Source: Hydrogenothermaceae bacterium
Lineage (GTDB): Bacteria; Aquificota; Aquificia; Aquificales; Hydrogenothermaceae
Length of the DNA stretch: 62,103 bases
Reading direction: 5' to 3'
Assembly: GCA_026418535.1 (NCBI GenBank)
Contig: JAOABC010000007.1
Coordinates: forward strand, 604-62,706
Below are positions 1 to 62,103 of this stretch, in pieces. How positions within the stretch are numbered: the stretch's first letter is position 1; each line of letters starts with the position of its first letter. A model generated the notes under the pieces. It was given only the letters and a program-made list of their open reading frames with translations, did not search any database and had not been told where the DNA came from. Position numbers and translations under genes: made by a program.

Positions 1-347
1 CTACTTCCCCTTCCCCTGTCTGGACGGCTCCTAGTATGGAAAGAGAATGTAAAATCACTCTAACGGTGTCTGATGGAAGTAGATCTACTGAAATCAGTGA
101 AACAGTAAAAGTATATGACAATAGACCCCCTGTAATAAGTTATGCTTATCCGTCAAAGAGTTATGTAGATAAAAATGTTCAAGTTCAACTATACAGCTAT
201 GCTTATGACCCAGATGGGGATCCTATAACATACAGTTGGAGTGATAATTGTAGTGGTTCTTTTAATGACTCTACTTCCCCTTCCCCTGTCTGGACGGCTC
301 CTAGTATGGAAAGAGAATGTAAAATCACTCTAACGGTGTCTGATGGA
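1..347 (+). repeat. 77-bp exact direct repeat, 270 bp apart
   Basis: Bases 1-77 and 271-347 are identical, and the 270-bp period equals one 90-residue domain of the overlying gene. Identity at DNA level across a whole conserved block, while the rest of the domains has diverged, points to recent duplication or gene conversion. The left edge of the first copy lies outside the window. Confidence 0.9.
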
Positions 348-707
348 GAAAAAATTACTCAAAAGAGCTTTTCTATAAAAGTAGGAAATAAATCTCCTGT
401 TGTAAGTTCTATACGTGCAGACAAGGTTGGTGTCCCAACAGGAGGAAAAGTTGAATTATCTGTTTCTGCTTATGATCCAGAGGGTTCAAATTTAAGTTAT
501 AAGTGGGAATCAAGCTGTGGGGGAAGTTTTAATAATCCTGAATCCAATTATACAACTTGGACTGCCCCTGATACTGTAGCTATATGTACCATAAAAGTTA
601 CTGTGTCTGATACTGATGGAAAGTCTTCAGAATCTAGCATAAGCACTTATGTTGGTAAAGAAGCTAATACAGAGATTAAAATTCAGGGTAAAAAAACTAA
701 TCTTTAA
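1..707 (+). CDS. PKD/Ig-like repeat surface protein, 3' end only
   Basis: The frame is open from base 3 of the window, so the start lies upstream; the internal ATG at 36 is not the start. The visible part holds two complete domains and part of a third, each about 90 residues. Each has the pattern DPDGDPITYSW, then a cysteine and Ser/Asn-rich turn, VWTAP, then CKITLTVSDG. This is the look of PKD or Ig-like beta-sandwich repeats used in secreted or surface proteins; two cysteines per repeat could form a disulfide. The end (KIQGKKTNL) carries no anchoring tail. It is followed after 12 bases by a lipoprotein gene with a strong ribosome binding site, so they are probably co-transcribed. Function unknown; adhesion or a structural role is inference. 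Confidence 0.7.
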   Translation, partial: TSPSPVWTAPSMERECKITLTVSDGSRSTEISETVKVYDNRPPVISYAYPSKSYVDKNVQVQLYSYAYDPDGDPITYSWSDNCSGSFNDSTSPSPVWTAPSMERECKITLTVSDGEKITQKSFSIKVGNKSPVVSSIRADKVGVPTGGKVELSVSAYDPEGSNLSYKWESSCGGSFNNPESNYTTWTAPDTVAICTIKVTVSDTDGKSSESSISTYVGKEANTEIKIQGKKTNL

Positions 708-719
708 GGAGGGATTGCC

Positions 720-2045
720 ATGAAGAAAAAACTGTCAACAAAGGTTTTGTTAGGGGTTATAATAATCTCTTCTGTTGCCCTAGTTTCTTGTGGGGGAGGA
801 AGTGGTTCTACTGGTGGAAACACCTCTGGGAACTTAGCATCTGCAAATCCTGTACCACTACCATCTGAAAAAACTGCTTACCTTAACATCAGTGTTCCTG
901 CACTGGCAGAAAGACTGAACCCTCAGCTTATTTCTGAGGATACCTACAGTATACGTGTTGAGATAGTGCAATTTGCGGTTAGCCAAGATAACGTTGTATG
1001 TTCTGATTATCCTTGCAGTTTGTATAGAGAAACTGTTACTTTGACACCACAGGTTACTTCCAAGACAGTTGCTCTCTTTCCGATGCTGACCCAGATCTGT
1101 ATATACCAGAACCAGCAGAACTCCACCTCTTACTATCCTTCAATCTGCGGATATGCAGAATTAAAAAGTGGTAACAATAATTTGACATATACTCTCTTAA
1201 GAGGGAGTTGGTCCTTACCGGGCAATAAAGATATTGCAGGGTTAAGTAAATTTTTAGTAAAATCCTATAAAAATCCATATTACTACGGTTATTATGGTAA
1301 ATATTATGGCTCTATTCTTGATATTGTTGGTTATAGCGATATAACTTTCTCTAACATAAATGGCATATATACTCAATTAGACTACACAAATGGTGGTAGA
1401 ATACTGCTTTTTGGAAAGGAAAAAACAGATAGAAGTTATGATGGTTTTGCCTCTTACGATGGAAGAAGTAATTTTAAAAATATAGAGATAAAATATGCTT
1501 GGGGTAAATATGTTAAACGGGAGGAGGATATTCAAATTACTATAAAAGGTAAAAATAACCAGGATGTGACCAGTGGTGTGCTTGAAAACTGTCAATTTTC
1601 CACTACAGACGGAAAATCTATCTCAGGCTGCCTAGTTAAAGGAGCAAAAAGGTCTACAGAATCCAATTATGACTATAAAATAGAGATAAAACATATAGCC
1701 AAAGGACCGAACATTTGTTACACAAGTGATAGAGATTATGACTCTACTAGTGAAGTATGTTTTGATTATTATTATTATTATATATACAATCCTAACACTA
1801 ATACGTATGAGTATAGATGCAGCAAACAAGGATTTACTTATAATTCTTCTATGAGAAGATGTGAAGCTTCTTTGAAAAGTTTCTGTGAGAGTTATCAGGG
1901 TGGGACATATAACCAAAATGTAAAGACTTGCGAAAATGCAGAAAGTGCATATTACACTGTTTCTAGTATAGAAAAAGTTACATTAACAGGCTCACCTTCA
2001 GCCTCTCTACCTTCTAGCGGAAATATAACTGTTCAGCAAAAGTAA
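720..2045 (+). CDS. Predicted lipoprotein, Tyr- and Cys-rich C-terminus
   Basis: The ribosome binding site AAGGAGGG lies just before the ATG. The N-terminus has a basic start, a hydrophobic stretch and the lipobox VALVSC followed by GGGSGST, so it should be lipid-modified and exported. The middle is beta-rich with no family I recognise. Near residue 345 there is a run of five tyrosines, then a cysteine-rich tail with repeated spacing (C-x-KQGFTYN...RRCE, C-x-YQGGTYN...KTCE) that recalls small disulfide-bonded carbohydrate-binding or EGF-like modules. It sits between a PKD-like surface protein and another lipoprotein, upstream of a T2SS operon. Function not known. Confidence 0.65.
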   Translation: MKKKLSTKVLLGVIIISSVALVSCGGGSGSTGGNTSGNLASANPVPLPSEKTAYLNISVPALAERLNPQLISEDTYSIRVEIVQFAVSQDNVVCSDYPCSLYRETVTLTPQVTSKTVALFPMLTQICIYQNQQNSTSYYPSICGYAELKSGNNNLTYTLLRGSWSLPGNKDIAGLSKFLVKSYKNPYYYGYYGKYYGSILDIVGYSDITFSNINGIYTQLDYTNGGRILLFGKEKTDRSYDGFASYDGRSNFKNIEIKYAWGKYVKREEDIQITIKGKNNQDVTSGVLENCQFSTTDGKSISGCLVKGAKRSTESNYDYKIEIKHIAKGPNICYTSDRDYDSTSEVCFDYYYYYIYNPNTNTYEYRCSKQGFTYNSSMRRCEASLKSFCESYQGGTYNQNVKTCENAESAYYTVSSIEKVTLTGSPSASLPSSGNITVQQK

Positions 2046-2055
2046 GTTTATCCTG

Positions 2056-2083
2056 GCGGGGGTTGGGACAAACCCCGCAGTTT
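2056..2083 (+). terminator. Rho-independent terminator after the lipoprotein gene
   Basis: A GC-rich hairpin (GCGGGGGTT paired with AACCCCGC, loop about GGGAC, one bulged G) lies 11 bases after the stop and is followed by TTTTA. Confidence 0.65.
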
Positions 2084-2104
2084 TAAATACACTTGGAGTT
2101 AAGT

Positions 2105-2587
2105 ATGGGATATGGTAAGGGTATGATATTATTTTTTTTCTTTATTGGACTTGGGATTTCTTGCGACAACAAGAACAGCTTGGATTCAAAAGTTCAAAAT
2201 CAGGAGAAAGTGGAGTTTACAGAGAGCTTAGAGAGCTTACAGAACCTTGAAACAACTCTATTAAAGAAGAATAAAGTTAAAGTATACATAAAATCGACTC
2301 TTCAAGAAGTTAACAGACCAAAGGTCGTTCTATTCAATTTTGATGATCTTAAATATGTGTTTAGGCTAAACAATTTATTTTTGAAGGTAGAAGATGAAAA
2401 AACTTCTATCGAGTTGAACGCAGGCTTTGGCCTTACAGATAAAGACTATAATTTGTTTAAAATTTATATGATAGACAGTCTGAAAATTAATGATAAAATA
2501 TACACTAAAGAAGATTTGAAAAATAAAAAACTGCTTATATTCTTTGAAGAAAATGGAAAGGTAGTATACCATGTTGAGACGAAGTGA
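2105..2587 (+). CDS. Small predicted lipoprotein
   Basis: I place the start at the ATG at 2105 because GGAG at 2095-2098 is correctly spaced for it; an in-frame TTG at 2093 would overlap that site. The N-terminus MGYGKGMILFFFFIGLGISC is a lipoprotein signal with lipobox GISC. The rest is charged and soluble (about 140 residues) with no motif I recognise. The gene overlaps the start of the protease gene by 17 bases, so translation of the two may be coupled. It could be a periplasmic partner or inhibitor of that protease, but this rests only on adjacency. Confidence 0.6.
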   Translation: MGYGKGMILFFFFIGLGISCDNKNSLDSKVQNQEKVEFTESLESLQNLETTLLKKNKVKVYIKSTLQEVNRPKVVLFNFDDLKYVFRLNNLFLKVEDEKTSIELNAGFGLTDKDYNLFKIYMIDSLKINDKIYTKEDLKNKKLLIFFEENGKVVYHVETK

Positions 2588-4145
2588 TGTGAAAGTGAAA
2601 TATCTAATTTCTATATTTTCAGTTCTAGCTTTCTTCTATATATCAGAAGCACAGGAGTTTGTAGTAAAGTTAAAGGGTAGTAATACTTTACTGAAAGTAA
2701 CACAAAATGAGTTAACTAAGTTGAAAAACACAGATATTCAGTTTATAGAGATAAACCACAAAGTTAAAAAGTTACAAGAGATTGTCCCAAACGACGAGAA
2801 ATACTCTCAGCAATATGCCCTAAAAAAGTTGAACTTTGAAAAGCTCTGGGATAGATGTAGAGACAGTTCTAATATAGTTGTGGCTGTTATAGATAGTGGA
2901 ATAAACTACAAACATGAAGATTTACAGGACAATATATGGAAGAACCCTAGGGAAATATGTGATAACAAGCTTGACGATGATGAGAATGGTTTTGTTGACG
3001 ACTGTTACGGTTGGAACTTTGTATCTAATGACAATAATGTATTTGATGATGATTCAGATAGTCATGGAACTATGCTCTCTGGGATAGTTGGAGCTGTTAC
3101 AGACAATGGTAAAGGTATAGCCGGAGCAGCTTGGAAAGTCAAGATCATGGCAATAAAGATATTAGACAGAGATGGAAGTGGTGATATCTATTCACTTTAC
3201 AAGGCCATTAAGTATGCAGTAGATAATGGGGCAAAGATTATAAACCTCAGTCTTGGATATCCATCAGGGTGTTATTCTGTAGAGCCATCTAATGCTTTAA
3301 AAGAAGCTATAGGTTATGCAAACGAGAGAGGTGTTTTAGTAGTAGCTGCTGCGGGAAACTATGGATGTAATAATGATATTTATCCTTTGTATCCTGCCAG
3401 CCTTGATCTTCCTAACATAATCTCTGTAGGTTCTGTATCTAAGGATGAAAAGCTTTCATGGTTCTCTCACTTTGGGGTAAAGAGTGTCCATCTTCTTTCT
3501 TATGGAGAGGATATACTGAGCACAAGTAGGAATAATGACTATAAATCTCTCAGTGGAACTTCTTTCTCAGCTCCCTTCGTTACTGGGGTTGCTGCTTTAT
3601 TGATGGCTTGTCAGAATAACTTGAGTCATATACAGATAAAGGAGAAGATAGTTTCTTCTGTCAGACAGGTAGAGTCTCTCCAGAGTCTTGTCATGTCCGG
3701 AGGTATACTTGATGCATACAGTGCCTACACATCAGAGGTAAAACCTATAAGACCTACAGGGTTGACAGTCTCTTCAGATGGAAGCTCTATAGTTCTAAGC
3801 TGGAAAGATAACTCTAATTTAGAGTCTGGTTATAAAGTTGAAAGGAGTCAGGACGGAGTAAGCTGGCAAACAATAGCAACCCTTAGTCTAAACAGCATAA
3901 CTTACAAAGATTCCCAAGTTCAATCCGGAAAGACTTACTACTACAGGGTTTACGCCTATATGGGCAACACAACCTCCAGTTATTCAAATTCTGTAGCTTT
4001 TCAGATATTCTTACCGTATTCTCAAAACACATCTTCCAGTTCTGGAGGAGGTGGTGGATGTAATCTATCAAAAGGATACCAGCTCTCATACCTACTGGTT
4101 TTCTTACTTCTCTTAGCTTTCCGTAGGCTCAAGACAGTATGGTAA
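2571..4145 (+). CDS. Secreted subtilisin-like (S8) serine protease with FN3 domain and GGGGC C-terminal tail
   Basis: Signal peptide to about SEAQ, then an S8 domain with the triad Asp108 (VIDSGINYKHEDL), His165 (DSHGTMLSG) and Ser331 (SGTSFSAPFVTG), plus the oxyanion Asn in AAGNYG. Residues about 390-478 form a fibronectin type III domain (GLTVSS...LSWKDNS...YKVERS...YYYRVYAY). The end is SSSSGGGGGC, a hydrophobic helix and RR, a tripartite tail like known C-terminal sorting signals. The start at 2571 has GGAAAGG upstream; GTG at 2589 is an alternative that also leaves a signal peptide. All catalytic residues are present, so it is probably active. It lies just upstream of a T2SS operon and may be its substrate (inference). 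Confidence 0.9.
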   Translation: MLRRSDVKVKYLISIFSVLAFFYISEAQEFVVKLKGSNTLLKVTQNELTKLKNTDIQFIEINHKVKKLQEIVPNDEKYSQQYALKKLNFEKLWDRCRDSSNIVVAVIDSGINYKHEDLQDNIWKNPREICDNKLDDDENGFVDDCYGWNFVSNDNNVFDDDSDSHGTMLSGIVGAVTDNGKGIAGAAWKVKIMAIKILDRDGSGDIYSLYKAIKYAVDNGAKIINLSLGYPSGCYSVEPSNALKEAIGYANERGVLVVAAAGNYGCNNDIYPLYPASLDLPNIISVGSVSKDEKLSWFSHFGVKSVHLLSYGEDILSTSRNNDYKSLSGTSFSAPFVTGVAALLMACQNNLSHIQIKEKIVSSVRQVESLQSLVMSGGILDAYSAYTSEVKPIRPTGLTVSSDGSSIVLSWKDNSNLESGYKVERSQDGVSWQTIATLSLNSITYKDSQVQSGKTYYYRVYAYMGNTTSSYSNSVAFQIFLPYSQNTSSSSGGGGGCNLSKGYQLSYLLVFLLLLAFRRLKTVW

Positions 4146-4165
4146 AATATATAGGTACTTACCTA
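4140..4165 (+). promoter_or_regulatory. Possible T2SS operon promoter with short dyad
   Basis: TGGTAAAAT at 4140-4148 resembles an extended -10 element. TAGGTA-CT-TACCTA at 4152-4165 is a 14-bp dyad just after it, where an operator would sit. The first T2SS gene starts at 4185. No clear -35 is visible. Confidence 0.3.
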
Positions 4166-4184
4166 AAATAGAATACAGGCTAGG

Positions 4185-4598
4185 ATGGAAATTCTTAGGA
4201 GTTTTAATTTATCTTGGAAAAATGTGTCTTTAATTTTATTCTTAATGTCTATGTTGCTGGCATTCTCTGTAGGCTCATACCTCAACAGTTTCAAGCAGAG
4301 ATACTACTCTCTCTATCTTCAGCTTAAAGAGATGAACTTCTTGATCAACAACGTGTACACAAAAACCTTGAGTAAGGATGAGCAGAGTGTAAGAAGCTTT
4401 ATTGAAAGTTTCGAGTACAAAGTTGAATATATCTCCCAGAAAGAAGGCAGTATAGAAATCCATCTCAGCTTTGTAGACCCAGTTTCCATGGCAAGACTTT
4501 CCCACATTTTAGAGAGTAATGGGTTTGAGATAGCTTTTTTTAAAGCTACTGATAACACAGGAAATGGTAACTTCTTCATAGAGGTGGTTGTAAGGTAG
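4185..4598 (+). CDS. gspM: T2SS inner-membrane protein, GspM-like
   Basis: 137 residues: a short cytoplasmic N-terminus, one transmembrane helix at about residues 14-32, a short amphipathic helix, then an alpha/beta C-terminal domain. That is the layout of GspM, which pairs with GspL in the inner-membrane platform. Sequence similarity is too low for me to be certain; the assignment rests on topology and on the GspL-like gene 5 bases downstream. It is the first gene of the operon, whereas in most T2SS loci M comes near the end. Confidence 0.55.
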   Translation: MEILRSFNLSWKNVSLILFLMSMLLAFSVGSYLNSFKQRYYSLYLQLKEMNFLINNVYTKTLSKDEQSVRSFIESFEYKVEYISQKEGSIEIHLSFVDPVSMARLSHILESNGFEIAFFKATDNTGNGNFFIEVVVR

Positions 4599-4603
4599 TC
4601 TAT

Positions 4604-5674
4604 ATGATAAGTTTTGGTTTTACAGGGGTAGATGGAAGTAGTACAGTATCCCTTTCAAAGAAAGGGGAAATCTCAAAAAGAGATTTTAAAAATAGGGTGT
4701 TTGTAATTCCTTCTGATAGGTTGTTATATCTGACTGAGAAAGTGGAAATAAAGGACAGAAAAGATGTAGAGAGTTATGTAAAACTTAAGGTAGAAGAGAA
4801 GTTTGGATCCTACCAGTACGACTTCTATTTAGAGGGCAGAAACTTACATATAGCTGTTATAAAAAATTTTGATATACCAGAGAGTTACTATGCTCTTGAT
4901 GGTGAGATGTTTTCTCTCCTCAGATTTTTCAAGTATACTGTAGGTCAAGATGGGTATATATTTGATCTAGACGAAGGAAAGTTTACATTTCTGGAGGTTG
5001 CTTCCGGAAAGATAAGATCCTACAGAGTTATCACAGTGAATTCAGACCAGTTTATCTTAAATTTAGATAACTATATAGATCAGCTTCCTTTAAAAGAGGG
5101 AGGTATACTAGTTTGTGGAAATTCAAAGGAAGTCAATAAACTGTACAACATCTGTAGAGATAGGTTTGGAGTAGATAGGGTGGCTTTACCTAGTGTATGT
5201 AAACCTTCTGAGGTTGCAGCGTTTGGTGCAGCTTTAAAGGGTGTTTTGGGAGAAAACTTCCTTTCTTTTAAGGATGGAACAGTCTCTCCGGAGCTACGGA
5301 GGAGTTTAGTAAACACATTTGCAGTAGTCCTCTTATTGTATTTAGCTATCTATGTAGGAGTAAAGTTCTATACAGATAGCCTTATAAAGGAGATAAAAAG
5401 ATCACAGGTTCAGCTCTTTAAGAAAGTCTTTCCTGATCAACCTGTTGTGTCTGTATACGAACAGACGAAGGCTATGGTGAAGACCTCTCCGGAGTTTAAC
5501 CTATCCAGGAAACTGCTTGATGTAGAACTGCCAAAGGATGTAAAGATATACAAAGTAGAGTATATAGATGGTGTTCTCACAATCAAGGGTGAGTCTAAGG
5601 AACCTCCTTCAGTTGCTAAATCTGTAAAGAAAACGCCCCTAGGGAACTTTGAGTTTGAGGTTAAAGTCCGTTGA
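4604..5674 (+). CDS. gspL: T2SS inner-membrane platform protein GspL-like
   Basis: 356 residues. The first 235 or so resemble the actin-like cytoplasmic fold of GspL/PilM, which binds the GspE ATPase. A single transmembrane helix follows (about residues 237-257, FAVVLLLYLAIYVGV), then a periplasmic ferredoxin-like domain. The stop overlaps the TTG start of gspE by four bases (TTGA), so the pair is translationally coupled, which fits the known GspL-GspE complex. Confidence 0.75.
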   Translation: MISFGFTGVDGSSTVSLSKKGEISKRDFKNRVFVIPSDRLLYLTEKVEIKDRKDVESYVKLKVEEKFGSYQYDFYLEGRNLHIAVIKNFDIPESYYALDGEMFSLLRFFKYTVGQDGYIFDLDEGKFTFLEVASGKIRSYRVITVNSDQFILNLDNYIDQLPLKEGGILVCGNSKEVNKLYNICRDRFGVDRVALPSVCKPSEVAAFGAALKGVLGENFLSFKDGTVSPELRRSLVNTFAVVLLLYLAIYVGVKFYTDSLIKEIKRSQVQLFKKVFPDQPVVSVYEQTKAMVKTSPEFNLSRKLLDVELPKDVKIYKVEYIDGVLTIKGESKEPPSVAKSVKKTPLGNFEFEVKVR

Positions 5675-7083
5675 ATATTCTTAGAGATTACAGGCTTATA
5701 GTGGAGCAAGAAGATGAGACAAAGATAACCCTCATAGTCCCACAGAACTATAACTTTTTGCACGTAGAGGAGATAAGGTTTTTAACTGGAAAAACGGTAC
5801 TTCTTAAGAAAATCCCGGATGAGGAGTTTAGTAGACTCCTCCAGCAAAAACTCTCTGAAGAGGAGATAGTGGTAGAAGCATCCTCGGAGGAAGGAGAGAG
5901 TATATCCTTAGATATACTAGCCTCTGGGGAAGAAAGCCCTATCGTGAACTTGGTGAACTCTATCCTAATAAAGGCAAACACTCTAAACAGTTCGGATATA
6001 CACTTTGAACCTTACGAAGATGGTGCGGTTGTGAGGTTCCGGATGGACGGCATCCTCCATGAATACCTGAAAATACCCACCCAGACTTACCAGTCTGTAG
6101 TGTCCAGGATAAAGGTCATATCTAACCTGAACATTGCTGAGAAGAGAGTCCCTCAGGATGGTAGAATAGGGATAAAGATAGGGTCTAAGGATGTGGATGT
6201 GAGGGTTTCTGTAATCCCAACAGTCTTTGGTGAGAGAGTAGTCTTAAGGTTGTTGGACAAATCTGGATTTAATCTTACCCTTGAAGACCTTGGATTTTCA
6301 GACTCAGCCCTCACAGTTTTCCAGAGAGTGTTAAAGAAACCCTACGGGATAGTACTGGTTACGGGTCCAACAGGAGCGGGAAAGAGCACTACCCTCTATG
6401 CCTCTCTCCACTACATTAAAGACCCAAGAAAGAACATCATAACTATAGAGGAACCTGTTGAGTATCAGATAAGAGGTATAAGTCAGATACAAGTAAACCC
6501 TAAAGTAGGGCTTACGTTTGCTACAGGTTTAAGGTCTATCCTCCGGCAAGACCCGGATATAATAATGGTCGGAGAGATAAGGGACAGCGAGACAGCGGAT
6601 ATAGCAATCCACGCAGCACTAACGGGACACTTAGTCCTGTCCACCCTTCACACCAACGATTCAGTCTCCTCAATACCAAGACTTATAGATATGGGGATGG
6701 AGCCTTTCTTAGTTGCAAACTCTCTTGAGGGTGTGTTAGCTCAGAGGCTTGTCCGGAAAATATGCCCAAACTGTAAAGTTCCCTACAAACCCTCAGAGTT
6801 TGAGCTTGTAGAACTGAAGTTGGACCCGTCTAAAGATTACACATTCTACAGAGGAGAGGGATGTAGTCACTGTCTTGGAAGTGGATACAAGGGAAGAATC
6901 GGCATCTTCGAAGTGTTTGAAGCTGACCAGACGGTTAAGAGTATGATAGGGAAAAATACAGAGAGTACAGATATACTAAACTACCTTAAGTTTAATGGGT
7001 TTAAAACTATGTTCGAGGATGGAGTAGATAAAGTCCTAAAAGGTATAACTACACCATCAGAAGTCTTAGCGGTGATAAAATGA
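5671..7083 (+). CDS. gspE: T2SS assembly ATPase GspE
   Basis: Hexameric cytoplasmic ATPase that drives pseudopilus assembly. Walker A GPTGAGKST is at residues 232-240, the Asp box is around IEEPVEYQI, Walker B is DPDIIMVGEIRD, the His box is LTGHLVLSTLHTND, and a zinc-binding tetracysteine is present (CPNC...CSHC). At 470 residues it is normal for GspE with a short N1 domain. I call it GspE rather than PilB because it lies with gspL, gspD and gspG. The start is TTG at 5671 with GAGG upstream. The stop overlaps the next gene by four bases. Confidence 0.95.
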   Translation: MNILRDYRLIVEQEDETKITLIVPQNYNFLHVEEIRFLTGKTVLLKKIPDEEFSRLLQQKLSEEEIVVEASSEEGESISLDILASGEESPIVNLVNSILIKANTLNSSDIHFEPYEDGAVVRFRMDGILHEYLKIPTQTYQSVVSRIKVISNLNIAEKRVPQDGRIGIKIGSKDVDVRVSVIPTVFGERVVLRLLDKSGFNLTLEDLGFSDSALTVFQRVLKKPYGIVLVTGPTGAGKSTTLYASLHYIKDPRKNIITIEEPVEYQIRGISQIQVNPKVGLTFATGLRSILRQDPDIIMVGEIRDSETADIAIHAALTGHLVLSTLHTNDSVSSIPRLIDMGMEPFLVANSLEGVLAQRLVRKICPNCKVPYKPSEFELVELKLDPSKDYTFYRGEGCSHCLGSGYKGRIGIFEVFEADQTVKSMIGKNTESTDILNYLKFNGFKTMFEDGVDKVLKGITTPSEVLAVIK

Positions 7084-8150
7084 TGAATATAGAAAAACTA
7101 CTCCAAGACAGAGACACCATCCACAACATCCACGATAACTACTTTAAGTTCATCTTTCAGAAAGTAGAGAACGTCAGAGACTTCTTGGAAGAGTTCTTTC
7201 CAGAACTATCCAAACATGTCCAGATAGAGTCTATAGAACCACAGCCAACGGAAAAGTATTCTGTCCAGTTAAAAGAAAAACAGTACCTCGACTTTGCCAT
7301 AAACTGCCAGATTCAAAACAAACCATCCCAGATATACATTCTCTTTGAACACAAATCAAATCTAGACAAAAAAGTGATACTCCAGATAGCAAAGTACATC
7401 GTGGCAGTGTGGGAAGAGGATATAATCAACGACAGAGAGCTAAGGGCTGTGATACCCATAGTCTTCTACCACGGAAGCAAAGAGTGGAACATTCCAAGGA
7501 GTACTACAGAAGGGTTTAAGGATTTTCCGGAGGAGATAAAGAGATACCTTCTATCTCTTGAGTATCTGATATTTGACACAAGCCAGGTAAAGGATGAGAG
7601 GATAAATACTCTCTCTAGTAAGAACCATATACTGATGATGTCTATATATATATTGAAGAAGATGAGTAGGTATACCAAGAGAGGGGAGGCGAAGAGACTC
7701 TTTTTAGAGCTGGCGGAGATGATGTAGGAGCACAGGAGGAGGTACAACGAGTATATTGAGCTGTTTGTAACAATGAGTATAATCTATATACAACAGGTAG
7801 GGAGGATATCTCCGGAGGATGTGGAAGGACTTTTTGACAACCAAGAGGAGAAGAAGATGAAGACAGTAGTGGAGTTTTGGATAGAGAAAGGTCTGAAGAA
7901 AGGTATAGAGCAAAGATTGCAGCAAGGACTACAACAAAGACTAAAAGAAGGACTGTTGAAGGAAGAAAGGGATGTGATAAAGCTCTACATCCAAGCTAAG
8001 CTCAGACATCTTCCAGAATGGGTGGAAAGTGAGGTAAACAAGATAGATGATGTGGATGAGTTAAACAGTCTTTTCAGAGAGCTTATCATGGTAGATGATG
8101 TTGAAGGATTCCTAAGAGTCTACTTTCTAAAGGAAGGAGCTAAAGAATGA
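7080..8150 (+). pseudogene. Rpn-family (PD-(D/E)XK, Transposase_31-like) nuclease gene with one in-frame stop
   Basis: Codons 1-215 and the stretch 7728-8150 are in the same frame, separated only by TAG at 7725-7727. Read through, the product is about 356 residues, the usual size for Rpn proteins (recombination-promoting nucleases, formerly putative transposases). The N-terminal part carries the nuclease core with Asp71 (YLDF) and Glu90-x-Lys92 (LFEHKS). The part after the stop has the charged Gln/Lys-rich coiled tail typical of the family (KKGIEQRLQQGLQQRLKEGL). A shorter protein could restart at ATG 7773. It sits between gspE and gspD with 4-base ATGA overlaps at both ends. It may be inactivated, or the truncated 215-residue form may still fold. 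A deleted relic of the same gene lies at 21058-21127. Confidence 0.85.
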
Positions 8151-10201
8151 ATATATCCTTTGTATGGAGTCTACTACTCTCTTTTCTGCTTTTCTACAGT
8201 GGGAGTTTTGCAAATCCTGAAAATCAGAAAAAGGAAGAAGTTCAACAAACAAAGAAAACAAAGAAAGTTCTCCTCAACTTCAAAGATGCAGAGATATCAG
8301 ACATAGTGGATTTTATGTCTGAGATTACTGGAAGGAACATTATTCTGTCTCAGGATGTAAAGGGAAAGATATCTCTCACATCTTCCAAGCCTGTATCTAT
8401 AGAAGAGGCTTATAATCTATTCACTTTGATCCTTGCCATGAACGGGTACTCTGTTATAGAAGACAGAAACTTTGTCCGGGTGGAGCTATCTTCAAACCTA
8501 AATGTCCTACCTGCTGAAGCAAAAGTGTACTCTGGAGAGATGGAGTTTTTTATCTACACGGCTGAAAACACAAACGCCAATGAGCTGTTGAACACCATAA
8601 GACCATTCCTGAGTAAAGCTTCAAAGGTGTCAGTTAGCATCCAGTCAAATGCACTGGTTGTATACGAGATAAAGGCTAACCTTTCAAAGATAAAGGATAT
8701 GTTAAAGCTTTTAGACAGTAAAGAGAAGGTAGGAGCTCTGTATATATACTATTTAAAGTATGCGAATTCGGAGGAGATAAACAAAACTATAACTCCGATC
8801 ATCCAAGTGATGCAAAGGAATAAACAGAGCTTGATAGTCTCCCCTAACAAAGACAGCAACAGTATAGTGATATTTGCTGATGAGCCTACTTACAAGGAGA
8901 TAATAGAGATCATATCCCAGCTGGATACAGAGAGGGTCATAACAGAAGGTAGGAACTACTTTATAATACCTCTGAAGTTTACTACTGTAAACGAGATCAG
9001 TAGGTCTCTCCAATCTCTCTTTACCGGAGCCTCTCCTGTGCTACCTCAAACCCAGGCAAGTCTACTATCTCAACAGCCGTCTCAACCTCCTCTACCCCAG
9101 CAGACCACTCAGCCAACAGACAGGTTTACCGCTACTCAACCTCTTCCATCTTCAACCTCTCAGACCACTTCCTCCCTTGCCCAACAGACTCAGCAGATAC
9201 CAGCTATAACAACCAAGGAAGGGGTGAGGATAGGTTTCGATGTTGGTACGAACTCAGTGATAGTCTACGCAACAAAGTCTGAGTACGAAGGGCTTAAGAG
9301 ATTTATAGAGAACTTGGATGTAAGAAGAAAACAGGTTCTGATAACCGCCACTGTAGTGGAAGCATCCACGAAGAACTTGCTGCAGATAGGAGTCAGATGG
9401 CAGGCTGTAGGAGAGAAGGGAGGAGTTAGTTTTAGAGGGGGTACCCTGGAGAGTCTCTACCAGTCCTTTCTATCTGGTAGCTTTCTTCTTGGCTTTGTAA
9501 ACACCTATGGAAAGACAGTTTCAGTTGGTGGGAGTTCCATCTTCTTTCCAGACCTTGCTTTACTTTTCTCTTTACTTGAGAGTGGAACGGGTTTTAATAT
9601 CGTCTCAAACCCAAAAGTGTTAACCTTAGACAACCAAGATGCTGAGATAAAAGTAGGAAACGTTATACCTTTTGCCAGTGGTGTGAAGTTTGATATAAAC
9701 GGCCAGCCTATCGTAACTTACGATTACAAAGAGGTAGGTCTCACACTAAAGACAGTCCCAAGAGTCTCCTCAGCTGAGACTCTCCGGCTTAGCTTGAAAC
9801 TGATACTACAGGAAGTGACAGACTACATCAGACCTACTGTTGGGAACATATCTTATGCAGTTCCTGTAACCTCAAACAGGTCTCTGGACTCTGATGTAGT
9901 GGTTGAGAATGGACAGACGATAGTGATAGGAGGGCTTGTAAGTGATAAGAACATAAAAACCCAAGACCAAGTCCCAGGTTTGGGAAGTATACCTATACTA
10001 GGAAACCTGTTTAAATACAGAACAGACTCTAAAGAGAAGACTACTCTCTTTGTATTTTTAACCCCTTACATCATTTCCTCTCCGGAAGAGCTTTCCAAGA
10101 TAACCCAAGAGCATCAGAGAATCTCAGAAGAGATAAACAGAAGGATAATGGAAAAAGAGAGAAAAAAGACTACTCCGGATACGGAAGAGATAAAATGGTG
10201 A
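8147..10201 (+). CDS. gspD: T2SS outer-membrane secretin GspD
   Basis: 684 residues with a signal peptide. N0 (VLLNFKDAEISDIVDFMSEI) and the N1-N3 repeats follow, then a Gln/Pro/Thr/Ser-rich linker at about residues 300-345, and the secretin core. The core ends with the conserved VPGLGSIPILGNLF and LFVFLTPYII. It forms the outer-membrane gate of the T2SS. The low-complexity linker inside the N-domain region is longer than usual. The start overlaps the stop of the Rpn gene (ATGA), so translation of gspD may depend partly on ribosomes finishing that broken gene. No clear pilotin-binding S-domain is visible at the C-terminus. Confidence 0.95.
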   Translation: MNISFVWSLLLSFLLFYSGSFANPENQKKEEVQQTKKTKKVLLNFKDAEISDIVDFMSEITGRNIILSQDVKGKISLTSSKPVSIEEAYNLFTLILAMNGYSVIEDRNFVRVELSSNLNVLPAEAKVYSGEMEFFIYTAENTNANELLNTIRPFLSKASKVSVSIQSNALVVYEIKANLSKIKDMLKLLDSKEKVGALYIYYLKYANSEEINKTITPIIQVMQRNKQSLIVSPNKDSNSIVIFADEPTYKEIIEIISQLDTERVITEGRNYFIIPLKFTTVNEISRSLQSLFTGASPVLPQTQASLLSQQPSQPPLPQQTTQPTDRFTATQPLPSSTSQTTSSLAQQTQQIPAITTKEGVRIGFDVGTNSVIVYATKSEYEGLKRFIENLDVRRKQVLITATVVEASTKNLLQIGVRWQAVGEKGGVSFRGGTLESLYQSFLSGSFLLGFVNTYGKTVSVGGSSIFFPDLALLFSLLESGTGFNIVSNPKVLTLDNQDAEIKVGNVIPFASGVKFDINGQPIVTYDYKEVGLTLKTVPRVSSAETLRLSLKLILQEVTDYIRPTVGNISYAVPVTSNRSLDSDVVVENGQTIVIGGLVSDKNIKTQDQVPGLGSIPILGNLFKYRTDSKEKTTLFVFLTPYIISSPEELSKITQEHQRISEEINRRIMEKERKKTTPDTEEIKW

Positions 10202-10827
10202 AATATCTCCTTTATGGTACTGCCACCCTTCTGCTTGTCAGTTTCTTACTTCTCTCCACCTTCCCAAAGTTTCTTTTCTTAGACAGAATCTTGATGAAAA
10301 GTGGGATATTCTTGCTGGCTGATGGGATTGAAGAGGGCATACTCTCTATGAAACTAAAGAACGTAAGGTTATACCATCAGAACACTCTTCTTCTGAAAGA
10401 TGGGGATTTAATGGTAGGTCTGTCCTTAAGTGGGTTAAAGTTGGACATCAACTGTGGAGATAAGTTGTCCTATCTCAATATATCCATATCTAAAGACTTC
10501 CAAGGGGAGTTTAAGAATCTTTCCTGTCTGACTTACGCATCTTATGTGGATGGTAAGCTCTACTCTAGAGATGGAGTATTTGGGAAGCTTAACCTAGGGG
10601 GGATAAAAGCTCAGGGTAGGAGTATAAAAAGTTTCGAGATAGAGTTTAAAGGCAACACCTTTTTCTTTAAGGGAGATGTAGAGGGATTTGAGGTAAGTGG
10701 CTCTGGGAATCTATCTTACCAGGAGGATAATCCTCTAAACAGTAAAATAAACGCAGTAGCGTCATCTATTGGCTATAGTATAACTATATCCGGAACTATC
10801 TTAAACCCTCGCATAGACTTAAGATGA
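10195..10827 (+). CDS. Predicted T2SS accessory protein, GspN-like
   Basis: 210 residues with one N-terminal membrane helix (about 4-24, LLYGTATLLLVSFLLLSTFP), followed by an all-beta periplasmic region with repeated short strands. This matches the size and layout of GspN-type proteins (AsmA-like fold). It overlaps gspD by 7 bases and gspK by 4. No GspC is present in the operon, so this protein might take over the link between inner and outer membranes; that is inference. Confidence 0.5.
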   Translation: MVKYLLYGTATLLLVSFLLLSTFPKFLFLDRILMKSGIFLLADGIEEGILSMKLKNVRLYHQNTLLLKDGDLMVGLSLSGLKLDINCGDKLSYLNISISKDFQGEFKNLSCLTYASYVDGKLYSRDGVFGKLNLGGIKAQGRSIKSFEIEFKGNTFFFKGDVEGFEVSGSGNLSYQEDNPLNSKINAVASSIGYSITISGTILNPRIDLR

Positions 10828-11678
10828 TCATAGTTTTAGTTTTGATGATGTTCATGAGCTTTAGCTACTATGTTGTGGATACCTACAGCAGGGTAAACTC
10901 AGCAAACAGGATCGTAGTCTCTGTATACCAAAAACAGCAAGCTTACTATGTAGCCTCTTCTGTGTTTGAAGTGGTTAAACTACTTCTGGAGATAGACGAT
11001 AAGACAGTAGATACTCTAAAAGACAGTTGGGCTAATCCTTTAAACTTTGAGAAGGATGGAGTAAAGGTTGAGGTGACTATCTACGATGAAAACCGGTATG
11101 TTAACCTAAACGGTGTGAAAGACCCTCACTACCGGAAAGTGGTAGAGAACCTCTTTACTAACCTCAACATCTCCCCATCTTACTTAGAAAGGCTACTTGT
11201 TTGGGTTGGGAAGAAGGATGGATATATCTCAGACAGATACCCTCCAAAGAAGAAAGATCTGGACTCTCTGTACGAGCTACAGTTTATAGGCCTAAAGGAT
11301 GAGGATATGTTAGGTAAGATGGTAAGTAACACTTTCTACCCTGGATTACTCTCCACATCCACTGTCTACACCCAAGGAAGGATAAACATAAACACAGCCC
11401 CCATTTGGGTTTTGATGAGTCTTGATGAGAAGATAAACCAGCCTTTAGCATCCAAAATAGTGGATCACAGGTCAAAGAATCCCTTTAAAACGGTAAACGA
11501 CTTAGTTTTGGTAGAAGGTTTTAACTTTGATATACTATATAGGATACAGAACTTTATAGATGTTAAATCTGATGTATTCCATATAAGGATAAAAGTCTTT
11601 GTTGGTGATACGCTCATGCAGGTAGACTACGTCTACAGTAGAAGTAGTAAACAGGTTCTATATGTTGAGATTATATAG
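10824..11678 (+). CDS. gspK: T2SS minor pseudopilin GspK-like
   Basis: The N-terminal hydrophobic helix is followed by a large soluble domain with the GspK hallmarks: YDENRYVNLN near residue 90 and RININTAPIWVLMSL near residue 190, then a helix-hairpin-helix-like stretch. GspK caps the pseudopilus tip. The predicted protein starts directly in the helix (MIIVLVLMMFMS) and lacks the basic leader and Gly-Phe prepilin peptidase site. No ATG, GTG or TTG start is available upstream in frame for at least 11 codons. Either processing is unusual or the true start codon is non-standard. Confidence 0.75.
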   Translation: MIIVLVLMMFMSFSYYVVDTYSRVNSANRIVVSVYQKQQAYYVASSVFEVVKLLLEIDDKTVDTLKDSWANPLNFEKDGVKVEVTIYDENRYVNLNGVKDPHYRKVVENLFTNLNISPSYLERLLVWVGKKDGYISDRYPPKKKDLDSLYELQFIGLKDEDMLGKMVSNTFYPGLLSTSTVYTQGRININTAPIWVLMSLDEKINQPLASKIVDHRSKNPFKTVNDLVLVEGFNFDILYRIQNFIDVKSDVFHIRIKVFVGDTLMQVDYVYSRSSKQVLYVEII

Positions 11679-11712
11679 TGATGGATTATAAATTCTGTTA
11701 AGGAGAATAAAG

Positions 11713-12117
11713 ATGAGAACAGAGAGAGGGTTTACACTAATTGAGCTTTTGGTAGTTATAATAATCCTTGGACTTCTTGCAGCTTTAATAGTTCCAAGGA
11801 TTACAGGTAGAGTGGATGAGGCAAAGATAGAGACTACCAAGGTTCAGCTTAAGTCATTAAAAGATGCCTTAGAACAGTATAAACTTGACAACGGAAACTA
11901 TCCAACCACAGCTCAAGGTCTAAAAGCACTGGTAGAAAAGCCAAACACTCCCCCAGTTCCAACTAGATGGAAACAGTACCTTGATAAACTTCCGAAGGAT
12001 GGGTGGGATGAAGAGTTTATTTATCTTTCCCCCGGAGTGAACAAACCTTATGACATCCGGTCAAAAGGTCCAGATAAGACAGAAGGAACAGAGGATGATA
12101 TAAGTGTGTGGCAGTAG
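11713..12117 (+). CDS. gspG: T2SS major pseudopilin GspG
   Basis: 134 residues with prepilin leader MRTERG cut before FTLIELLVVIIILGLLAALIVP (Glu at +5 of the mature chain). The C-terminal signature is that of GspG (NGNYPTTAQGLKALVEKP and the calcium-loop region DGWDEEFIYLSPG). It forms the shaft of the pseudopilus. RBS AAGGAG at 11700-11705. The 34-base gap before it is the largest in the operon and may allow extra expression of the major subunit. Confidence 0.95.
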   Translation: MRTERGFTLIELLVVIIILGLLAALIVPRITGRVDEAKIETTKVQLKSLKDALEQYKLDNGNYPTTAQGLKALVEKPNTPPVPTRWKQYLDKLPKDGWDEEFIYLSPGVNKPYDIRSKGPDKTEGTEDDISVWQ

Positions 12118-12385
12118 AGGTTTCACCCTCTTAGAGATGTTAATAGCTATATCGGTTATAGGTATAACCTTCACCGTAGGCTATAACCTACTCTACAAAG
12201 CCCAGTCTGATTTTGAGTATACCCACAAACTCTTGAACAACTTCCTCTACCTTAACTCTAAGATAAAACAGGGAAACACTTCAGACTTAAAGAAAACTGA
12301 GAAAGAGCTCCAAGGATATCCGATAAAAGAGATAACCTATGAGAGAGAAGGTATATATCTCAAAGTGTACATCCAGAAGAATTAG
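12104..12385 (+). CDS. Minor pseudopilin, GspI/GspH-like
   Basis: 93 residues with prepilin leader MCGSRG before FTLLEMLIAISVIGITF. Start GTG at 12104 lies inside the end of gspG (14-base overlap). The globular part is only about 65 residues, short for GspH and closer to GspI. Assignment to I rather than H is uncertain. Confidence 0.7.
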   Translation: MCGSRGFTLLEMLIAISVIGITFTVGYNLLYKAQSDFEYTHKLLNNFLYLNSKIKQGNTSDLKKTEKELQGYPIKEITYEREGIYLKVYIQKN

Positions 12386-12875
12386 AGCCTTTACTCTAGT
12401 AGAGGTTCTGATAGTCCTGACCCTGCTAGGTCTGGTTTTCTCCCTTATATCGTTTAGCTTCTACAACTCCATAAACTCCTCTATTTATATCTCTCAAAAA
12501 GCTGTAGAGGTAGAGAACTTTGCAAAATTCTATTGGGACTTTCAGAGGAGGTTTTCAACATCTAATTGGATATTCATAAAAAAAATTGGTAGTAATAACT
12601 ACATTATCACTCTGTACAATACATCCGGAGAGTTTTCAAAAGGTCTAGTTAAGTCTGTCTATTTTGTAAAGGATGGTTATCTATGGTACTATGAGTTTCC
12701 TTACGTGTTTGGAGATCCACTGTTTTACGAAGAAAACAAGAGTATAGAACTTTTACCCTTGAAAAGCCTTCAAATCGAGGTGATCTCTCAAGATAAAAAG
12801 TTAGATGAATTTAACGGAAAGTCTGAAAATATAAGGATGAATGTAAACCTGAATGGAACAGAACTTTCCTTTTAG
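12339..12875 (+). CDS. Minor pseudopilin, GspJ-like
   Basis: 178 residues. The class III signal is RRIRA before FTLVEVLIVLTLLGLVF, with Ala in place of the usual Gly at -1, and Glu at +5 retained. The ATG at 12339 gives a 17-residue leader and a 47-base overlap with the previous gene. A non-standard ATT at 12381 would give the usual short leader. Size and position before gspF suit GspJ. Confidence 0.65.
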   Translation: MREKVYISKCTSRRIRAFTLVEVLIVLTLLGLVFSLISFSFYNSINSSIYISQKAVEVENFAKFYWDFQRRFSTSNWIFIKKIGSNNYIITLYNTSGEFSKGLVKSVYFVKDGYLWYYEFPYVFGDPLFYEENKSIELLPLKSLQIEVISQDKKLDEFNGKSENIRMNVNLNGTELSF

Positions 12876-12881
12876 GATTGT

Positions 12882-14075
12882 ATGATGATGAAAGAGTTCT
12901 ACTACGAAGGATACCTGGGAGAGAAGAAAGTAAAGGGTTCAATAAAAGAAAAGGACAGACATTCCACCATTCTCAGACTTAGGGAGCAGGGTATAGTTCC
13001 TATCCAGGTGTATGAGAAGGAAAACAGGTACAACTACTCCAACCTCTTAACAAAGAAGCCCTCAGAAGAAGAGCTCTCTTTTGCCTTCTTACAGATGCAC
13101 ACCCTCCTAAAGAGTGGCGTACCCCTTACAAGAGCACTACAGCTAGTTTCATCTCAAATTGAAAATAACCAGTTATCCTACTCTCTCCTTCGTATCAAAT
13201 CCGGTATTGAATCGGGTAAGTCCATATCTGACAGCTTCAAAGAAGAGAGGATTTTCCCAGAATACATCTCTAACATGCTAAAGTCTGCCCAAACAGGAGA
13301 AAACTTAGAGATCATATTCCGGATAACCTCTGACTTTCTCTCCACAGTCTACCAGATAAAGAGCAGAATAGTCTCAGCCCTCATCTACCCAGCTGTTGTG
13401 ATAGTCTTCAGCTTTCTGTCAGTGTTGATTGCAACCACGTTTGTAGTCCCAAAGATAGCCTCTGTGTTGAGCAGTTTCGGTAAAGAACTTCCTCTTATAA
13501 CCAAGGTGGTATTACTCCTGTCTAAAGTGTTCAGCTATCTGGTCTTTTTACTTCCAGTTCTCCTGCTTGGGTTTATACTGAAGGATAGATTTATCAGTAG
13601 GGTCTCTTACGATAGGTTTATTCTTAGGTTACCGGTGGTAGGAAAGATAGTCCTGTTTTTCAACATCTCCCGGTTTGCCCGTATTCTCTCTATCTCTCTC
13701 TCATCTGCCACTCCCTTACCAACTGCTATAAACATGGCAATAAACAGTCTATCTAATCAGTTTTTAAGAGAGAGAATAGACAGTCTTAAGGGTGAGATTT
13801 TGAAGGGTAAGTCTCTAACCTCAGTCCTCTCAAAGGCAGATGTCTTCCCAGAGCTGTTTATAAATCTGTTAAAAACAGGAGAGGAGAGCTCAAAACTGGA
13901 AGAGATGCTTTTTACAGCCTCCGAAGTCTACACAAGACAGATAGAGAGAACAGTAGACAGATGGCTAAGGCTGATAGAGCCTTTAGCTATGACTCTGATA
14001 GGGATAATCATAGCTGTTATTGTGATAAGTGTTATACTACCTATGACGGAGCTGTCTATTGGTGTGAGGAGATAG
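12882..14075 (+). CDS. gspF: T2SS inner-membrane platform protein GspF
   Basis: 397 residues, polytopic. Two T2SSF domains are visible: the first begins FAFLQMHTLLKSGVPLTRAL, the second FARILSISLSSATPLPTAI. Hydrophobic segments lie at about residues 170-190, 210-230 and 370-392. This is the usual length for GspF/PilC. The last gene of the operon, followed at once by a terminator. No prepilin peptidase gene (gspO) is present in the window. Confidence 0.93.
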   Translation: MMMKEFYYEGYLGEKKVKGSIKEKDRHSTILRLREQGIVPIQVYEKENRYNYSNLLTKKPSEEELSFAFLQMHTLLKSGVPLTRALQLVSSQIENNQLSYSLLRIKSGIESGKSISDSFKEERIFPEYISNMLKSAQTGENLEIIFRITSDFLSTVYQIKSRIVSALIYPAVVIVFSFLSVLIATTFVVPKIASVLSSFGKELPLITKVVLLLSKVFSYLVFLLPVLLLGFILKDRFISRVSYDRFILRLPVVGKIVLFFNISRFARILSISLSSATPLPTAINMAINSLSNQFLRERIDSLKGEILKGKSLTSVLSKADVFPELFINLLKTGEESSKLEEMLFTASEVYTRQIERTVDRWLRLIEPLAMTLIGIIIAVIVISVILPMTELSIGVRR

Positions 14076-14106
14076 GCGGTGGACTTAAGTCCACCGCTTT
14101 CTGTTT
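14076..14106 (+). terminator. T2SS operon terminator
   Basis: A perfect 22-bp palindrome (GCGGTGGACTT and its complement, 14076-14097) is followed by TTTCTGTTTT. It starts right after the gspF stop and separates the operon from the convergent yajC gene. Confidence 0.85.
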
Positions 14107-14397
14107 TCATTTTTGTTCCTCTTCCTGATAGTAAGAGGACACAGAAGGTTTTAATACTCTTATAAGACAGCCTTCACACACTTTCAAGGTCACTGTTTTC
14201 TCTTCTATAGACTTTATCTCTCCTACTATTCCTCCTGTGGTGACTATTTTATCTCCCTTTTTAAGGTTGGACAGAAACTCCTCGTGTTTCTTCCTCTGCT
14301 GCTGCTGGGGACGCCATAGAAGGAAGTAGAATATACCAAGTAGCAGCACCATCCAAACTATAGCACTTATTAAACCACCTATAGGGTCACCTTGCAT
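14107..14397 (-). CDS. yajC: Preprotein translocase subunit YajC
   Basis: 96 residues with one N-terminal membrane helix (AIVWMVLLLGIFYFLLWRPQQQQRKKHEEF), then the YajC core LKKGDKIVTTGGIVGEI. YajC associates with SecDF-SecYEG. The next genes, secD and secF, usually follow yajC but here there is only the T2SS terminator. Two cysteines close to the end (VCEGC) are unusual. A good RBS (AGGAGGTGG) precedes the ATG. Confidence 0.93.
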   Translation of the reverse strand: MQGDPIGGLISAIVWMVLLLGIFYFLLWRPQQQQRKKHEEFLSNLKKGDKIVTTGGIVGEIKSIEEKTVTLKVCEGCLIRVLKPSVSSYYQEEEQK

Positions 14398-14475
14398 GAA
14401 ACCACCTCCTAAAGATTTTTATCTTAACTTCTCTTTATATATCTTCTTACTGAAGTTCTCATCAATGCTCATTAC

Positions 14476-17147
<2,672 letters not shown>

Positions 17148-17157
17148 CTTTCCAAGG

Positions 17158-17186
17158 TTGCCCAGAACTGGCCAAAACTGTATAAT
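17158..17186 (+). promoter_or_regulatory. Sigma-70-type promoter of the acyltransferase fusion gene
   Basis: TTGCCC at 17158-17163, a 17-base spacer and TATAAT at 17181-17186. It points away from the alaS promoter, so the 126-base gap is a divergent promoter region. Confidence 0.65.
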
Positions 17187-17229
17187 TTTAGGAGAGTTAT
17201 AGGAAACTTTAAATGGAAGAAGGTAGGAA

Positions 17230-19662
17230 TTGTTTGGGATAAGAGAGGGTGAGAACACTGCTTTTATATACAGAGGGGAAAAGATATCTTACAATCAGCT
17301 TAGGGAAAATGTCTCTAAACTATCTTCTCTGCTTAAGATAAACCAGGAAGACAGGGTCATAATACTCTCGGAAAATAGTCCTTACTGGGTATATGCTCTC
17401 TTCGCTGTTTGGTGTAAAGGTGGGATAGCAGTTCCTATTGACTTTATGAGTAGCAGGGAGGATATAGAGTACTTTTTACAGGACTGTAAACCATCTGTGG
17501 TTATCACCTCAAAAGATAGGTATCAGATTGTAAGAGGGATAGAGAACCTTCCGGAAACATTAGTGGTTAATGGTCTAGACTTTAGTAACCTTACTCCTTC
17601 TGAGTGTGAAGATTCTTTCTCGGGGGATGGAATAGCCTTGATACTCTATACCTCTGGGACTACTGGGAAACCAAAGGGAGTTGTTCTCAGTTTTGACAAT
17701 CTACTGTCCAATATAGAGAGTGTTGAGAAGGTAGGGATAGCCACATCTAGAGATAAGACCCTTGCTATATTGCCTTTCCATCACTCTTACCCCCTCATGG
17801 TGAGTCTTCTCATTCCCTTACAGCTAGGTGCAACAGTAGTATTTTTGGATAAACTCACTCCAGAAGAGATACTTAAGAAGTTTCAAGATTATAAGATCAG
17901 CATACTTATAGGTGTCCCTAGACTGTACAGCCTCTTTCACAGGAGAATATTTGATAGAATAAACTCAAACAAGCTTTTGAAGACTATCTATAGAGTAGTC
18001 AAACTTACCGGTAGTCAGAGTGTAGGTAGGTTTGTGTTTAATAAAGTTCATCAACAGTTTGGTGGTAATGCTAAATACTTTGTAAGTGGCGGTTCTAGAC
18101 TTGATTTAGATGTGGCAAGGGATCTGTGGACTCTTGGTTTTAATGTGGTTGAGGGATACGGACTTACAGAGACGTCCCCTATAGTCTCCTTCAACCCTCC
18201 AGATAAAGTAAAACTCGGCTCTGTTGGTAAGGTTATAGAGGGTGTTGAGGTAAAGATAAAAGATGGTGAGATTCTGGTAAATGGTAGAAATGTATTCAAA
18301 GGCTACTACAAAAGACCGAAAGAAACATCGGAGGCTTTTGAGGACGGTTTCTTCAAAACAGGAGACCTTGGCTACATAGATGAGGAGGGCTACCTGTACA
18401 TAACAGGAAGGAGAAAGGAAATAATCGTCCTTCCAAACGGGAAGAATGTAAATCCGGAAGAGATAGAGAACCAGATACTGAAAGAATTCCCCATCGTAAA
18501 GGAGGTGGCTATAGTCCAGAGGAATGGACAGCTGTTTGCCATCCTTTATCCAGACTACGAAGTTGTAAAGAGAGAAAGAATAGTGAATCTATACCAGACC
18601 ATCAAGTGGAGCGTGGTAGATAAGTATAACCTAAAGGCAGTCCCCTATAAAAAGATAAACGGCTTCACCATCGTAAACAGAGAGCTTCCAAAGACAAGGC
18701 TTGGTAAGATCCGGAGGTTTATGTTAGACCAGTTCTTGGTTAAGGAGCAGGAAACGAGGCAGGTGTCAGAGCCGGAGGACGATCTCTATCAGCAGATTAA
18801 AACATACCTGAAAAACTATACAGGTGTTACCCCATATCCAGACTCCCACATAGAGATAGACCTTGGACTTGACTCACTAGGTAAGGTGGAGTTTATAACT
18901 TTCTTAGAGATTAGCTTTGGCTTGGAAATTCCGGAAGACTTCTTACTGGACAACCCAACCGTCGAGAAGGTATACATATCTGTAAAAGATAAAGTTTCGA
19001 AGGTTGAAGTTTCAGAAGTAGACTGGTCTAAAATATTAAACCAAGATTTGAAGGTAGAGTTTTGTGAGAACTGTCTTACCCTGTATATGAAGCCTTTGTT
19101 AAAGATCGTGTTAAAACTCTACAACAGACTGTCTGTAAAAGGCCTGGGAAATATACCTAACTCTCCTGTCATATTTGCTCCAAACCACCAGAGTTATCTT
19201 GATGGTTTTCTTATGATAGCTTCCCTTCCATCTAATGTTTTGAAGAAGACATACTTCTTGGCTGAAGAGAGTTACTTTCAGTCCACCCTAAGGAGGTTTA
19301 TCGCCAGGAAGTCTGGGATAGTTTTGGTAAACATAAACAGGAACTTAAGGGAATCCCTTCTTAGGTCTGCTGCTGTTTTAAAGAGAGGGAAGAACATAGT
19401 TATATTTCCTGAGGGTGCAAGGACTAGGGACGGAACACTCCTCGAGTTTAGGAAAAGTTTCGCTATCCTGTCTAAGGAGTTGTCTGTTCCCATAATTCCT
19501 GTTGTTATAAAGGGTGCTTTTGAGAGCTTACCTATACATGCAACCATCCCAAAACCCTTAACTATCTCTGTAGAGTTCCTTAAACCAGTATATCCAGAAA
19601 GCAAAGACTACAACCAGATAGTTATGGAAGTTTACAACCTCATAAGAGATAGAATAGAATAG
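17230..19662 (+). CDS. Fusion: acyl-CoA/ACP synthetase, acyl carrier domain and PlsC acyltransferase
   Basis: 810 residues with three modules. (1) AMP-forming ligase, about 1-505: the P-loop YTSGTTGKPKG is at 140-150, the GYGLTE motif and TGDLGYIDEEGY follow. (2) Carrier domain, about 515-590, with Ser549 in GLDSLGKVEF for phosphopantetheine. (3) PlsC acyltransferase, about 620-810, with NHQSYLD at 652-658 and FPEGARTRDG. The order implies that a free fatty acid is activated, loaded onto the tethered carrier and passed to a lysophospholipid or glycerol-phosphate acceptor. E. coli Aas has the same outer activities in reverse order and no carrier domain. The start is TTG at 17230 with AGGTAGGA upstream. 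All key residues are present. Confidence 0.92.
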   Translation: MFGIREGENTAFIYRGEKISYNQLRENVSKLSSLLKINQEDRVIILSENSPYWVYALFAVWCKGGIAVPIDFMSSREDIEYFLQDCKPSVVITSKDRYQIVRGIENLPETLVVNGLDFSNLTPSECEDSFSGDGIALILYTSGTTGKPKGVVLSFDNLLSNIESVEKVGIATSRDKTLAILPFHHSYPLMVSLLIPLQLGATVVFLDKLTPEEILKKFQDYKISILIGVPRLYSLFHRRIFDRINSNKLLKTIYRVVKLTGSQSVGRFVFNKVHQQFGGNAKYFVSGGSRLDLDVARDLWTLGFNVVEGYGLTETSPIVSFNPPDKVKLGSVGKVIEGVEVKIKDGEILVNGRNVFKGYYKRPKETSEAFEDGFFKTGDLGYIDEEGYLYITGRRKEIIVLPNGKNVNPEEIENQILKEFPIVKEVAIVQRNGQLFAILYPDYEVVKRERIVNLYQTIKWSVVDKYNLKAVPYKKINGFTIVNRELPKTRLGKIRRFMLDQFLVKEQETRQVSEPEDDLYQQIKTYLKNYTGVTPYPDSHIEIDLGLDSLGKVEFITFLEISFGLEIPEDFLLDNPTVEKVYISVKDKVSKVEVSEVDWSKILNQDLKVEFCENCLTLYMKPLLKIVLKLYNRLSVKGLGNIPNSPVIFAPNHQSYLDGFLMIASLPSNVLKKTYFLAEESYFQSTLRRFIARKSGIVLVNINRNLRESLLRSAAVLKRGKNIVIFPEGARTRDGTLLEFRKSFAILSKELSVPIIPVVIKGAFESLPIHATIPKPLTISVEFLKPVYPESKDYNQIVMEVYNLIRDRIE

Positions 19663-19690
19663 ATACAACTTCTAGGCAGGGAGATTTTAG

Positions 19691-20089
19691 ATGTTTAAGA
19701 CCTTTTCTATCCGGACTAACTACAGAACAGATCTGATAGAGATAACAGACACAGTCTACGGCTTCCTTAAAGAGTGTAAGGTTCAAGAGGGGATATGTGT
19801 AGTCTATGTACCCCACACAACTGCAGGACTGTTTATAAACGAAAATGCAGATCCAGATGTGGTCTTCGATGTGAAAAACTTCCTTGAAAGATTAGTCCCT
19901 TGGGTGGGAGACTACAGGCATACAGAGGGAAACGCATCTGCCCATATAAAGTCTATACTCACCGGGAACTCTCTTACCATCCCCATACAGAATGGAAGAC
20001 TCTCCTTAGGTAGATGGCAGGGCATATTCTTTGCTGAGTTTGACGGACCTCGAGAAAGAAAATTTTACATAAAAGTTCTAAAAGGTTAG
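19691..20089 (+). CDS. yjbQ: YjbQ/UPF0047 family protein
   Basis: 132 residues with the family signatures VPHTTAGLFINENADPDV, DYRHTEGNASAHIKS and LGRWQGIFFAEFDGPR. These supply the conserved His and Asp/Glu residues of the trimeric active site. Members have weak thiamin-phosphate-synthase activity, but the true role is not settled. RBS AGGGAG precedes the ATG. It lies 28 bases after the fusion gene, probably in one transcript. Confidence 0.93.
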   Translation: MFKTFSIRTNYRTDLIEITDTVYGFLKECKVQEGICVVYVPHTTAGLFINENADPDVVFDVKNFLERLVPWVGDYRHTEGNASAHIKSILTGNSLTIPIQNGRLSLGRWQGIFFAEFDGPRERKFYIKVLKG

Positions 20090-20144
20090 AGTCTTAGAAC
20101 GGAGATTTTACAGGAAATGGTAAAGCTTGGAATACAGAGGAGTG

Positions 20145-21035
20145 ATGATGGATAAAGTGAACGTTGGTCTTATACAGATGAAACACTCGGCAGACTTAAA
20201 AGAAAACTTCGACAAGACTATCTATAAGATAGAACAGCTCTCAAAGGAAGGGGCTAACATCATCTCAACGAGTGAGCTGTTTAAATCTCTTTACTTCTGC
20301 CAGACAGAGGATTGGAACAACTTCAAACTCGCTGAGGTGATAGATGAGAATAACCAGACTGTAAAGGTGCTATCGAAGCTTGCCAAAGATAGGAATGTAG
20401 TTCTTGTTGTTTCACTTTTTGAGAAGCTTACAGATGGACTCTATTTTAACACAGCTATAGTGATAGATGCGGATGGTACTCTCCTGGATAAATACCGGAA
20501 GATGCATATTCCAGATGACCCTCACTTCTACGAGAAATTCTATTTTACACCTGGGGACTTAGGATACAAAACTTTTAGGACTAAGTATGGGGACATAGGG
20601 GTGTTAATATGCTGGGATCAGTGGTATCCGGAGGCTGCAAGGCTTACTGCACTATCCGGGGCTCAGGTAATCTTTTACCCTACTGCGATAGGTTGGCTTC
20701 CTTCAGAAAAAGAACAGTTTGGAAAACAGCAATATCTAGCTTGGGAAACCATCCAAAGGTCTCACAGTATAGCAAATGGTTGTTACATAGCCTCTATAAA
20801 CAGAGTAGGTTTCGAACCAAGTCCAAATGGAAACGAAGGGATAGAGTTTTGGGGGCAGAGTTTTATCAGTGATCCTTACGGAGAGATACTGTACAGAGCC
20901 TCTGACAGGGAGGAAGAAAACATCCTCTGGGAGGTAGATCTATCTATTATAGACAGTATCAGAACAACCTGGCCCTTTTTTAGGGATAGAAGAATAGACA
21001 GCTATGGGGATCTTACGAAAAGATGGATAGGTTAA
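20145..21035 (+). CDS. aguB: Carbon-nitrogen hydrolase, N-carbamoylputrescine amidase-like
   Basis: A nitrilase-superfamily enzyme with the Glu-Lys-Cys triad: Glu in STSELFKS, Lys in YRKMHIPDDP and Cys156 in VLICWDQWYPEAAR. The motifs around KMHIPDDPHFYEKFYF match plant and bacterial AguB, which makes putrescine from N-carbamoylputrescine. No agmatine deiminase gene is nearby, so substrate assignment rests on similarity only. I start at ATG 20145 because AGAGGA at 20136-20141 fits it (ATG 20148 is equally possible); an in-frame TTG at 20127 lies upstream of that site. Confidence 0.85.
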   Translation: MMDKVNVGLIQMKHSADLKENFDKTIYKIEQLSKEGANIISTSELFKSLYFCQTEDWNNFKLAEVIDENNQTVKVLSKLAKDRNVVLVVSLFEKLTDGLYFNTAIVIDADGTLLDKYRKMHIPDDPHFYEKFYFTPGDLGYKTFRTKYGDIGVLICWDQWYPEAARLTALSGAQVIFYPTAIGWLPSEKEQFGKQQYLAWETIQRSHSIANGCYIASINRVGFEPSPNGNEGIEFWGQSFISDPYGEILYRASDREEENILWEVDLSIIDSIRTTWPFFRDRRIDSYGDLTKRWIG

Positions 21036-21057
21036 TCCCAACTTTCGGAAGTTGTCA

Positions 21058-21127
21058 TGTATGGATATAGAAAAACTACTTTAAGTTCATCTTCCAGAAA
21101 GTAGAAAAGTCAGAGACTTCTTGGATT
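21058..21127 (+). pseudogene. Relic of an Rpn-family nuclease gene, 5' end with internal deletion
   Basis: About 70 bases match the first 110 bases of the Rpn gene at 7080 with few mismatches (ATATAGAAAAACTACT, then TTTAAGTTCATCTTCCAGAA, then GTCAGAGACTTCTTGGA). A 41-bp segment is missing. In the intact copy it is bounded by the direct repeat AACTACT (7096-7102 and 7137-7143), and the relic keeps one AACTACT, so slippage or recombination between the repeats removed it. Nothing of the rest of the gene is present before waaF. Confidence 0.85.
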
Positions 21128-21131
21128 AGAG

Positions 21132-22118
21132 CTATAAAATCTCTCTTACACTTTTTATTACTGTTTTTGGGTCTATTCTCTCCATACATTCATGAGTCCC
21201 AAGAGGGCAGATATTATGGCCGTGTAACCCACAAGGGCGACACTTTAACCCCTCTGCTTCAATTATCACTCCATTCCTGTAAGGGTAGAACCCAAAGTCT
21301 CTCACAGTTGGTCCGTATATATCTATAACCCAAGTGCCGAAAGCTACAGCCATATGGACAGGGCTTGAATCGTTTGAGATCAGGAGTTTACTGTGTTTTA
21401 TAAGAGAAAAGCTCTCTCGAAGGTTTGTTTTCCCTATTAGGTCTAACACCTCTAAGCTCCCAAAAGACAGAATCTGCCCCATAAACCCCCTATCCTCTAC
21501 AGACCCTATAAAAACTACCCTAAACTCCTTTGAAAGCTCCTTAGAAAGCTCAAAGAATCCCTTAGCAGTCCATCTTTTCGTCTTCCATTTGGACCCTGGG
21601 GCTATGATTATGTAGTTTTTGTTTTCTAAACCAAGATTTTTGTAGAAGCTGTCTTCTTCTTCACTAAGGTAGAGAGAGGGTGTTCTACTAGCCTTCTCCA
21701 TACTAAACTCTTCAAACACAGTCAAGAGAGAGAGGTTCCTGTCTATCTCGTGTGTCCCATCGAACCAGTGAGGAACTGTATCTGTGTATAGGAAAGAGAA
21801 TCCTCCTCTGTTAAATCCAACTCTTTTTGGGATTCCTGCAAGAAAAAGTGTGTAAGAGGCTCTATGGGAGCGATGAGGGGAGATTGCAACATCAAACCTC
21901 TTATATATCTTTTTTATAAGTTGCGTGTTTGAGTCTCTTCTTTTGTCAAAGGTTATCAGCTCATCTACGTAAGGATTATTTTTGAGTACTTCTTTTCCAA
22001 AAGGCTTTGATATAACAGATAGGTAAGATCCTGGGAATGTCTCTTTTATACTCTGGATAAGGGGTGTAGTCAGGATAAGGTCTCCCAAGAAGGCAGTTTG
22101 GTAGAGGAGTATCTTCAT
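21132..22118 (-). CDS. waaF: ADP-heptose:LPS heptosyltransferase (GT9 family)
   Basis: 328 residues. GT9 features: N-terminal YQTAFLGDLILTTPLIQSIK, IIAPGSKWKTKRW in the middle, and SNDSSPVHMAVAFGTWVIDIYGPT near the nucleotide-sugar site. It adds heptose to the LPS inner core at the inner membrane, which points to an LPS-bearing outer membrane. Last gene of a minus-strand operon, overlapping accA by 4 bases. Whether it acts as heptosyltransferase I or II cannot be told from sequence alone. Confidence 0.85.
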   Translation of the reverse strand: MKILLYQTAFLGDLILTTPLIQSIKETFPGSYLSVISKPFGKEVLKNNPYVDELITFDKRRDSNTQLIKKIYKRFDVAISPHRSHRASYTLFLAGIPKRVGFNRGGFSFLYTDTVPHWFDGTHEIDRNLSLLTVFEEFSMEKASRTPSLYLSEEEDSFYKNLGLENKNYIIIAPGSKWKTKRWTAKGFFELSKELSKEFRVVFIGSVEDRGFMGQILSFGSLEVLDLIGKTNLRESFSLIKHSKLLISNDSSPVHMAVAFGTWVIDIYGPTVRDFGFYPYRNGVIIEAEGLKCRPCGLHGHNICPLGTHECMERIDPKTVIKSVREIL

Positions 22119-23059
22119 CTCTCAGAAAATTTTCCCATAGAGTAAAACTTTCTATGTCTATCTTCCATAAGTTTCTCTATATCTTTATTTTCTATCTCCT
22201 TTAGCCTATCTCTTAAAGCTTTCCGGAGTATTCTGTACATCTTCATAGGCTGTAGATGGGCTCCCCCAAGAGGTTCTTTTACTATGTAGTCTATTATACC
22301 AAGATCAAGCAGGTCTTTTGCTGTTATCTTTAAGCTTTCAGCTGCTTGAGGAGCTAACTCTGCAGATTTGAAGAGTATAGCTGCACATCCTTCTGGAGAT
22401 ATAACAGAGTATATGGCGTTTTCAAGCATCATAATCCTGTCAGCCACCCCTAAAGCTAAAGCTCCACCACTTCCCCCTTCGCCGATTACAGTGGCTACTA
22501 TCGGAACTCTCAGACTTCCCATTATCATTATACTCTCTGCTATAGCCTGGGACTGTCCCCTCTCCTCTGCTCCTATTCCAGGATAAGCTCCAGGAGTGTC
22601 TATGAATGTTATAACCGGTTTTCTAAATTTTTCAGCGAGTTTCATTACCCTGATAGCCTTTCTATACCCTTCCGGATGAGGCATTCCAAAGTTTCTCTCT
22701 ATCTTATCCTTAGTATCTCTTCCCTTCTCGTGTCCTATAACGCACACAGCTCTACCTTCAAACTTCCCAAACCCAGCGATTATCGATCTGTCATCCCCGA
22801 ACCTTCTATCTCCATGGAGTTCTATAAAGTCTGTGATCAGGTTATTTATGTAATCAACTGTGTGAGGTCTTTTTGGATGTCTGGCTAACAGGACTCTGTC
22901 CCAGGGGGAGAGAGTCTCAACTTTCCGTCTTGCTAACTTTTTAAATCTTTTCCTCAGTTTTGCAAGTTCGTTTATAAGGTGGTGATCCCCTTTCTTAACC
23001 CTCTCTCTTAGAACTTCTATCTGGTCAGACAAGCCTTGTATCTCTTTATCTAGATCCAT
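22115..23059 (-). CDS. accA: Acetyl-CoA carboxylase carboxyltransferase subunit alpha
   Basis: 314 residues. The family core is complete: PHTVDYINNLITDFIELHGDR, FGMPHPEGYRKAIR, TPGAYPGIGAEERGQSQAIA, GEGGSGGALALGVAD and SPEGCAAILFK. With AccD it transfers CO2 from biotin to acetyl-CoA to make malonyl-CoA for fatty acid synthesis. accD is not in the window. It lies 8 bases after the exchanger gene and overlaps waaF, which places membrane lipid and LPS synthesis in one transcript. Confidence 0.97.
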   Translation of the reverse strand: MDLDKEIQGLSDQIEVLRERVKKGDHHLINELAKLRKRFKKLARRKVETLSPWDRVLLARHPKRPHTVDYINNLITDFIELHGDRRFGDDRSIIAGFGKFEGRAVCVIGHEKGRDTKDKIERNFGMPHPEGYRKAIRVMKLAEKFRKPVITFIDTPGAYPGIGAEERGQSQAIAESIMIMGSLRVPIVATVIGEGGSGGALALGVADRIMMLENAIYSVISPEGCAAILFKSAELAPQAAESLKITAKDLLDLGIIDYIVKEPLGGAHLQPMKMYRILRKALRDRLKEIENKDIEKLMEDRHRKFYSMGKFSER

Positions 23060-23067
23060 ATTGACCT

Positions 23068-24066
23068 CTAAACGTTATTGATGACAATTAAGTAGACATA
23101 GTACAGAAAGAAGATTATTCCAAATGAAAACCCATAAACAAAGTACTTCCTATTGATGTAAGAGGCTGTCAAAACTATGAATGCAGAGATTATAGCAAAT
23201 ATTCCGGATACTAACGCTAGACCAGTTATATTCCAGTCAGTGAAGATAATACCGAAGCTAACAGGTATAGTACTCTGAAAAACCATAGCTCCAGCCACAT
23301 TTCCAACAGCTAAGGTATCTTTTTTCTTCCATACCCAAGTTATACTGTTTATTTTTTCGGGAAGCTCTGTTGCTATTGGAGCTATGAGTAGAGAGAAGAT
23401 AAGAGGGTTTAGTCCAAGAAGATAGCTTATCTTCTCTACACCGTGGACAAAAGTATGAGCTCCTACCACCATTACCAGAAGTGAGACAATTATCTGGGTT
23501 ACTATAATAAACATAGGAGGATGGGGGTTTTTGGGAGCAAAAAAGAGATGCTCAGTTGCCTCCATCTCTTCACTCTCTCCCTTCAGGGTCTGGAAGACGT
23601 ATATTACGTATAAAATGACTAAAAACACCGCAGTTATAACCCTAAGCCAGTAGTCCTCAAATGGAACTATGAAAAGAGCCACCGAGTAGGCAAAAAGGAA
23701 GAATGTTAGGTCTCTTCTTAGTCCTGTAGTCTCTGTGTGTAAGGTTATACCCCTCTTTTTCATAAGACGCCCTATGATTACAGTTAAACCTATTAATGGA
23801 AAGGCTATTGTTGCAAGCATGAAAGGTGCTCCCAAGATAGCGCCAACGCCGATATCATGACCTGAATCTTCTGTGAAAAAAAGTATAGCTACTACAGGTA
23901 TAAGAGTCTCTGGAAGAGCTGTTCCAACAGCAGCCAATACACTTCCTGTGAAGTTTTTTGAGACACTAAGCCTATGTCCTAAGGTCTCCACTCCGTTGGT
24001 AAAAAGCTCTGCAGCGATAAGTACAAGAACTACCCCACCAGCTAAGAACAGTAAATCGACAACCAT
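23068..24066 (-). CDS. Sodium/calcium exchanger-type (CaCA family) membrane protein
   Basis: 332 residues, about ten hydrophobic segments. The two alpha-repeats of the CaCA family are visible: NFTGSVLAAVGTALPETLIP near residue 40 and NPLIFSLLIAPIATELPEKI near residue 220, followed by GNVAGAMVFQSTIPVSFG. The acidic residues that bind cations (TALPET, ATELPE) are kept. The transported ion cannot be decided. The gene starts immediately after the rpsA stop with no gap. Confidence 0.88.
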   Translation of the reverse strand: MVVDLLFLAGGVVLVLIAAELFTNGVETLGHRLSVSKNFTGSVLAAVGTALPETLIPVVAILFFTEDSGHDIGVGAILGAPFMLATIAFPLIGLTVIIGRLMKKRGITLHTETTGLRRDLTFFLFAYSVALFIVPFEDYWLRVITAVFLVILYVIYVFQTLKGESEEMEATEHLFFAPKNPHPPMFIIVTQIIVSLLVMVVGAHTFVHGVEKISYLLGLNPLIFSLLIAPIATELPEKINSITWVWKKKDTLAVGNVAGAMVFQSTIPVSFGIIFTDWNITGLALVSGIFAIISAFIVLTASYINRKYFVYGFSFGIIFFLYYVYLIVINNV

Positions 24067-25776
24067 CTATCTTTTTTCCTCTAGTTTTTTTTTGAGAATC
24101 TCCCCAAGGGTACCAAGGAACTGAGAGGACTCTTCTTTGTCTTTGTTATCCTGTTTCTGAGATAGCTTTTCAAGAAGCTCTCTTTTTTTATTCTCTTCCT
24201 GCCACTTCTTCTCTTCTTCTAATCTTTTCCTCTCTTCTTCTTTTTTTCTTCTCTCTTCATCTAAGATCATCTGTTTTATACTGAGTATGATTTTTTTATT
24301 CTCCGGCTCTATTCTTATTATTTTAGCTTTTCCTCTTTGATGTAAAGAAAGAATGTCACTTGGTATGTTTATCCTTTCCTTGGATATCTCTGATACAGGA
24401 ATAAACCCTTCCAAGTTATCCTCAAGGTCTACTATAGATCCCTTTTCTATAAGTTTTTTAACCTGGAACTCTACCACATCTCCAACTTTATACTTAGATC
24501 TAAACTCACTGAACTTGTCTTCCAAAACCTGTTTTAGCCCAAGGATGATTTTATCCTTTTCACTCCCTAAGACCTTCATCTGGTAGGTAGAGTTCTCTTT
24601 AACCACAGAAGATATAGATTTGATATTAATATTTTTTGTAGCATCTTCTAACCTTAAGATACCTTCAATCTCTCCCAGATCTAAAAAAGCGACTTTTTGT
24701 TTTACATTCTTAACCTTAGCGTTGATTACACTACCAACCGGGTTTTCCTCTAAAAACTTTTCCACCGGATTCCACTGCAACTCTTTTATACTCAGCCTTA
24801 GCCTTCTTCTATCCTTATCAAGCTCTATTATCTTCACCTTTAAGGTCTGTCCTTCTCTGTAGTTCTTCTTAGCTTTATCCCATTCAAAGTGAGCGATCTG
24901 GATGTTTGGTATGAAACCTTCAACTTTTCCAACCTCCACTACTATCCCATCTTTTACTATTTCTTTTACCTTACACTCCAATATATCTCCAACAGTCTTA
25001 TCAAACTTCTCCCAGGGGTTTTCTGTAAGCCTCTTCAAACTAAAGATAGGCTGCTCTTTCCTTATCTCTATAATCATAACCTCTAACTGTTGGCCTTCTT
25101 TAAAATCTTCAGGTTTTACTGAGCCTTCCCAAGAAAGCTCACTCTTCGGAAGAAATCCATTTATTTTACCCTCAATAGAAACTATCAGACCTTTTTCTAA
25201 CACCTTTTTTACGTTAACTTTTACAGTCTGCCCCTCTTTTAGAAGGGAGAGTATTCTTTTCCTCTCTTCTTCTCTTTCTTGGTCTAAAACCGCTTTCCTT
25301 GATACTACTAAATTTATCCCTTTTTCCCTTTCCTCTAACTTTATGATTTTACTTTCAAAAGTGTATCCAACTGGAAATGTTTCTCCAGAGCTGGATTGGG
25401 ACTTTGGCATAAAGGCAGTAAACCCTTCCACATCTACTGTGTATCCTTTTTCTAAAACAGATGTGACTGTAGCCTTTACCTTCTCCCCTCTCTCATAGAG
25501 CTCCTTTATACTCCTAAATCTATCTTTCACTATGAGATCTTTCCTGTTTAGGATAAAGTAACCATCCTTAGAACGTTTTCCAGTAAAGTATGCTTCTATC
25601 TCGTCTCCTTCTTTATACCCTTCTACCTGGCTCTGTTTTATAACTGCCTCTACTTTCTGTCCTATGTCTACAAACACATCTTCTCCCAATATCTTCACTA
25701 TTCTACCTTTTATAAGTTGGCCTTTGCCGTAGTGGCTTGTCTGTTCCTCTAAAACTGCCTTCTCAAACTCATTCAT
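24067..25776 (-). CDS. rpsA: Ribosomal protein S1-like protein with six S1 domains
   Basis: I count six S1 (OB-fold) repeats, each starting with a G-x(4-6)-V pattern such as GQLIKGRIVKILGEDVFVDI and VGDVVEFQVKKLIEKGSIVDL. A highly charged Glu/Lys/Arg coiled tail of about 60 residues follows. Six domains is the Proteobacteria-like full form, which brings mRNA to the 30S subunit. I choose ATG 25776 (MNEFEKAV) because GAGGAG lies 7 bases upstream; the longer frame would begin inside ispH. The start overlaps the ispH stop by 8 bases. Confidence 0.9.
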   Translation of the reverse strand: MNEFEKAVLEEQTSHYGKGQLIKGRIVKILGEDVFVDIGQKVEAVIKQSQVEGYKEGDEIEAYFTGKRSKDGYFILNRKDLIVKDRFRSIKELYERGEKVKATVTSVLEKGYTVDVEGFTAFMPKSQSSSGETFPVGYTFESKIIKLEEREKGINLVVSRKAVLDQEREEERKRILSLLKEGQTVKVNVKKVLEKGLIVSIEGKINGFLPKSELSWEGSVKPEDFKEGQQLEVMIIEIRKEQPIFSLKRLTENPWEKFDKTVGDILECKVKEIVKDGIVVEVGKVEGFIPNIQIAHFEWDKAKKNYREGQTLKVKIIELDKDRRRLRLSIKELQWNPVEKFLEENPVGSVINAKVKNVKQKVAFLDLGEIEGILRLEDATKNINIKSISSVVKENSTYQMKVLGSEKDKIILGLKQVLEDKFSEFRSKYKVGDVVEFQVKKLIEKGSIVDLEDNLEGFIPVSEISKERINIPSDILSLHQRGKAKIIRIEPENKKIILSIKQMILDEERRKKEEERKRLEEEKKWQEENKKRELLEKLSQKQDNKDKEESSQFLGTLGEILKKKLEEKR

Positions 25777-26635
25777 CCTGAGCTCCTCTAATATCTTTAA
25801 TTTTTTTAACAACCTCTTGTATTACCCAGTCTGGAGTTGATGCTCCAGCAGATATCCCTACTCTATAAACATCTTTAAGCCAGTCTGGTTCCACCTCTGC
25901 CGCAGTTTCTATATGGTAGGTGTTTGGGTTTAGAGCTTTTGATATCTGATATAGCCTCTGAGTATTCCCGCTGTGTTTGCCACCTATTATTAACATAACG
26001 TCAACTGTTGGGGAAAGTTCTTTCACCTCTTCCTGTCTTACAGAGGTAGCATCGCATATTGTATTGAAGATTTTTAGTTCCTCTGTGTTCTCTGCTAAGT
26101 ATCCAACAGCCTCTCTAAAGAAATCTTCACTTTGAGTAGTCTGAGCCACAACCCCTATCCTATTCCTTTTAGGAACTTTCTTTATCAGGTCTTCAAAGCT
26201 CTCAATTACTACTCCTTGTCCCCCTACATCTTCTAAGTGCCCTAGGGTTCCTACTACCTCCGGATGACCTTCCTCTCCCAATATAACTACAAAGTAACCT
26301 TCTTTTACAAGCTGCCTTACCTTATCATGGACTTTCTTAACAAAGGGGCAGGTTGCATCTAGTAGGTTAATGTCCATCTCTTTTAGTTTTCTCTCTATCT
26401 CCGGCTCTACCCCATGTGACCTTATTATCACAGTATCCCCAGATTTTAGATGAGAGTAATCCTGTAGCTCTTTTATACCTAAGTTTTCCAGATAACTTAC
26501 CACTTGCTTGTTATGTATTATCGGGCCGTTCGTGTAAGCATGCCCTATGTCTTTTCCAGCTTTTTTTGCCATATCGACAGCTATCTTTACTCCAAAGCAG
26601 AAACCTGCTGTCTTTGCTACCTTTATATCAAACAT
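25769..26635 (-). CDS. ispH: 4-hydroxy-3-methylbut-2-enyl diphosphate reductase
   Basis: 288 residues with the three Fe-S cysteines Cys13 (AGFCFGV), Cys96 (DATCPFVKK) and Cys194 (TICDATSVRQEE). GGKHSGNTQRL is also present. It catalyses the last step of the methylerythritol phosphate pathway, making IPP and DMAPP. Adjacent ispH and rpsA genes, sometimes fused, are known in other bacteria. It lies 5 bases after plsC. Confidence 0.97.
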   Translation of the reverse strand: MFDIKVAKTAGFCFGVKIAVDMAKKAGKDIGHAYTNGPIIHNKQVVSYLENLGIKELQDYSHLKSGDTVIIRSHGVEPEIERKLKEMDINLLDATCPFVKKVHDKVRQLVKEGYFVVILGEEGHPEVVGTLGHLEDVGGQGVVIESFEDLIKKVPKRNRIGVVAQTTQSEDFFREAVGYLAENTEELKIFNTICDATSVRQEEVKELSPTVDVMLIIGGKHSGNTQRLYQISKALNPNTYHIETAAEVEPDWLKDVYRVGISAGASTPDWVIQEVVKKIKDIRGAQDE

Positions 26636-26640
26636 GCTAT

Positions 26641-27249
26641 TTAACCTCTTCTTAGTTTTTTTATCTCTTCCATAACTTTCTCTGCTACACTCTCGTAGCT
26701 ACTTATCCCATGAAAGTTTACAGGTTTACCTATTACGACCTCAATATTATACATAAACAATTTAGGAAGTTTTGACTTTACAGGAAGTACTTTATCAGTA
26801 CCCTCTATTAAGACAGGTATCACAGGAACTTTAGCCTTTTCTATTAGAAATCCAACTCCTGATCGGGGTTTCTTGAACTCTCTAGGTTTTGCTCTACTTC
26901 CCTCCGGAAATATACCGATACAGTTCCCTTCCTTTAACACATTCAGAGCTTTTTTAAGGGAAGATATATCTTTCCCGTCTCTGTTTACCGGAATTGCTCC
27001 TGCTTTCCTTATAAACCATCCAAAGGCTAGAACTTCAAATAGCTCTCTCTTTGCAAGAAAGAGGACGGGCCTTGGAGAAACTATGTTTATAACTGGTGGG
27101 TCAAGATAGCTTCTGTGATTGGAGGCTATTATACATGGACCTTCTTTTGGTATGTTCTCCACTCCCTCTGCTTTTATCCTGAGTAAAAACCTAAAAACAG
27201 GTCTTATTAGGTAGAATATCCTATAACCTGTTTCTGAGTATGGTTTCAA
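26641..27249 (-). CDS. plsC: 1-acyl-sn-glycerol-3-phosphate acyltransferase (PlsC)
   Basis: 202 residues with NHRSYLDPP (NHxxxxD) and FPEGSRAKP, plus VPVIPVLIEGTD typical of the fourth block. It makes phosphatidic acid from lysophosphatidic acid at the inner membrane. It is a second PlsC module besides the one in the fusion at 17230-19662; the two are clearly different sequences. In many genomes plsC sits with ispH/rpsA-type genes, as here. Confidence 0.93.
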   Translation of the reverse strand: MKPYSETGYRIFYLIRPVFRFLLRIKAEGVENIPKEGPCIIASNHRSYLDPPVINIVSPRPVLFLAKRELFEVLAFGWFIRKAGAIPVNRDGKDISSLKKALNVLKEGNCIGIFPEGSRAKPREFKKPRSGVGFLIEKAKVPVIPVLIEGTDKVLPVKSKLPKLFMYNIEVVIGKPVNFHGISSYESVAEKVMEEIKKLRRG

Positions 27250-27257
27250 GCTCTACC

Positions 27258-27806
27258 TCACAGTAGCCCTCTTCTTCTGAGAGCATCCTCGTATATCCTG
27301 TTGTAGAGTATCCTCCACTCTGGAGTACCTTCCACTATTTTCTTCGAGTAAGACCTTATCCTTTGTCTCACTTCTTTATCTATCTCTCTTTCTTCCTTCA
27401 CCATACTTTTTAGCTTCTCTAAAACTACTCTCCTTATGTAGTTTGGGTGTTCAAATATCTCTACTTCAGGGTCTGTCTCTATATACTTCTTTATTCTGTT
27501 TGCAATCTGGTTTAGTCTCTCCTCCGGTTCTAAGTGTATGTTCTTCTCCTCTGCTAACTTCTCCTTAACCTTCATAACTGCAGCTTTATACCTTATATCT
27601 TCATTCTCTAGAATGTGCATATGTTGAGTTACTAGTCTCTCCGCTTCTTCTTGGAGTTTCTTGTTTTCTTCTATTGCTGTGTTTATTATATTCCGGATGT
27701 TCTCTCGGAACGATTCTGGGTTGTCTGCCTCTATTAAGTGTCTATCTGTGAGCTCTTGAATCAGGGAATCTACCACCATTTCAACCAGCTTTGCTGGTAG
27801 TTTCAT
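27258..27806 (-). CDS. DUF507 family protein
   Basis: About 182 residues, helical and highly charged, starting MKLPAKLVEMVVDSLIQELTD. It resembles the DUF507 family, which I associate with Aquificota and some Deltaproteobacteria. Function unknown. It has no signal peptide or membrane helix. The start at 27806 is chosen because GGAGG is 6 bases before it; the ATG at 27812 directly abuts that site. First gene of the seven-gene minus-strand operon. Confidence 0.75.
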   Translation of the reverse strand: MKLPAKLVEMVVDSLIQELTDRHLIEADNPESFRENIRNIINTAIEENKKLQEEAERLVTQHMHILENEDIRYKAAVMKVKEKLAEEKNIHLEPEERLNQIANRIKKYIETDPEVEIFEHPNYIRRVVLEKLKSMVKEEREIDKEVRQRIRSYSKKIVEGTPEWRILYNRIYEDALRRRGLL

Positions 27807-27820
27807 AAGCATCCTCCAAC

Positions 27821-27850
27821 TTTAAAGATTAAAAAAAGTTAATGTATAAT
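27821..27850 (+). promoter_or_regulatory. Probable promoter of aroD
   Basis: TTTAAA at 27821-27826, an 18-base spacer and TATAAT at 27845-27850, in the 74-base gap between the divergent DUF507 and aroD genes. The -35 is a poor match. Confidence 0.4.
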
Positions 27851-27880
27851 TTTAACATAAAACAAAGATGAGGTTTCCTT

Positions 27881-28582
27881 ATGGTACAGCTTGGAAAGAA
27901 TCCACTGGTAGCCTTGGCCATCAAAGATGACAACTTTGAAGAGACATTAGAACTGTCAAAGGAGTATGGGGTTGATGTGGTAGAGCTTCGGGTAGACCAG
28001 CTGTCAGACCTATCTGTTGACTATGTAAGAATTCTGTCTAATCAGATAAAACAGAGAGGTTTTCACTTACTTATAACTATTAGGAGCCTTTTAGAGGGTG
28101 GTGGAAGAGAGATTCCTGATACAGACAGGTTGAAAATATTTGAGTCTATTGTTGATATAGCTGACATACTTGATATAGAGTTTACCTCTGATGGGATAAG
28201 AGAGAATGTGATAGAGCTTGCAAAGAGTAGAGGTAAGCTTTCTTTAGTATCCTACCATGATTTTGAAAAGACTCCCTCAGAGGAGTTCATACAGAACTAT
28301 ATCGACTCTGTAAAGTCCTTAGGAGCTGATATAGTAAAGTTTGCCTTTAGGGCTAATAAACTGGAAGATGTAGCCAATATACTCTGTATAACACATAGAA
28401 ACAGAGATAAGAACATCGTGGCTATAGCCATGGGTGAGGTTGGAAAGATCAGTAGGGTTGCAGGTTTTGTGTTTGGGAGTTTGATGACTTATACTTACAT
28501 AGGTGATGCTTTTGCTCCGGGTCAGATAGAGGCTAGTCAGTTAATTGAGGAACTAAAATTTTATAGAATAAAGGAGGATTGA
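27881..28582 (+). CDS. aroD: 3-dehydroquinate dehydratase, type I
   Basis: 233 residues. Schiff-base Lys153 (DIVKFAFRA) and general base His126 (SYHDFEKTP) are present, with VVELRVDQL and ITIRSLLEGG near the substrate site. It converts 3-dehydroquinate to 3-dehydroshikimate in aromatic amino acid synthesis. It is followed after 3 bases by the thioredoxin-like gene. Confidence 0.95.
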   Translation: MVQLGKNPLVALAIKDDNFEETLELSKEYGVDVVELRVDQLSDLSVDYVRILSNQIKQRGFHLLITIRSLLEGGGREIPDTDRLKIFESIVDIADILDIEFTSDGIRENVIELAKSRGKLSLVSYHDFEKTPSEEFIQNYIDSVKSLGADIVKFAFRANKLEDVANILCITHRNRDKNIVAIAMGEVGKISRVAGFVFGSLMTYTYIGDAFAPGQIEASQLIEELKFYRIKED

Positions 28583-28585
28583 GTT

Positions 28586-29137
28586 ATGGCTTTAACCTAC
28601 TCAACGGATATACCCCTTGGAACCTTGATGCCTTCCTTTGAACTTAAAGACCCTTTCGGCAAGGTATACAGGAGTGATGAACTTTTTTGGGAAAAAGGTC
28701 TCTTTGTGGTGTTTACCTGTAACCACTGTCCATACGCTATAGCAGTCTGGCCAAGGTTGATAAGGCTTTCTAAATATGCTAAGGAGCTTGGAATAAATAC
28801 AGTTGCTATAAATCCAAACATCCATCCCAAATATCCAGAGGATGCTCCAGAGAAGATGGCACAGAAGATAGAGGAGTGGGGTATACCCTTCCCTTACTTG
28901 GTTGATGAAACCCAAGATACAGCAAGAGCCTTTAAAGCTCAATGCACGCCGGATATATATCTGTTTGATAAAAATAGAAAACTTGTATACCACGGAAGGA
29001 TAGATGACAACTGGCAAGATGAGTCAAAAGTCACAAAGCAGGAGCTTAAGGAGGCTATAGAGAACTTAGCCAGTGGAAAGCCTATAAACCACCAACAGTA
29101 TCCCTCCATGGGATGTTCTATTAAGTGGAGGGAGTAG
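28586..29137 (+). CDS. Thioredoxin-fold protein, AhpC/TSA-like
   Basis: 183 residues with the fold of peroxiredoxin/TlpA relatives. [17 protein letters not shown] holds a CxxC pair (CNHC) and is typical of a subfamily annotated as thioredoxin-like or redoxin. There is no signal peptide, so it is probably cytosolic. A third cysteine lies in [13 protein letters not shown], and a fourth near the end. Substrate unknown. Confidence 0.85.
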
Positions 29138-29192
29138 TTTTTCTAAGAATTTCTATTGTAAAATATCTATAACAAAGTATTTAGAGGTTATT

Positions 29193-30086
29193 ATGACTTT
29201 TCAGCAGATAATAACTACACTACAGCTTTACTGGCTGGAAAAAGGCTGTGTACTCTGGCAACCCTACGATATAGAAGTAGGTGCAGGGACGATGAACCCT
29301 GCTACATTCCTCAGGGTCCTTGGTCCCGAACCTTGGAACGTCTGTTATGTGGAACCTTCCAGAAGACCAAAGGATGGTAGGTATGGAGAGAACCCAAACA
29401 GACTTCAACACTACTACCAGTTTCAGGTAATACTGAAGCCTACTCCGGAAAATCCCCAGGAACTTTACCTAGATAGCCTATCTGCTTTAGGCATAGATCT
29501 AATAAAGCATGACATAAGGTTTGTTGAGGATGACTGGGAGAGTCCTACATTGGGAGCTTGGGGTTTAGGGTGGGAAGTTTGGCTTGATGGGATGGAGATA
29601 ACTCAGTTTACTTACTTCCAACAGGCTGGAAGCTTAGACCTACCAAATATAAGTGTTGAAATAACCTATGGATTAGAGAGAATGGCTACTTACCTACAAG
29701 GTGTGGACAGTGTATACGATATAGTTTGGGCGGAAGGCTTAACTTACGGAGATATATACAGAGAGGCTGAAAGACAGTGGTCTATCTATAACTTTGAAGA
29801 GTGTGATGTAGAAATGTTGATAAACTCCTTTGATATGTTTGAGAGGGAAGGGTACAAACTGATAGAGAAAAATCTGCCTATACCAGCCTACGACTATGCT
29901 CTAAAGTGCTCTCATGCTTTCAACCTCCTTGACGCAAGGGGAGCTATATCCGTTAATGAGCGAGCAAGGTATATAGGAAGGGTCAGAAATCTTGCAAGGG
30001 AGTGTGCTAAGGCCTTTGTATCTCACCGGGAAGAACTTGGATACCCACTTATAAAAAAGGAGTTTAGATGGCTGAATATCTTTTAG
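29193..30086 (+). CDS. glyQ: Glycyl-tRNA synthetase alpha subunit
   Basis: 297 residues with the class II-D alpha chain signatures: [54 protein letters not shown]. It forms the catalytic half of the alpha2beta2 bacterial GlyRS. It overlaps glyS by 19 bases, so the two chains are coupled. Upstream, a 55-base gap holds TTGTAAAAT-like AT-rich sequence that may be a promoter. Confidence 0.98.
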
Positions 30087-32101
30087 AAATAGGATGTGAA
30101 GAGCTACCACCAAGAGCATCCAACATACTAAGAGAGCACTTTTACAACTTCTTTACAGAAAGGTTTAGTAGCTTCTTTTCCTTCCAAACTCCGGATAATG
30201 TGAGGGTTTTCTCTACTCCAAGGAGAGTGGCTGTTTATCTGAAGAACCTTAAAGAAAGAGAGGAACCAAAACAGATCCTCATCGTAGGACCACCATACAA
30301 GTTAGCCATTGACCAAGATGGTAAGTTCACAAAAGCTGCCATCTCTTTTGCCCAGAAGAACTCGATTCCGTTAGAGAAACTACAGAAGATAGAGAACGAG
30401 AAAGGTCAGTATATAGGTGCATACATCGAGAGAGAAGGAGAAAGACTGGAGAGCTTTATAAAGGATGCTGTTCTGGAAGTTTTTGAAAACCTACCATCCT
30501 TAAAGTCAATGAGATGGAATGATACAGTCTTTCGGTTTCCAAGACCTATAAGATGGATACTGTCTCTACTGGATAGTAAGGTGATAGAGTTAGAGATAGG
30601 AGGGGTAAGAGCCTCAAACTACACTTACCTACACAGATTTATGACTAATCCGATTGGAAGAGGAGAGAGAAAAGAAATAGCCCATCCTTCTCTATACGAG
30701 GAGACCTTGAAGCTTGGTTTCGTTATACCTAGCTACGAAGAAAGAAGAAGATCCATAGAGACACAGCTTGCAGGTTTTGGAAAGACTGTATCCGGAGAAC
30801 CTGTTTTAGATCCGGAGCTCATAGACGAAGTTGTAAACCTCACAGAATTTCCAGTAGGTATTCTTGGAGATTTCTCTCCGGAGTATCTAACTATGCCAGA
30901 TGAAGTGATAGTGACAGTCTGTAAACACCACCAGAGATACTTCAACTTTAAAAGAGATGGAAAGCTTATCCCAAAGTTTTTAGCCATATCAAATAACGCT
31001 GTAAAGGACAGAGAGGTAGTAAAGATAGGCTATGAGAAGGTCTTAAAAGCAAGGTTAGAGGACGCTCTTTTCTTCTATAAGGAAGACTTAAAGAAGAGAT
31101 TAGATGACCACATCCAAAAACTAAAGACAATACAGTTTCATGAAAAACTTGGTTCAGTTTATGAGAAGGTTGAGAGGAACTTAGAGTTGTCAAAACTCCT
31201 TGCATCCCTGATCCAGTATGATCAGTTAGAAAAAGTGGAGAGAGCTTGTTGGCTTTCAAAAACAGACCTCCTTACAGAGATGGTGAAAGAGTTTGATGAG
31301 CTACAGGGTGTGATAGGTAGACACTATGCCCTTAAACAGGGAGAAGACGAAGAGGTCTCACAAGCTATATTTGAACACTACCTTCCCAGAACTGCCGAGG
31401 ATAGTCTACCTGAGACCAAGCTTGGAACTATACTATCTTTAGCAGATAAGATAGATACAGTTGTATCTTTTATATCTATAGGTGAACTACCAAAAGCTTC
31501 CGCAGACCCGTTTGCTATAAGAAGGAATGCAATCGGTATAGTTAGAATACTGATTGGTAAATCCATACATTTAGACCTTTCTGAGATTATTAAAAACACA
31601 TATGTGATAGGCTTTCTAGCTTTAAGGGTTGAAAGTTTTCTGCACTCTGAGGGCTACCCTCTTGACATTGTGAAAGCGGTTTTAGCAGTAGAGAACAGTA
31701 ATCCTTACTCTATATATAAGAAGGTTCAGTCATTGGTTAAGCTTAAAGAGCTTCAGGATTATGAAAGAGTTATAACAGTGTTTAAAAGGGTAGTAAACAT
31801 AGTTCCTGAAGGTTTTCAAGCTAATGTAGACCCAGAACTATTTGAGAAGGAAGAAGAAGTCAGACTGTTTAAAGAGATAAACTCACTGAAGAGTGTTTTT
31901 GATAGAGCAGTTCAGATGAAAGATTTTGATTTAGCGATAAACTATCTCCTACAACTTAAACCCTACATAGATGCCTTCTTCGACAATGTTATGGTTATGG
32001 TAGAGGATGAGAGATTAAAAAGAAATAGACTCTCCCTTTTAAGCACAATCAGCAGTATGTTTGGGAAAATAGCAGATTTCACAAAAATAATTGGAGGTTA
32101 A
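30068..32101 (+). CDS. glyS: Glycyl-tRNA synthetase beta subunit
   Basis: 677 residues. N-terminal [24 protein letters not shown], the [21 protein letters not shown] block and an HD-like region. The C-terminal part is an anticodon-binding DALR-like domain. It recognises tRNA-Gly for the alpha subunit. Length is normal. Confidence 0.98.
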
Positions 32102-32105
32102 TCCT

Positions 32106-34532
32106 ATGAAAGACGGATTAGTTCTGTGGCTCAACGAAGTAGGAATGGAAGATATAGAGCTTGTTGGTGGTAAAAACGCCTCCTTGGGAGAAATGATCAG
32201 GAACTTGTCGCCCCTCGGTATCAAAATCCCTATGGGATTCGTAGTTACTTCAAAAGCTTACTGGTACTTTGTAGAGTACAACAATCTGAAAGACAAGATT
32301 AGACAAACTCTAACAGGTTTAGACCCTAACAACATAGAAGACCTATCAAAAAGAGGTCTTGCTATAAGAGATATGATAAAAGGCGGTGTCTTTCCTCAAG
32401 ATCTGAAAGATGAGATTATAAATAGATACGAAGACCTCAGTAAGATGTATAGCCAGTACAGGGTTGATGTGGCGGTAAGGTCCTCTGCTACAGCTGAAGA
32501 CCTACCTAACGCATCTTTTGCAGGGCAGCAAGACACATACCTAAACATCAAAGGAGACGAGGACTTGCTCTCCGCAATAAGAAGTTGTTTTGCTTCTCTG
32601 TTTACAGATAGGGCTATATCTTACAGAGAGTCATTTAAGTTTGACCACTTTGCTATAGGTCTGTCTGTAGGTGTACAGAAGATGGTAAGGTCTGACCTTG
32701 CAGCCTCCGGCGTAGCCTTCTCTATAGATTCAGACAGTGGTTTTAGAGATGTTGTTCTGATAAATGCTTCTTACGGACTTGGTGAGATGGTCGTTCAGGG
32801 AGCTGTTACACCTGATGAGTTTCTAGTGTTTAAACCAACCTTGAGGGAAGGTTACGAGTCTATCATAGAGAAGAAACTTGGTAGAAAGACTCACAAGATG
32901 GTTTACGGTACATCTCCTGACGAGAGAACTAAGATTATAGCAGTTTCTAAAGAAGAACAGGCTAAGTTCTGTTTCTCCGATCCGGAAGTCTTAAAGCTTG
33001 CAGACTGGGTGATGAAGATAGAGGACTATTACTCAAACAAGTACGGAAAGTGGACACCGATGGACTGTGAGTGGGCTAAGGATGGAGAAATAAACGAACT
33101 CTTCATAGTCCAAGCAAGACCTGAGACAATCCACTCCCAAAAAGACCACTCAAAAGTGGTGACCTACAAGATAGTAGAGCAGTATGAGAGTAGAGAGAAA
33201 AAAAGAGTTGTTGAGGGTATAGCCGTTGGGGATAAGGTAGCCTTTGGAAATGTTAGGATTCTCCATGACCTTGAAGACGCAAAGAACTTCCAACCGGGAG
33301 AAGTTTTGGTTACAGACATGACAGACCCGGACTGGGAACCTATAATGAAAAAGGCTGCAGCTATAGTTACGAACAAAGGAGGTAGAACCTGCCACGCTGC
33401 TATAGTTGCCAGAGAGCTTGGTGTTCCTGCGGTTGTAGGCTGTGGAAACGCTACAGAAGTTTTAGAGAATAGAGACGAGGTAACTGTGTCCTGTGCTGAA
33501 GGAGACAGAGGTTATGTTTACAAAGGAAAGATAGATTATGAGGTAGAGGAGTTTAACCTGAATGAACTACCAAAAACCAAGACACCTATCATGATGAACG
33601 TAGCTTCTCCAGAGGGTGCTTTTGACTTTTCGTTCTTACCTAACTCAGGTGTCGGGTTAGCAAGGGAAGAGTTTATCATAAACAACTACATCTCAATCCA
33701 CCCTCTTGCCTTGATCAGGTTTGATGAGATTAAAGAGAAAGACAAAGAACTAGCAGAGACAATAGAAGATATGACCTTCGGTTATGAAAATAAAGAAGAG
33801 TACTACGTTAAAAAGTTATCTTACGGAATAGCTAAGATTGCCGCCGCTTTCTATCCTAAGCCTGTTATAGTAAGGTTTTCTGACTTTAAGTCAAACGAAT
33901 ATGCAAACCTGATAGGTGGTAAGTACTTTGAGCCGGAAGAAGAAAACCCAATGATAGGATTCAGAGGAGCATCAAGGTATTACTCTGAATATTTCAAACC
34001 AGCGTTTGGTTTAGAGTGTAAAGCTATCCTCCGGGTAAGGAACAAAATGGGACTAAAGAACGTTATAGTGATGGTTCCATTCTGTAGAACTCCGGAAGAG
34101 GCTAAAAAAGTCCTTGAGGTTATGGAGGAGTACGGACTCAAGAGAGGAGAGAATGGTCTGCAGGTGTATGTTATGTGTGAACTTCCTTCCAACGTAATAC
34201 TAGCAGATCAGTTTGCAGAGTACTTTGATGGTTTCTCTATAGGTTCAAACGACTTAACCCAACTCACCCTCGGACTGGATAGAGACTCATCCTTAGTGGC
34301 ACACCTCTACGACGAGAGAAACGAAGCAGTTAAGAGGATGATAGCCCAGGTTATAAAAGTAGCCAAAGAGAAGGGCAAGAAGATAGGAATCTGTGGCCAA
34401 GGACCTTCAGACTTCCCGGAATTTGCTCAGTTCTTGGTAGAGCAAGGTATAGATACTATCTCCATAAATCCAGACTCTATACTAAAAACTACTAAGGCAA
34501 TCTATGATATAGAGTCAAAGTTAGGAAAATGA
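32106..34532 (+). CDS. ppsA: Phosphoenolpyruvate synthase
   Basis: About 808 residues. ATP-grasp-like N-terminal domain (VGGKNASLGEMI...VRSSATAEDLPNASFAGQQ), phosphohistidine domain with His430 (GGRTCHAAIVARELG), and TIM-barrel C-terminal domain with SIGSNDLTQLTLGLDRDS and the catalytic Cys in IGICGQGPSDFPEF. It converts pyruvate, ATP and water to PEP, AMP and Pi, which in an autotroph running the reductive TCA cycle feeds gluconeogenesis. The start at 32106 fits GGAGG at 32093-32097. A strong terminator follows. Confidence 0.96.
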   Translation: MKDGLVLWLNEVGMEDIELVGGKNASLGEMIRNLSPLGIKIPMGFVVTSKAYWYFVEYNNLKDKIRQTLTGLDPNNIEDLSKRGLAIRDMIKGGVFPQDLKDEIINRYEDLSKMYSQYRVDVAVRSSATAEDLPNASFAGQQDTYLNIKGDEDLLSAIRSCFASLFTDRAISYRESFKFDHFAIGLSVGVQKMVRSDLAASGVAFSIDSDSGFRDVVLINASYGLGEMVVQGAVTPDEFLVFKPTLREGYESIIEKKLGRKTHKMVYGTSPDERTKIIAVSKEEQAKFCFSDPEVLKLADWVMKIEDYYSNKYGKWTPMDCEWAKDGEINELFIVQARPETIHSQKDHSKVVTYKIVEQYESREKKRVVEGIAVGDKVAFGNVRILHDLEDAKNFQPGEVLVTDMTDPDWEPIMKKAAAIVTNKGGRTCHAAIVARELGVPAVVGCGNATEVLENRDEVTVSCAEGDRGYVYKGKIDYEVEEFNLNELPKTKTPIMMNVASPEGAFDFSFLPNSGVGLAREEFIINNYISIHPLALIRFDEIKEKDKELAETIEDMTFGYENKEEYYVKKLSYGIAKIAAAFYPKPVIVRFSDFKSNEYANLIGGKYFEPEEENPMIGFRGASRYYSEYFKPAFGLECKAILRVRNKMGLKNVIVMVPFCRTPEEAKKVLEVMEEYGLKRGENGLQVYVMCELPSNVILADQFAEYFDGFSIGSNDLTQLTLGLDRDSSLVAHLYDERNEAVKRMIAQVIKVAKEKGKKIGICGQGPSDFPEFAQFLVEQGIDTISINPDSILKTTKAIYDIESKLGK

Positions 34533-34543
34533 TGCTTCCTTTG

Positions 34544-34582
34544 GCAAGATGGTTTTGCGCCATCTTGCATTTTTAATTTTTT
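34544..34582 (+). terminator. ppsA terminator
   Basis: GCAAGATGG pairs with CCATCTTGC around a 7-base loop, followed by ATTTTTAATTTTTTT. Confidence 0.9.
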
Positions 34583-34658
34583 TAAAAGAGTGTTTGATAG
34601 TCTGAAAACTAAATCTGTCCTTGTTTCTTGGGTTTTTAAACAGCATTCCCATAAAAAG

Positions 34659-34687
34659 TTGCAAGATTAAGAAAAAAACAATATAAT
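34659..34687 (+). promoter_or_regulatory. tRNA-Ser promoter
   Basis: TTGCAA at 34659-34664, exactly 17 bases of spacer and a perfect TATAAT at 34682-34687. The tRNA starts 13 bases after the -10 box. Confidence 0.8.
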
Positions 34688-34700
34688 ATAGACTGCTTTT

Positions 34701-34791
34701 GGAGAGGTGGCTGAGTGGTCGAAAGCGGCTTCCTGCTAAGAAGTTGTGCGGGGTAAAACCTGCACCGAGGGTTCGAATCCCTCCCTCTCCG
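34701..34791 (+). tRNA. tRNA-Ser (anticodon GCU)
   Basis: Acceptor GGAGAGG (34701-34707) pairs with CCTCTCC (34784-34790), discriminator G at 34791. The anticodon loop CTGCTAA is closed by CTTC/GAAG, with GCT at 34735-34737. A long class II variable arm (GTGC...GCAC) and a T arm around GGTTCGAATCC are present. It reads AGC and AGU serine codons. The 3' CCA is not encoded (CTT follows). Confidence 0.97.
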
Positions 34792-34838
34792 CTTAAGAAA
34801 TATCCTAAAAGAAAATCAAAGAATTTAAAGGATATATA

Positions 34839-34861
34839 AAAGGGGCTTTAAAGCCCCCTTC
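34839..34861 (-). terminator. glnA terminator
   Basis: GGGGCTTTAAAGCCCC (34842-34857) is a perfect 16-bp palindrome. Read on the minus strand it is followed by TTTTATAT, so it ends glnA. It may also stop transcripts from the tRNA gene. Confidence 0.75.
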
Positions 34862-34867
34862 ACATTT

Positions 34868-36292
34868 TTAGACATCAAAGTAGAGCTCAAACTCTTTCGG
34901 ATGAGGTATGAGTCTTATAGCGTCTACCTCTGCCTGTTTTGCATCTATCCACATGGAGATAAAGTCTAGATTCATCACTCCTCCCTTCAGTAAGAACTCA
35001 TGGTCTACCTTTAAGGAGTCTATTGCTTCTTGGAGTGAGCCTGGTGTTTGAGGAACGTTTGCAAGCTCTTCCGGAGGTAGAGAGTAGATATCTTTATCTA
35101 GAGGTTCTCCTGGATGGATTCTGTTTTCTATACCGTCTATAGCGGCCATAAGTAGTGCGGTGAATGTTAAATAAGGGTTAGAGGATGCATCAGGGAATCT
35201 TACCTCTATCCTTTTTGCTTTAGGAGAGTTGACTATAGGTATCCTTATTGCTGCACTTCTGTTTCTTGCAGAGTAAGCAAGTCTAACAGGTGCTTCGAAC
35301 CCAGGAACTAATCTGTGGTATGAGTTTGTAGTCGGGTTTGAGAAAGCAGCTATAGCCTTAGCATGCTTTATTATTCCACCTATTGCGTAAAGGGCTATTT
35401 CAGAGAGGCCTGCATAACTATTTCCTGCAAATAAATTTGTAGAACCGTTCCATATGGAGAAGTGAACGTGCATACCTGAACCGTTGTCTCCAGCTATAGG
35501 TTTTGGCATAAAAGTAACGAATTTACCGTGTCTGTATCCTACATTTCTCAGGACATACTTATACTTTAGAATATTATCTCCAGAGCCTATTATATCTGAG
35601 AACCTGAAGTTTATCTCACCTTGCCCTGCTGTAGCAACTTCGTGGTGTTCTCTCTCTACAGTTATACCAACTTCCTCAAGGGTTTTTACCATCTCCATCC
35701 TAATGTGGTGATTCTTATCCATTGGAGGAACTGGGAAGTATCCTCTTTTATATGGTATTTTATAACCTAAGTTTGGATTTTCTTCTCTGGAAGTATTCCA
35801 CCAAGCTTCTTCAGAATCTACCTGATAGAAAGAGTGATTTGGTCCTGTACTGAACCTTATATCATCAAAAATGAAAAATTCAGCCTCTGGTCCAAAGTAG
35901 GCTACATCACCTATACCAGTAGATTTTAGATACTCTATAGCTTTTTTTGCTATCTGTCTTGGGTCCCTAGAATAAGGTTCTTTCGTAATAGGGTCTACAA
36001 CATCACAGATGAGAGATATAGTAGGCTCATCGATAAATAGATCAATGAAAGCTGTCTTTGGATCTGGAATAAGTGACATATCAGATTCTTGGATACCTTT
36101 CCACCCTCTGATAGAAGAACCATCAAAGGGGATACCATCCTGGAAAGACTCTTTTGAAAACTCGTGGGTTGGAATGGTTAAATGTTGCCATTGTCCAAAA
36201 GGGTCAACAAACTTAAAATCTACGAAAGCTATCCCTTTTTCAGAGATAACTCTGAGAACATCATCTGACGTCTGACACTGAATCATCGACAT
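34868..36292 (-). CDS. glnA: Glutamine synthetase, type I
   Basis: 474 residues. FDGSSIRGWKGIQESDMSL, the ATP-site block NGSGMHVHFSIWN, and RIPIVNSPKAKRIEVRFPD are intact. KDIYSLPPEE carries the tyrosine that is adenylylated in GSI-beta enzymes, so GlnE-type control is plausible. It makes glutamine from glutamate and ammonia. Downstream of glnB in the same direction; the 103-base gap between them holds no obvious promoter or terminator, so a glnB-glnA operon is likely. Confidence 0.97.
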   Translation of the reverse strand: MSMIQCQTSDDVLRVISEKGIAFVDFKFVDPFGQWQHLTIPTHEFSKESFQDGIPFDGSSIRGWKGIQESDMSLIPDPKTAFIDLFIDEPTISLICDVVDPITKEPYSRDPRQIAKKAIEYLKSTGIGDVAYFGPEAEFFIFDDIRFSTGPNHSFYQVDSEEAWWNTSREENPNLGYKIPYKRGYFPVPPMDKNHHIRMEMVKTLEEVGITVEREHHEVATAGQGEINFRFSDIIGSGDNILKYKYVLRNVGYRHGKFVTFMPKPIAGDNGSGMHVHFSIWNGSTNLFAGNSYAGLSEIALYAIGGIIKHAKAIAAFSNPTTNSYHRLVPGFEAPVRLAYSARNRSAAIRIPIVNSPKAKRIEVRFPDASSNPYLTFTALLMAAIDGIENRIHPGEPLDKDIYSLPPEELANVPQTPGSLQEAIDSLKVDHEFLLKGGVMNLDFISMWIDAKQAEVDAIRLIPHPKEFELYFDV

Positions 36293-36395
36293 ACTAAACC
36301 TCCTTTAAAAATAGTTTATAGGATTTTTCAACAGAAACAACCTTAACAACCTTTAGTGAGTGATACACTATCCTCTTCTCTAACAAAGTGCTCTA

Positions 36396-36755
<360 letters not shown>

Positions 36756-36805
36756 TTATTAAAACCAGATAGTCTAAGTACTTAACAATATCCATTAGAT
36801 TCTTT

Positions 36806-36836
36806 AGTCAAAACACATGCCAATAAGAAATATTGG
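36806..36836 (-). promoter_or_regulatory. Sigma-54-like promoter of glnB-glnA with overlapping inverted repeat
   Basis: On the minus strand 36824-36806 reads ATTGGCATGTGTTTTGACT. It has GG and a second G spaced as in the -24/-12 consensus TGGCAC-N5-TTGC, but TTGA instead of TTGC at -12. CCAATA-AGAAA-TATTGG (36820-36836) is an inverted repeat overlapping its upstream edge. The same 19-mer recurs at 39671-39689 with one mismatch. A -12 mismatch weakens the call. Confidence 0.55.
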
Positions 36837-36926
36837 TTATAACATATATTTTAGCTCCATATTAGAGTAACCTTTGCACTTTTTTGTTCAAGGGGGAAGT
36901 ATGACTACACTAAAATTGTGCAAAAT

Positions 36927-38351
36927 TTATTCTAAGTCAAAAACTACCACTTTTACTTCCGTGTAGTCTTCTATTGCAAACTTTGGACCTTCTCTTCCTA
37001 TCCCACTTCCTTTCACACCACCATAGGGCATGTTATCAGCTCTGAAAGTGGGTATATCGTTTATTATTACTCCTCCAACATTGGCATTGTGAATAACTTT
37101 CATAATATTTCTATAATCGTTGGAGAACACTCCCACTTGTAATCCATAGTTGGTTTTGTTTACTAAAGATATAGCTTCATCTATAGTTTTAAATCTCTTT
37201 ACAGCCACAACCGGAGCAAAAGCCTCTTCGTAGAACAGTTTGACATCTTCCGGAACATGAGAGATGATCGTAGGCTTGAATACTGTTTTTTCCTCTACTT
37301 CTCCTCCCAGTTCCAATCTGGCTCCTTTTATAGTAGCTTCAGTTATCCACGTTTTTATTCTGTCTACTTCACTTACAGATATTACTGGTCCGACGTCTGT
37401 CTCTTCATCCATAGGGTCTCCGTATTTAAGTTTTGATGCTTCCTCTTTCATCAGTCTTTCAAACTCATCAGCCACATCCTCATGAACTAAGACTCTCTGA
37501 ACTGAGATACAAACTTGTCCGGCTAAAGCAAATCCTCCTACTACAGACTTTTTAGCAGCTTTCTCTAAGTCTGCGGTCTTGTCTACTATAACAGCTGAGT
37601 TTGAACCCAGCTCCATCACTATTTTTTTGAGGCCTGCCTGTTTTGAGATGATCTCCCCTACCCTTAAGCTTCCGGTAAAGGACACTACTCTTACATCCGG
37701 ATGTGATGTCATCCTCTGACCTACATCTGCAAAACCTGGAATAATGGAGACAGCTTCTTCCGGAACTCCTGCTTCTAAAAACAACTCACAGAGCATGATA
37801 GGGGAAAGGGGGGTCTTTTCACTGGGTTTTAGGATGAACGGACATCCGGCAGCTATAGCTGGGGCTATCTTATGAGCAGTAAGGTTTACAGGAAAGTTAA
37901 ATGGTGTGATAGCAGAAACTATTCCGGCAGGTTCCTTAAAGTAGAAACCCTTCTTACCCTTACCATTTGGAGATGCATCTATGTGGACATATTCTCCGTA
38001 TATTCTTTTAGCTTCTTCAGCTGAGATGGTAATAGTATTTACAGCCCTATCCACTTCTATCCTTGACTCTTTTATAGTCTTTCCGGTTTCTAGTGTTATA
38101 GTCTTTGCAAACTCTTCCTTTTTAGACCTTAAGAAGTCAGCAACCTTTAACAGTATCTCATACTTCTGATAAGCAGATAGTTTTTTTAACCTTTCAAGCC
38201 CTACTTTTGCTTTTTCAACTGCCTTATCAACATCCTCTGGAGTACCTCTTGGTACCTGTCCTACTTTCTGCAGATTATAAGGGTATACAACATCTATCTT
38301 TTCCTCTCTATCTACAAACTCCCCACCTATAATAATCTTTCTGTATATCAT
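36927..38351 (-). CDS. NAD(P)-dependent aldehyde dehydrogenase
   Basis: 474 residues, complete. The family motifs are present: AITPFNFPVNLTAHKIAPAI, VSFTGSLRVGE (cofactor loop), the general base Glu in KIVMELGSNSAVIV and the nucleophile Cys in GQVCISVQR. The end motif is YGGVKGSGIGREG. The GQVCxSVQR form is frequent in lactaldehyde, glyceraldehyde-3-phosphate or phosphonoacetaldehyde dehydrogenases; I cannot pick the substrate. A 192-base gap containing the sigma-54-like site separates it from glnB. Confidence 0.9.
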   Translation of the reverse strand: MIYRKIIIGGEFVDREEKIDVVYPYNLQKVGQVPRGTPEDVDKAVEKAKVGLERLKKLSAYQKYEILLKVADFLRSKKEEFAKTITLETGKTIKESRIEVDRAVNTITISAEEAKRIYGEYVHIDASPNGKGKKGFYFKEPAGIVSAITPFNFPVNLTAHKIAPAIAAGCPFILKPSEKTPLSPIMLCELFLEAGVPEEAVSIIPGFADVGQRMTSHPDVRVVSFTGSLRVGEIISKQAGLKKIVMELGSNSAVIVDKTADLEKAAKKSVVGGFALAGQVCISVQRVLVHEDVADEFERLMKEEASKLKYGDPMDEETDVGPVISVSEVDRIKTWITEATIKGARLELGGEVEEKTVFKPTIISHVPEDVKLFYEEAFAPVVAVKRFKTIDEAISLVNKTNYGLQVGVFSNDYRNIMKVIHNANVGGVIINDIPTFRADNMPYGGVKGSGIGREGPKFAIEDYTEVKVVVFDLE

Positions 38352-38381
38352 AACAAAGACCTCCGGAACTGCTCTAAAAAC

Positions 38382-38407
38382 AAAAAAGGCGGGGATAATA
38401 CCCCGCC
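38382..38407 (-). terminator. Porin gene terminator
   Basis: GGCGGGG (38388-38394) pairs with CCCCGCC (38401-38407) around ATAATA. On the minus strand the stem is followed by TTTTTTG, 26 bases after the porin stop. Confidence 0.9.
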
Positions 38408-38433
38408 TGGATATGAATCTAACTTAAACTCTG

Positions 38434-39558
38434 TTAGAACAAGAAGCCAAGCTCAACAGCTCCAGTTGTTCTTGTATCCTTGTTAACTCCTTTATCGTTG
38501 ATAAATATTTTCTTATCAGAACTTACATAAGAAACTTCACCTCTGATGAACGTATTCTTAGTTGGGTTGTAAGTTGGAGTCACTGTAAATGTCCAAACAG
38601 AGTTTTTATTATTAAAATCAACTATTGTAGGTATTAGGAGAGATTTTTTTGTATCTGCGTATTCAATTCTAATAGGAATCTGTATACCAGCTTGAGGCTT
38701 TATGTTGGCACATAGAGCAGCACCCAATGCAGAGTCACTGTTACCCTGAGCAACTTGTAGAGGTTTATCTGCTTTAAAGTAGTCAATCTCTGCACTAAGA
38801 GAAACCATTCCAAGGTCTGTACTAGCAGTTAGAGCGTATATATCTCTTCCACCAGCTTCATTATAAGTGTGCAATCCAAGGTCCACTGGTAGGCCTACCT
38901 GCTTTAAGTTTGTAGTTAAGCCGGCTTCTATATAAGCTTTTGGATCTACACCCGCAATATTCTTGTAAACCGGAGCCATTAGTTGTGCACCAACTTTACC
39001 AGTTCCAACATAGAGTTTAGCAACTCCTGCATCATAAGAACCTCTTGCACCTGCCATGACTACAGGGTTAGCAGTGAATAGAACTCCTCTTGTGATATGT
39101 GGGTTTAGTATAGTTACTGGTTTCTCACCAAAACCAGACCAGAGGAGACCTGCATCCAGTGAAAGACCAGCCATAGGTTTATATGTTACATAAGCTTTCC
39201 AAACTTTTAAGTCTGTAGATTTACCATAACCTATTAAACCATTATTTAAAATATTATTACCGTTAACCACTTCTGAGCTAGCAACTACAGTTGGAGCCTG
39301 CCAACTTGCTATAGCGGCTGTTACTCCTATTCCACCATCCTGTGCTGGCTTAGCTAAGGCTAGAACAAAGTTATTAACCGCAAAACCATCTTTGGAGAAA
39401 CCAGGGTTTGCCAATGAGTGATCGTTTTCTTGAACGCTGTAAGCTGCAGAAACACCACCGATCATAACAAGGTCAGTGTTAGCAACAGTAATTTGACCTG
39501 CGTTCGCTACAGAAACTGCAAAAAGTCCTGCTGCCACTAAACCTACGACTTTCTTCAT
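38434..39558 (-). CDS. Outer-membrane beta-barrel porin-like protein
   Basis: 374 residues from ATG 39558, which has GGAGG 8 bases upstream; the frame is open further but the extension has no RBS. Signal peptide MKKVVGLVAAGLFAVSVANA, then alternating polar/hydrophobic strands throughout, few cysteines, and a C-terminal Phe (VELGFLF) as in BAM-folded barrels. Probably a general or solute-specific porin. It shares a sigma-54-like upstream motif with glnB, so the solute could be a nitrogen source (inference). Confidence 0.75.
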   Translation of the reverse strand: MKKVVGLVAAGLFAVSVANAGQITVANTDLVMIGGVSAAYSVQENDHSLANPGFSKDGFAVNNFVLALAKPAQDGGIGVTAAIASWQAPTVVASSEVVNGNNILNNGLIGYGKSTDLKVWKAYVTYKPMAGLSLDAGLLWSGFGEKPVTILNPHITRGVLFTANPVVMAGARGSYDAGVAKLYVGTGKVGAQLMAPVYKNIAGVDPKAYIEAGLTTNLKQVGLPVDLGLHTYNEAGGRDIYALTASTDLGMVSLSAEIDYFKADKPLQVAQGNSDSALGAALCANIKPQAGIQIPIRIEYADTKKSLLIPTIVDFNNKNSVWTFTVTPTYNPTKNTFIRGEVSYVSSDKKIFINDKGVNKDTRTTGAVELGFLF

Positions 39559-39670
39559 AGTAAAACCTCCTTTTAGATAATTAATATTTACTAACAAAAT
39601 GTTACCTTTTTTTCTCATTTTTGTCAAGCTTTGTGACTTTAATCATATTCAGTTTTACGCAAATGCTCTA

Positions 39671-39689
39671 AGTCAAAATACATGCCAAT
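39671..39689 (-). promoter_or_regulatory. Sigma-54-like promoter of the porin gene
   Basis: On the minus strand 39689-39671 reads ATTGGCATGTATTTTGACT, identical to the glnB element except one base. It lies about 115 bases before the porin start codon, with an AT-rich leader between. Confidence 0.5.
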
Positions 39690-39718
39690 CTCGGTTTAAG
39701 GAAAATTAAGGGAAGATG

Positions 39719-39733
39719 GATCTCCCGGAGATC
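39719..39733 (-). terminator. Hairpin after the 1332-aa gene, weak terminator
   Basis: GATCTCC and GGAGATC around a single C form a perfect stem right after the stop codon of the surface protein gene. There is no T run after it on the minus strand, so its strength as a terminator is doubtful. Confidence 0.35.
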
Positions 39734-39734
39734 T

Positions 39735-42700
39735 TTAAATCTGTACTCTTCTTGTCATTCTTGCAAAAATTCCAAGCAGTGTAACAATAAACCATCCAAA
39801 ATCCAGTCCACCTCCCCGACCCATAGAACATCCACCTCCTCCTGTTGGAGAAGGAGGAAAAACAGGTGTATTGTTTGAGGTTGAAGGAGTTGGCGTTATG
39901 TTTTCCCTAGAGGATGTTCCTATATAGAGAGACGACACTACATTATTACTACTGTCAATATCACAATCTGAATTATCTTTAATCTCCATATTAATGTTAT
40001 CTCCTTGTATGCTTACGCTACTAACACATTCAGAAGCAGTGTTTTGTGGATATATCTGCTTATAATCACTTCCCTTTTTTATGTACAGAACAGGGCTTGA
40101 TGGTAGATTCTTATATTGGATAGATAGTGTAGATCTCTCTGATACAATGTTTAGACCTGTCAGGAAGTTAAATCCGCTTATGTTAGGATTTTTTGATATT
40201 TTGCTGTAATCTTTAACTCCTTCCACTAACACATCTACTACTTCACCGTATACTGGTATCTGTGATACGTTGCCGTTACTGTCTTTTAATGTAAGGACCG
40301 TGTTATATATGCCCACTTTATCAGCATCTATTGTTATTGTTATATTATCTCCAGTAGAACTTACTTGGAATGGTGGTGTTCTTAGGACTTTATAAGGAGG
40401 AGAAATCGATATACTTGTAATTTTAGTGTTAGAAGCTGATTTTATTCCAATTGTTTGGGCATATGTCTGTCCTATCAAAATCTTTCCAAAGTTAATAATC
40501 TCTTTGTCAAACTCTAATGTGGATGTTGTCTTAGAATTACCTATTCCTTTTCCCTTTATTGTTATTACTGTCGGTGTGGATGAATGATCAAAAAGTAGAG
40601 ATAGGGTACTAGAAAAAGTTCCAGTTACTGTTGGATTGAATTTTGCTACCAGTTTTAAAGTCTCTCCGGCTTTTATCGTCTTGTTGTTTGGTTCTTCTAT
40701 CGTAAATGGAGATGAGGGTTTGTCAATAGACAGGATACTTATATCTTTTGAAGAGTTGTTTTTAATACTTAGAACCATACTTTTTGTTTCATTTATGTTT
40801 ACTTCTCCAAAATCAACTATTGATTGTGATATCTCAACATTAATAGTAACACCTGTTCCTTGTAAAGGTATTTCTATACTTCCATTTATCACATCTGAAG
40901 ATATATTCACTTTACTTGTATGGATTCCGGAAGACTTTGGAGTGTATTTTATAAGGAGTTTTAAGCTTGAATTTGGAATAATATTCACTGGAGTGACTGG
41001 CATATTTAATATACTAAAATTATCCCCTACACTTATTTTACTTATATTAAGATTGTCGTTTCCTGTATTTGTTATAACTAACTCTTTTGTGCTTTCCGTA
41101 TTTACTGCTACCATCCCAAAGTCTATAGATTCTAAATTAACGGATATTTTAGCTCCTTTTCCTTGTCCTGTTAGAGATATTTCTTTATCCCCTGCATCTG
41201 TCTTTATAAGCATTTTTCCGGAGTAGCCAATCACTTCTTTTGGCTTAAATATATAATAAATAGTCGCTTGCATCCCAGGTTCTATAGTTTTTGGGCAAGG
41301 TTCCTCCACTTCAAATCCAGATATATTTTCTCCACAACTTAATATATTTAATGTATCATCCCCGGTGTTTCGTACTAATATTCCCTTTTTAAAACTATCA
41401 TTTACCTTAATTTGACCAAAATCTAAGTAATTCTGGTTTATATACAATATCGGCGCTATTGCCTTTGCACTAAGATTAATAGAATTTGTGGACAAGGATG
41501 GATTATCTGTACTTATATATATCTTTCCAGTCGCATTTTCCCGGAAATCAGATTTATATCTTACAGTGAATATAACGGAGCTTCCTGGATTTAGATTTAT
41601 AGGAAAATTTGCAGCTCTGTCTTTTATCTCTAGAATCTCAAATTTTTCATTGTTAGAGATGACGTTTGTTATCTTGTAAGATATATTACCATTGTTAGTT
41701 ATTTTAATGATCATATCTTTAGAGCTACCTACTCTGACTTGCTTAAAGTCTAATTCACCATTATTCTGATTATCTCCTTCTTCTAAAAACATCAAAGCAG
41801 ATACACTATTTCCCTGAAGACTGATTATTTTATCACCTGCATCAGAGTGTACAGTTATAGAGGATGTGTAGGTACTTGGTGACTTGGGGCTAAATTGTAT
41901 TGTTATGCTTATTTCAGCACCAGGGACTAACTCTAAATAAGTAGTTTTATCACTATCCGTTAACTTGTTATCTATTCCGGAGTAAGTGAAAGGCTGAGAT
42001 AGTGAGGAAAGATCGTATATCTTTAGATTTGAATCTCCTATATTTCTTATCTTTATACTCTTTGTTGCTATACTTCCAGTATTTAATGTTCCGAAGTCTA
42101 GTAGAGGAGGTCTCAGTATGGATCCATCTTCTGTATATATTTCAATTTGAGGCTGTCCTAAAGTAAACCTCTGAGCGTATATATCTGAACCGGATGTATC
42201 TTTATTTCGTCCATCCTTCCAGACAACTAAAAACTCATTTTTGTCAGGATTGTAAGCAATAACCGGAGATAGCTGATTTGCGTTGTGTGTTGATATGAAG
42301 TAGTTAGAACCTCTAAAACTTCCCTCAGATTCTACGTACTGACCATATATATCCATGTTCTCTATAGAAACTGAGCCATTTCTACTGTCCTGCCAAATTA
42401 CAAAAAATCGTTGGTTGACATCATCATAACCAATATTAGGAGATGTATATTTAAAACTACCACTGTCAGAGATTTTAAAGTCTGTTCCATATATTCCAGA
42501 CCCAGAGCTAAGTAGAGCTCCATATATCTTCTGTAAGCCTCCATCACGAAAGTCTTCCCAAACCACTAAAAATCTCTTTGTAACAGGATCTATCTTTATG
42601 GCAGGATTTTCTGCAGGGGACGTTCCGCTATTTAACTTTCTAAGTACTGTTGCTTGGTTTATTTCAAAGTCATATATCTGGTATATACTTTTTACCGTGT

Positions 42701-43733
42701 TATTCTTTTCATACTCCCATGTTTCAGTAACTACGTCATTATCATCACATACATTATCGTTATCCCCTTCTCCATTGTTTGTACAGCTACACTTTAGATT
42801 ACCTACAGCCCTCTCTCCACTCACAACTATAGAGCATATACCAGAAGTATTGTCACACTCTACATCTACGCCGGAGATATTATCTAAATATTCATATGTG
42901 TGTATTTCTTCCATAGGAGAGGGCTCTGTATAGCTTATTTTTCTGACTTTGTATTCAGAATTACTTGATCTTGACCTAATTATATCTGTTTCTATCGAGC
43001 TTAAATCACCTTTTATTTTAGCGTATCCTACAAAAGTAGAGTCGGAACCAAAGCTATAAAACACAGATCTTTTAAAACACTCTTGTCTTACTGATTTTTT
43101 ACGATCTCTATTTTCAATCCAAACAATAACAAACTCATCTTTTACTTCGTTGTACTTGACTTTTGGTTTTATTCTAGCCACTAAGTTATCAGAAAAAATA
43201 GAAGTGTAATTCAATTTTCCTTCATTACCAAGTTTACCTTCGGGATTAAAGTTATTACAATTAATGTTCCCCTCCCCTAAATCCAACGCCCTATAGTAAA
43301 TTCCCCCATCGTTGGTATTGTATCTTCCGTCTTGCCATACGATTAGCACTCTTCCTTCATTCTGTCTGTATGCAATAGAAGGTGATGTTTGATGTTTTTC
43401 AGAGTTTGTATTTATTTTAAACTCTGTTCCGCAAGCTGTACCATCCTCCTTTAAAAACTTCCCATACACATCTCCATTTCCATCTCTCCAATCTTCCCAA
43501 ACAAGGAAGTATATTTTCTTGTCTCTAAGGTAGATTATCTGGGGATTCTGCTGTTCACCATTTTCTTTTACCAGTTCTAAATTATCACCTACTAACGCTT
43601 TTTTTTGTAATTTAGGTTCTCCATGACCAAGAAGATTGTAAGTAGTATTAGAACTACTGGACCCCTTGCAACTTACAAGATTGTACACAAGAAGAAATAT
43701 AGCCAAAATTTTTAAGTATACCTTCACTTTCAT
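39735..43733 (-). CDS. Large surface protein: lipobox, six propeller-like repeats, HYDIN-type Ig repeats, GGGGC tail
   Basis: 1332 residues. N-terminal lipobox YNLVSC at about residue 23. Residues about 60-530 hold six repeats with a (V/I)W-acidic/Gln-x-x-R core: VWEDWRDGNGDVYG, VWQDGRY, VWIENRD, VWEDFRDG, IWQDSRNG, VWKDGRN. Six would make a six-bladed beta-propeller. Then come about six ASPM-SPD2-HYDIN-like repeats (LDFG-x-x-x-x-(G/N)...I-x-N-x-G). The end is PTGGGGCSMGRGGG, a helix (FGWFIVTLLGIFA) and RR. Having both a lipobox and such a tail is odd. It lies 16 bases after a lipoprotein gene that itself follows pilQ, so it is the end of the pilus operon. Role unknown; adhesion is a guess. 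Confidence 0.8.
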   Translation of the reverse strand: MKVKVYLKILAIFLLVYNLVSCKGSSSSNTTYNLLGHGEPKLQKKALVGDNLELVKENGEQQNPQIIYLRDKKIYFLVWEDWRDGNGDVYGKFLKEDGTACGTEFKINTNSEKHQTSPSIAYRQNEGRVLIVWQDGRYNTNDGGIYYRALDLGEGNINCNNFNPEGKLGNEGKLNYTSIFSDNLVARIKPKVKYNEVKDEFVIVWIENRDRKKSVRQECFKRSVFYSFGSDSTFVGYAKIKGDLSSIETDIIRSRSSNSEYKVRKISYTEPSPMEEIHTYEYLDNISGVDVECDNTSGICSIVVSGERAVGNLKCSCTNNGEGDNDNVCDDNDVVTETWEYEKNNTVKSIYQIYDFEINQATVLRKLNSGTSPAENPAIKIDPVTKRFLVVWEDFRDGGLQKIYGALLSSGSGIYGTDFKISDSGSFKYTSPNIGYDDVNQRFFVIWQDSRNGSVSIENMDIYGQYVESEGSFRGSNYFISTHNANQLSPVIAYNPDKNEFLVVWKDGRNKDTSGSDIYAQRFTLGQPQIEIYTEDGSILRPPLLDFGTLNTGSIATKSIKIRNIGDSNLKIYDLSSLSQPFTYSGIDNKLTDSDKTTYLELVPGAEISITIQFSPKSPSTYTSSITVHSDAGDKIISLQGNSVSALMFLEEGDNQNNGELDFKQVRVGSSKDMIIKITNNGNISYKITNVISNNEKFEILEIKDRAANFPINLNPGSSVIFTVRYKSDFRENATGKIYISTDNPSLSTNSINLSAKAIAPILYINQNYLDFGQIKVNDSFKKGILVRNTGDDTLNILSCGENISGFEVEEPCPKTIEPGMQATIYYIFKPKEVIGYSGKMLIKTDAGDKEISLTGQGKGAKISVNLESIDFGMVAVNTESTKELVITNTGNDNLNISKISVGDNFSILNMPVTPVNIIPNSSLKLLIKYTPKSSGIHTSKVNISSDVINGSIEIPLQGTGVTINVEISQSIVDFGEVNINETKSMVLSIKNNSSKDISILSIDKPSSPFTIEEPNNKTIKAGETLKLVAKFNPTVTGTFSSTLSLLFDHSSTPTVITIKGKGIGNSKTTSTLEFDKEIINFGKILIGQTYAQTIGIKSASNTKITSISISPPYKVLRTPPFQVSSTGDNITITIDADKVGIYNTVLTLKDSNGNVSQIPVYGEVVDVLVEGVKDYSKISKNPNISGFNFLTGLNIVSERSTLSIQYKNLPSSPVLYIKKGSDYKQIYPQNTASECVSSVSIQGDNINMEIKDNSDCDIDSSNNVVSSLYIGTSSRENITPTPSTSNNTPVFPPSPTGGGGCSMGRGGGLDFGWFIVTLLGIFARMTRRVQI

Positions 43734-43749
43734 AACCCTCCTCCTTTAC

Positions 43750-44385
43750 CTAAGGTTGTGATGATCTATAGTAGTCAGAAAGATTGAATGTTCCAAGATT
43801 TATCTCAAAACTTTTCTCTATACCAGTTGATATCTCTTTAGCTTTAAAGCTTAATGCAGCATAAACTTTGTAACCAGAGTTCCCATTAAAGTTAAACTGG
43901 TAGACAGAACAGATAGCAGGAATGGAACCATAATTTTGAATTAAACAGCTCTTTATATCTTGGTCTATTACAGGGAAAGTTACCTTCGAGGAACTAGTAA
44001 CTTCTAAGCTAATAGAAGGACTTGCATAGCTTGTAAAACATCTTTGCATCGGATCTGTGAAGTTTGTAGCTGGATAAAATCTAAGCTTTGAGTCGTAGAT
44101 GTAGACACTGGATTTTTTTAGATTTGATGGAGAATTGTCTTTCTCTTTGACTATAAAAGTCAGGGTTTGCAGTTCTGACTGGTCCATTGGGATGTATTGC
44201 ACACAGACATTGTTTTCAAGTTTTAGATCTACTAAGTCTACATCCACTGTTGGTTTCTCTATTGATGTTGAAAGTATAACAGTTCCAAAATAGTCACTTC
44301 CTGGTGCCATTCCTGAACCTCCACAGGATGAAAAAAGTAGTGAAGTAAAAGCTAAGAATGACGCTAAGGCTTTACTGTTTTTCAT
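43750..44385 (-). CDS. Predicted lipoprotein in the pilus operon
   Basis: 211 residues with signal and lipobox FSSC followed by GGSGMAPGSD. The rest is beta-rich, with four cysteines besides the lipid-bearing one; no family recognised. It lies 18 bases after pilQ and 16 before the 1332-aa gene. It may be a pilotin-like helper for the PilQ secretin or a partner of the surface protein; neither has direct support. Confidence 0.65.
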   Translation of the reverse strand: MKNSKALASFLAFTSLLFSSCGGSGMAPGSDYFGTVILSTSIEKPTVDVDLVDLKLENNVCVQYIPMDQSELQTLTFIVKEKDNSPSNLKKSSVYIYDSKLRFYPATNFTDPMQRCFTSYASPSISLEVTSSSKVTFPVIDQDIKSCLIQNYGSIPAICSVYQFNFNGNSGYKVYAALSFKAKEISTGIEKSFEINLGTFNLSDYYRSSQP

Positions 44386-44403
44386 TTTCCAAACCTCTTA
44401 TTT

Positions 44404-46257
44404 TTATTCATAAACTATCTTAGGAGATATGAATATTAAAAGCTCTGTTGAAGCTTCTTGTCTATAGTCATTTTTAAACAGATTACCAAGGATAGGTATT
44501 CTCATTAATCTTGGTATACCTCTCTCAGAATAATACTGCTTTTTCTCCAATATACCACCAAGAACAGCTGTACTTCCATCTTTAACAGATATCCTGTTTA
44601 TCAGGGTCTTTGTATATATAGGGGGTGCCCCACCAGTTAACTGTCTAGTAAAATCCGGCTCATCCTTAGACAGCTCTATGTTTAAGAGAATATTTCCATC
44701 TATAAATGTAAATGGTGTTACTTTAAGTTGTAGGACAGCATTCTTAAACATGACGTTTCCTGGGGTTGTGGCAGTTGATCCAGTTATGTATGGTATTTCG
44801 TAACCTTGCCTTATGACCGCTGTCTCTCCATCGGATGTGAGAACCTTTGGAGCAGATAGTAATTTAGTTTTACCTATCCTCTCTAAAGCAGATAATCTTA
44901 CATCAACAAAATTTGTCAATCCTCCTGCAATTAGCCCAAACGAGAAACCCTGATTTGGAAGTGTACCAGCTGAAAAATCTACAGCATATCTGGAGTTTGG
45001 AGAGATAACACTCTGAGAGTTTGCTCCCACAATGGATAAGTTGCTGCTAATATACTGACCTCCCCACTGTATGCCTAAGTCTTTAATACGTTCAGAAGAT
45101 ATCTCAACGATCCTTGCTTCTATTTGAACTTGGTAAGGTCTTTCTAAAAGAATTCTGTCATATTTATACTTTATTCTATCTATAACCTCCGGATAATCAG
45201 AGATACATAATCTAGGAAGTTTAGAGATCATGTAGTCTCCTCTAACCTGCTGGGAAGGGGTAGTTCCAATCTGTTGTTGCATCTGTTGAGAAGCTACGGA
45301 AGTCTCTTTTTCTTCCGAAACTTCTCCAGTTTTCATTAATTTGGGTACCTGGACTACTTGCGGAGGTATACCAGACCTTGTTTCTATCGTAGAAATGTCT
45401 ATGCTTTTATATTTGAATGTTATGCTACCTATATCACTCAACTCTGAGTACTTTATATTGTTATAAATTTCTCCTGGTTCTAACTCCCTAACATAGAAAC
45501 ATTTTGACACTATTCTACTCTTCATCTTCTTAGATATCAATGGAGATACCTTCTGGATATTTTCATCAAAGTCTATTAAAACTATTACTTTTTTTACATC
45601 ATCGTAGAATATTCTTCCATATGGACTTAAGTTGTACTTTATAGACTCTTCGATCTCTTTGAAATCTTCTTTTGACATACTATAGTCTTTTCTTATAGGT
45701 TTTCCTTTTTTTTCAAAAAGTTCTCTCTGTTTTTGCCCTACTTCCTGCATATACTTACTGTAGTCAGTAGCAAATAACCTTAACTTAGAAACATTCTCTT
45801 TTATATCTTTGTAGTAAAGAGAGTAAGAGAGATTGTCATACTCGAGGATAGCACTCTCTGTTTTTATAGATTTAGCGTACTCTACTAATCTGTTGAACGG
45901 TTCTGGGCCAATAGTTCCTATAACATCTAACGGAAATGCAACCGAGAACTCTTCAGCCTCTTTTATGTAGTAAACACCTAAATTACTGTCTTTTGCTGCT
46001 AAAAGACCATTCTGTATAAGCACCATGTTCAAGAGTTTATAACTGTCTAGCGGTTTCTGTATACTCAAACTAACCAACTTATCTCTATAGGCTATTGCAT
46101 TCTTATCCCATATGATATTCATCTTTGAAATGTTCGTAATAGCCTCCACTGCTGTGGAAAGCTTTGCGTTGTTGAGCTCTATAAGTATTTTTTCTCCATG
46201 AGCAGCAAAAGTGTAAGCACCCAAAAAGCAAGTAAATAGAAAGAATCTAACCTTCAT
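44404..46257 (-). CDS. pilQ: Type IV pilus secretin PilQ-like
   Basis: 617 residues with a signal peptide. An N-terminal STN-like domain (KILIELNNAKLSTAVEAITNISKMNIIWD) is followed by N domains with a Met/Gln-rich linker. The secretin core has VQIEARIVEISSERIKDLGIQWGG and ends with GIPRLMRIPILGNLFKND and LLIFISPKIV. It differs from the GspD at 8147 and lies in pilM-N-O-P order, so it is the pilus secretin. It overlaps the pilP-like gene by 4 bases. Confidence 0.9.
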   Translation of the reverse strand: MKVRFFLFTCFLGAYTFAAHGEKILIELNNAKLSTAVEAITNISKMNIIWDKNAIAYRDKLVSLSIQKPLDSYKLLNMVLIQNGLLAAKDSNLGVYYIKEAEEFSVAFPLDVIGTIGPEPFNRLVEYAKSIKTESAILEYDNLSYSLYYKDIKENVSKLRLFATDYSKYMQEVGQKQRELFEKKGKPIRKDYSMSKEDFKEIEESIKYNLSPYGRIFYDDVKKVIVLIDFDENIQKVSPLISKKMKSRIVSKCFYVRELEPGEIYNNIKYSELSDIGSITFKYKSIDISTIETRSGIPPQVVQVPKLMKTGEVSEEKETSVASQQMQQQIGTTPSQQVRGDYMISKLPRLCISDYPEVIDRIKYKYDRILLERPYQVQIEARIVEISSERIKDLGIQWGGQYISSNLSIVGANSQSVISPNSRYAVDFSAGTLPNQGFSFGLIAGGLTNFVDVRLSALERIGKTKLLSAPKVLTSDGETAVIRQGYEIPYITGSTATTPGNVMFKNAVLQLKVTPFTFIDGNILLNIELSKDEPDFTRQLTGGAPPIYTKTLINRISVKDGSTAVLGGILEKKQYYSERGIPRLMRIPILGNLFKNDYRQEASTELLIFISPKIVYE

Positions 46258-46505
46258 CTTACCAACCCATCTCTACTATCTAACATCTTTTTCGGCTCTT
46301 TCTTAACTTTCATCAGTTTTGTTCCCTCCGGAGTTTCTAATATTAAAAACTTCTCTCCGTTCTCTTTTTGGATGTAACCAACAGTCGTCTCTAAACCTGT
46401 AAAAGGCCCTAAATCTGGAAGCTTCCCTGTGGAAGGTAAAGGAGGTATATCTGCAGCAAAAGAGAGCGACACAAAATATACAATCATAGATAATAGCTTT
46501 ATCAT
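46254..46505 (-). CDS. Small periplasmic PilP-like protein
   Basis: 83 residues: signal peptide (MIKLLSMIVYFVSLSFA), a Pro-rich stretch, then a short beta domain (LETTVGYIQKENGEKFLILETPEGTKLMKVKKE). Position between pilO and pilQ suggests a minimal PilP, which links the inner-membrane PilNO to PilQ. It is about half the size of classical PilP. Confidence 0.5.
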   Translation of the reverse strand: MIKLLSMIVYFVSLSFAADIPPLPSTGKLPDLGPFTGLETTVGYIQKENGEKFLILETPEGTKLMKVKKEPKKMLDSRDGLVR

Positions 46506-46506
46506 T

Positions 46507-47208
46507 TTACGTATCCTCCGGTTTGTAGTATGTAGATGCCTCTACGTTGAATTTTAACCAACCTGTCTCTCTTTTTGCTTCAATACTCCTTATATGGATA
46601 ATTCTCTCCATTTTAGAGAATTCTTCAACGAATCCTATCAACGAGTTAGAGCTGCCAGTTACAGAGAAATTAAAATCTACCGTTCTTAACTTTATGGAGT
46701 TTTCTGGTAGTTTTTGTGAACTATCTTTTCCCTGGCTTTTTTCTTTCCCTTTTTTCTCAGCTTCTTGTAAAGTTTTTACTTTACCATCACTCCCATCATA
46801 GTAGAGAATTATCTCCTTATCTTTACTTTCAAGAACCTTAAATTCACTTATTACAACCTTATGTTTGGATGCTAACTTAGAGAAGAGATGTAGTACACTA
46901 TCCATCTCTGGTTTTTTCGGAACGACCCTATCCATATCTTCGATTTTTTTCAAGATCTCTTGATTTTTAAACTGAATCTCCTTTAATTTTTCATCTACAT
47001 TTTTCAGTGTACCCTGATTGTAAACAGCTTTTAACGTATTCAACTCTGATTTGAGCTTACCAACTTCCTCTTCTAAAGTATTCAACTCTTTCTTTTTATC
47101 TTCCACTACAAATACATATATGACATAGGCTGCTATTATTCCAAATACAGAGACAAGTATTAATTTCTGCCAGAAAGGGGCTTTTTTAAACTCCTCTACA
47201 AACTCCAT
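46507..47208 (-). CDS. pilO: Type IV pilus assembly protein PilO
   Basis: About 233 residues from ATG 47208 (AGGTGG 8 bases upstream). One transmembrane helix (about 15-35), a long coiled coil (about 40-105), then a periplasmic ferredoxin-like domain typical of PilO. A Lys/Glu/Gln/Ser-rich insert (EKKGKEKSQGKDSSQK) lies within that domain. It begins one base after the pilN stop. Confidence 0.8.
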   Translation of the reverse strand: MEFVEEFKKAPFWQKLILVSVFGIIAAYVIYVFVVEDKKKELNTLEEEVGKLKSELNTLKAVYNQGTLKNVDEKLKEIQFKNQEILKKIEDMDRVVPKKPEMDSVLHLFSKLASKHKVVISEFKVLESKDKEIILYYDGSDGKVKTLQEAEKKGKEKSQGKDSSQKLPENSIKLRTVDFNFSVTGSSNSLIGFVEEFSKMERIIHIRSIEAKRETGWLKFNVEASTYYKPEDT

Positions 47209-47209
47209 C

Positions 47210-47806
47210 TCAATTACCACCTAACTTTTTAAGGTCGAAGGAAAAGAAGTAGTACGTCGTATTAGTCTTAGATAGCTTCAACTCCATATTGGATACGGAA
47301 ACATCGTAGTTTTTCTCCAGGTTCTTGTAGTAGATAGATATGAGGTTAGGGTTAAATGCGTATCCTAAAATGTTACCATTATCTAGGGACAGTTTTATAC
47401 TTTCTAACCATAAGCCTTCAGGAACAGAATTTATTGAAAAACTAAGCATTCTAACAGTATTTGTCTTGTAGAGGGCTAAATTCTCGTATACTTTCAATTT
47501 CTCATTGAGTACTTTTGTAAGTTTTTCCTTCTCCGAAATTTCTTTTTTTACTTTGTCTACTCTAGACTGGATAATCTTATACCTATTTATCTCAGAAAAT
47601 ATTCGCAGCTTCTCTTCATTTAATTTTTCCATCTCTGTTTCAATAATAAAATAGTAAACAATAGGTGATACTAATAGAACTATGAATATAATTGCTAAGA
47701 TAGCATCTGATCCTGAATAGAGTCTACCTAGCTCTACCCCCTTTATTCCAGATAGATCTAATCCTTTTTTATTTTTTTTCTTAGGATTGAGGTTTATCTT
47801 TATCAT
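47210..47806 (-). CDS. pilN: Type IV pilus assembly protein PilN
   Basis: 198 residues. The N-terminus MIKINLNPKKKNKKG is the INLLP-type PilM-binding motif. Then a membrane helix (about 33-53), a coiled coil and a periplasmic alpha/beta domain with VPEGLWLESIKL. Overlaps pilM by 4 bases. Confidence 0.88.
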   Translation of the reverse strand: MIKINLNPKKKNKKGLDLSGIKGVELGRLYSGSDAILAIIFIVLLVSPIVYYFIIETEMEKLNEEKLRIFSEINRYKIIQSRVDKVKKEISEKEKLTKVLNEKLKVYENLALYKTNTVRMLSFSINSVPEGLWLESIKLSLDNGNILGYAFNPNLISIYYKNLEKNYDVSVSNMELKLSKTNTTYYFFSFDLKKLGGN

Positions 47807-48759
47807 TCCTCAATACCTCTATATGCAAGAGAAATTGGAGTAGCAAAAATTTGCAGAGGAAATGAACTCCTATAATCCATGCCGAGGGCAATCGCTGGGT
47901 CTAAATCTTCCAGGAAAAACCTAGAGCCAAATCTTAGCTGCATGTATGCCTTAATCTCCGGATATTTAACAAAAAATCCTGATGTGTATATTATCCTTGG
48001 TTCGTTTATAGCTAAAAAAAAGTAGTTTATCTCTTCTATAAGCCTGATAACTTCTCTTTCTTTATCGTCTGGAGACATCTGTTCATATCTCTCTATGTTA
48101 AAGTCTAATGGTTGTAGCGTTATGGCATCCTTGGAAAATAACATATAGCATTCGTTCTTATCTAAATGTATAATACATATGTTATTCTCCTTACTATGAC
48201 TTTCCACCTTGTCTCTTTGTAGTAAAGCAAGATTTATAAGGGAGATTCCTACACTATCTATTACTATTGGTTGTATTCCTGCAGCTTCTCCTATGCTAAA
48301 AATCCTATTGATCATATCACTCTTGGTTATAACTATAACCAAATAAAAAAAACCATCTTCTTCTGCAAGAACTGCATAGTCGTATACGGTAGAGACTTCA
48401 GGATTCCCAAGCTCTTCCCTTAGATTCCACTCTATAGCTTCTCTTAGCTCTTTGTCTTGTGCTTTTGGAATTTTAAGATTCTTAAAGAGAGTTTCAGAAA
48501 TGGGTACACTGAAGTTAGCGTGCTTTATAGTTAGGCCTTTACTCTCTATCTCCTCTCTTAAAATACGACCACTTTGGTCTTCATCTTTGACTATCTCAAA
48601 CTCAAAAGGAAGAATTGGAAAAGATATAGAATCTATCTCTTTTTGAAGAATTGCTACTCTACAGAAGTCTTTATCAACCTCTATACCAACATATTTCTTC
48701 TGCTTCCTTAGTATGAACTTTAATTTGGAAGATAAATCCAAATCTCTAAGTTTAAACAT
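47803..48759 (-). CDS. pilM: Type IV pilus assembly protein PilM
   Basis: About 318 residues from ATG 48759 (AAGGA 8 bases upstream; ATG 48768 abuts it). Actin-like fold: YVGIEVDKDFCRVAILQ, the FSVPISETLFKNLKIPKAQDKELREAIEWNL block and GIQPIVIDSVGISLINL. It binds the N-terminus of PilN in the cytosol and forms the ring under the pilus alignment complex. First gene of the operon; TATAAT-like sequence lies at 48794-48789 on the minus strand. Confidence 0.9.
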   Translation of the reverse strand: MFKLRDLDLSSKLKFILRKQKKYVGIEVDKDFCRVAILQKEIDSISFPILPFEFEIVKDEDQSGRILREEIESKGLTIKHANFSVPISETLFKNLKIPKAQDKELREAIEWNLREELGNPEVSTVYDYAVLAEEDGFFYLVIVITKSDMINRIFSIGEAAGIQPIVIDSVGISLINLALLQRDKVESHSKENNICIIHLDKNECYMLFSKDAITLQPLDFNIERYEQMSPDDKEREVIRLIEEINYFFLAINEPRIIYTSGFFVKYPEIKAYMQLRFGSRFFLEDLDPAIALGMDYRSSFPLQIFATPISLAYRGIEE

Positions 48760-48849
48760 AAAAACCATCCTTAAATTTTACTATCTATATTATATTCGGA
48801 AAGACTACAAAAAATCTTAAAAATAAGAGTAGCTATGGCTTGTATCTTT

Positions 48850-51800
48850 TCAGACAATTTTATTTTCACTTTTTAAGCTGTAGAGTTCTTCTAATTTATC
48901 CTCCGGAAGTGGTTTACTGAATAGGTATCCTTGGACATAAGTACAGCCCATCTTATTTAGAAGCTCATATTGAGCCTGTGTTTCAACCCCCTCTGCTAAT
49001 GATTCCATACCAAGGTTTTTTGTAAGATCTATTATGGTCTTAACCAGAGCTCTATCTCTTTCGTTCTCCATCATGCTTCTTATGAAAGAGATGTCTATCT
49101 TTATTACATCTGTGAAGATATCTTTTATGTAAGTTAAAGATGAGTATCCGGTTCCAAAATCATCCATAACTACTCTTAAGTTCTTTTAAGTTCTTTTTTG
49201 TCTTTAACTTTTCTATAGACCTCTTTACTTTTTCTGGTTCTTTTAGAAAAATTCTCTCTGTTAATTCATATGTGATTTGAGCATCCTCTGAAATATTAAA
49301 GAGTTTGTCGAAGAATGTCTCATCACTAAAACTTCTGGCTGATGTATTGACAGATATGCATTTTCCCCATTTCCGTGACTTAGAGATTACTTCCTCCAGA
49401 GCCCACTCTTCAAACTTTCTCAAAAAAGCACTATTTTCAAGATAGTCTATGAATAGGTTGGGAGTGTATATTTTTCCATCTTCATCAACAATCCTTATAA
49501 GAGCTTCAAATCCTGCTATCATCAAGTCAGATGTGTTAAAGTATGGCTGAAAGAAGAATCTAAACAGATCTTTATCCAAAGCTTTAACTATAAGACTTTC
49601 TGCAAATTTGAGTTTTTCTGTTTTTTCTTCCATCTCCCTACTGAAGAACCTTATAATGCCGGGAGCCTCAATTTTCGCATTTTTTAAAGCTATAGAGGCT
49701 TTATTGTACAACTCTTCAAAGCTATTACCGTCATTAGGGTAAATGGAAATACCAGCGTTAGTAAATATTACTATGTTTTTATTCTCTACATTTATCTTAT
49801 TCTGAAGAAAACTCTTTACCTTCTCTAAGACCAAAAGTAAACTATCTTTTTTCTTTATTCCGGTCAGGAGTACTCCAAATTCATCACTACCAATCCTTCC
49901 GATTATATCCGTATCTCGGAAAATTGTTTTCAACCTCTCTCCAAGAAACTTCAGTATATAATCTCCGGTTTTAAACCCATACATTTTGTTTATATTCGTA
50001 AAGTTTACTATATCTACTAGTATAAGGCATGCCATCTCGTTTTCTTTCATCTCTTCCGTATACCTAAAGTTAAAGCCATTTAGGTTATAAAGACCTGTTA
50101 TGGGGTCGTAGAATTTTAGCTTGGTTAACTGGGAGGATATCTCATGCTCTTTAGTTATATCTTTTCCTATACTTACGTATATTTTAAGTTTGCTGGATAT
50201 GTTTAGCGGGTATATAACTCTTCTAAGTGAAAAATAGATCCATCCTTTTTCCTGTTTATAAAAACTCCCCCAAAACTCTCTCCTGCTAATAATTTGCTCC
50301 ACATCTCTTTGTAAAACTCTTCTGTCAAATATCCCGATTTAAAAACCCTTGGATTTTTCCGATCAGCTCTTCTTTTGTGTATCCTGACATTTCGCAGACA
50401 AAATCGTTAACGTAAGTTATATTACAGTTTTCATCCGTTATCAAAACCCAAGATTTTGAAGACTTTAGAGCTTCACCGATTATTATGCTCTTTCTCCTTA
50501 TTTCAATTTCTGAAAGGAAATATTCTATATCGTTTTTTATCTCATAGAGAATTTCTTTATTTTCATCCTGAAAAAAATCTTTATACTTACTGTACATGTT
50601 TAAAACATACTCAATCTTTCCATCTTTTTTCAGGGGTATAGCTACGGAGGATAAAAGCTGGAATTTAAGCAGATTATCTCTCCAAGGTCTAACCATCTGA
50701 GAGGTTGAACTATCCGGATTTATAACTACCTCTCCCTCTCTATAGGCTTTATCTGTTGGATCATTGCTTTCTTCAGAACTTTCCAGTATAGATATATTTA
50801 TATTCTCTAAGTATCCCTTAGCTCTACCGTCAGCATAGATAGGCACTATTCTGTCTTTTTCTTCTTTTCCTATCCATACAAGCTCAAGGTCTATCTTTTC
50901 TACAAGAGCTTTAACAACCTTCTCGAAAAATTCCTCCTCTAAAGTAGACTTTGTTATTGCTTCATTTATCTGCCGGACTAGATTATAAAGGTTTTCTAAT
51001 CTAATCCTTTTTGTGTTGTCTACAAAAAAAGATATTCCTGCATAGTCTCCCATGTACAGAACCGTGTCTGAGAAAGATTTTAGATATATCAGTTCTCCTT
51101 TTTTATTTTTAAAAGGAATTATATCGTATACGTAGATGCTATGTTCTCCTTTTAGTCTCTTATTAAGGTTTTCGATGATAGTTTTTTTAAGGTTTTCATC
51201 CTCTACTCCGGATATCAAGTCAAACATATTGATAGTAGACAGCTCTTCCCTATCTATCCCAATCAGACTCAAAACATAGTCATTGGCGTAGATTATCTTG
51301 TCTCTGTATATCAGCACACCTATAAAAGGTGAGGTCATTAGAGGCTTTGCTATGCTTCCCAGTTGCCAGATTTGGGATAATATGTCAATTTTTCTTATTA
51401 TAGACTCTGCCTTCTTCACATCCTCCACAGTGGCCTCTTCCATCTCTTCAAGGGATAGAAAGATAGGTTTTAGCATCTGATAAACAGACTTGTGGACCAT
51501 GAAGATGTTATGGGTCTCTATAACATTCTCTCCAGCGATAGTTACCTCCTTCTTATCATCTATCTGCTCCCAGGTTTCATTGTACATGATACCTATATCT
51601 ACTTCATCTTTCTCTACTTCAAAGTTCTTCGTAAATACCAGCCTAACTCTACTTAAATCCATCTCCAAAAAGCCATAGCCAGCAGGCTTTAAGAAAGGAA
51701 GTGCAATCTTTATCTCTCCATTCTCCGGCATACCTTTCTTCGTGATAAAGAATATCTTATCCACCTGACCCTTAAACTTTGCTAGAGGTAGATACCCCTT

Positions 51801-52006
51801 CGTTAGAAGTTCTACCTGTCTGAGGGGCCCAGCGTAGTGGATATGGAAGAATTCATGATTCAAGCGTACCAAACTCTTCTTTAAAGGAGTAAAAAGGGAT
51901 AAATTCAACTTCCAAGCCTGATTCTTTCCAACTCCTTAACTAGCAGTTTCCATCTTTCTATCTCCTTCTGCGTGTTGTGGGGACAGATAGAGAGTCTTAT
52001 GTTCAT
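48850..52006 (-). pseudogene. Broken sensor gene: substrate-binding-like, PAS, GAF, PAS, GGDEF, EAL
   Basis: Pieces in different frames join into one protein of about 1050 residues. The start is ATG 52006 (AGAGGAGC upstream), giving MNIRLSICPHNTQKEIERW. The remainder of a PhnD-like periplasmic-binding fold follows, then PAS, GAF, a second PAS, a GGDEF domain (IGSDEFG, degenerate) and an EAL domain (FEALIR, ELTER, MDDFGTGYSSL, AEGVET, all key residues kept). Frameshifts are seen near 51912 (extra base), 51870 (extra base), 50356 (A5 where A6 is needed), 50222 (missing base) and 49176-49195 (10-bp duplication). No nonsense substitutions are seen between them. No signal peptide or membrane helix is visible. 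An active ancestor would have bound or degraded cyclic-di-GMP. Confidence 0.85.
49176..49195 (-). repeat. Exact 10-bp tandem duplication causing a frameshift
   Basis: TTAAGTTCTT occurs twice in a row (49176-49185, 49186-49195). Removing one copy restores KLKTKKNLRVVMDDFGTGYSS, a perfect EAL-domain run. Confidence 0.9.
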
Positions 52007-52020
52007 CTCTGCTCCTCTAT

Positions 52021-52767
52021 CTATAGCTGTTTAGCTAAAAACCAAATCCCCAACATAGACAGATTCTCTATCAGCTTATGTTGACTATATAAACCGGAGG
52101 ATATCATTCTTCCGTGTCCACCTGTTATTATAACGTCAAAGTCTCTACCGTGATAAATATTAATCTTTTCTACCATTCTGTCAATAAGAGATGTATAACC
52201 ATAGTATATTCCTGACTGTATACTGTTAACAGTGTTCTTGCCTATGAAACTCTCAGGTTTTTCCAACTTTACCTTAGGTAGTTTTGCAGTCTTAGAAAAG
52301 AGAGTATCTATCGAGCTTTCCATACCAGGAAATATCATCCCTCCCTCATACTCTCCATTCTCGTTCACTATGTCGAAGGTTATGGCGGTTCCTAAATCTA
52401 TCACTACTAAAGGTGGTTTTGACAACTTTACTCCAGCGTAAGCGTTTAACAACCTGTCAATTCCTACCTCCTGAGGATTTTCGTAGTTTATCTTTATAGG
52501 GACTTGTAGGTCTTTTCCTATTATCACAGGTTTTATCCCAAAGAACTTCAAAAGGGATAGCTCTATCTTCTCCTCTATCTGAGGAACTACTGAGGATATG
52601 AGTATGCTTTCTGGATTAATGCCTTTTCTTGAGATAAAGTCTATGTTCACTAACCAATCATCCACAGTTTTATATCTGTCTGAAGAAAACTTGTAGCTTG
52701 TAACTCTACCTTCCTCTATTATCCCAAACTCTACAGTTGTGTTTCCTATATCTATACCTAGTATCAA
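52021..52767 (-). CDS. coaX: Type III pantothenate kinase
   Basis: 248 residues. DIGNTTVEFG (phosphate 1), VGIDRLLNAYAG, VVIDLGTAITFDIV and GGMIFPGMESSIDTL are intact, as in CoaX. It phosphorylates pantothenate in CoA synthesis without feedback inhibition by CoA. Overlaps the amidase gene by 4 bases. Confidence 0.96.
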   Translation of the reverse strand: MILGIDIGNTTVEFGIIEEGRVTSYKFSSDRYKTVDDWLVNIDFISRKGINPESILISSVVPQIEEKIELSLLKFFGIKPVIIGKDLQVPIKINYENPQEVGIDRLLNAYAGVKLSKPPLVVIDLGTAITFDIVNENGEYEGGMIFPGMESSIDTLFSKTAKLPKVKLEKPESFIGKNTVNSIQSGIYYGYTSLIDRMVEKINIYHGRDFDVIITGGHGRMISSGLYSQHKLIENLSMLGIWFLAKQL

Positions 52768-53993
52768 TTTACTTTACTCTTATTCAGTACTAAGTTTTTG
52801 TACTTAAAGAAATAGTCTGATGTGGACCTATATAGACTTCTTGCAACTTTATCTAAGAAGGCTTCGTTCTTTAGAAGTTGAGAGTCTCTTTCATTGGTTA
52901 TGAATGCTGTTTCAAAGAGGATAGCTGGAATAGAGGGGGTTTTTAGGACTGCGAAGTTAGCAGACTCAACCCTTCTGAACTCTATGTCTCTGACGATGTT
53001 TTTAAAGTTAACCTCAACAAACTTGGCAAAGTTCAGACCCTCGGTCATAGTGTGACTTATCGCCATATCAGCTACTATCCTGTTTACGTTTGGATTTGCA
53101 CTAACTTTTACTACATTCAGCACAGTTTTGTTTTCTCTCTCCTCAACCATCTTCGCAAGTTTTGATGTTGCACCTCTCAGGTTCAGGGTATAGACATAAG
53201 TTCCACTTAGGTTTGGATTTTCGGATGCGTTGGTGTGTATGCTTACAAATAGGTCTGCATCCTTCTGTAGTGCTATAAGAGTTCTGTCATATAGGGTGAT
53301 GTATTTATCATTGTCCCTGGTTAGGTAAGCTACAAACCTAGGATCTCTGTCGAAGTAAGCCTTTAGGAGTTTTGCTACTTTTAAGTTTATATCTTTTTCT
53401 CTAAGTCCATTGGCTACAGCTCCAGGATCTTGACCACCATGTCCAGGATCTATTACAATAACTTTTTTCTTCCCGTAGTAGTTTACATCTAACTCTATAT
53501 TATCTTCTTTCTCCTTTTGAATAGAAGAGAGGATTCTTTCTAAATCCATGTAATCTTTACTACCTATCCCTCTCTCTTCTTCTTTCTGTCTTAAGGGTGA
53601 AGGGTTTGACTTGATAGCCAAATTTTGGGTTTCTGTTTTCTTTATATCTATCACGATCCTTTTTGGGTTTGAGAGTGTGAATGTTTTTGGTTGGCTGTTA
53701 GAGACGGTCTGGATGTACACCAAAGACTTACTTCTGTCTTCTGATTGATAAACCTCTATATCAGAGATGGGTGAAGAGTTTATGTTGATTCTACTCTTTT
53801 CTAGAGGTTCTTCTATCTTTATGATGATAGACTTCTCTATCTGAATAATATCGAAGTTTGTAGAGTCCTTCATCTGGAACACTATTCTGAAATCTTCTCC
53901 TCTGTCTCCGGTCCTAATCTGAAAGGCAAAAGCCATATTTAAACTTAGTATTATAGAAATCAGATATCTAACCATAACTCTTTCTTTGCTCAT
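52764..53993 (-). CDS. amiC: N-acetylmuramoyl-L-alanine amidase with AMIN domain
   Basis: About 409 residues. Signal peptide ending MAFA, an AMIN domain (about 25-120) for septal or envelope targeting, a charged linker, and an amidase_3 domain with zinc ligands in IDPGHGGQDPGAVANG (His), REKDINL (Glu) and VSIHTNASENP (His), plus the catalytic Glu in AILFETAFITN. It cleaves peptidoglycan in the periplasm. ATG 53975 (MVRYLIS) is an alternative start with a tidier signal peptide. Confidence 0.93.
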   Translation of the reverse strand: MSKERVMVRYLISIILSLNMAFAFQIRTGDRGEDFRIVFQMKDSTNFDIIQIEKSIIIKIEEPLEKSRININSSPISDIEVYQSEDRSKSLVYIQTVSNSQPKTFTLSNPKRIVIDIKKTETQNLAIKSNPSPLRQKEEERGIGSKDYMDLERILSSIQKEKEDNIELDVNYYGKKKVIVIDPGHGGQDPGAVANGLREKDINLKVAKLLKAYFDRDPRFVAYLTRDNDKYITLYDRTLIALQKDADLFVSIHTNASENPNLSGTYVYTLNLRGATSKLAKMVEERENKTVLNVVKVSANPNVNRIVADMAISHTMTEGLNFAKFVEVNFKNIVRDIEFRRVESANFAVLKTPSIPAILFETAFITNERDSQLLKNEAFLDKVARSLYRSTSDYFFKYKNLVLNKSKVN

Positions 53994-54175
53994 CCTTCCT
54001 TTTATAGATTTTCGGCATTTTTTCGTACTATTTTATCAGAGTATACATTGTGTGAAAATGAGAAGGAAGGTATTTTCAGGCCCTTTCTCGAATTTGTGCG
54101 AAGTTATATCGAATCAAGATGGATACTGTCAAATAGCTTTGTATGATTGCAGATATCAGGGGATTTTTACCATTG

Positions 54176-54184
54176 TGCTATAAT
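54176..54184 (+). promoter_or_regulatory. Extended -10 promoter of leuA
   Basis: TGCTATAAT is a perfect extended -10 motif 30 bases before the leuA start. The 220-base gap between amiC and leuA otherwise holds only AT-rich sequence; I see no attenuator or leader peptide rich in leucine. Confidence 0.55.
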
Positions 54185-54213
54185 TTTAGTAAGCTAAGAC
54201 GGAGGATTTTAAG

Positions 54214-55764
54214 ATGGAAAAAGTATATATATTCGATACTACACTAAGGGATGGAGAGCAGGCTCCTGGTTTTTCTATGACTGTGGGAGAGAAAGTAAAG
54301 ATGGCTCTCCAACTTGAAAAGTTAGGAGTTGATGTGATCGAGGCTGGGTTTGCTGCAGCCTCTGAAGGAGACTTTGAAGCGGTTAAAAGGGTGGCTCAGG
54401 AGGTAAGAACTGCAAAGGTCTGCTCTCTTGCAAGAGCTTTAGAGTCTGATATAGATAAAGCCGGAGAAGCTTTGTCTTACACGGAGAATAGGAGAATCCA
54501 CACATTTATAGCAACCTCACCTATACATATGCAGCATAAACTGAAGATGAAACCTGAGGATGTATTAGAGAGAGCAGTTTATGCTGTTAAGCATGCATTA
54601 AGATACACCGATGATGTAGAGTTTTCAGCGGAGGACGCCTTTAGATCCGAAAGGGAGTTCTTGTATAGGATCTTTGAGGCTGTTATAGAGGCAGGAGTAA
54701 AGACTATAAACGTTCCAGATACTGTAGGCTATGCTATTCCTGAGGAGTTTGGTAAACTTATAGCAGATATAAAGAACAACGTTCCAAACATAGATAAGGC
54801 CATTATAAGTGTTCACTGTCATAACGACCTTGGGTTAGCTGTAGCCAACTCTCTAGCTGCTGTAAAGAATGGTGCGAGACAGGTCCACTCAACTATTAAC
54901 GGTATTGGAGAGCGGGCAGGAAACGCTGCAGTAGAGGAGGTTGTTATGGCTATAAAAGTACGGCAGGACTACTTTAACGGTATATACACTACCATAAACA
55001 CAAGGGAGATCTACAAGACGAGTAGGTTACTGTGTAGGATCACCGGAAGCTTTGTCCAACCGAATAAAGCTATAGTAGGAGACAATGCCTTCGCCCATGA
55101 AGCAGGTATCCATCAACACGGTATATTGGCCCATAGAGAGACTTATGAGATAATGAGGGCAGAAGACGTAGGAGTTCCGGCTTCCAAGATAATACTCGGA
55201 AAACACTCTGGAAGACATGCTTTTAAAGCGAGGATTTCAGAACTTGGTTACACAAACCTCTCTGAGAGTGATGTAGATAACCTTTTTACCAAGTTTAAGA
55301 AGCTTGCTGATAAGAAGAAAGAGGTTTTTGACGAAGATATAGAGGCTCTTATTCTTGAAGAGCTTTCTGGATTCGACCAGGAGGTTAAGTTAGAGTACTT
55401 CCACGTTTTAAACGGCAATGGCCTCATATCTACAGCAACCGTTAAAATTGTAAAGAATGGGGAAGATGTAGTGTCCACAGCATCTGGAGATGGCCCGATA
55501 GATGCAGTTATAAATGCAGTAGAAAAAGCTCTTGAGATAAAGGGTAAACTGATGGACTACACTATAAGGTCATTAAGCTCTGGAAAGGATGCTATGGGGG
55601 AAGTAAGAGTAATAGTCAGGTTTGAGGATACAGAAAATGTAGCCTCCGGAAAAGCTGTATCCACAGATATTATCGAAGCTAGTTTAAAAGCTTACATAGA
55701 CGCCTTTAACAGGTATATGGCAAAGAAGGCATTTATGGGAAGGAAAATATCGGAAGGAGTATAA
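54214..55764 (+). CDS. leuA: 2-isopropylmalate synthase
   Basis: 516 residues. [16 protein letters not shown] at the N-terminus, [17 protein letters not shown] and [16 protein letters not shown] in the HMGL barrel, then a C-terminal LeuA allosteric domain (from about 390). It condenses acetyl-CoA with 2-oxoisovalerate in leucine synthesis. RBS GGAGG at 54202-54206. The next gene starts directly after the stop. Confidence 0.95.
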
Positions 55765-57057
55765 GTGAAGAAATTATTTCCTTTATTATTGGTAATATTT
55801 TTAATTGTAGGATTGGTCTTATACGGTAAGATAGATATTTCAAAACCTGAAATGATCTTAAATGATTTTAATACTTTGGGTAGAGACTTTACCCTAAAAA
55901 TGAAAGTGGAAGATAGAAATTCTGGAGTAAAGGCGATAAAAGTATCCGTTATCCAGAACGGTAGAACAGTTGTAGTACTAGAACAACAGAACTTAAATCA
56001 AAGAAGCGTATATCTAAACATACCTATATTACCTCAGAAACTTGGTCTGGTTGAAGGGGGAGCTACTTTAAAGGTAAAGGTGTCAAACGGAAGCTGGATA
56101 AGAAGACACTCTATGTATGAAAAAGCTGTACGTATAGACTTTACTCCACCTGTTATATCTATAGTGAACTGGACAAAGAGTATTATGAATGGGGGAACAG
56201 GGTTTATTTTCTTTAAATCGTCAGAGCCTCTTGCCGAGAAACTGGTAAAAGTAGGTAAACACAGTTTTAGATGTTTGGAGTTTAGCTACGGTTATATCTG
56301 CCCATTCACCTTTCCTTACTTTGAGACAGAACAGTTGCCTATAAACCTACAGGTAAAAGACCTCGCAGATAATATCCTCGTCCGTAACCTACCTTATAGT
56401 TTTAAAAAGATAGACTATGCAAATTCCACTCTTACTATAGATGATAACTTTATAGAGAGCGAGATAACCACCATTTCAGATAAAGAGATACAGGATAAAA
56501 CTCAACTTTTTAAGTACGTAAATGTGGACATTAGGAAGAGGAATGAAGACACAATCCATAGAGTGTCCTCAGAGTGTAAGAATAGAGATCCTCTATTTGA
56601 GGGACAGTTTAGCTATCTTGAAAACTCTGCTAAGCTCGGTGGATTTGCAGACTACAGGAAGTATAGCTACAAGGGTCGGATAATAGAAGGAGCAGACGCT
56701 TACCACAAAGGGCTTGATTTTGCCTCCACAAGGAATGCTCCTGTTAAAGCATCCAACAGAGGAGAGGTTGTATTTACAGGTTTCTTGGGCATATACGGCA
56801 ACAGTGTAATAGTAGACCATGGATTGTGTGTGTACTCTATATACTCCCACTTGGACGAAATATATGTAAAGATGGGGCAGATGGTGGACAAAAGCACAGT
56901 CATAGGTAAGACAGGTACAACAGGTCTTGCGGTCGGAGACCATCTCCACTACGGCATACTCGTAAACGGCATAGAGGTTAACCCTATAGAGTGGTTCGAC
57001 AAGAAGTGGTTAGAGACCAGGTTTTATTCACCTTACAAACAACTTAAAGGAGGTTGA
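55765..57057 (+). CDS. Envelope M23-family peptidase
   Basis: 430 residues, GTG start right after the leuA stop. One N-terminal membrane anchor (LFPLLLVIFLIVGLVLYG), about 280 residues of beta-rich linker, then an M23 (LytM) domain with HKGLDFA (HxxxD), SHLDEIYVKMGQMVD and DHLHYGILVNG (HxH). All zinc ligands are kept, so it is likely an active peptidoglycan endopeptidase tethered to the inner membrane. Confidence 0.9.
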   Translation: MKKLFPLLLVIFLIVGLVLYGKIDISKPEMILNDFNTLGRDFTLKMKVEDRNSGVKAIKVSVIQNGRTVVVLEQQNLNQRSVYLNIPILPQKLGLVEGGATLKVKVSNGSWIRRHSMYEKAVRIDFTPPVISIVNWTKSIMNGGTGFIFFKSSEPLAEKLVKVGKHSFRCLEFSYGYICPFTFPYFETEQLPINLQVKDLADNILVRNLPYSFKKIDYANSTLTIDDNFIESEITTISDKEIQDKTQLFKYVNVDIRKRNEDTIHRVSSECKNRDPLFEGQFSYLENSAKLGGFADYRKYSYKGRIIEGADAYHKGLDFASTRNAPVKASNRGEVVFTGFLGIYGNSVIVDHGLCVYSIYSHLDEIYVKMGQMVDKSTVIGKTGTTGLAVGDHLHYGILVNGIEVNPIEWFDKKWLETRFYSPYKQLKGG

Positions 57058-57060
57058 TAG

Positions 57061-57717
57061 ATGAAGTTCTTTATCGACACAGCAAACGTAGAGGAGATAA
57101 GGAAGGCAAAAGAGCTTAAAGTCTTAGATGGTGTTACCACAAATCCAACACTCATATCGAAAGAAAAGAGACCTTTTATGGAAGTTGTAAGGGAGATACT
57201 CTCAGAGATTACAGACAAACCTGTTAGCCTTGAGGTTGCAAGTACAGATGTAAAAGGTATGATAAGGGAAGGAGAAAGATTAGCGGAGCTGGGTAGTAAT
57301 GTAGTTATAAAGATACCTATCACAGAGGAAGGTCTTAAGGCTGTTGTCCACTTTGAGAAAAAAGGTATAAAGACCAATGTTACACTAGTCTTTTCCCCTG
57401 CCCAGGCTTTACTTGCTATGAAAGCAGGAGCATCTTACATCTCTCCCTTCGTAGGTAGACTAGATGATATAAGTTATACAGGTATGGACCTGATAAAACA
57501 GATAAAGAAGATAAAGGATAACTATCAGTTCTGTAGTGAAATAATAGTAGCAAGTGTAAGAAACCCAATCCATGTTACAGAGTCTGCCATCGCAGGTGCT
57601 GATGTAGCCACGATACCTTACACTGTTATAGCCCAACTTGTAAAACATCCTCTAACGGGCATTGGGTTGGAGAGGTTCCTCAAGGATTGGGAAAGTGTTC
57701 CTGAAAAGCCATTTTAG
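57061..57717 (+). CDS. tal: Transaldolase, short FSA/TalC type
   Basis: 218 residues with [28 protein letters not shown] and Schiff-base Lys84 in [12 protein letters not shown]. It acts in the non-oxidative pentose phosphate pathway. The short form is typical of thermophiles. RBS AAAGGAGG precedes the ATG at 57061. Confidence 0.95.
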
Positions 57718-57999
57718 ATGAAATACAGGAAGAAAGGTGTAAAGAGAGAACACTCTATTATAGAGGGTTTTGAGAAAGATCTGGAGCTTTTGATCCAGTT
57801 TGGCCCTGTGAAGTCTGCTATTCCTGGGAGAATATACACGAGTCCCAAAGCTCAGGCTGGTAAAAAGAGAATATCATACCAGTACCAAACCTTAGCAGGA
57901 GCTAAGCTCCTGCTAAAAAAAGGTTCAACGGTCCAAGAAGTGTTTGTTGTCTGTGAAGATAGGGAAAGACTGAGAGAGTTTCTCCAGAGGAATTGTTAA
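57718..57999 (+). CDS. DUF2103-like small protein
   Basis: 93 residues, starting one base after the tal stop. KYRKKGVKREHSIIEGFEKDL and VKSAIPGRIYTSPKAQ match my recollection of DUF2103, annotated as a predicted metal-binding family. No signal or membrane helix. Basic N-terminal half, a conserved His early and two cysteines near the end. Function unknown. Confidence 0.6.
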   Translation: MKYRKKGVKREHSIIEGFEKDLELLIQFGPVKSAIPGRIYTSPKAQAGKKRISYQYQTLAGAKLLLKKGSTVQEVFVVCEDRERLREFLQRNC

Positions 58000-58040
58000 G
58001 AATTCTTAACGGCAATTCTATCACATAAATTTTAAAAGTC

Positions 58041-58083
58041 AAGAAAAATTTTTCTTCAAATCAGTGAGCGTATTATTTATAAT
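58041..58083 (+). promoter_or_regulatory. dnaA promoter with overlapping 16-bp palindrome
   Basis: TTCAAA (58055-58060), a 17-base spacer and TATAAT (58078-58083) form a fair sigma-70 promoter 33 bases before dnaA. AAGAAAAATTTTTCTT (58041-58056) is a perfect palindrome that overlaps the -35 by two bases. Confidence 0.5.
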
Positions 58084-58116
58084 CTTTACCCCTTTAAGAC
58101 ACAAGGAGGGATTCTC

Positions 58117-59460
58117 TTGGAAGGTGGAAAAAGTATAGTAGAAACAAAGATATGGCAGAATGTCCTATCTTTGCTCAGAAACAAGATAGACCCATCTTCC
58201 ATGGCTGTTTTAAGGTCTCTGGATGAGATTCATCTGGCAGATGGAAACCTGTATATATACACTCCGGATAAGCTCTTTAAGGACTGGATAGAATCTCAGA
58301 TAAAAGAGGTCATAGAGGACACTGTAAATGATGTTGTAGGTCAGAAGGTAAAAATCCATATCCTATCTCTCAATGATGAGAACAAAAAGCCATACAGGAG
58401 GGACAATCCAGATAGAGATGAAAAGTTTTACCAGTATCTAAATCTAAACCCAAGGTATACTTTTGAAAACTTGATAATAGGTAACTGCAATAAGGTTGCC
58501 TACTTTTCTTGTATAGCTGTTGCTGAGAGTCCAGGTGGTCTGTTTAACCCTCTTTTTATATATGGGGATGTGGGTTTGGGAAAGACCCATTTACTCCATG
58601 CTACCGCTTACCATTTACTCCGGAAACAGCCTGAGGCTAAAGTTATATACACCACAGCTGATACTTTTGCATCAGAGCTGTTCTCTTACATCCAGAGAGG
58701 AAAGATACTGGACTTTAGAAGGAAGTACAGGGATTTGGATCTGCTACTTATAGATGATATACAGTTCTTGGTAGGGAAAGATAGAACACAGATAGAGTTT
58801 TACCACATATTCAACGTCCTATCCACCCTTGGTAAACAGATAGTCCTCTCCTCAGACCAGCCACCCTCAAAGTTAGAAGGTATAGAGAGAAGACTTATCA
58901 GCAGATTTTTAAGTGGTCTGATAGTTGAGATTACAAAGCCGGATCTAGATACAAAGCTAAGGATCATAGTTAAAAAGTCGAAGGAGATGGGTCTGAACTT
59001 GGCGAAGGATATAATGCTATTTATAGCTAAAACAGTAGACAGTTCTATTAGAGAGTTAGAGGGTTCTCTTAAAAGACTGAAAGCCTACTCAGAAGTTATG
59101 GGAAGAGATATAACCTTAGAATCGGTCCGGGATCTGATGAGAGACGTGGTAGAGTCTAAAAAAGTGGCTCCCATCACTATTGAGAAGATACAGGCTGAAG
59201 TTGCAAACTACTTTAAAGTTAACTTAAACGATATGCTGGCTAACAACAGGAAAAAGAAAGTAGTTTTAGCCAGACAGATTGCCATACTCCTATCCAGAGA
59301 GCTGACGGATGAACCTCTATCTTCTATAACTAAGATGTTCAAGAAAAAAGACCATTCGACCATAATAAACGCCATAGAGAAGATGAGAGAGATATTAGAG
59401 AAAGATAGGAAGATGTTGCTTACGGTTGAGTTCCTAAAAGATAGGCTTCTTAGCTCATAG
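58117..59460 (+). CDS. dnaA: Chromosomal replication initiator DnaA
   Basis: 447 residues, TTG start with AAGGAGGG 8 bases before it. Walker A GDVGLGKT at 150-157, DLLLIDDIQFL, and the C-terminal helix-turn-helix with KKDHSTIINAIEKM that reads DnaA boxes. The first 100 residues fit domain I and a short domain II. It is not beside dnaN, gyrB or recF here, and I see no DnaA-box cluster in the 117-base upstream gap. It meets the convergent gene at 59450 with an 11-base overlap. Confidence 0.96.
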   Translation: MEGGKSIVETKIWQNVLSLLRNKIDPSSMAVLRSLDEIHLADGNLYIYTPDKLFKDWIESQIKEVIEDTVNDVVGQKVKIHILSLNDENKKPYRRDNPDRDEKFYQYLNLNPRYTFENLIIGNCNKVAYFSCIAVAESPGGLFNPLFIYGDVGLGKTHLLHATAYHLLRKQPEAKVIYTTADTFASELFSYIQRGKILDFRRKYRDLDLLLIDDIQFLVGKDRTQIEFYHIFNVLSTLGKQIVLSSDQPPSKLEGIERRLISRFLSGLIVEITKPDLDTKLRIIVKKSKEMGLNLAKDIMLFIAKTVDSSIRELEGSLKRLKAYSEVMGRDITLESVRDLMRDVVESKKVAPITIEKIQAEVANYFKVNLNDMLANNRKKKVVLARQIAILLSRELTDEPLSSITKMFKKKDHSTIINAIEKMREILEKDRKMLLTVEFLKDRLLSS

Positions 59461-60283
59461 TCTCAAGTAGTTCTTTATCTATCAAAACATAGTTTTTATA
59501 GAGTATTACTATGGTGTACTTCCCTATCTCCCTAACTATCACAAACTTGACAGAGAGTAATCTTTTTATCTCTTCCACTTCAAGCTCCTGAACAAGGTTT
59601 ACCATGTTAGTATCACAGGAATACTTTCCTTTACAGACAGTGTTTAGATTCTCTCTATCTGTTATAAAGATTCCATCACAGTTTAGATTTTCGTACAGGA
59701 CCTCAACACAACTGTCTAGTGATATACTTCCCTCCTTGAGCTCTCTCAAAGACGAGGTTATCTCATAGTATCTTAAGTAGAAATCCATTCTATCACTACA
59801 GATGAGGTTATCTCTGTATATACTCTTAGTGAGCTCTAAAAGATTTTGGTACGTTTTGTCTTTTGAGCCTATTTCCTTCAAGATCATATAGACTACAACT
59901 AATAAGGCTAAAGATAGGTATATAAGATTAAAGTCGTAGAATCCAGTCCTGTAGAAAAAGAATCCGGATAAGGCAAAAGTTGTGGTTAAAAACAGTGCCA
60001 GGTCTAATTTTTCTCTTAAGGTGGCTAAGATCGTGAAAAGGAACAGTAGTATATAGACTTGATCTGTTACGTAAGCTGAGTAGCTTATAAACCCAAAGTC
60101 TGCAAGATAGAGAAAGTATCTGATTGTAGGGTCCTTAGAGAAAGGAGAGAGGATCATATACTGCAGGATATATATCAGGCTTAGTACGGTTAAGGGTATT
60201 TTAAAATCATAGTTATAGACTAAAAGAGTAGTTATTACAGATAGAGAGGTGAGGAGTCTTACTCCGTATGAGGCTGTTTTCAT
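59450..60283 (-). CDS. Membrane protein with C-terminal GAF-like domain, unknown
   Basis: 277 residues. About five or six hydrophobic segments fill residues 5-135, then a cytosolic region of about 140 residues whose pattern (LYENLNCDGIFITDREN...VIVREIGKYTIVILYKN) looks GAF-like. No kinase, GGDEF or other output domain follows. Four cysteines lie in the cytosolic part. The start overlaps the upstream gene by 4 bases (ATGA). Possibly a receptor that acts through its neighbour; I do not recognise the family. Confidence 0.55.
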   Translation of the reverse strand: MKTASYGVRLLTSLSVITTLLVYNYDFKIPLTVLSLIYILQYMILSPFSKDPTIRYFLYLADFGFISYSAYVTDQVYILLFLFTILATLREKLDLALFLTTTFALSGFFFYRTGFYDFNLIYLSLALLVVVYMILKEIGSKDKTYQNLLELTKSIYRDNLICSDRMDFYLRYYEITSSLRELKEGSISLDSCVEVLYENLNCDGIFITDRENLNTVCKGKYSCDTNMVNLVQELEVEEIKRLLSVKFVIVREIGKYTIVILYKNYVLIDKELLETMS

Positions 60284-60921
60284 AACTTAAACACCGAAGT
60301 GATTATCAGAAATATTAGTAGGACTATATAATCCCTTCTCTTGACTTCGTAGAGGTCTTTCGGTAAAATATTTTTATATTTGTTTGGAATAGACCTGAAT
60401 TGCATGGTACTCATTATTCTATCTTCTAAATGATTTTCTTCTTTTATGTTTATCTTTCTGGTAGAAAGCCCTTGGTTATTTAAGATCTTATCTATTTTGT
60501 ACAGGATATTACCACTCAAACCATTTATGACTATCTTCTCATTACCTATTCCTGTTTCTTCTAGGTTAACTACTAACAGAACTCTATATCTTCCAAGTTT
60601 CTCTAAGTGGTCCAGTAGATTTTTAAAACCTCCAGAAGAGAGGAAGAACCTAACTCTGTATCCAACTGGAGGTTTTATCTCTAAAAACCTCCGGACGGAC
60701 TCAAAGAAAACCTCAAGGGGAGCAAAGTGTATAAGTAAGTTAGGATTAAACTCTCTATCTATAGGTAGAAAAAAGATAACAAACTTCTCACCATAACCTA
60801 CATCAAAGTACAGGTTCAAACTTCCTTCCGGAAAAGTCTCTTCCAAGAAATTCAGATCTTTAAACTTAGTTGTCAGCCTCTTCTTTATATCCTTAAAAAC
60901 TACTTTATAGATATTACCCAA
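60280..60921 (-). CDS. Uncharacterised tail-anchored protein
   Basis: 213 residues, alpha/beta, ending in a single hydrophobic helix (IVLLIFLIITSVFKL) that suggests C-terminal membrane anchoring. The central order of strands and LVVNLEETGIGNEKIVI faintly recall M28-type peptidases, but the metal ligands are not evident, so I do not assign it. The start is TTG 60921, inside the end of ilvE (22-base overlap), without a better candidate near. Co-transcribed with ilvE and the membrane-GAF gene. Confidence 0.5.
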   Translation of the reverse strand: MGNIYKVVFKDIKKRLTTKFKDLNFLEETFPEGSLNLYFDVGYGEKFVIFFLPIDREFNPNLLIHFAPLEVFFESVRRFLEIKPPVGYRVRFFLSSGGFKNLLDHLEKLGRYRVLLVVNLEETGIGNEKIVINGLSGNILYKIDKILNNQGLSTRKINIKEENHLEDRIMSTMQFRSIPNKYKNILPKDLYEVKRRDYIVLLIFLIITSVFKL

Positions 60922-61808
60922 TCCCTGTATCTCTTCACCTTTCCTCTTACTGCGTCAAAGTATATATCTTTTATCTTACTTGTTATCGGACCAACATCTC
61001 CATTTCCTATTTTTTTGTTGTCTATCTCTATAACTGGAGATATCTGGGCACCTGTTCCACAGAAGAAAACCTCGTCTGCCACATACAGCTCAGTTCTTGA
61101 TATACTTCTCTCCACAACGGGGATGGAGTTGTCTTTAGCAATCTGCATTATTGCACTTCTGGTTATACCTTCAAGTATATCATCGTTAACTGGAGGGGTT
61201 GTTAACTTCCCATTCCGAACTATGAAGATATTTTCAGCACTCCCTTCTGCTACGTATCCATGTTGATTTAGGACTATAGCCTCATCTGCACCGTTCAAAA
61301 GAGCTTCTGTCTTTGCCATCGCACTGTTGACGTATGCTCCAGTGACCTTCAGTCTTGGGGGTATCATGTTATCACTCAATCTCGTCCATGAAGACACCTT
61401 GGCCTTTATCCCTTTGTTTGTGTCTATGTAATCTCCAAGGGGGAGGGTGTATATGGCTATTTTGGCGGTATAACCTATCAGTTTTGGTCCTATGGCCAGG
61501 TCAGAGAAGTAAACTATCGGTCTTATATACACATCTTCTTTGTGATTGTTTCTCTTTACCAGCTCGGCTGTTATCTCAACAAGTTGATCTATATTCTCTT
61601 CTATCTCCATATTAAGTATTCTCATATTCTGGAAAAGTCTCTGATAGTGTTCTTTAAAAAATAGACCATACATCGTGTCGTCTTCCCTGTTATAGTAGGC
61701 TCTTATTCCTTCGAATACAGCTGTTCCATAATGGAAAGAGTTTGTTTTTATACTTACCTTTGCATTTTCTTCACTTACAAATCTGTTTTCAAAGTAAACT
61801 ATAGCCAT
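60900..61808 (-). CDS. ilvE: Branched-chain amino acid aminotransferase
   Basis: 302 residues of fold-type IV PLP enzyme. FHYGTAVFEGIRAY, the Schiff-base Lys in PRLKVTGAYVNSAMAK, and VAEGSAENIFIVRNGKL with TPPVNDDILEGITR are all kept. It makes leucine, isoleucine and valine from their 2-oxo acids, fitting leuA at 54214. AGGAGG lies 11 bases before the ATG. Confidence 0.95.
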   Translation of the reverse strand: MAIVYFENRFVSEENAKVSIKTNSFHYGTAVFEGIRAYYNREDDTMYGLFFKEHYQRLFQNMRILNMEIEENIDQLVEITAELVKRNNHKEDVYIRPIVYFSDLAIGPKLIGYTAKIAIYTLPLGDYIDTNKGIKAKVSSWTRLSDNMIPPRLKVTGAYVNSAMAKTEALLNGADEAIVLNQHGYVAEGSAENIFIVRNGKLTTPPVNDDILEGITRSAIMQIAKDNSIPVVERSISRTELYVADEVFFCGTGAQISPVIEIDNKKIGNGDVGPITSKIKDIYFDAVRGKVKRYRDWVISIK

Positions 61809-61842
61809 TCAGCTGTGAACCTCCTTTGCTAATTGTTGTAAA

Positions 61843-61851
61843 ATTTTATCA
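61843..61851 (-). promoter_or_regulatory. Possible extended -10 promoter of ilvE
   Basis: The minus strand reads TGATAAAAT, an extended -10-like motif 35 bases before the ilvE start. No clear -35. Confidence 0.35.
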
Positions 61852-61954
61852 CAATATTAATTTGGTGAGGCTGTTTAAAAATTAAAGAAAGAAGGATAGA
61901 TAAGATTTATAATAATAATCCAGAAAATAACCATCAGATAAGTATAAAATAGCT

Positions 61955-62103
61955 ATGACATACATCCAAAAGGAAGAATTTCAATTAGTACAGATCCCAA
62001 CATAATAAACCTACCAAAAAGATAGATAGACCACCTGTTTACAGTGACAAAATCATACTCCTAGCACTACTTTGAGAGAATCACAGCTGAGAGATGTAAA
62101 ATC
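61955..62103 (+). pseudogene. Possible decayed transposase, N-terminal part
   Basis: From ATG 61955 the frame gives MTYIQKEEFQLVQIPT and then stops. In another frame KIDRPPVYSDKIILALL appears, which resembles the start of IS4/IS5-type transposases (a Pro-x-Tyr-Ser/Pro-Asp stretch followed by a Leu-rich helix), and this too is cut by TGA. The window ends before this can be tested. Confidence 0.35.

Follow-up and report, generated by a model that had tools for sequence, protein, structure and literature searches.

Our analysis of a 62,103-nucleotide stretch of DNA from a Hydrogenothermaceae bacterium (hereafter the window) uncovered, at the junction between the type II secretion system (T2SS) genes gspE and gspD, what is probably a decayed Rpn toxin-antitoxin gene whose antitoxin has been retained in the host operon, an example of an already known type. 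The insertion, an in-frame TAG codon, the homology on either side of it and the position of an internal start can be read from the DNA itself. In the model that we favor, an Rpn toxin-antitoxin (phage-defence) gene inserted itself between gspE and gspD in this lineage, and a nonsense codon then severed the C-terminal part from the full-length toxin, RpnL. The antitoxin RpnS (7857-8150) is still encoded and now amounts to a small gene of its own just ahead of gspD. Full-length RpnL would no longer be made, RpnS would be made from 7857, and its translation would pass ribosomes to gspD. Since the cost lies in the toxin, its loss with the antitoxin kept may have been tolerated.

Rpn (YhgA-like, PF04754 / COG5464) has been described by Kingston et al. 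2017 (PMC5350276) and Zhong et al. 2023 (PMC10327210). It is a mobile phage-defence gene that encodes both the full-length nuclease toxin RpnL and the antitoxin RpnS, which is started inside the same frame (PMC10327210). RpnS also occurs as a separate gene, and Rpn insertions were reported to lack target-site duplications and to have variable ends (PMC10327210).

The interrupted rpn gene and its host operon

The window carries, on the + strand, a T2SS operon in the order gspL-like gene (at 4604), gspE, rpn, gspD, one unassigned gene and gspK, followed by a gspG-type pseudopilin gene, more minor pseudopilin genes and a gspF-type gene; names beyond gspE, gspD and gspK were read from sequence only. 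The ATPase gene gspE (5671-7083, + strand) is intact (PF00437, E=2.1e-135; TIGR02533, E=8e-182) and 84% identical to the copy in the same-genus genome G001. The secretin gene gspD (8147-10201, + strand; TIGR02517, 457.6 bits against a cut-off of 351) is also intact, with 70% identity over the compared part in G001.

The first-pass annotation had placed an Rpn gene between these two genes with ATGA overlaps on both sides, and its coordinates are correct. At the 5' junction (7080-7083, + strand) the gspE stop TGA (7081-7083) overlaps an rpn ATG at 7080. A second in-frame ATG (7083-7085) is better spaced from the upstream GGTGAT (duplex -8.6 kcal/mol) and overlaps the gspE stop by one base, so the real 5' overlap may be 1 nt instead of 4. 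At the 3' junction (8147-8150, + strand) the rpn/RpnS stop TGA (8148-8150) overlaps the gspD ATG (8147-8149).

The 5' part of rpn (7083-7727, + strand; 214 aa from ATG 7083) encodes the predicted PD-(D/E)XK nuclease domain of RpnL and ends at a TAG (7725-7727, + strand) located, by alignment with homologues, in a weakly conserved linker past this domain. Its product matched PF04754 (Transposase_31, PD-(D/E)XK) with 113 bits (E=1.8e-32; Pfam cut-off 21). Beyond the TAG, the same frame continues for 140 codons plus a TGA (7728-8150, + strand) and no other lesion was found. Pfam gave no match for this part, but it was recognized with 66.4 bits (E=2.6e-20) by a profile made from intact homologues with the window left out. 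Among 200 shuffled sequences the top score was 8.0 bits, and the other five frames either had no match or stayed at or below -1.3 bits. Because PF04754 is matched before the TAG and the homologue profile after it, we read the locus as a single gene of about 355 codons interrupted once, in agreement with the earlier description of two halves in one frame broken at 7725. Full-length RpnL in one unbroken frame is absent here. Such loci are prone to be annotated as two items, a truncated transposase and a hypothetical protein.

H17 D18, D70, E89 and K91 were invariant or nearly invariant across 12 homologues, and by our own correspondence D18, D70, E89 and K91 align with RpnA D11, D63, E82 and Q84, the residues mutated by Kingston et al. 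(PMC5350276). AlphaFold2 models of the 214-aa nuclease part (mean pLDDT 84) and of RpnS (pLDDT 77; a long helix at residues 4-49 followed by three short ones) are consistent with a nuclease core and a long-helix bundle. Fold and sequence searches of the PDB for a solved Rpn or RpnS structure gave no significant match.

An assembly or sequencing error at the TAG, or a polymorphism in a population carrying an intact Rpn in its T2SS operon, would fit what is seen here, one lesion in about 355 codons with both halves otherwise well conserved and the catalytic residues present. The 29-contig assembly, however, has a reported completeness of 99.94%, and the phylum commonly shows broken Rpn genes, so that a true stop would not be unusual; we consider such an error or polymorphism fairly unlikely.

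The predicted internal start and possible consequences for gspD

Since the TAG falls after the entire nuclease domain and before RpnS, the expected products are a 214-aa nuclease domain devoid of the C-terminal domain and a 97-aa RpnS, the stop of which overlaps the gspD start. The predicted RpnS (7857-8150, + strand) begins at an ATG that follows AGAGGAG and aligns with the internal start of homologues. It contains a long helix with GLxxG-type repeats, and this domain, repeat helix included, is homologous to the C-terminal domain of intact Rpn proteins. Copies of RpnS differ strongly in how many GLQQ-type four-residue repeats their helix holds (L037, L041, L042, L057 and others), with a very long run in L057. 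Four of 13 RpnS sequences weakly matched DUF4351 (best E 0.0022), and no match to DUF4351 was obtained with the window RpnS.

The ribosome-binding duplex at ATG 7857 (-9.2 kcal/mol) is near those of the rpn and gspD starts (both -8.6 kcal/mol), but compared with a synonymous-codon null it is no stronger than the encoded residues would give by chance (p=0.49). In most intact homologues of the phylum the best internal site is AGGAGGUGA or similar before the aligned Met, at -11 to -18 kcal/mol, and several of these exceed the codon-null expectation, with p values that are not independent; the strong GGAGGTGA of the homologues is missing at 7857. The first ATG after the TAG opens a frame at 7773-8150 (+ strand), and its weak ribosome-binding site (-2.8 kcal/mol) led us to reject it as the restart point. 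A promoter-like TTGAGC-16-TATAAT lies at 7756-7783, about 75 nt 5' of the RpnS start; as a single 10/12 match of a kind whose count was not above chance, it was not retained as an internal promoter.

It had been proposed that a restart at 7773 keeps ribosomes in place and that gspD translation is coupled to the broken gene. A downstream restart could indeed have this effect, but it likely occurs at 7857, and coupling is possible through RpnS. Synthesis of GspD need not depend on it, since gspD is preceded by its own AAGGAGC ribosome-binding site (-8.6 kcal/mol). With this site and an intact gspD signal sequence, a large loss of secretin would not be expected, and if coupling matters, translation of RpnS could supply it.

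The stop could instead have created a working two-gene operon with a free 214-aa nuclease domain and a separate RpnS. The nuclease domain is complete with D18, D70, E89 and K91, RpnS is intact, and RpnD shortened by 45 residues at its C-terminus retained weak activity (PMC5350276). Yet RpnS forms complexes with RpnL, and the repeats of the shared C-terminal helix set specificity (PMC10327210), so a nuclease devoid of its C-terminal domain would probably escape the antitoxin or be inactive. Such a split was not seen in any homologue, and a functional pair of this kind appears distinctly improbable.

The locus keeps much of the RpnL-RpnS organization: a nuclease domain with catalytic residues, a helical C-terminal domain that is variable and carries GLxxG-type four-residue repeats, a predicted internal RpnS start, a patchy distribution and gain as a single gene. 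It differs in that RpnL is stopped after the nuclease domain, in its fit with overlaps into a T2SS operon and in an internal ribosome-binding site weaker than that of homologues. As in separate RpnS genes (ypaA/rpnES and similar, DUF4351, PF14261), an RpnS-like domain stands apart from a full-length toxin; the published separate copies, however, arose by duplication beside an intact rpn, unlike the window RpnS and those at exbB-exbD described below, which remain after the toxin part was lost.

An inactivated toxin with a retained antitoxin is also the general pattern of orphan antitoxins and of toxin-antitoxin loci in decay, and the rpn of the window fits it. It differs from them in that one frame gave rise to both products, and in its place within a conserved host operon.

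Gain of Rpn at the gspE-gspD junction

Comparison of the junction supported an insertion, as had been suggested. The site is empty in the same-genus G001 and in the sister-genus genomes G021, G015 and G028, where the gspE stop is followed by 8-13 nt with a ribosome-binding site and then the gspD ATG. In these relatives gspE ends at the same VIK-stop as in the window, with one added residue in G028. The nuclease query found no match in the G001 genome, PF04754 is represented by a single gene in the window's genome, and its distribution is patchy (13 of the 136 genomes of the phylum). The empty sites of these four relatives therefore indicate that Rpn was gained here and is not ancestral.

The tight fit at both junctions might suggest an old operon member, present between gspE and gspD from the start and lost in relatives. 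This is extremely unlikely, as the four nearest relatives, from two genera, are empty with ordinary spacing, and the more distant relatives examined show different gene orders with no Rpn beside gspE.

Regarding the source, a recent foreign import was not supported, because the GC content of rpn (0.395-0.40) is close to that of the window (0.385) and its codon use is not atypical. A phage or plasmid origin was likewise set aside, the best matches (Acetoanaerobium, Leptospira and others) being only about 31-34% identical, and a search of viral contigs found no relative. A PDDEXK_2 query gave no match in the window's own genome, nor did its control. Two sister genomes were examined in pieces, the second covering up to 760 kb. 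RpnS-like C-terminal domains were also observed in open frames of ~290-320 aa (L289, G039 and G037), although the genomes concerned gave no match to the Rpn nuclease query; these domains are perhaps joined to another nuclease family.

The ends of the insertions

The first-pass annotation had regarded Rpn genes as usually standalone and had invoked a precise mechanism targeting ATGA junctions, neither of which survived comparison. Of 27 Rpn loci in the phylum, a co-directional gene lies within 20 nt on the upstream side at 12 and on the downstream side at 8. At five sites we set the insertion against its empty alleles, which led us to reject ATGA targeting as a rule. Although the proposed search for an unoccupied junction did yield four empty gspE-gspD sites, none has a direct ATGA overlap (0/4). 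In this genome and its sisters, 11.6-16.7% of closely spaced co-directional gene pairs have an ATGA-compatible junction; two in succession would be expected as a coincidence in about 2% of cases, before any selection for compactness. The 3' ATGA needs only a reading frame that runs into an ATGA start.

Across the phylum the ends of Rpn insertions vary, judging from these alignments. At L042 of G031, for which G025 and G008 gave clean empty alleles, Rpn (L042 1483-2526) begins where those alleles have the ribosome-binding site and TTG start of the next gene, and its end forms a TTGA overlap. The insertions at L033-L035 carried in non-coding flanks of about 190 bp on the upstream and 60 bp on the downstream side. 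The L050 insertion also carries non-coding flank; its empty allele has an ATGA overlap, and the filled allele is not seamless.

A possible transposon-type feature at the window Rpn is an exact 9-bp direct repeat, ATGAATATA, at the two start codons (7083-7091 at the rpn start and 8147-8155 at the gspD start, both + strand). Such identity of the first 9 nt is found in 0.41% of ATG-start gene pairs. This repeat, together with the start of the L042 Rpn at the ribosome-binding site and TTG start of its empty allele, could suggest that Rpn enters precisely at start codons or ATGA junctions and duplicates a 9-bp target as it does so. The left copy, however, may be native, as homologues likewise begin M-x-I-E-K, and L032, L042, L055 and L057 share no repeat beyond ATG(A) or TTG. 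A 9-bp duplication was thus rejected as a general signature, the non-coding flanks at L033-L035 and L050 do not fit precise entry, and the published account gives variable ends and no target-site duplications (PMC10327210). We find such a mechanism very improbable. ATGAATATA could be microhomology used at entry, and is kept only as a lead given the M-x-I-E-K start of homologues and the lack of such a repeat at any other site. Ordinary illegitimate recombination, together with selection for translation in a compact operon, best accounts for the tight fit of the junctions, without a dedicated ATGA-targeting machinery.

Other loci with a lost toxin and a retained antitoxin

A comparable situation was found at the exbB-exbD junction. 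G015 (L266) has an intact Rpn there with an ATGA overlap with exbB, and G025 (L267) and G031 (L269) keep only an open RpnS. The junction is empty in six genomes (G021, G008, G028, G033, G001 and G000), with an ATGA in G021 but not in the other five. A broken RpnL with an open RpnS was also observed at L058 in G031 and at two places in G025 (617-618 kb and 4-5 kb). In the sister genus, short frames that hold RpnS alone are common.

RpnS is open in 9 of the 10 readable broken loci, which is suggestive of retention in a small sample drawn by a search that favors RpnS, itself about a quarter of the gene. The nine are the window, five loci in G025 (at 78, 618, 5, 1067 and 1225 kb), L269 and L058 in G031, and L285 in G015; the exception, with RpnS also broken, is L144 in G085. 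The usual rule is that the toxin must go first, and this proportion fits it.

The loci form a series of empty, full, toxin-broken and antitoxin-only states at host operon junctions for a gene-within-gene toxin-antitoxin system. With such a series one can ask which part selection keeps and whether leftover antitoxins guard against new Rpn. A broader model, in which Hydrogenothermaceae have repeatedly left Rpn antitoxins in envelope operons (gspE-gspD, exbB-exbD) after loss of the toxin, where they would now serve as translational relays for the downstream gene or as a standing shield against incoming Rpn toxins (anti-addiction), is at present quite unlikely in our estimation. Finally, near 1430-1752 in L285 and near 1066850-1067050 in G025:C1, the first 15-19 residues of Rpn are fused almost directly to RpnS, giving small genes from which the nuclease domain is gone.
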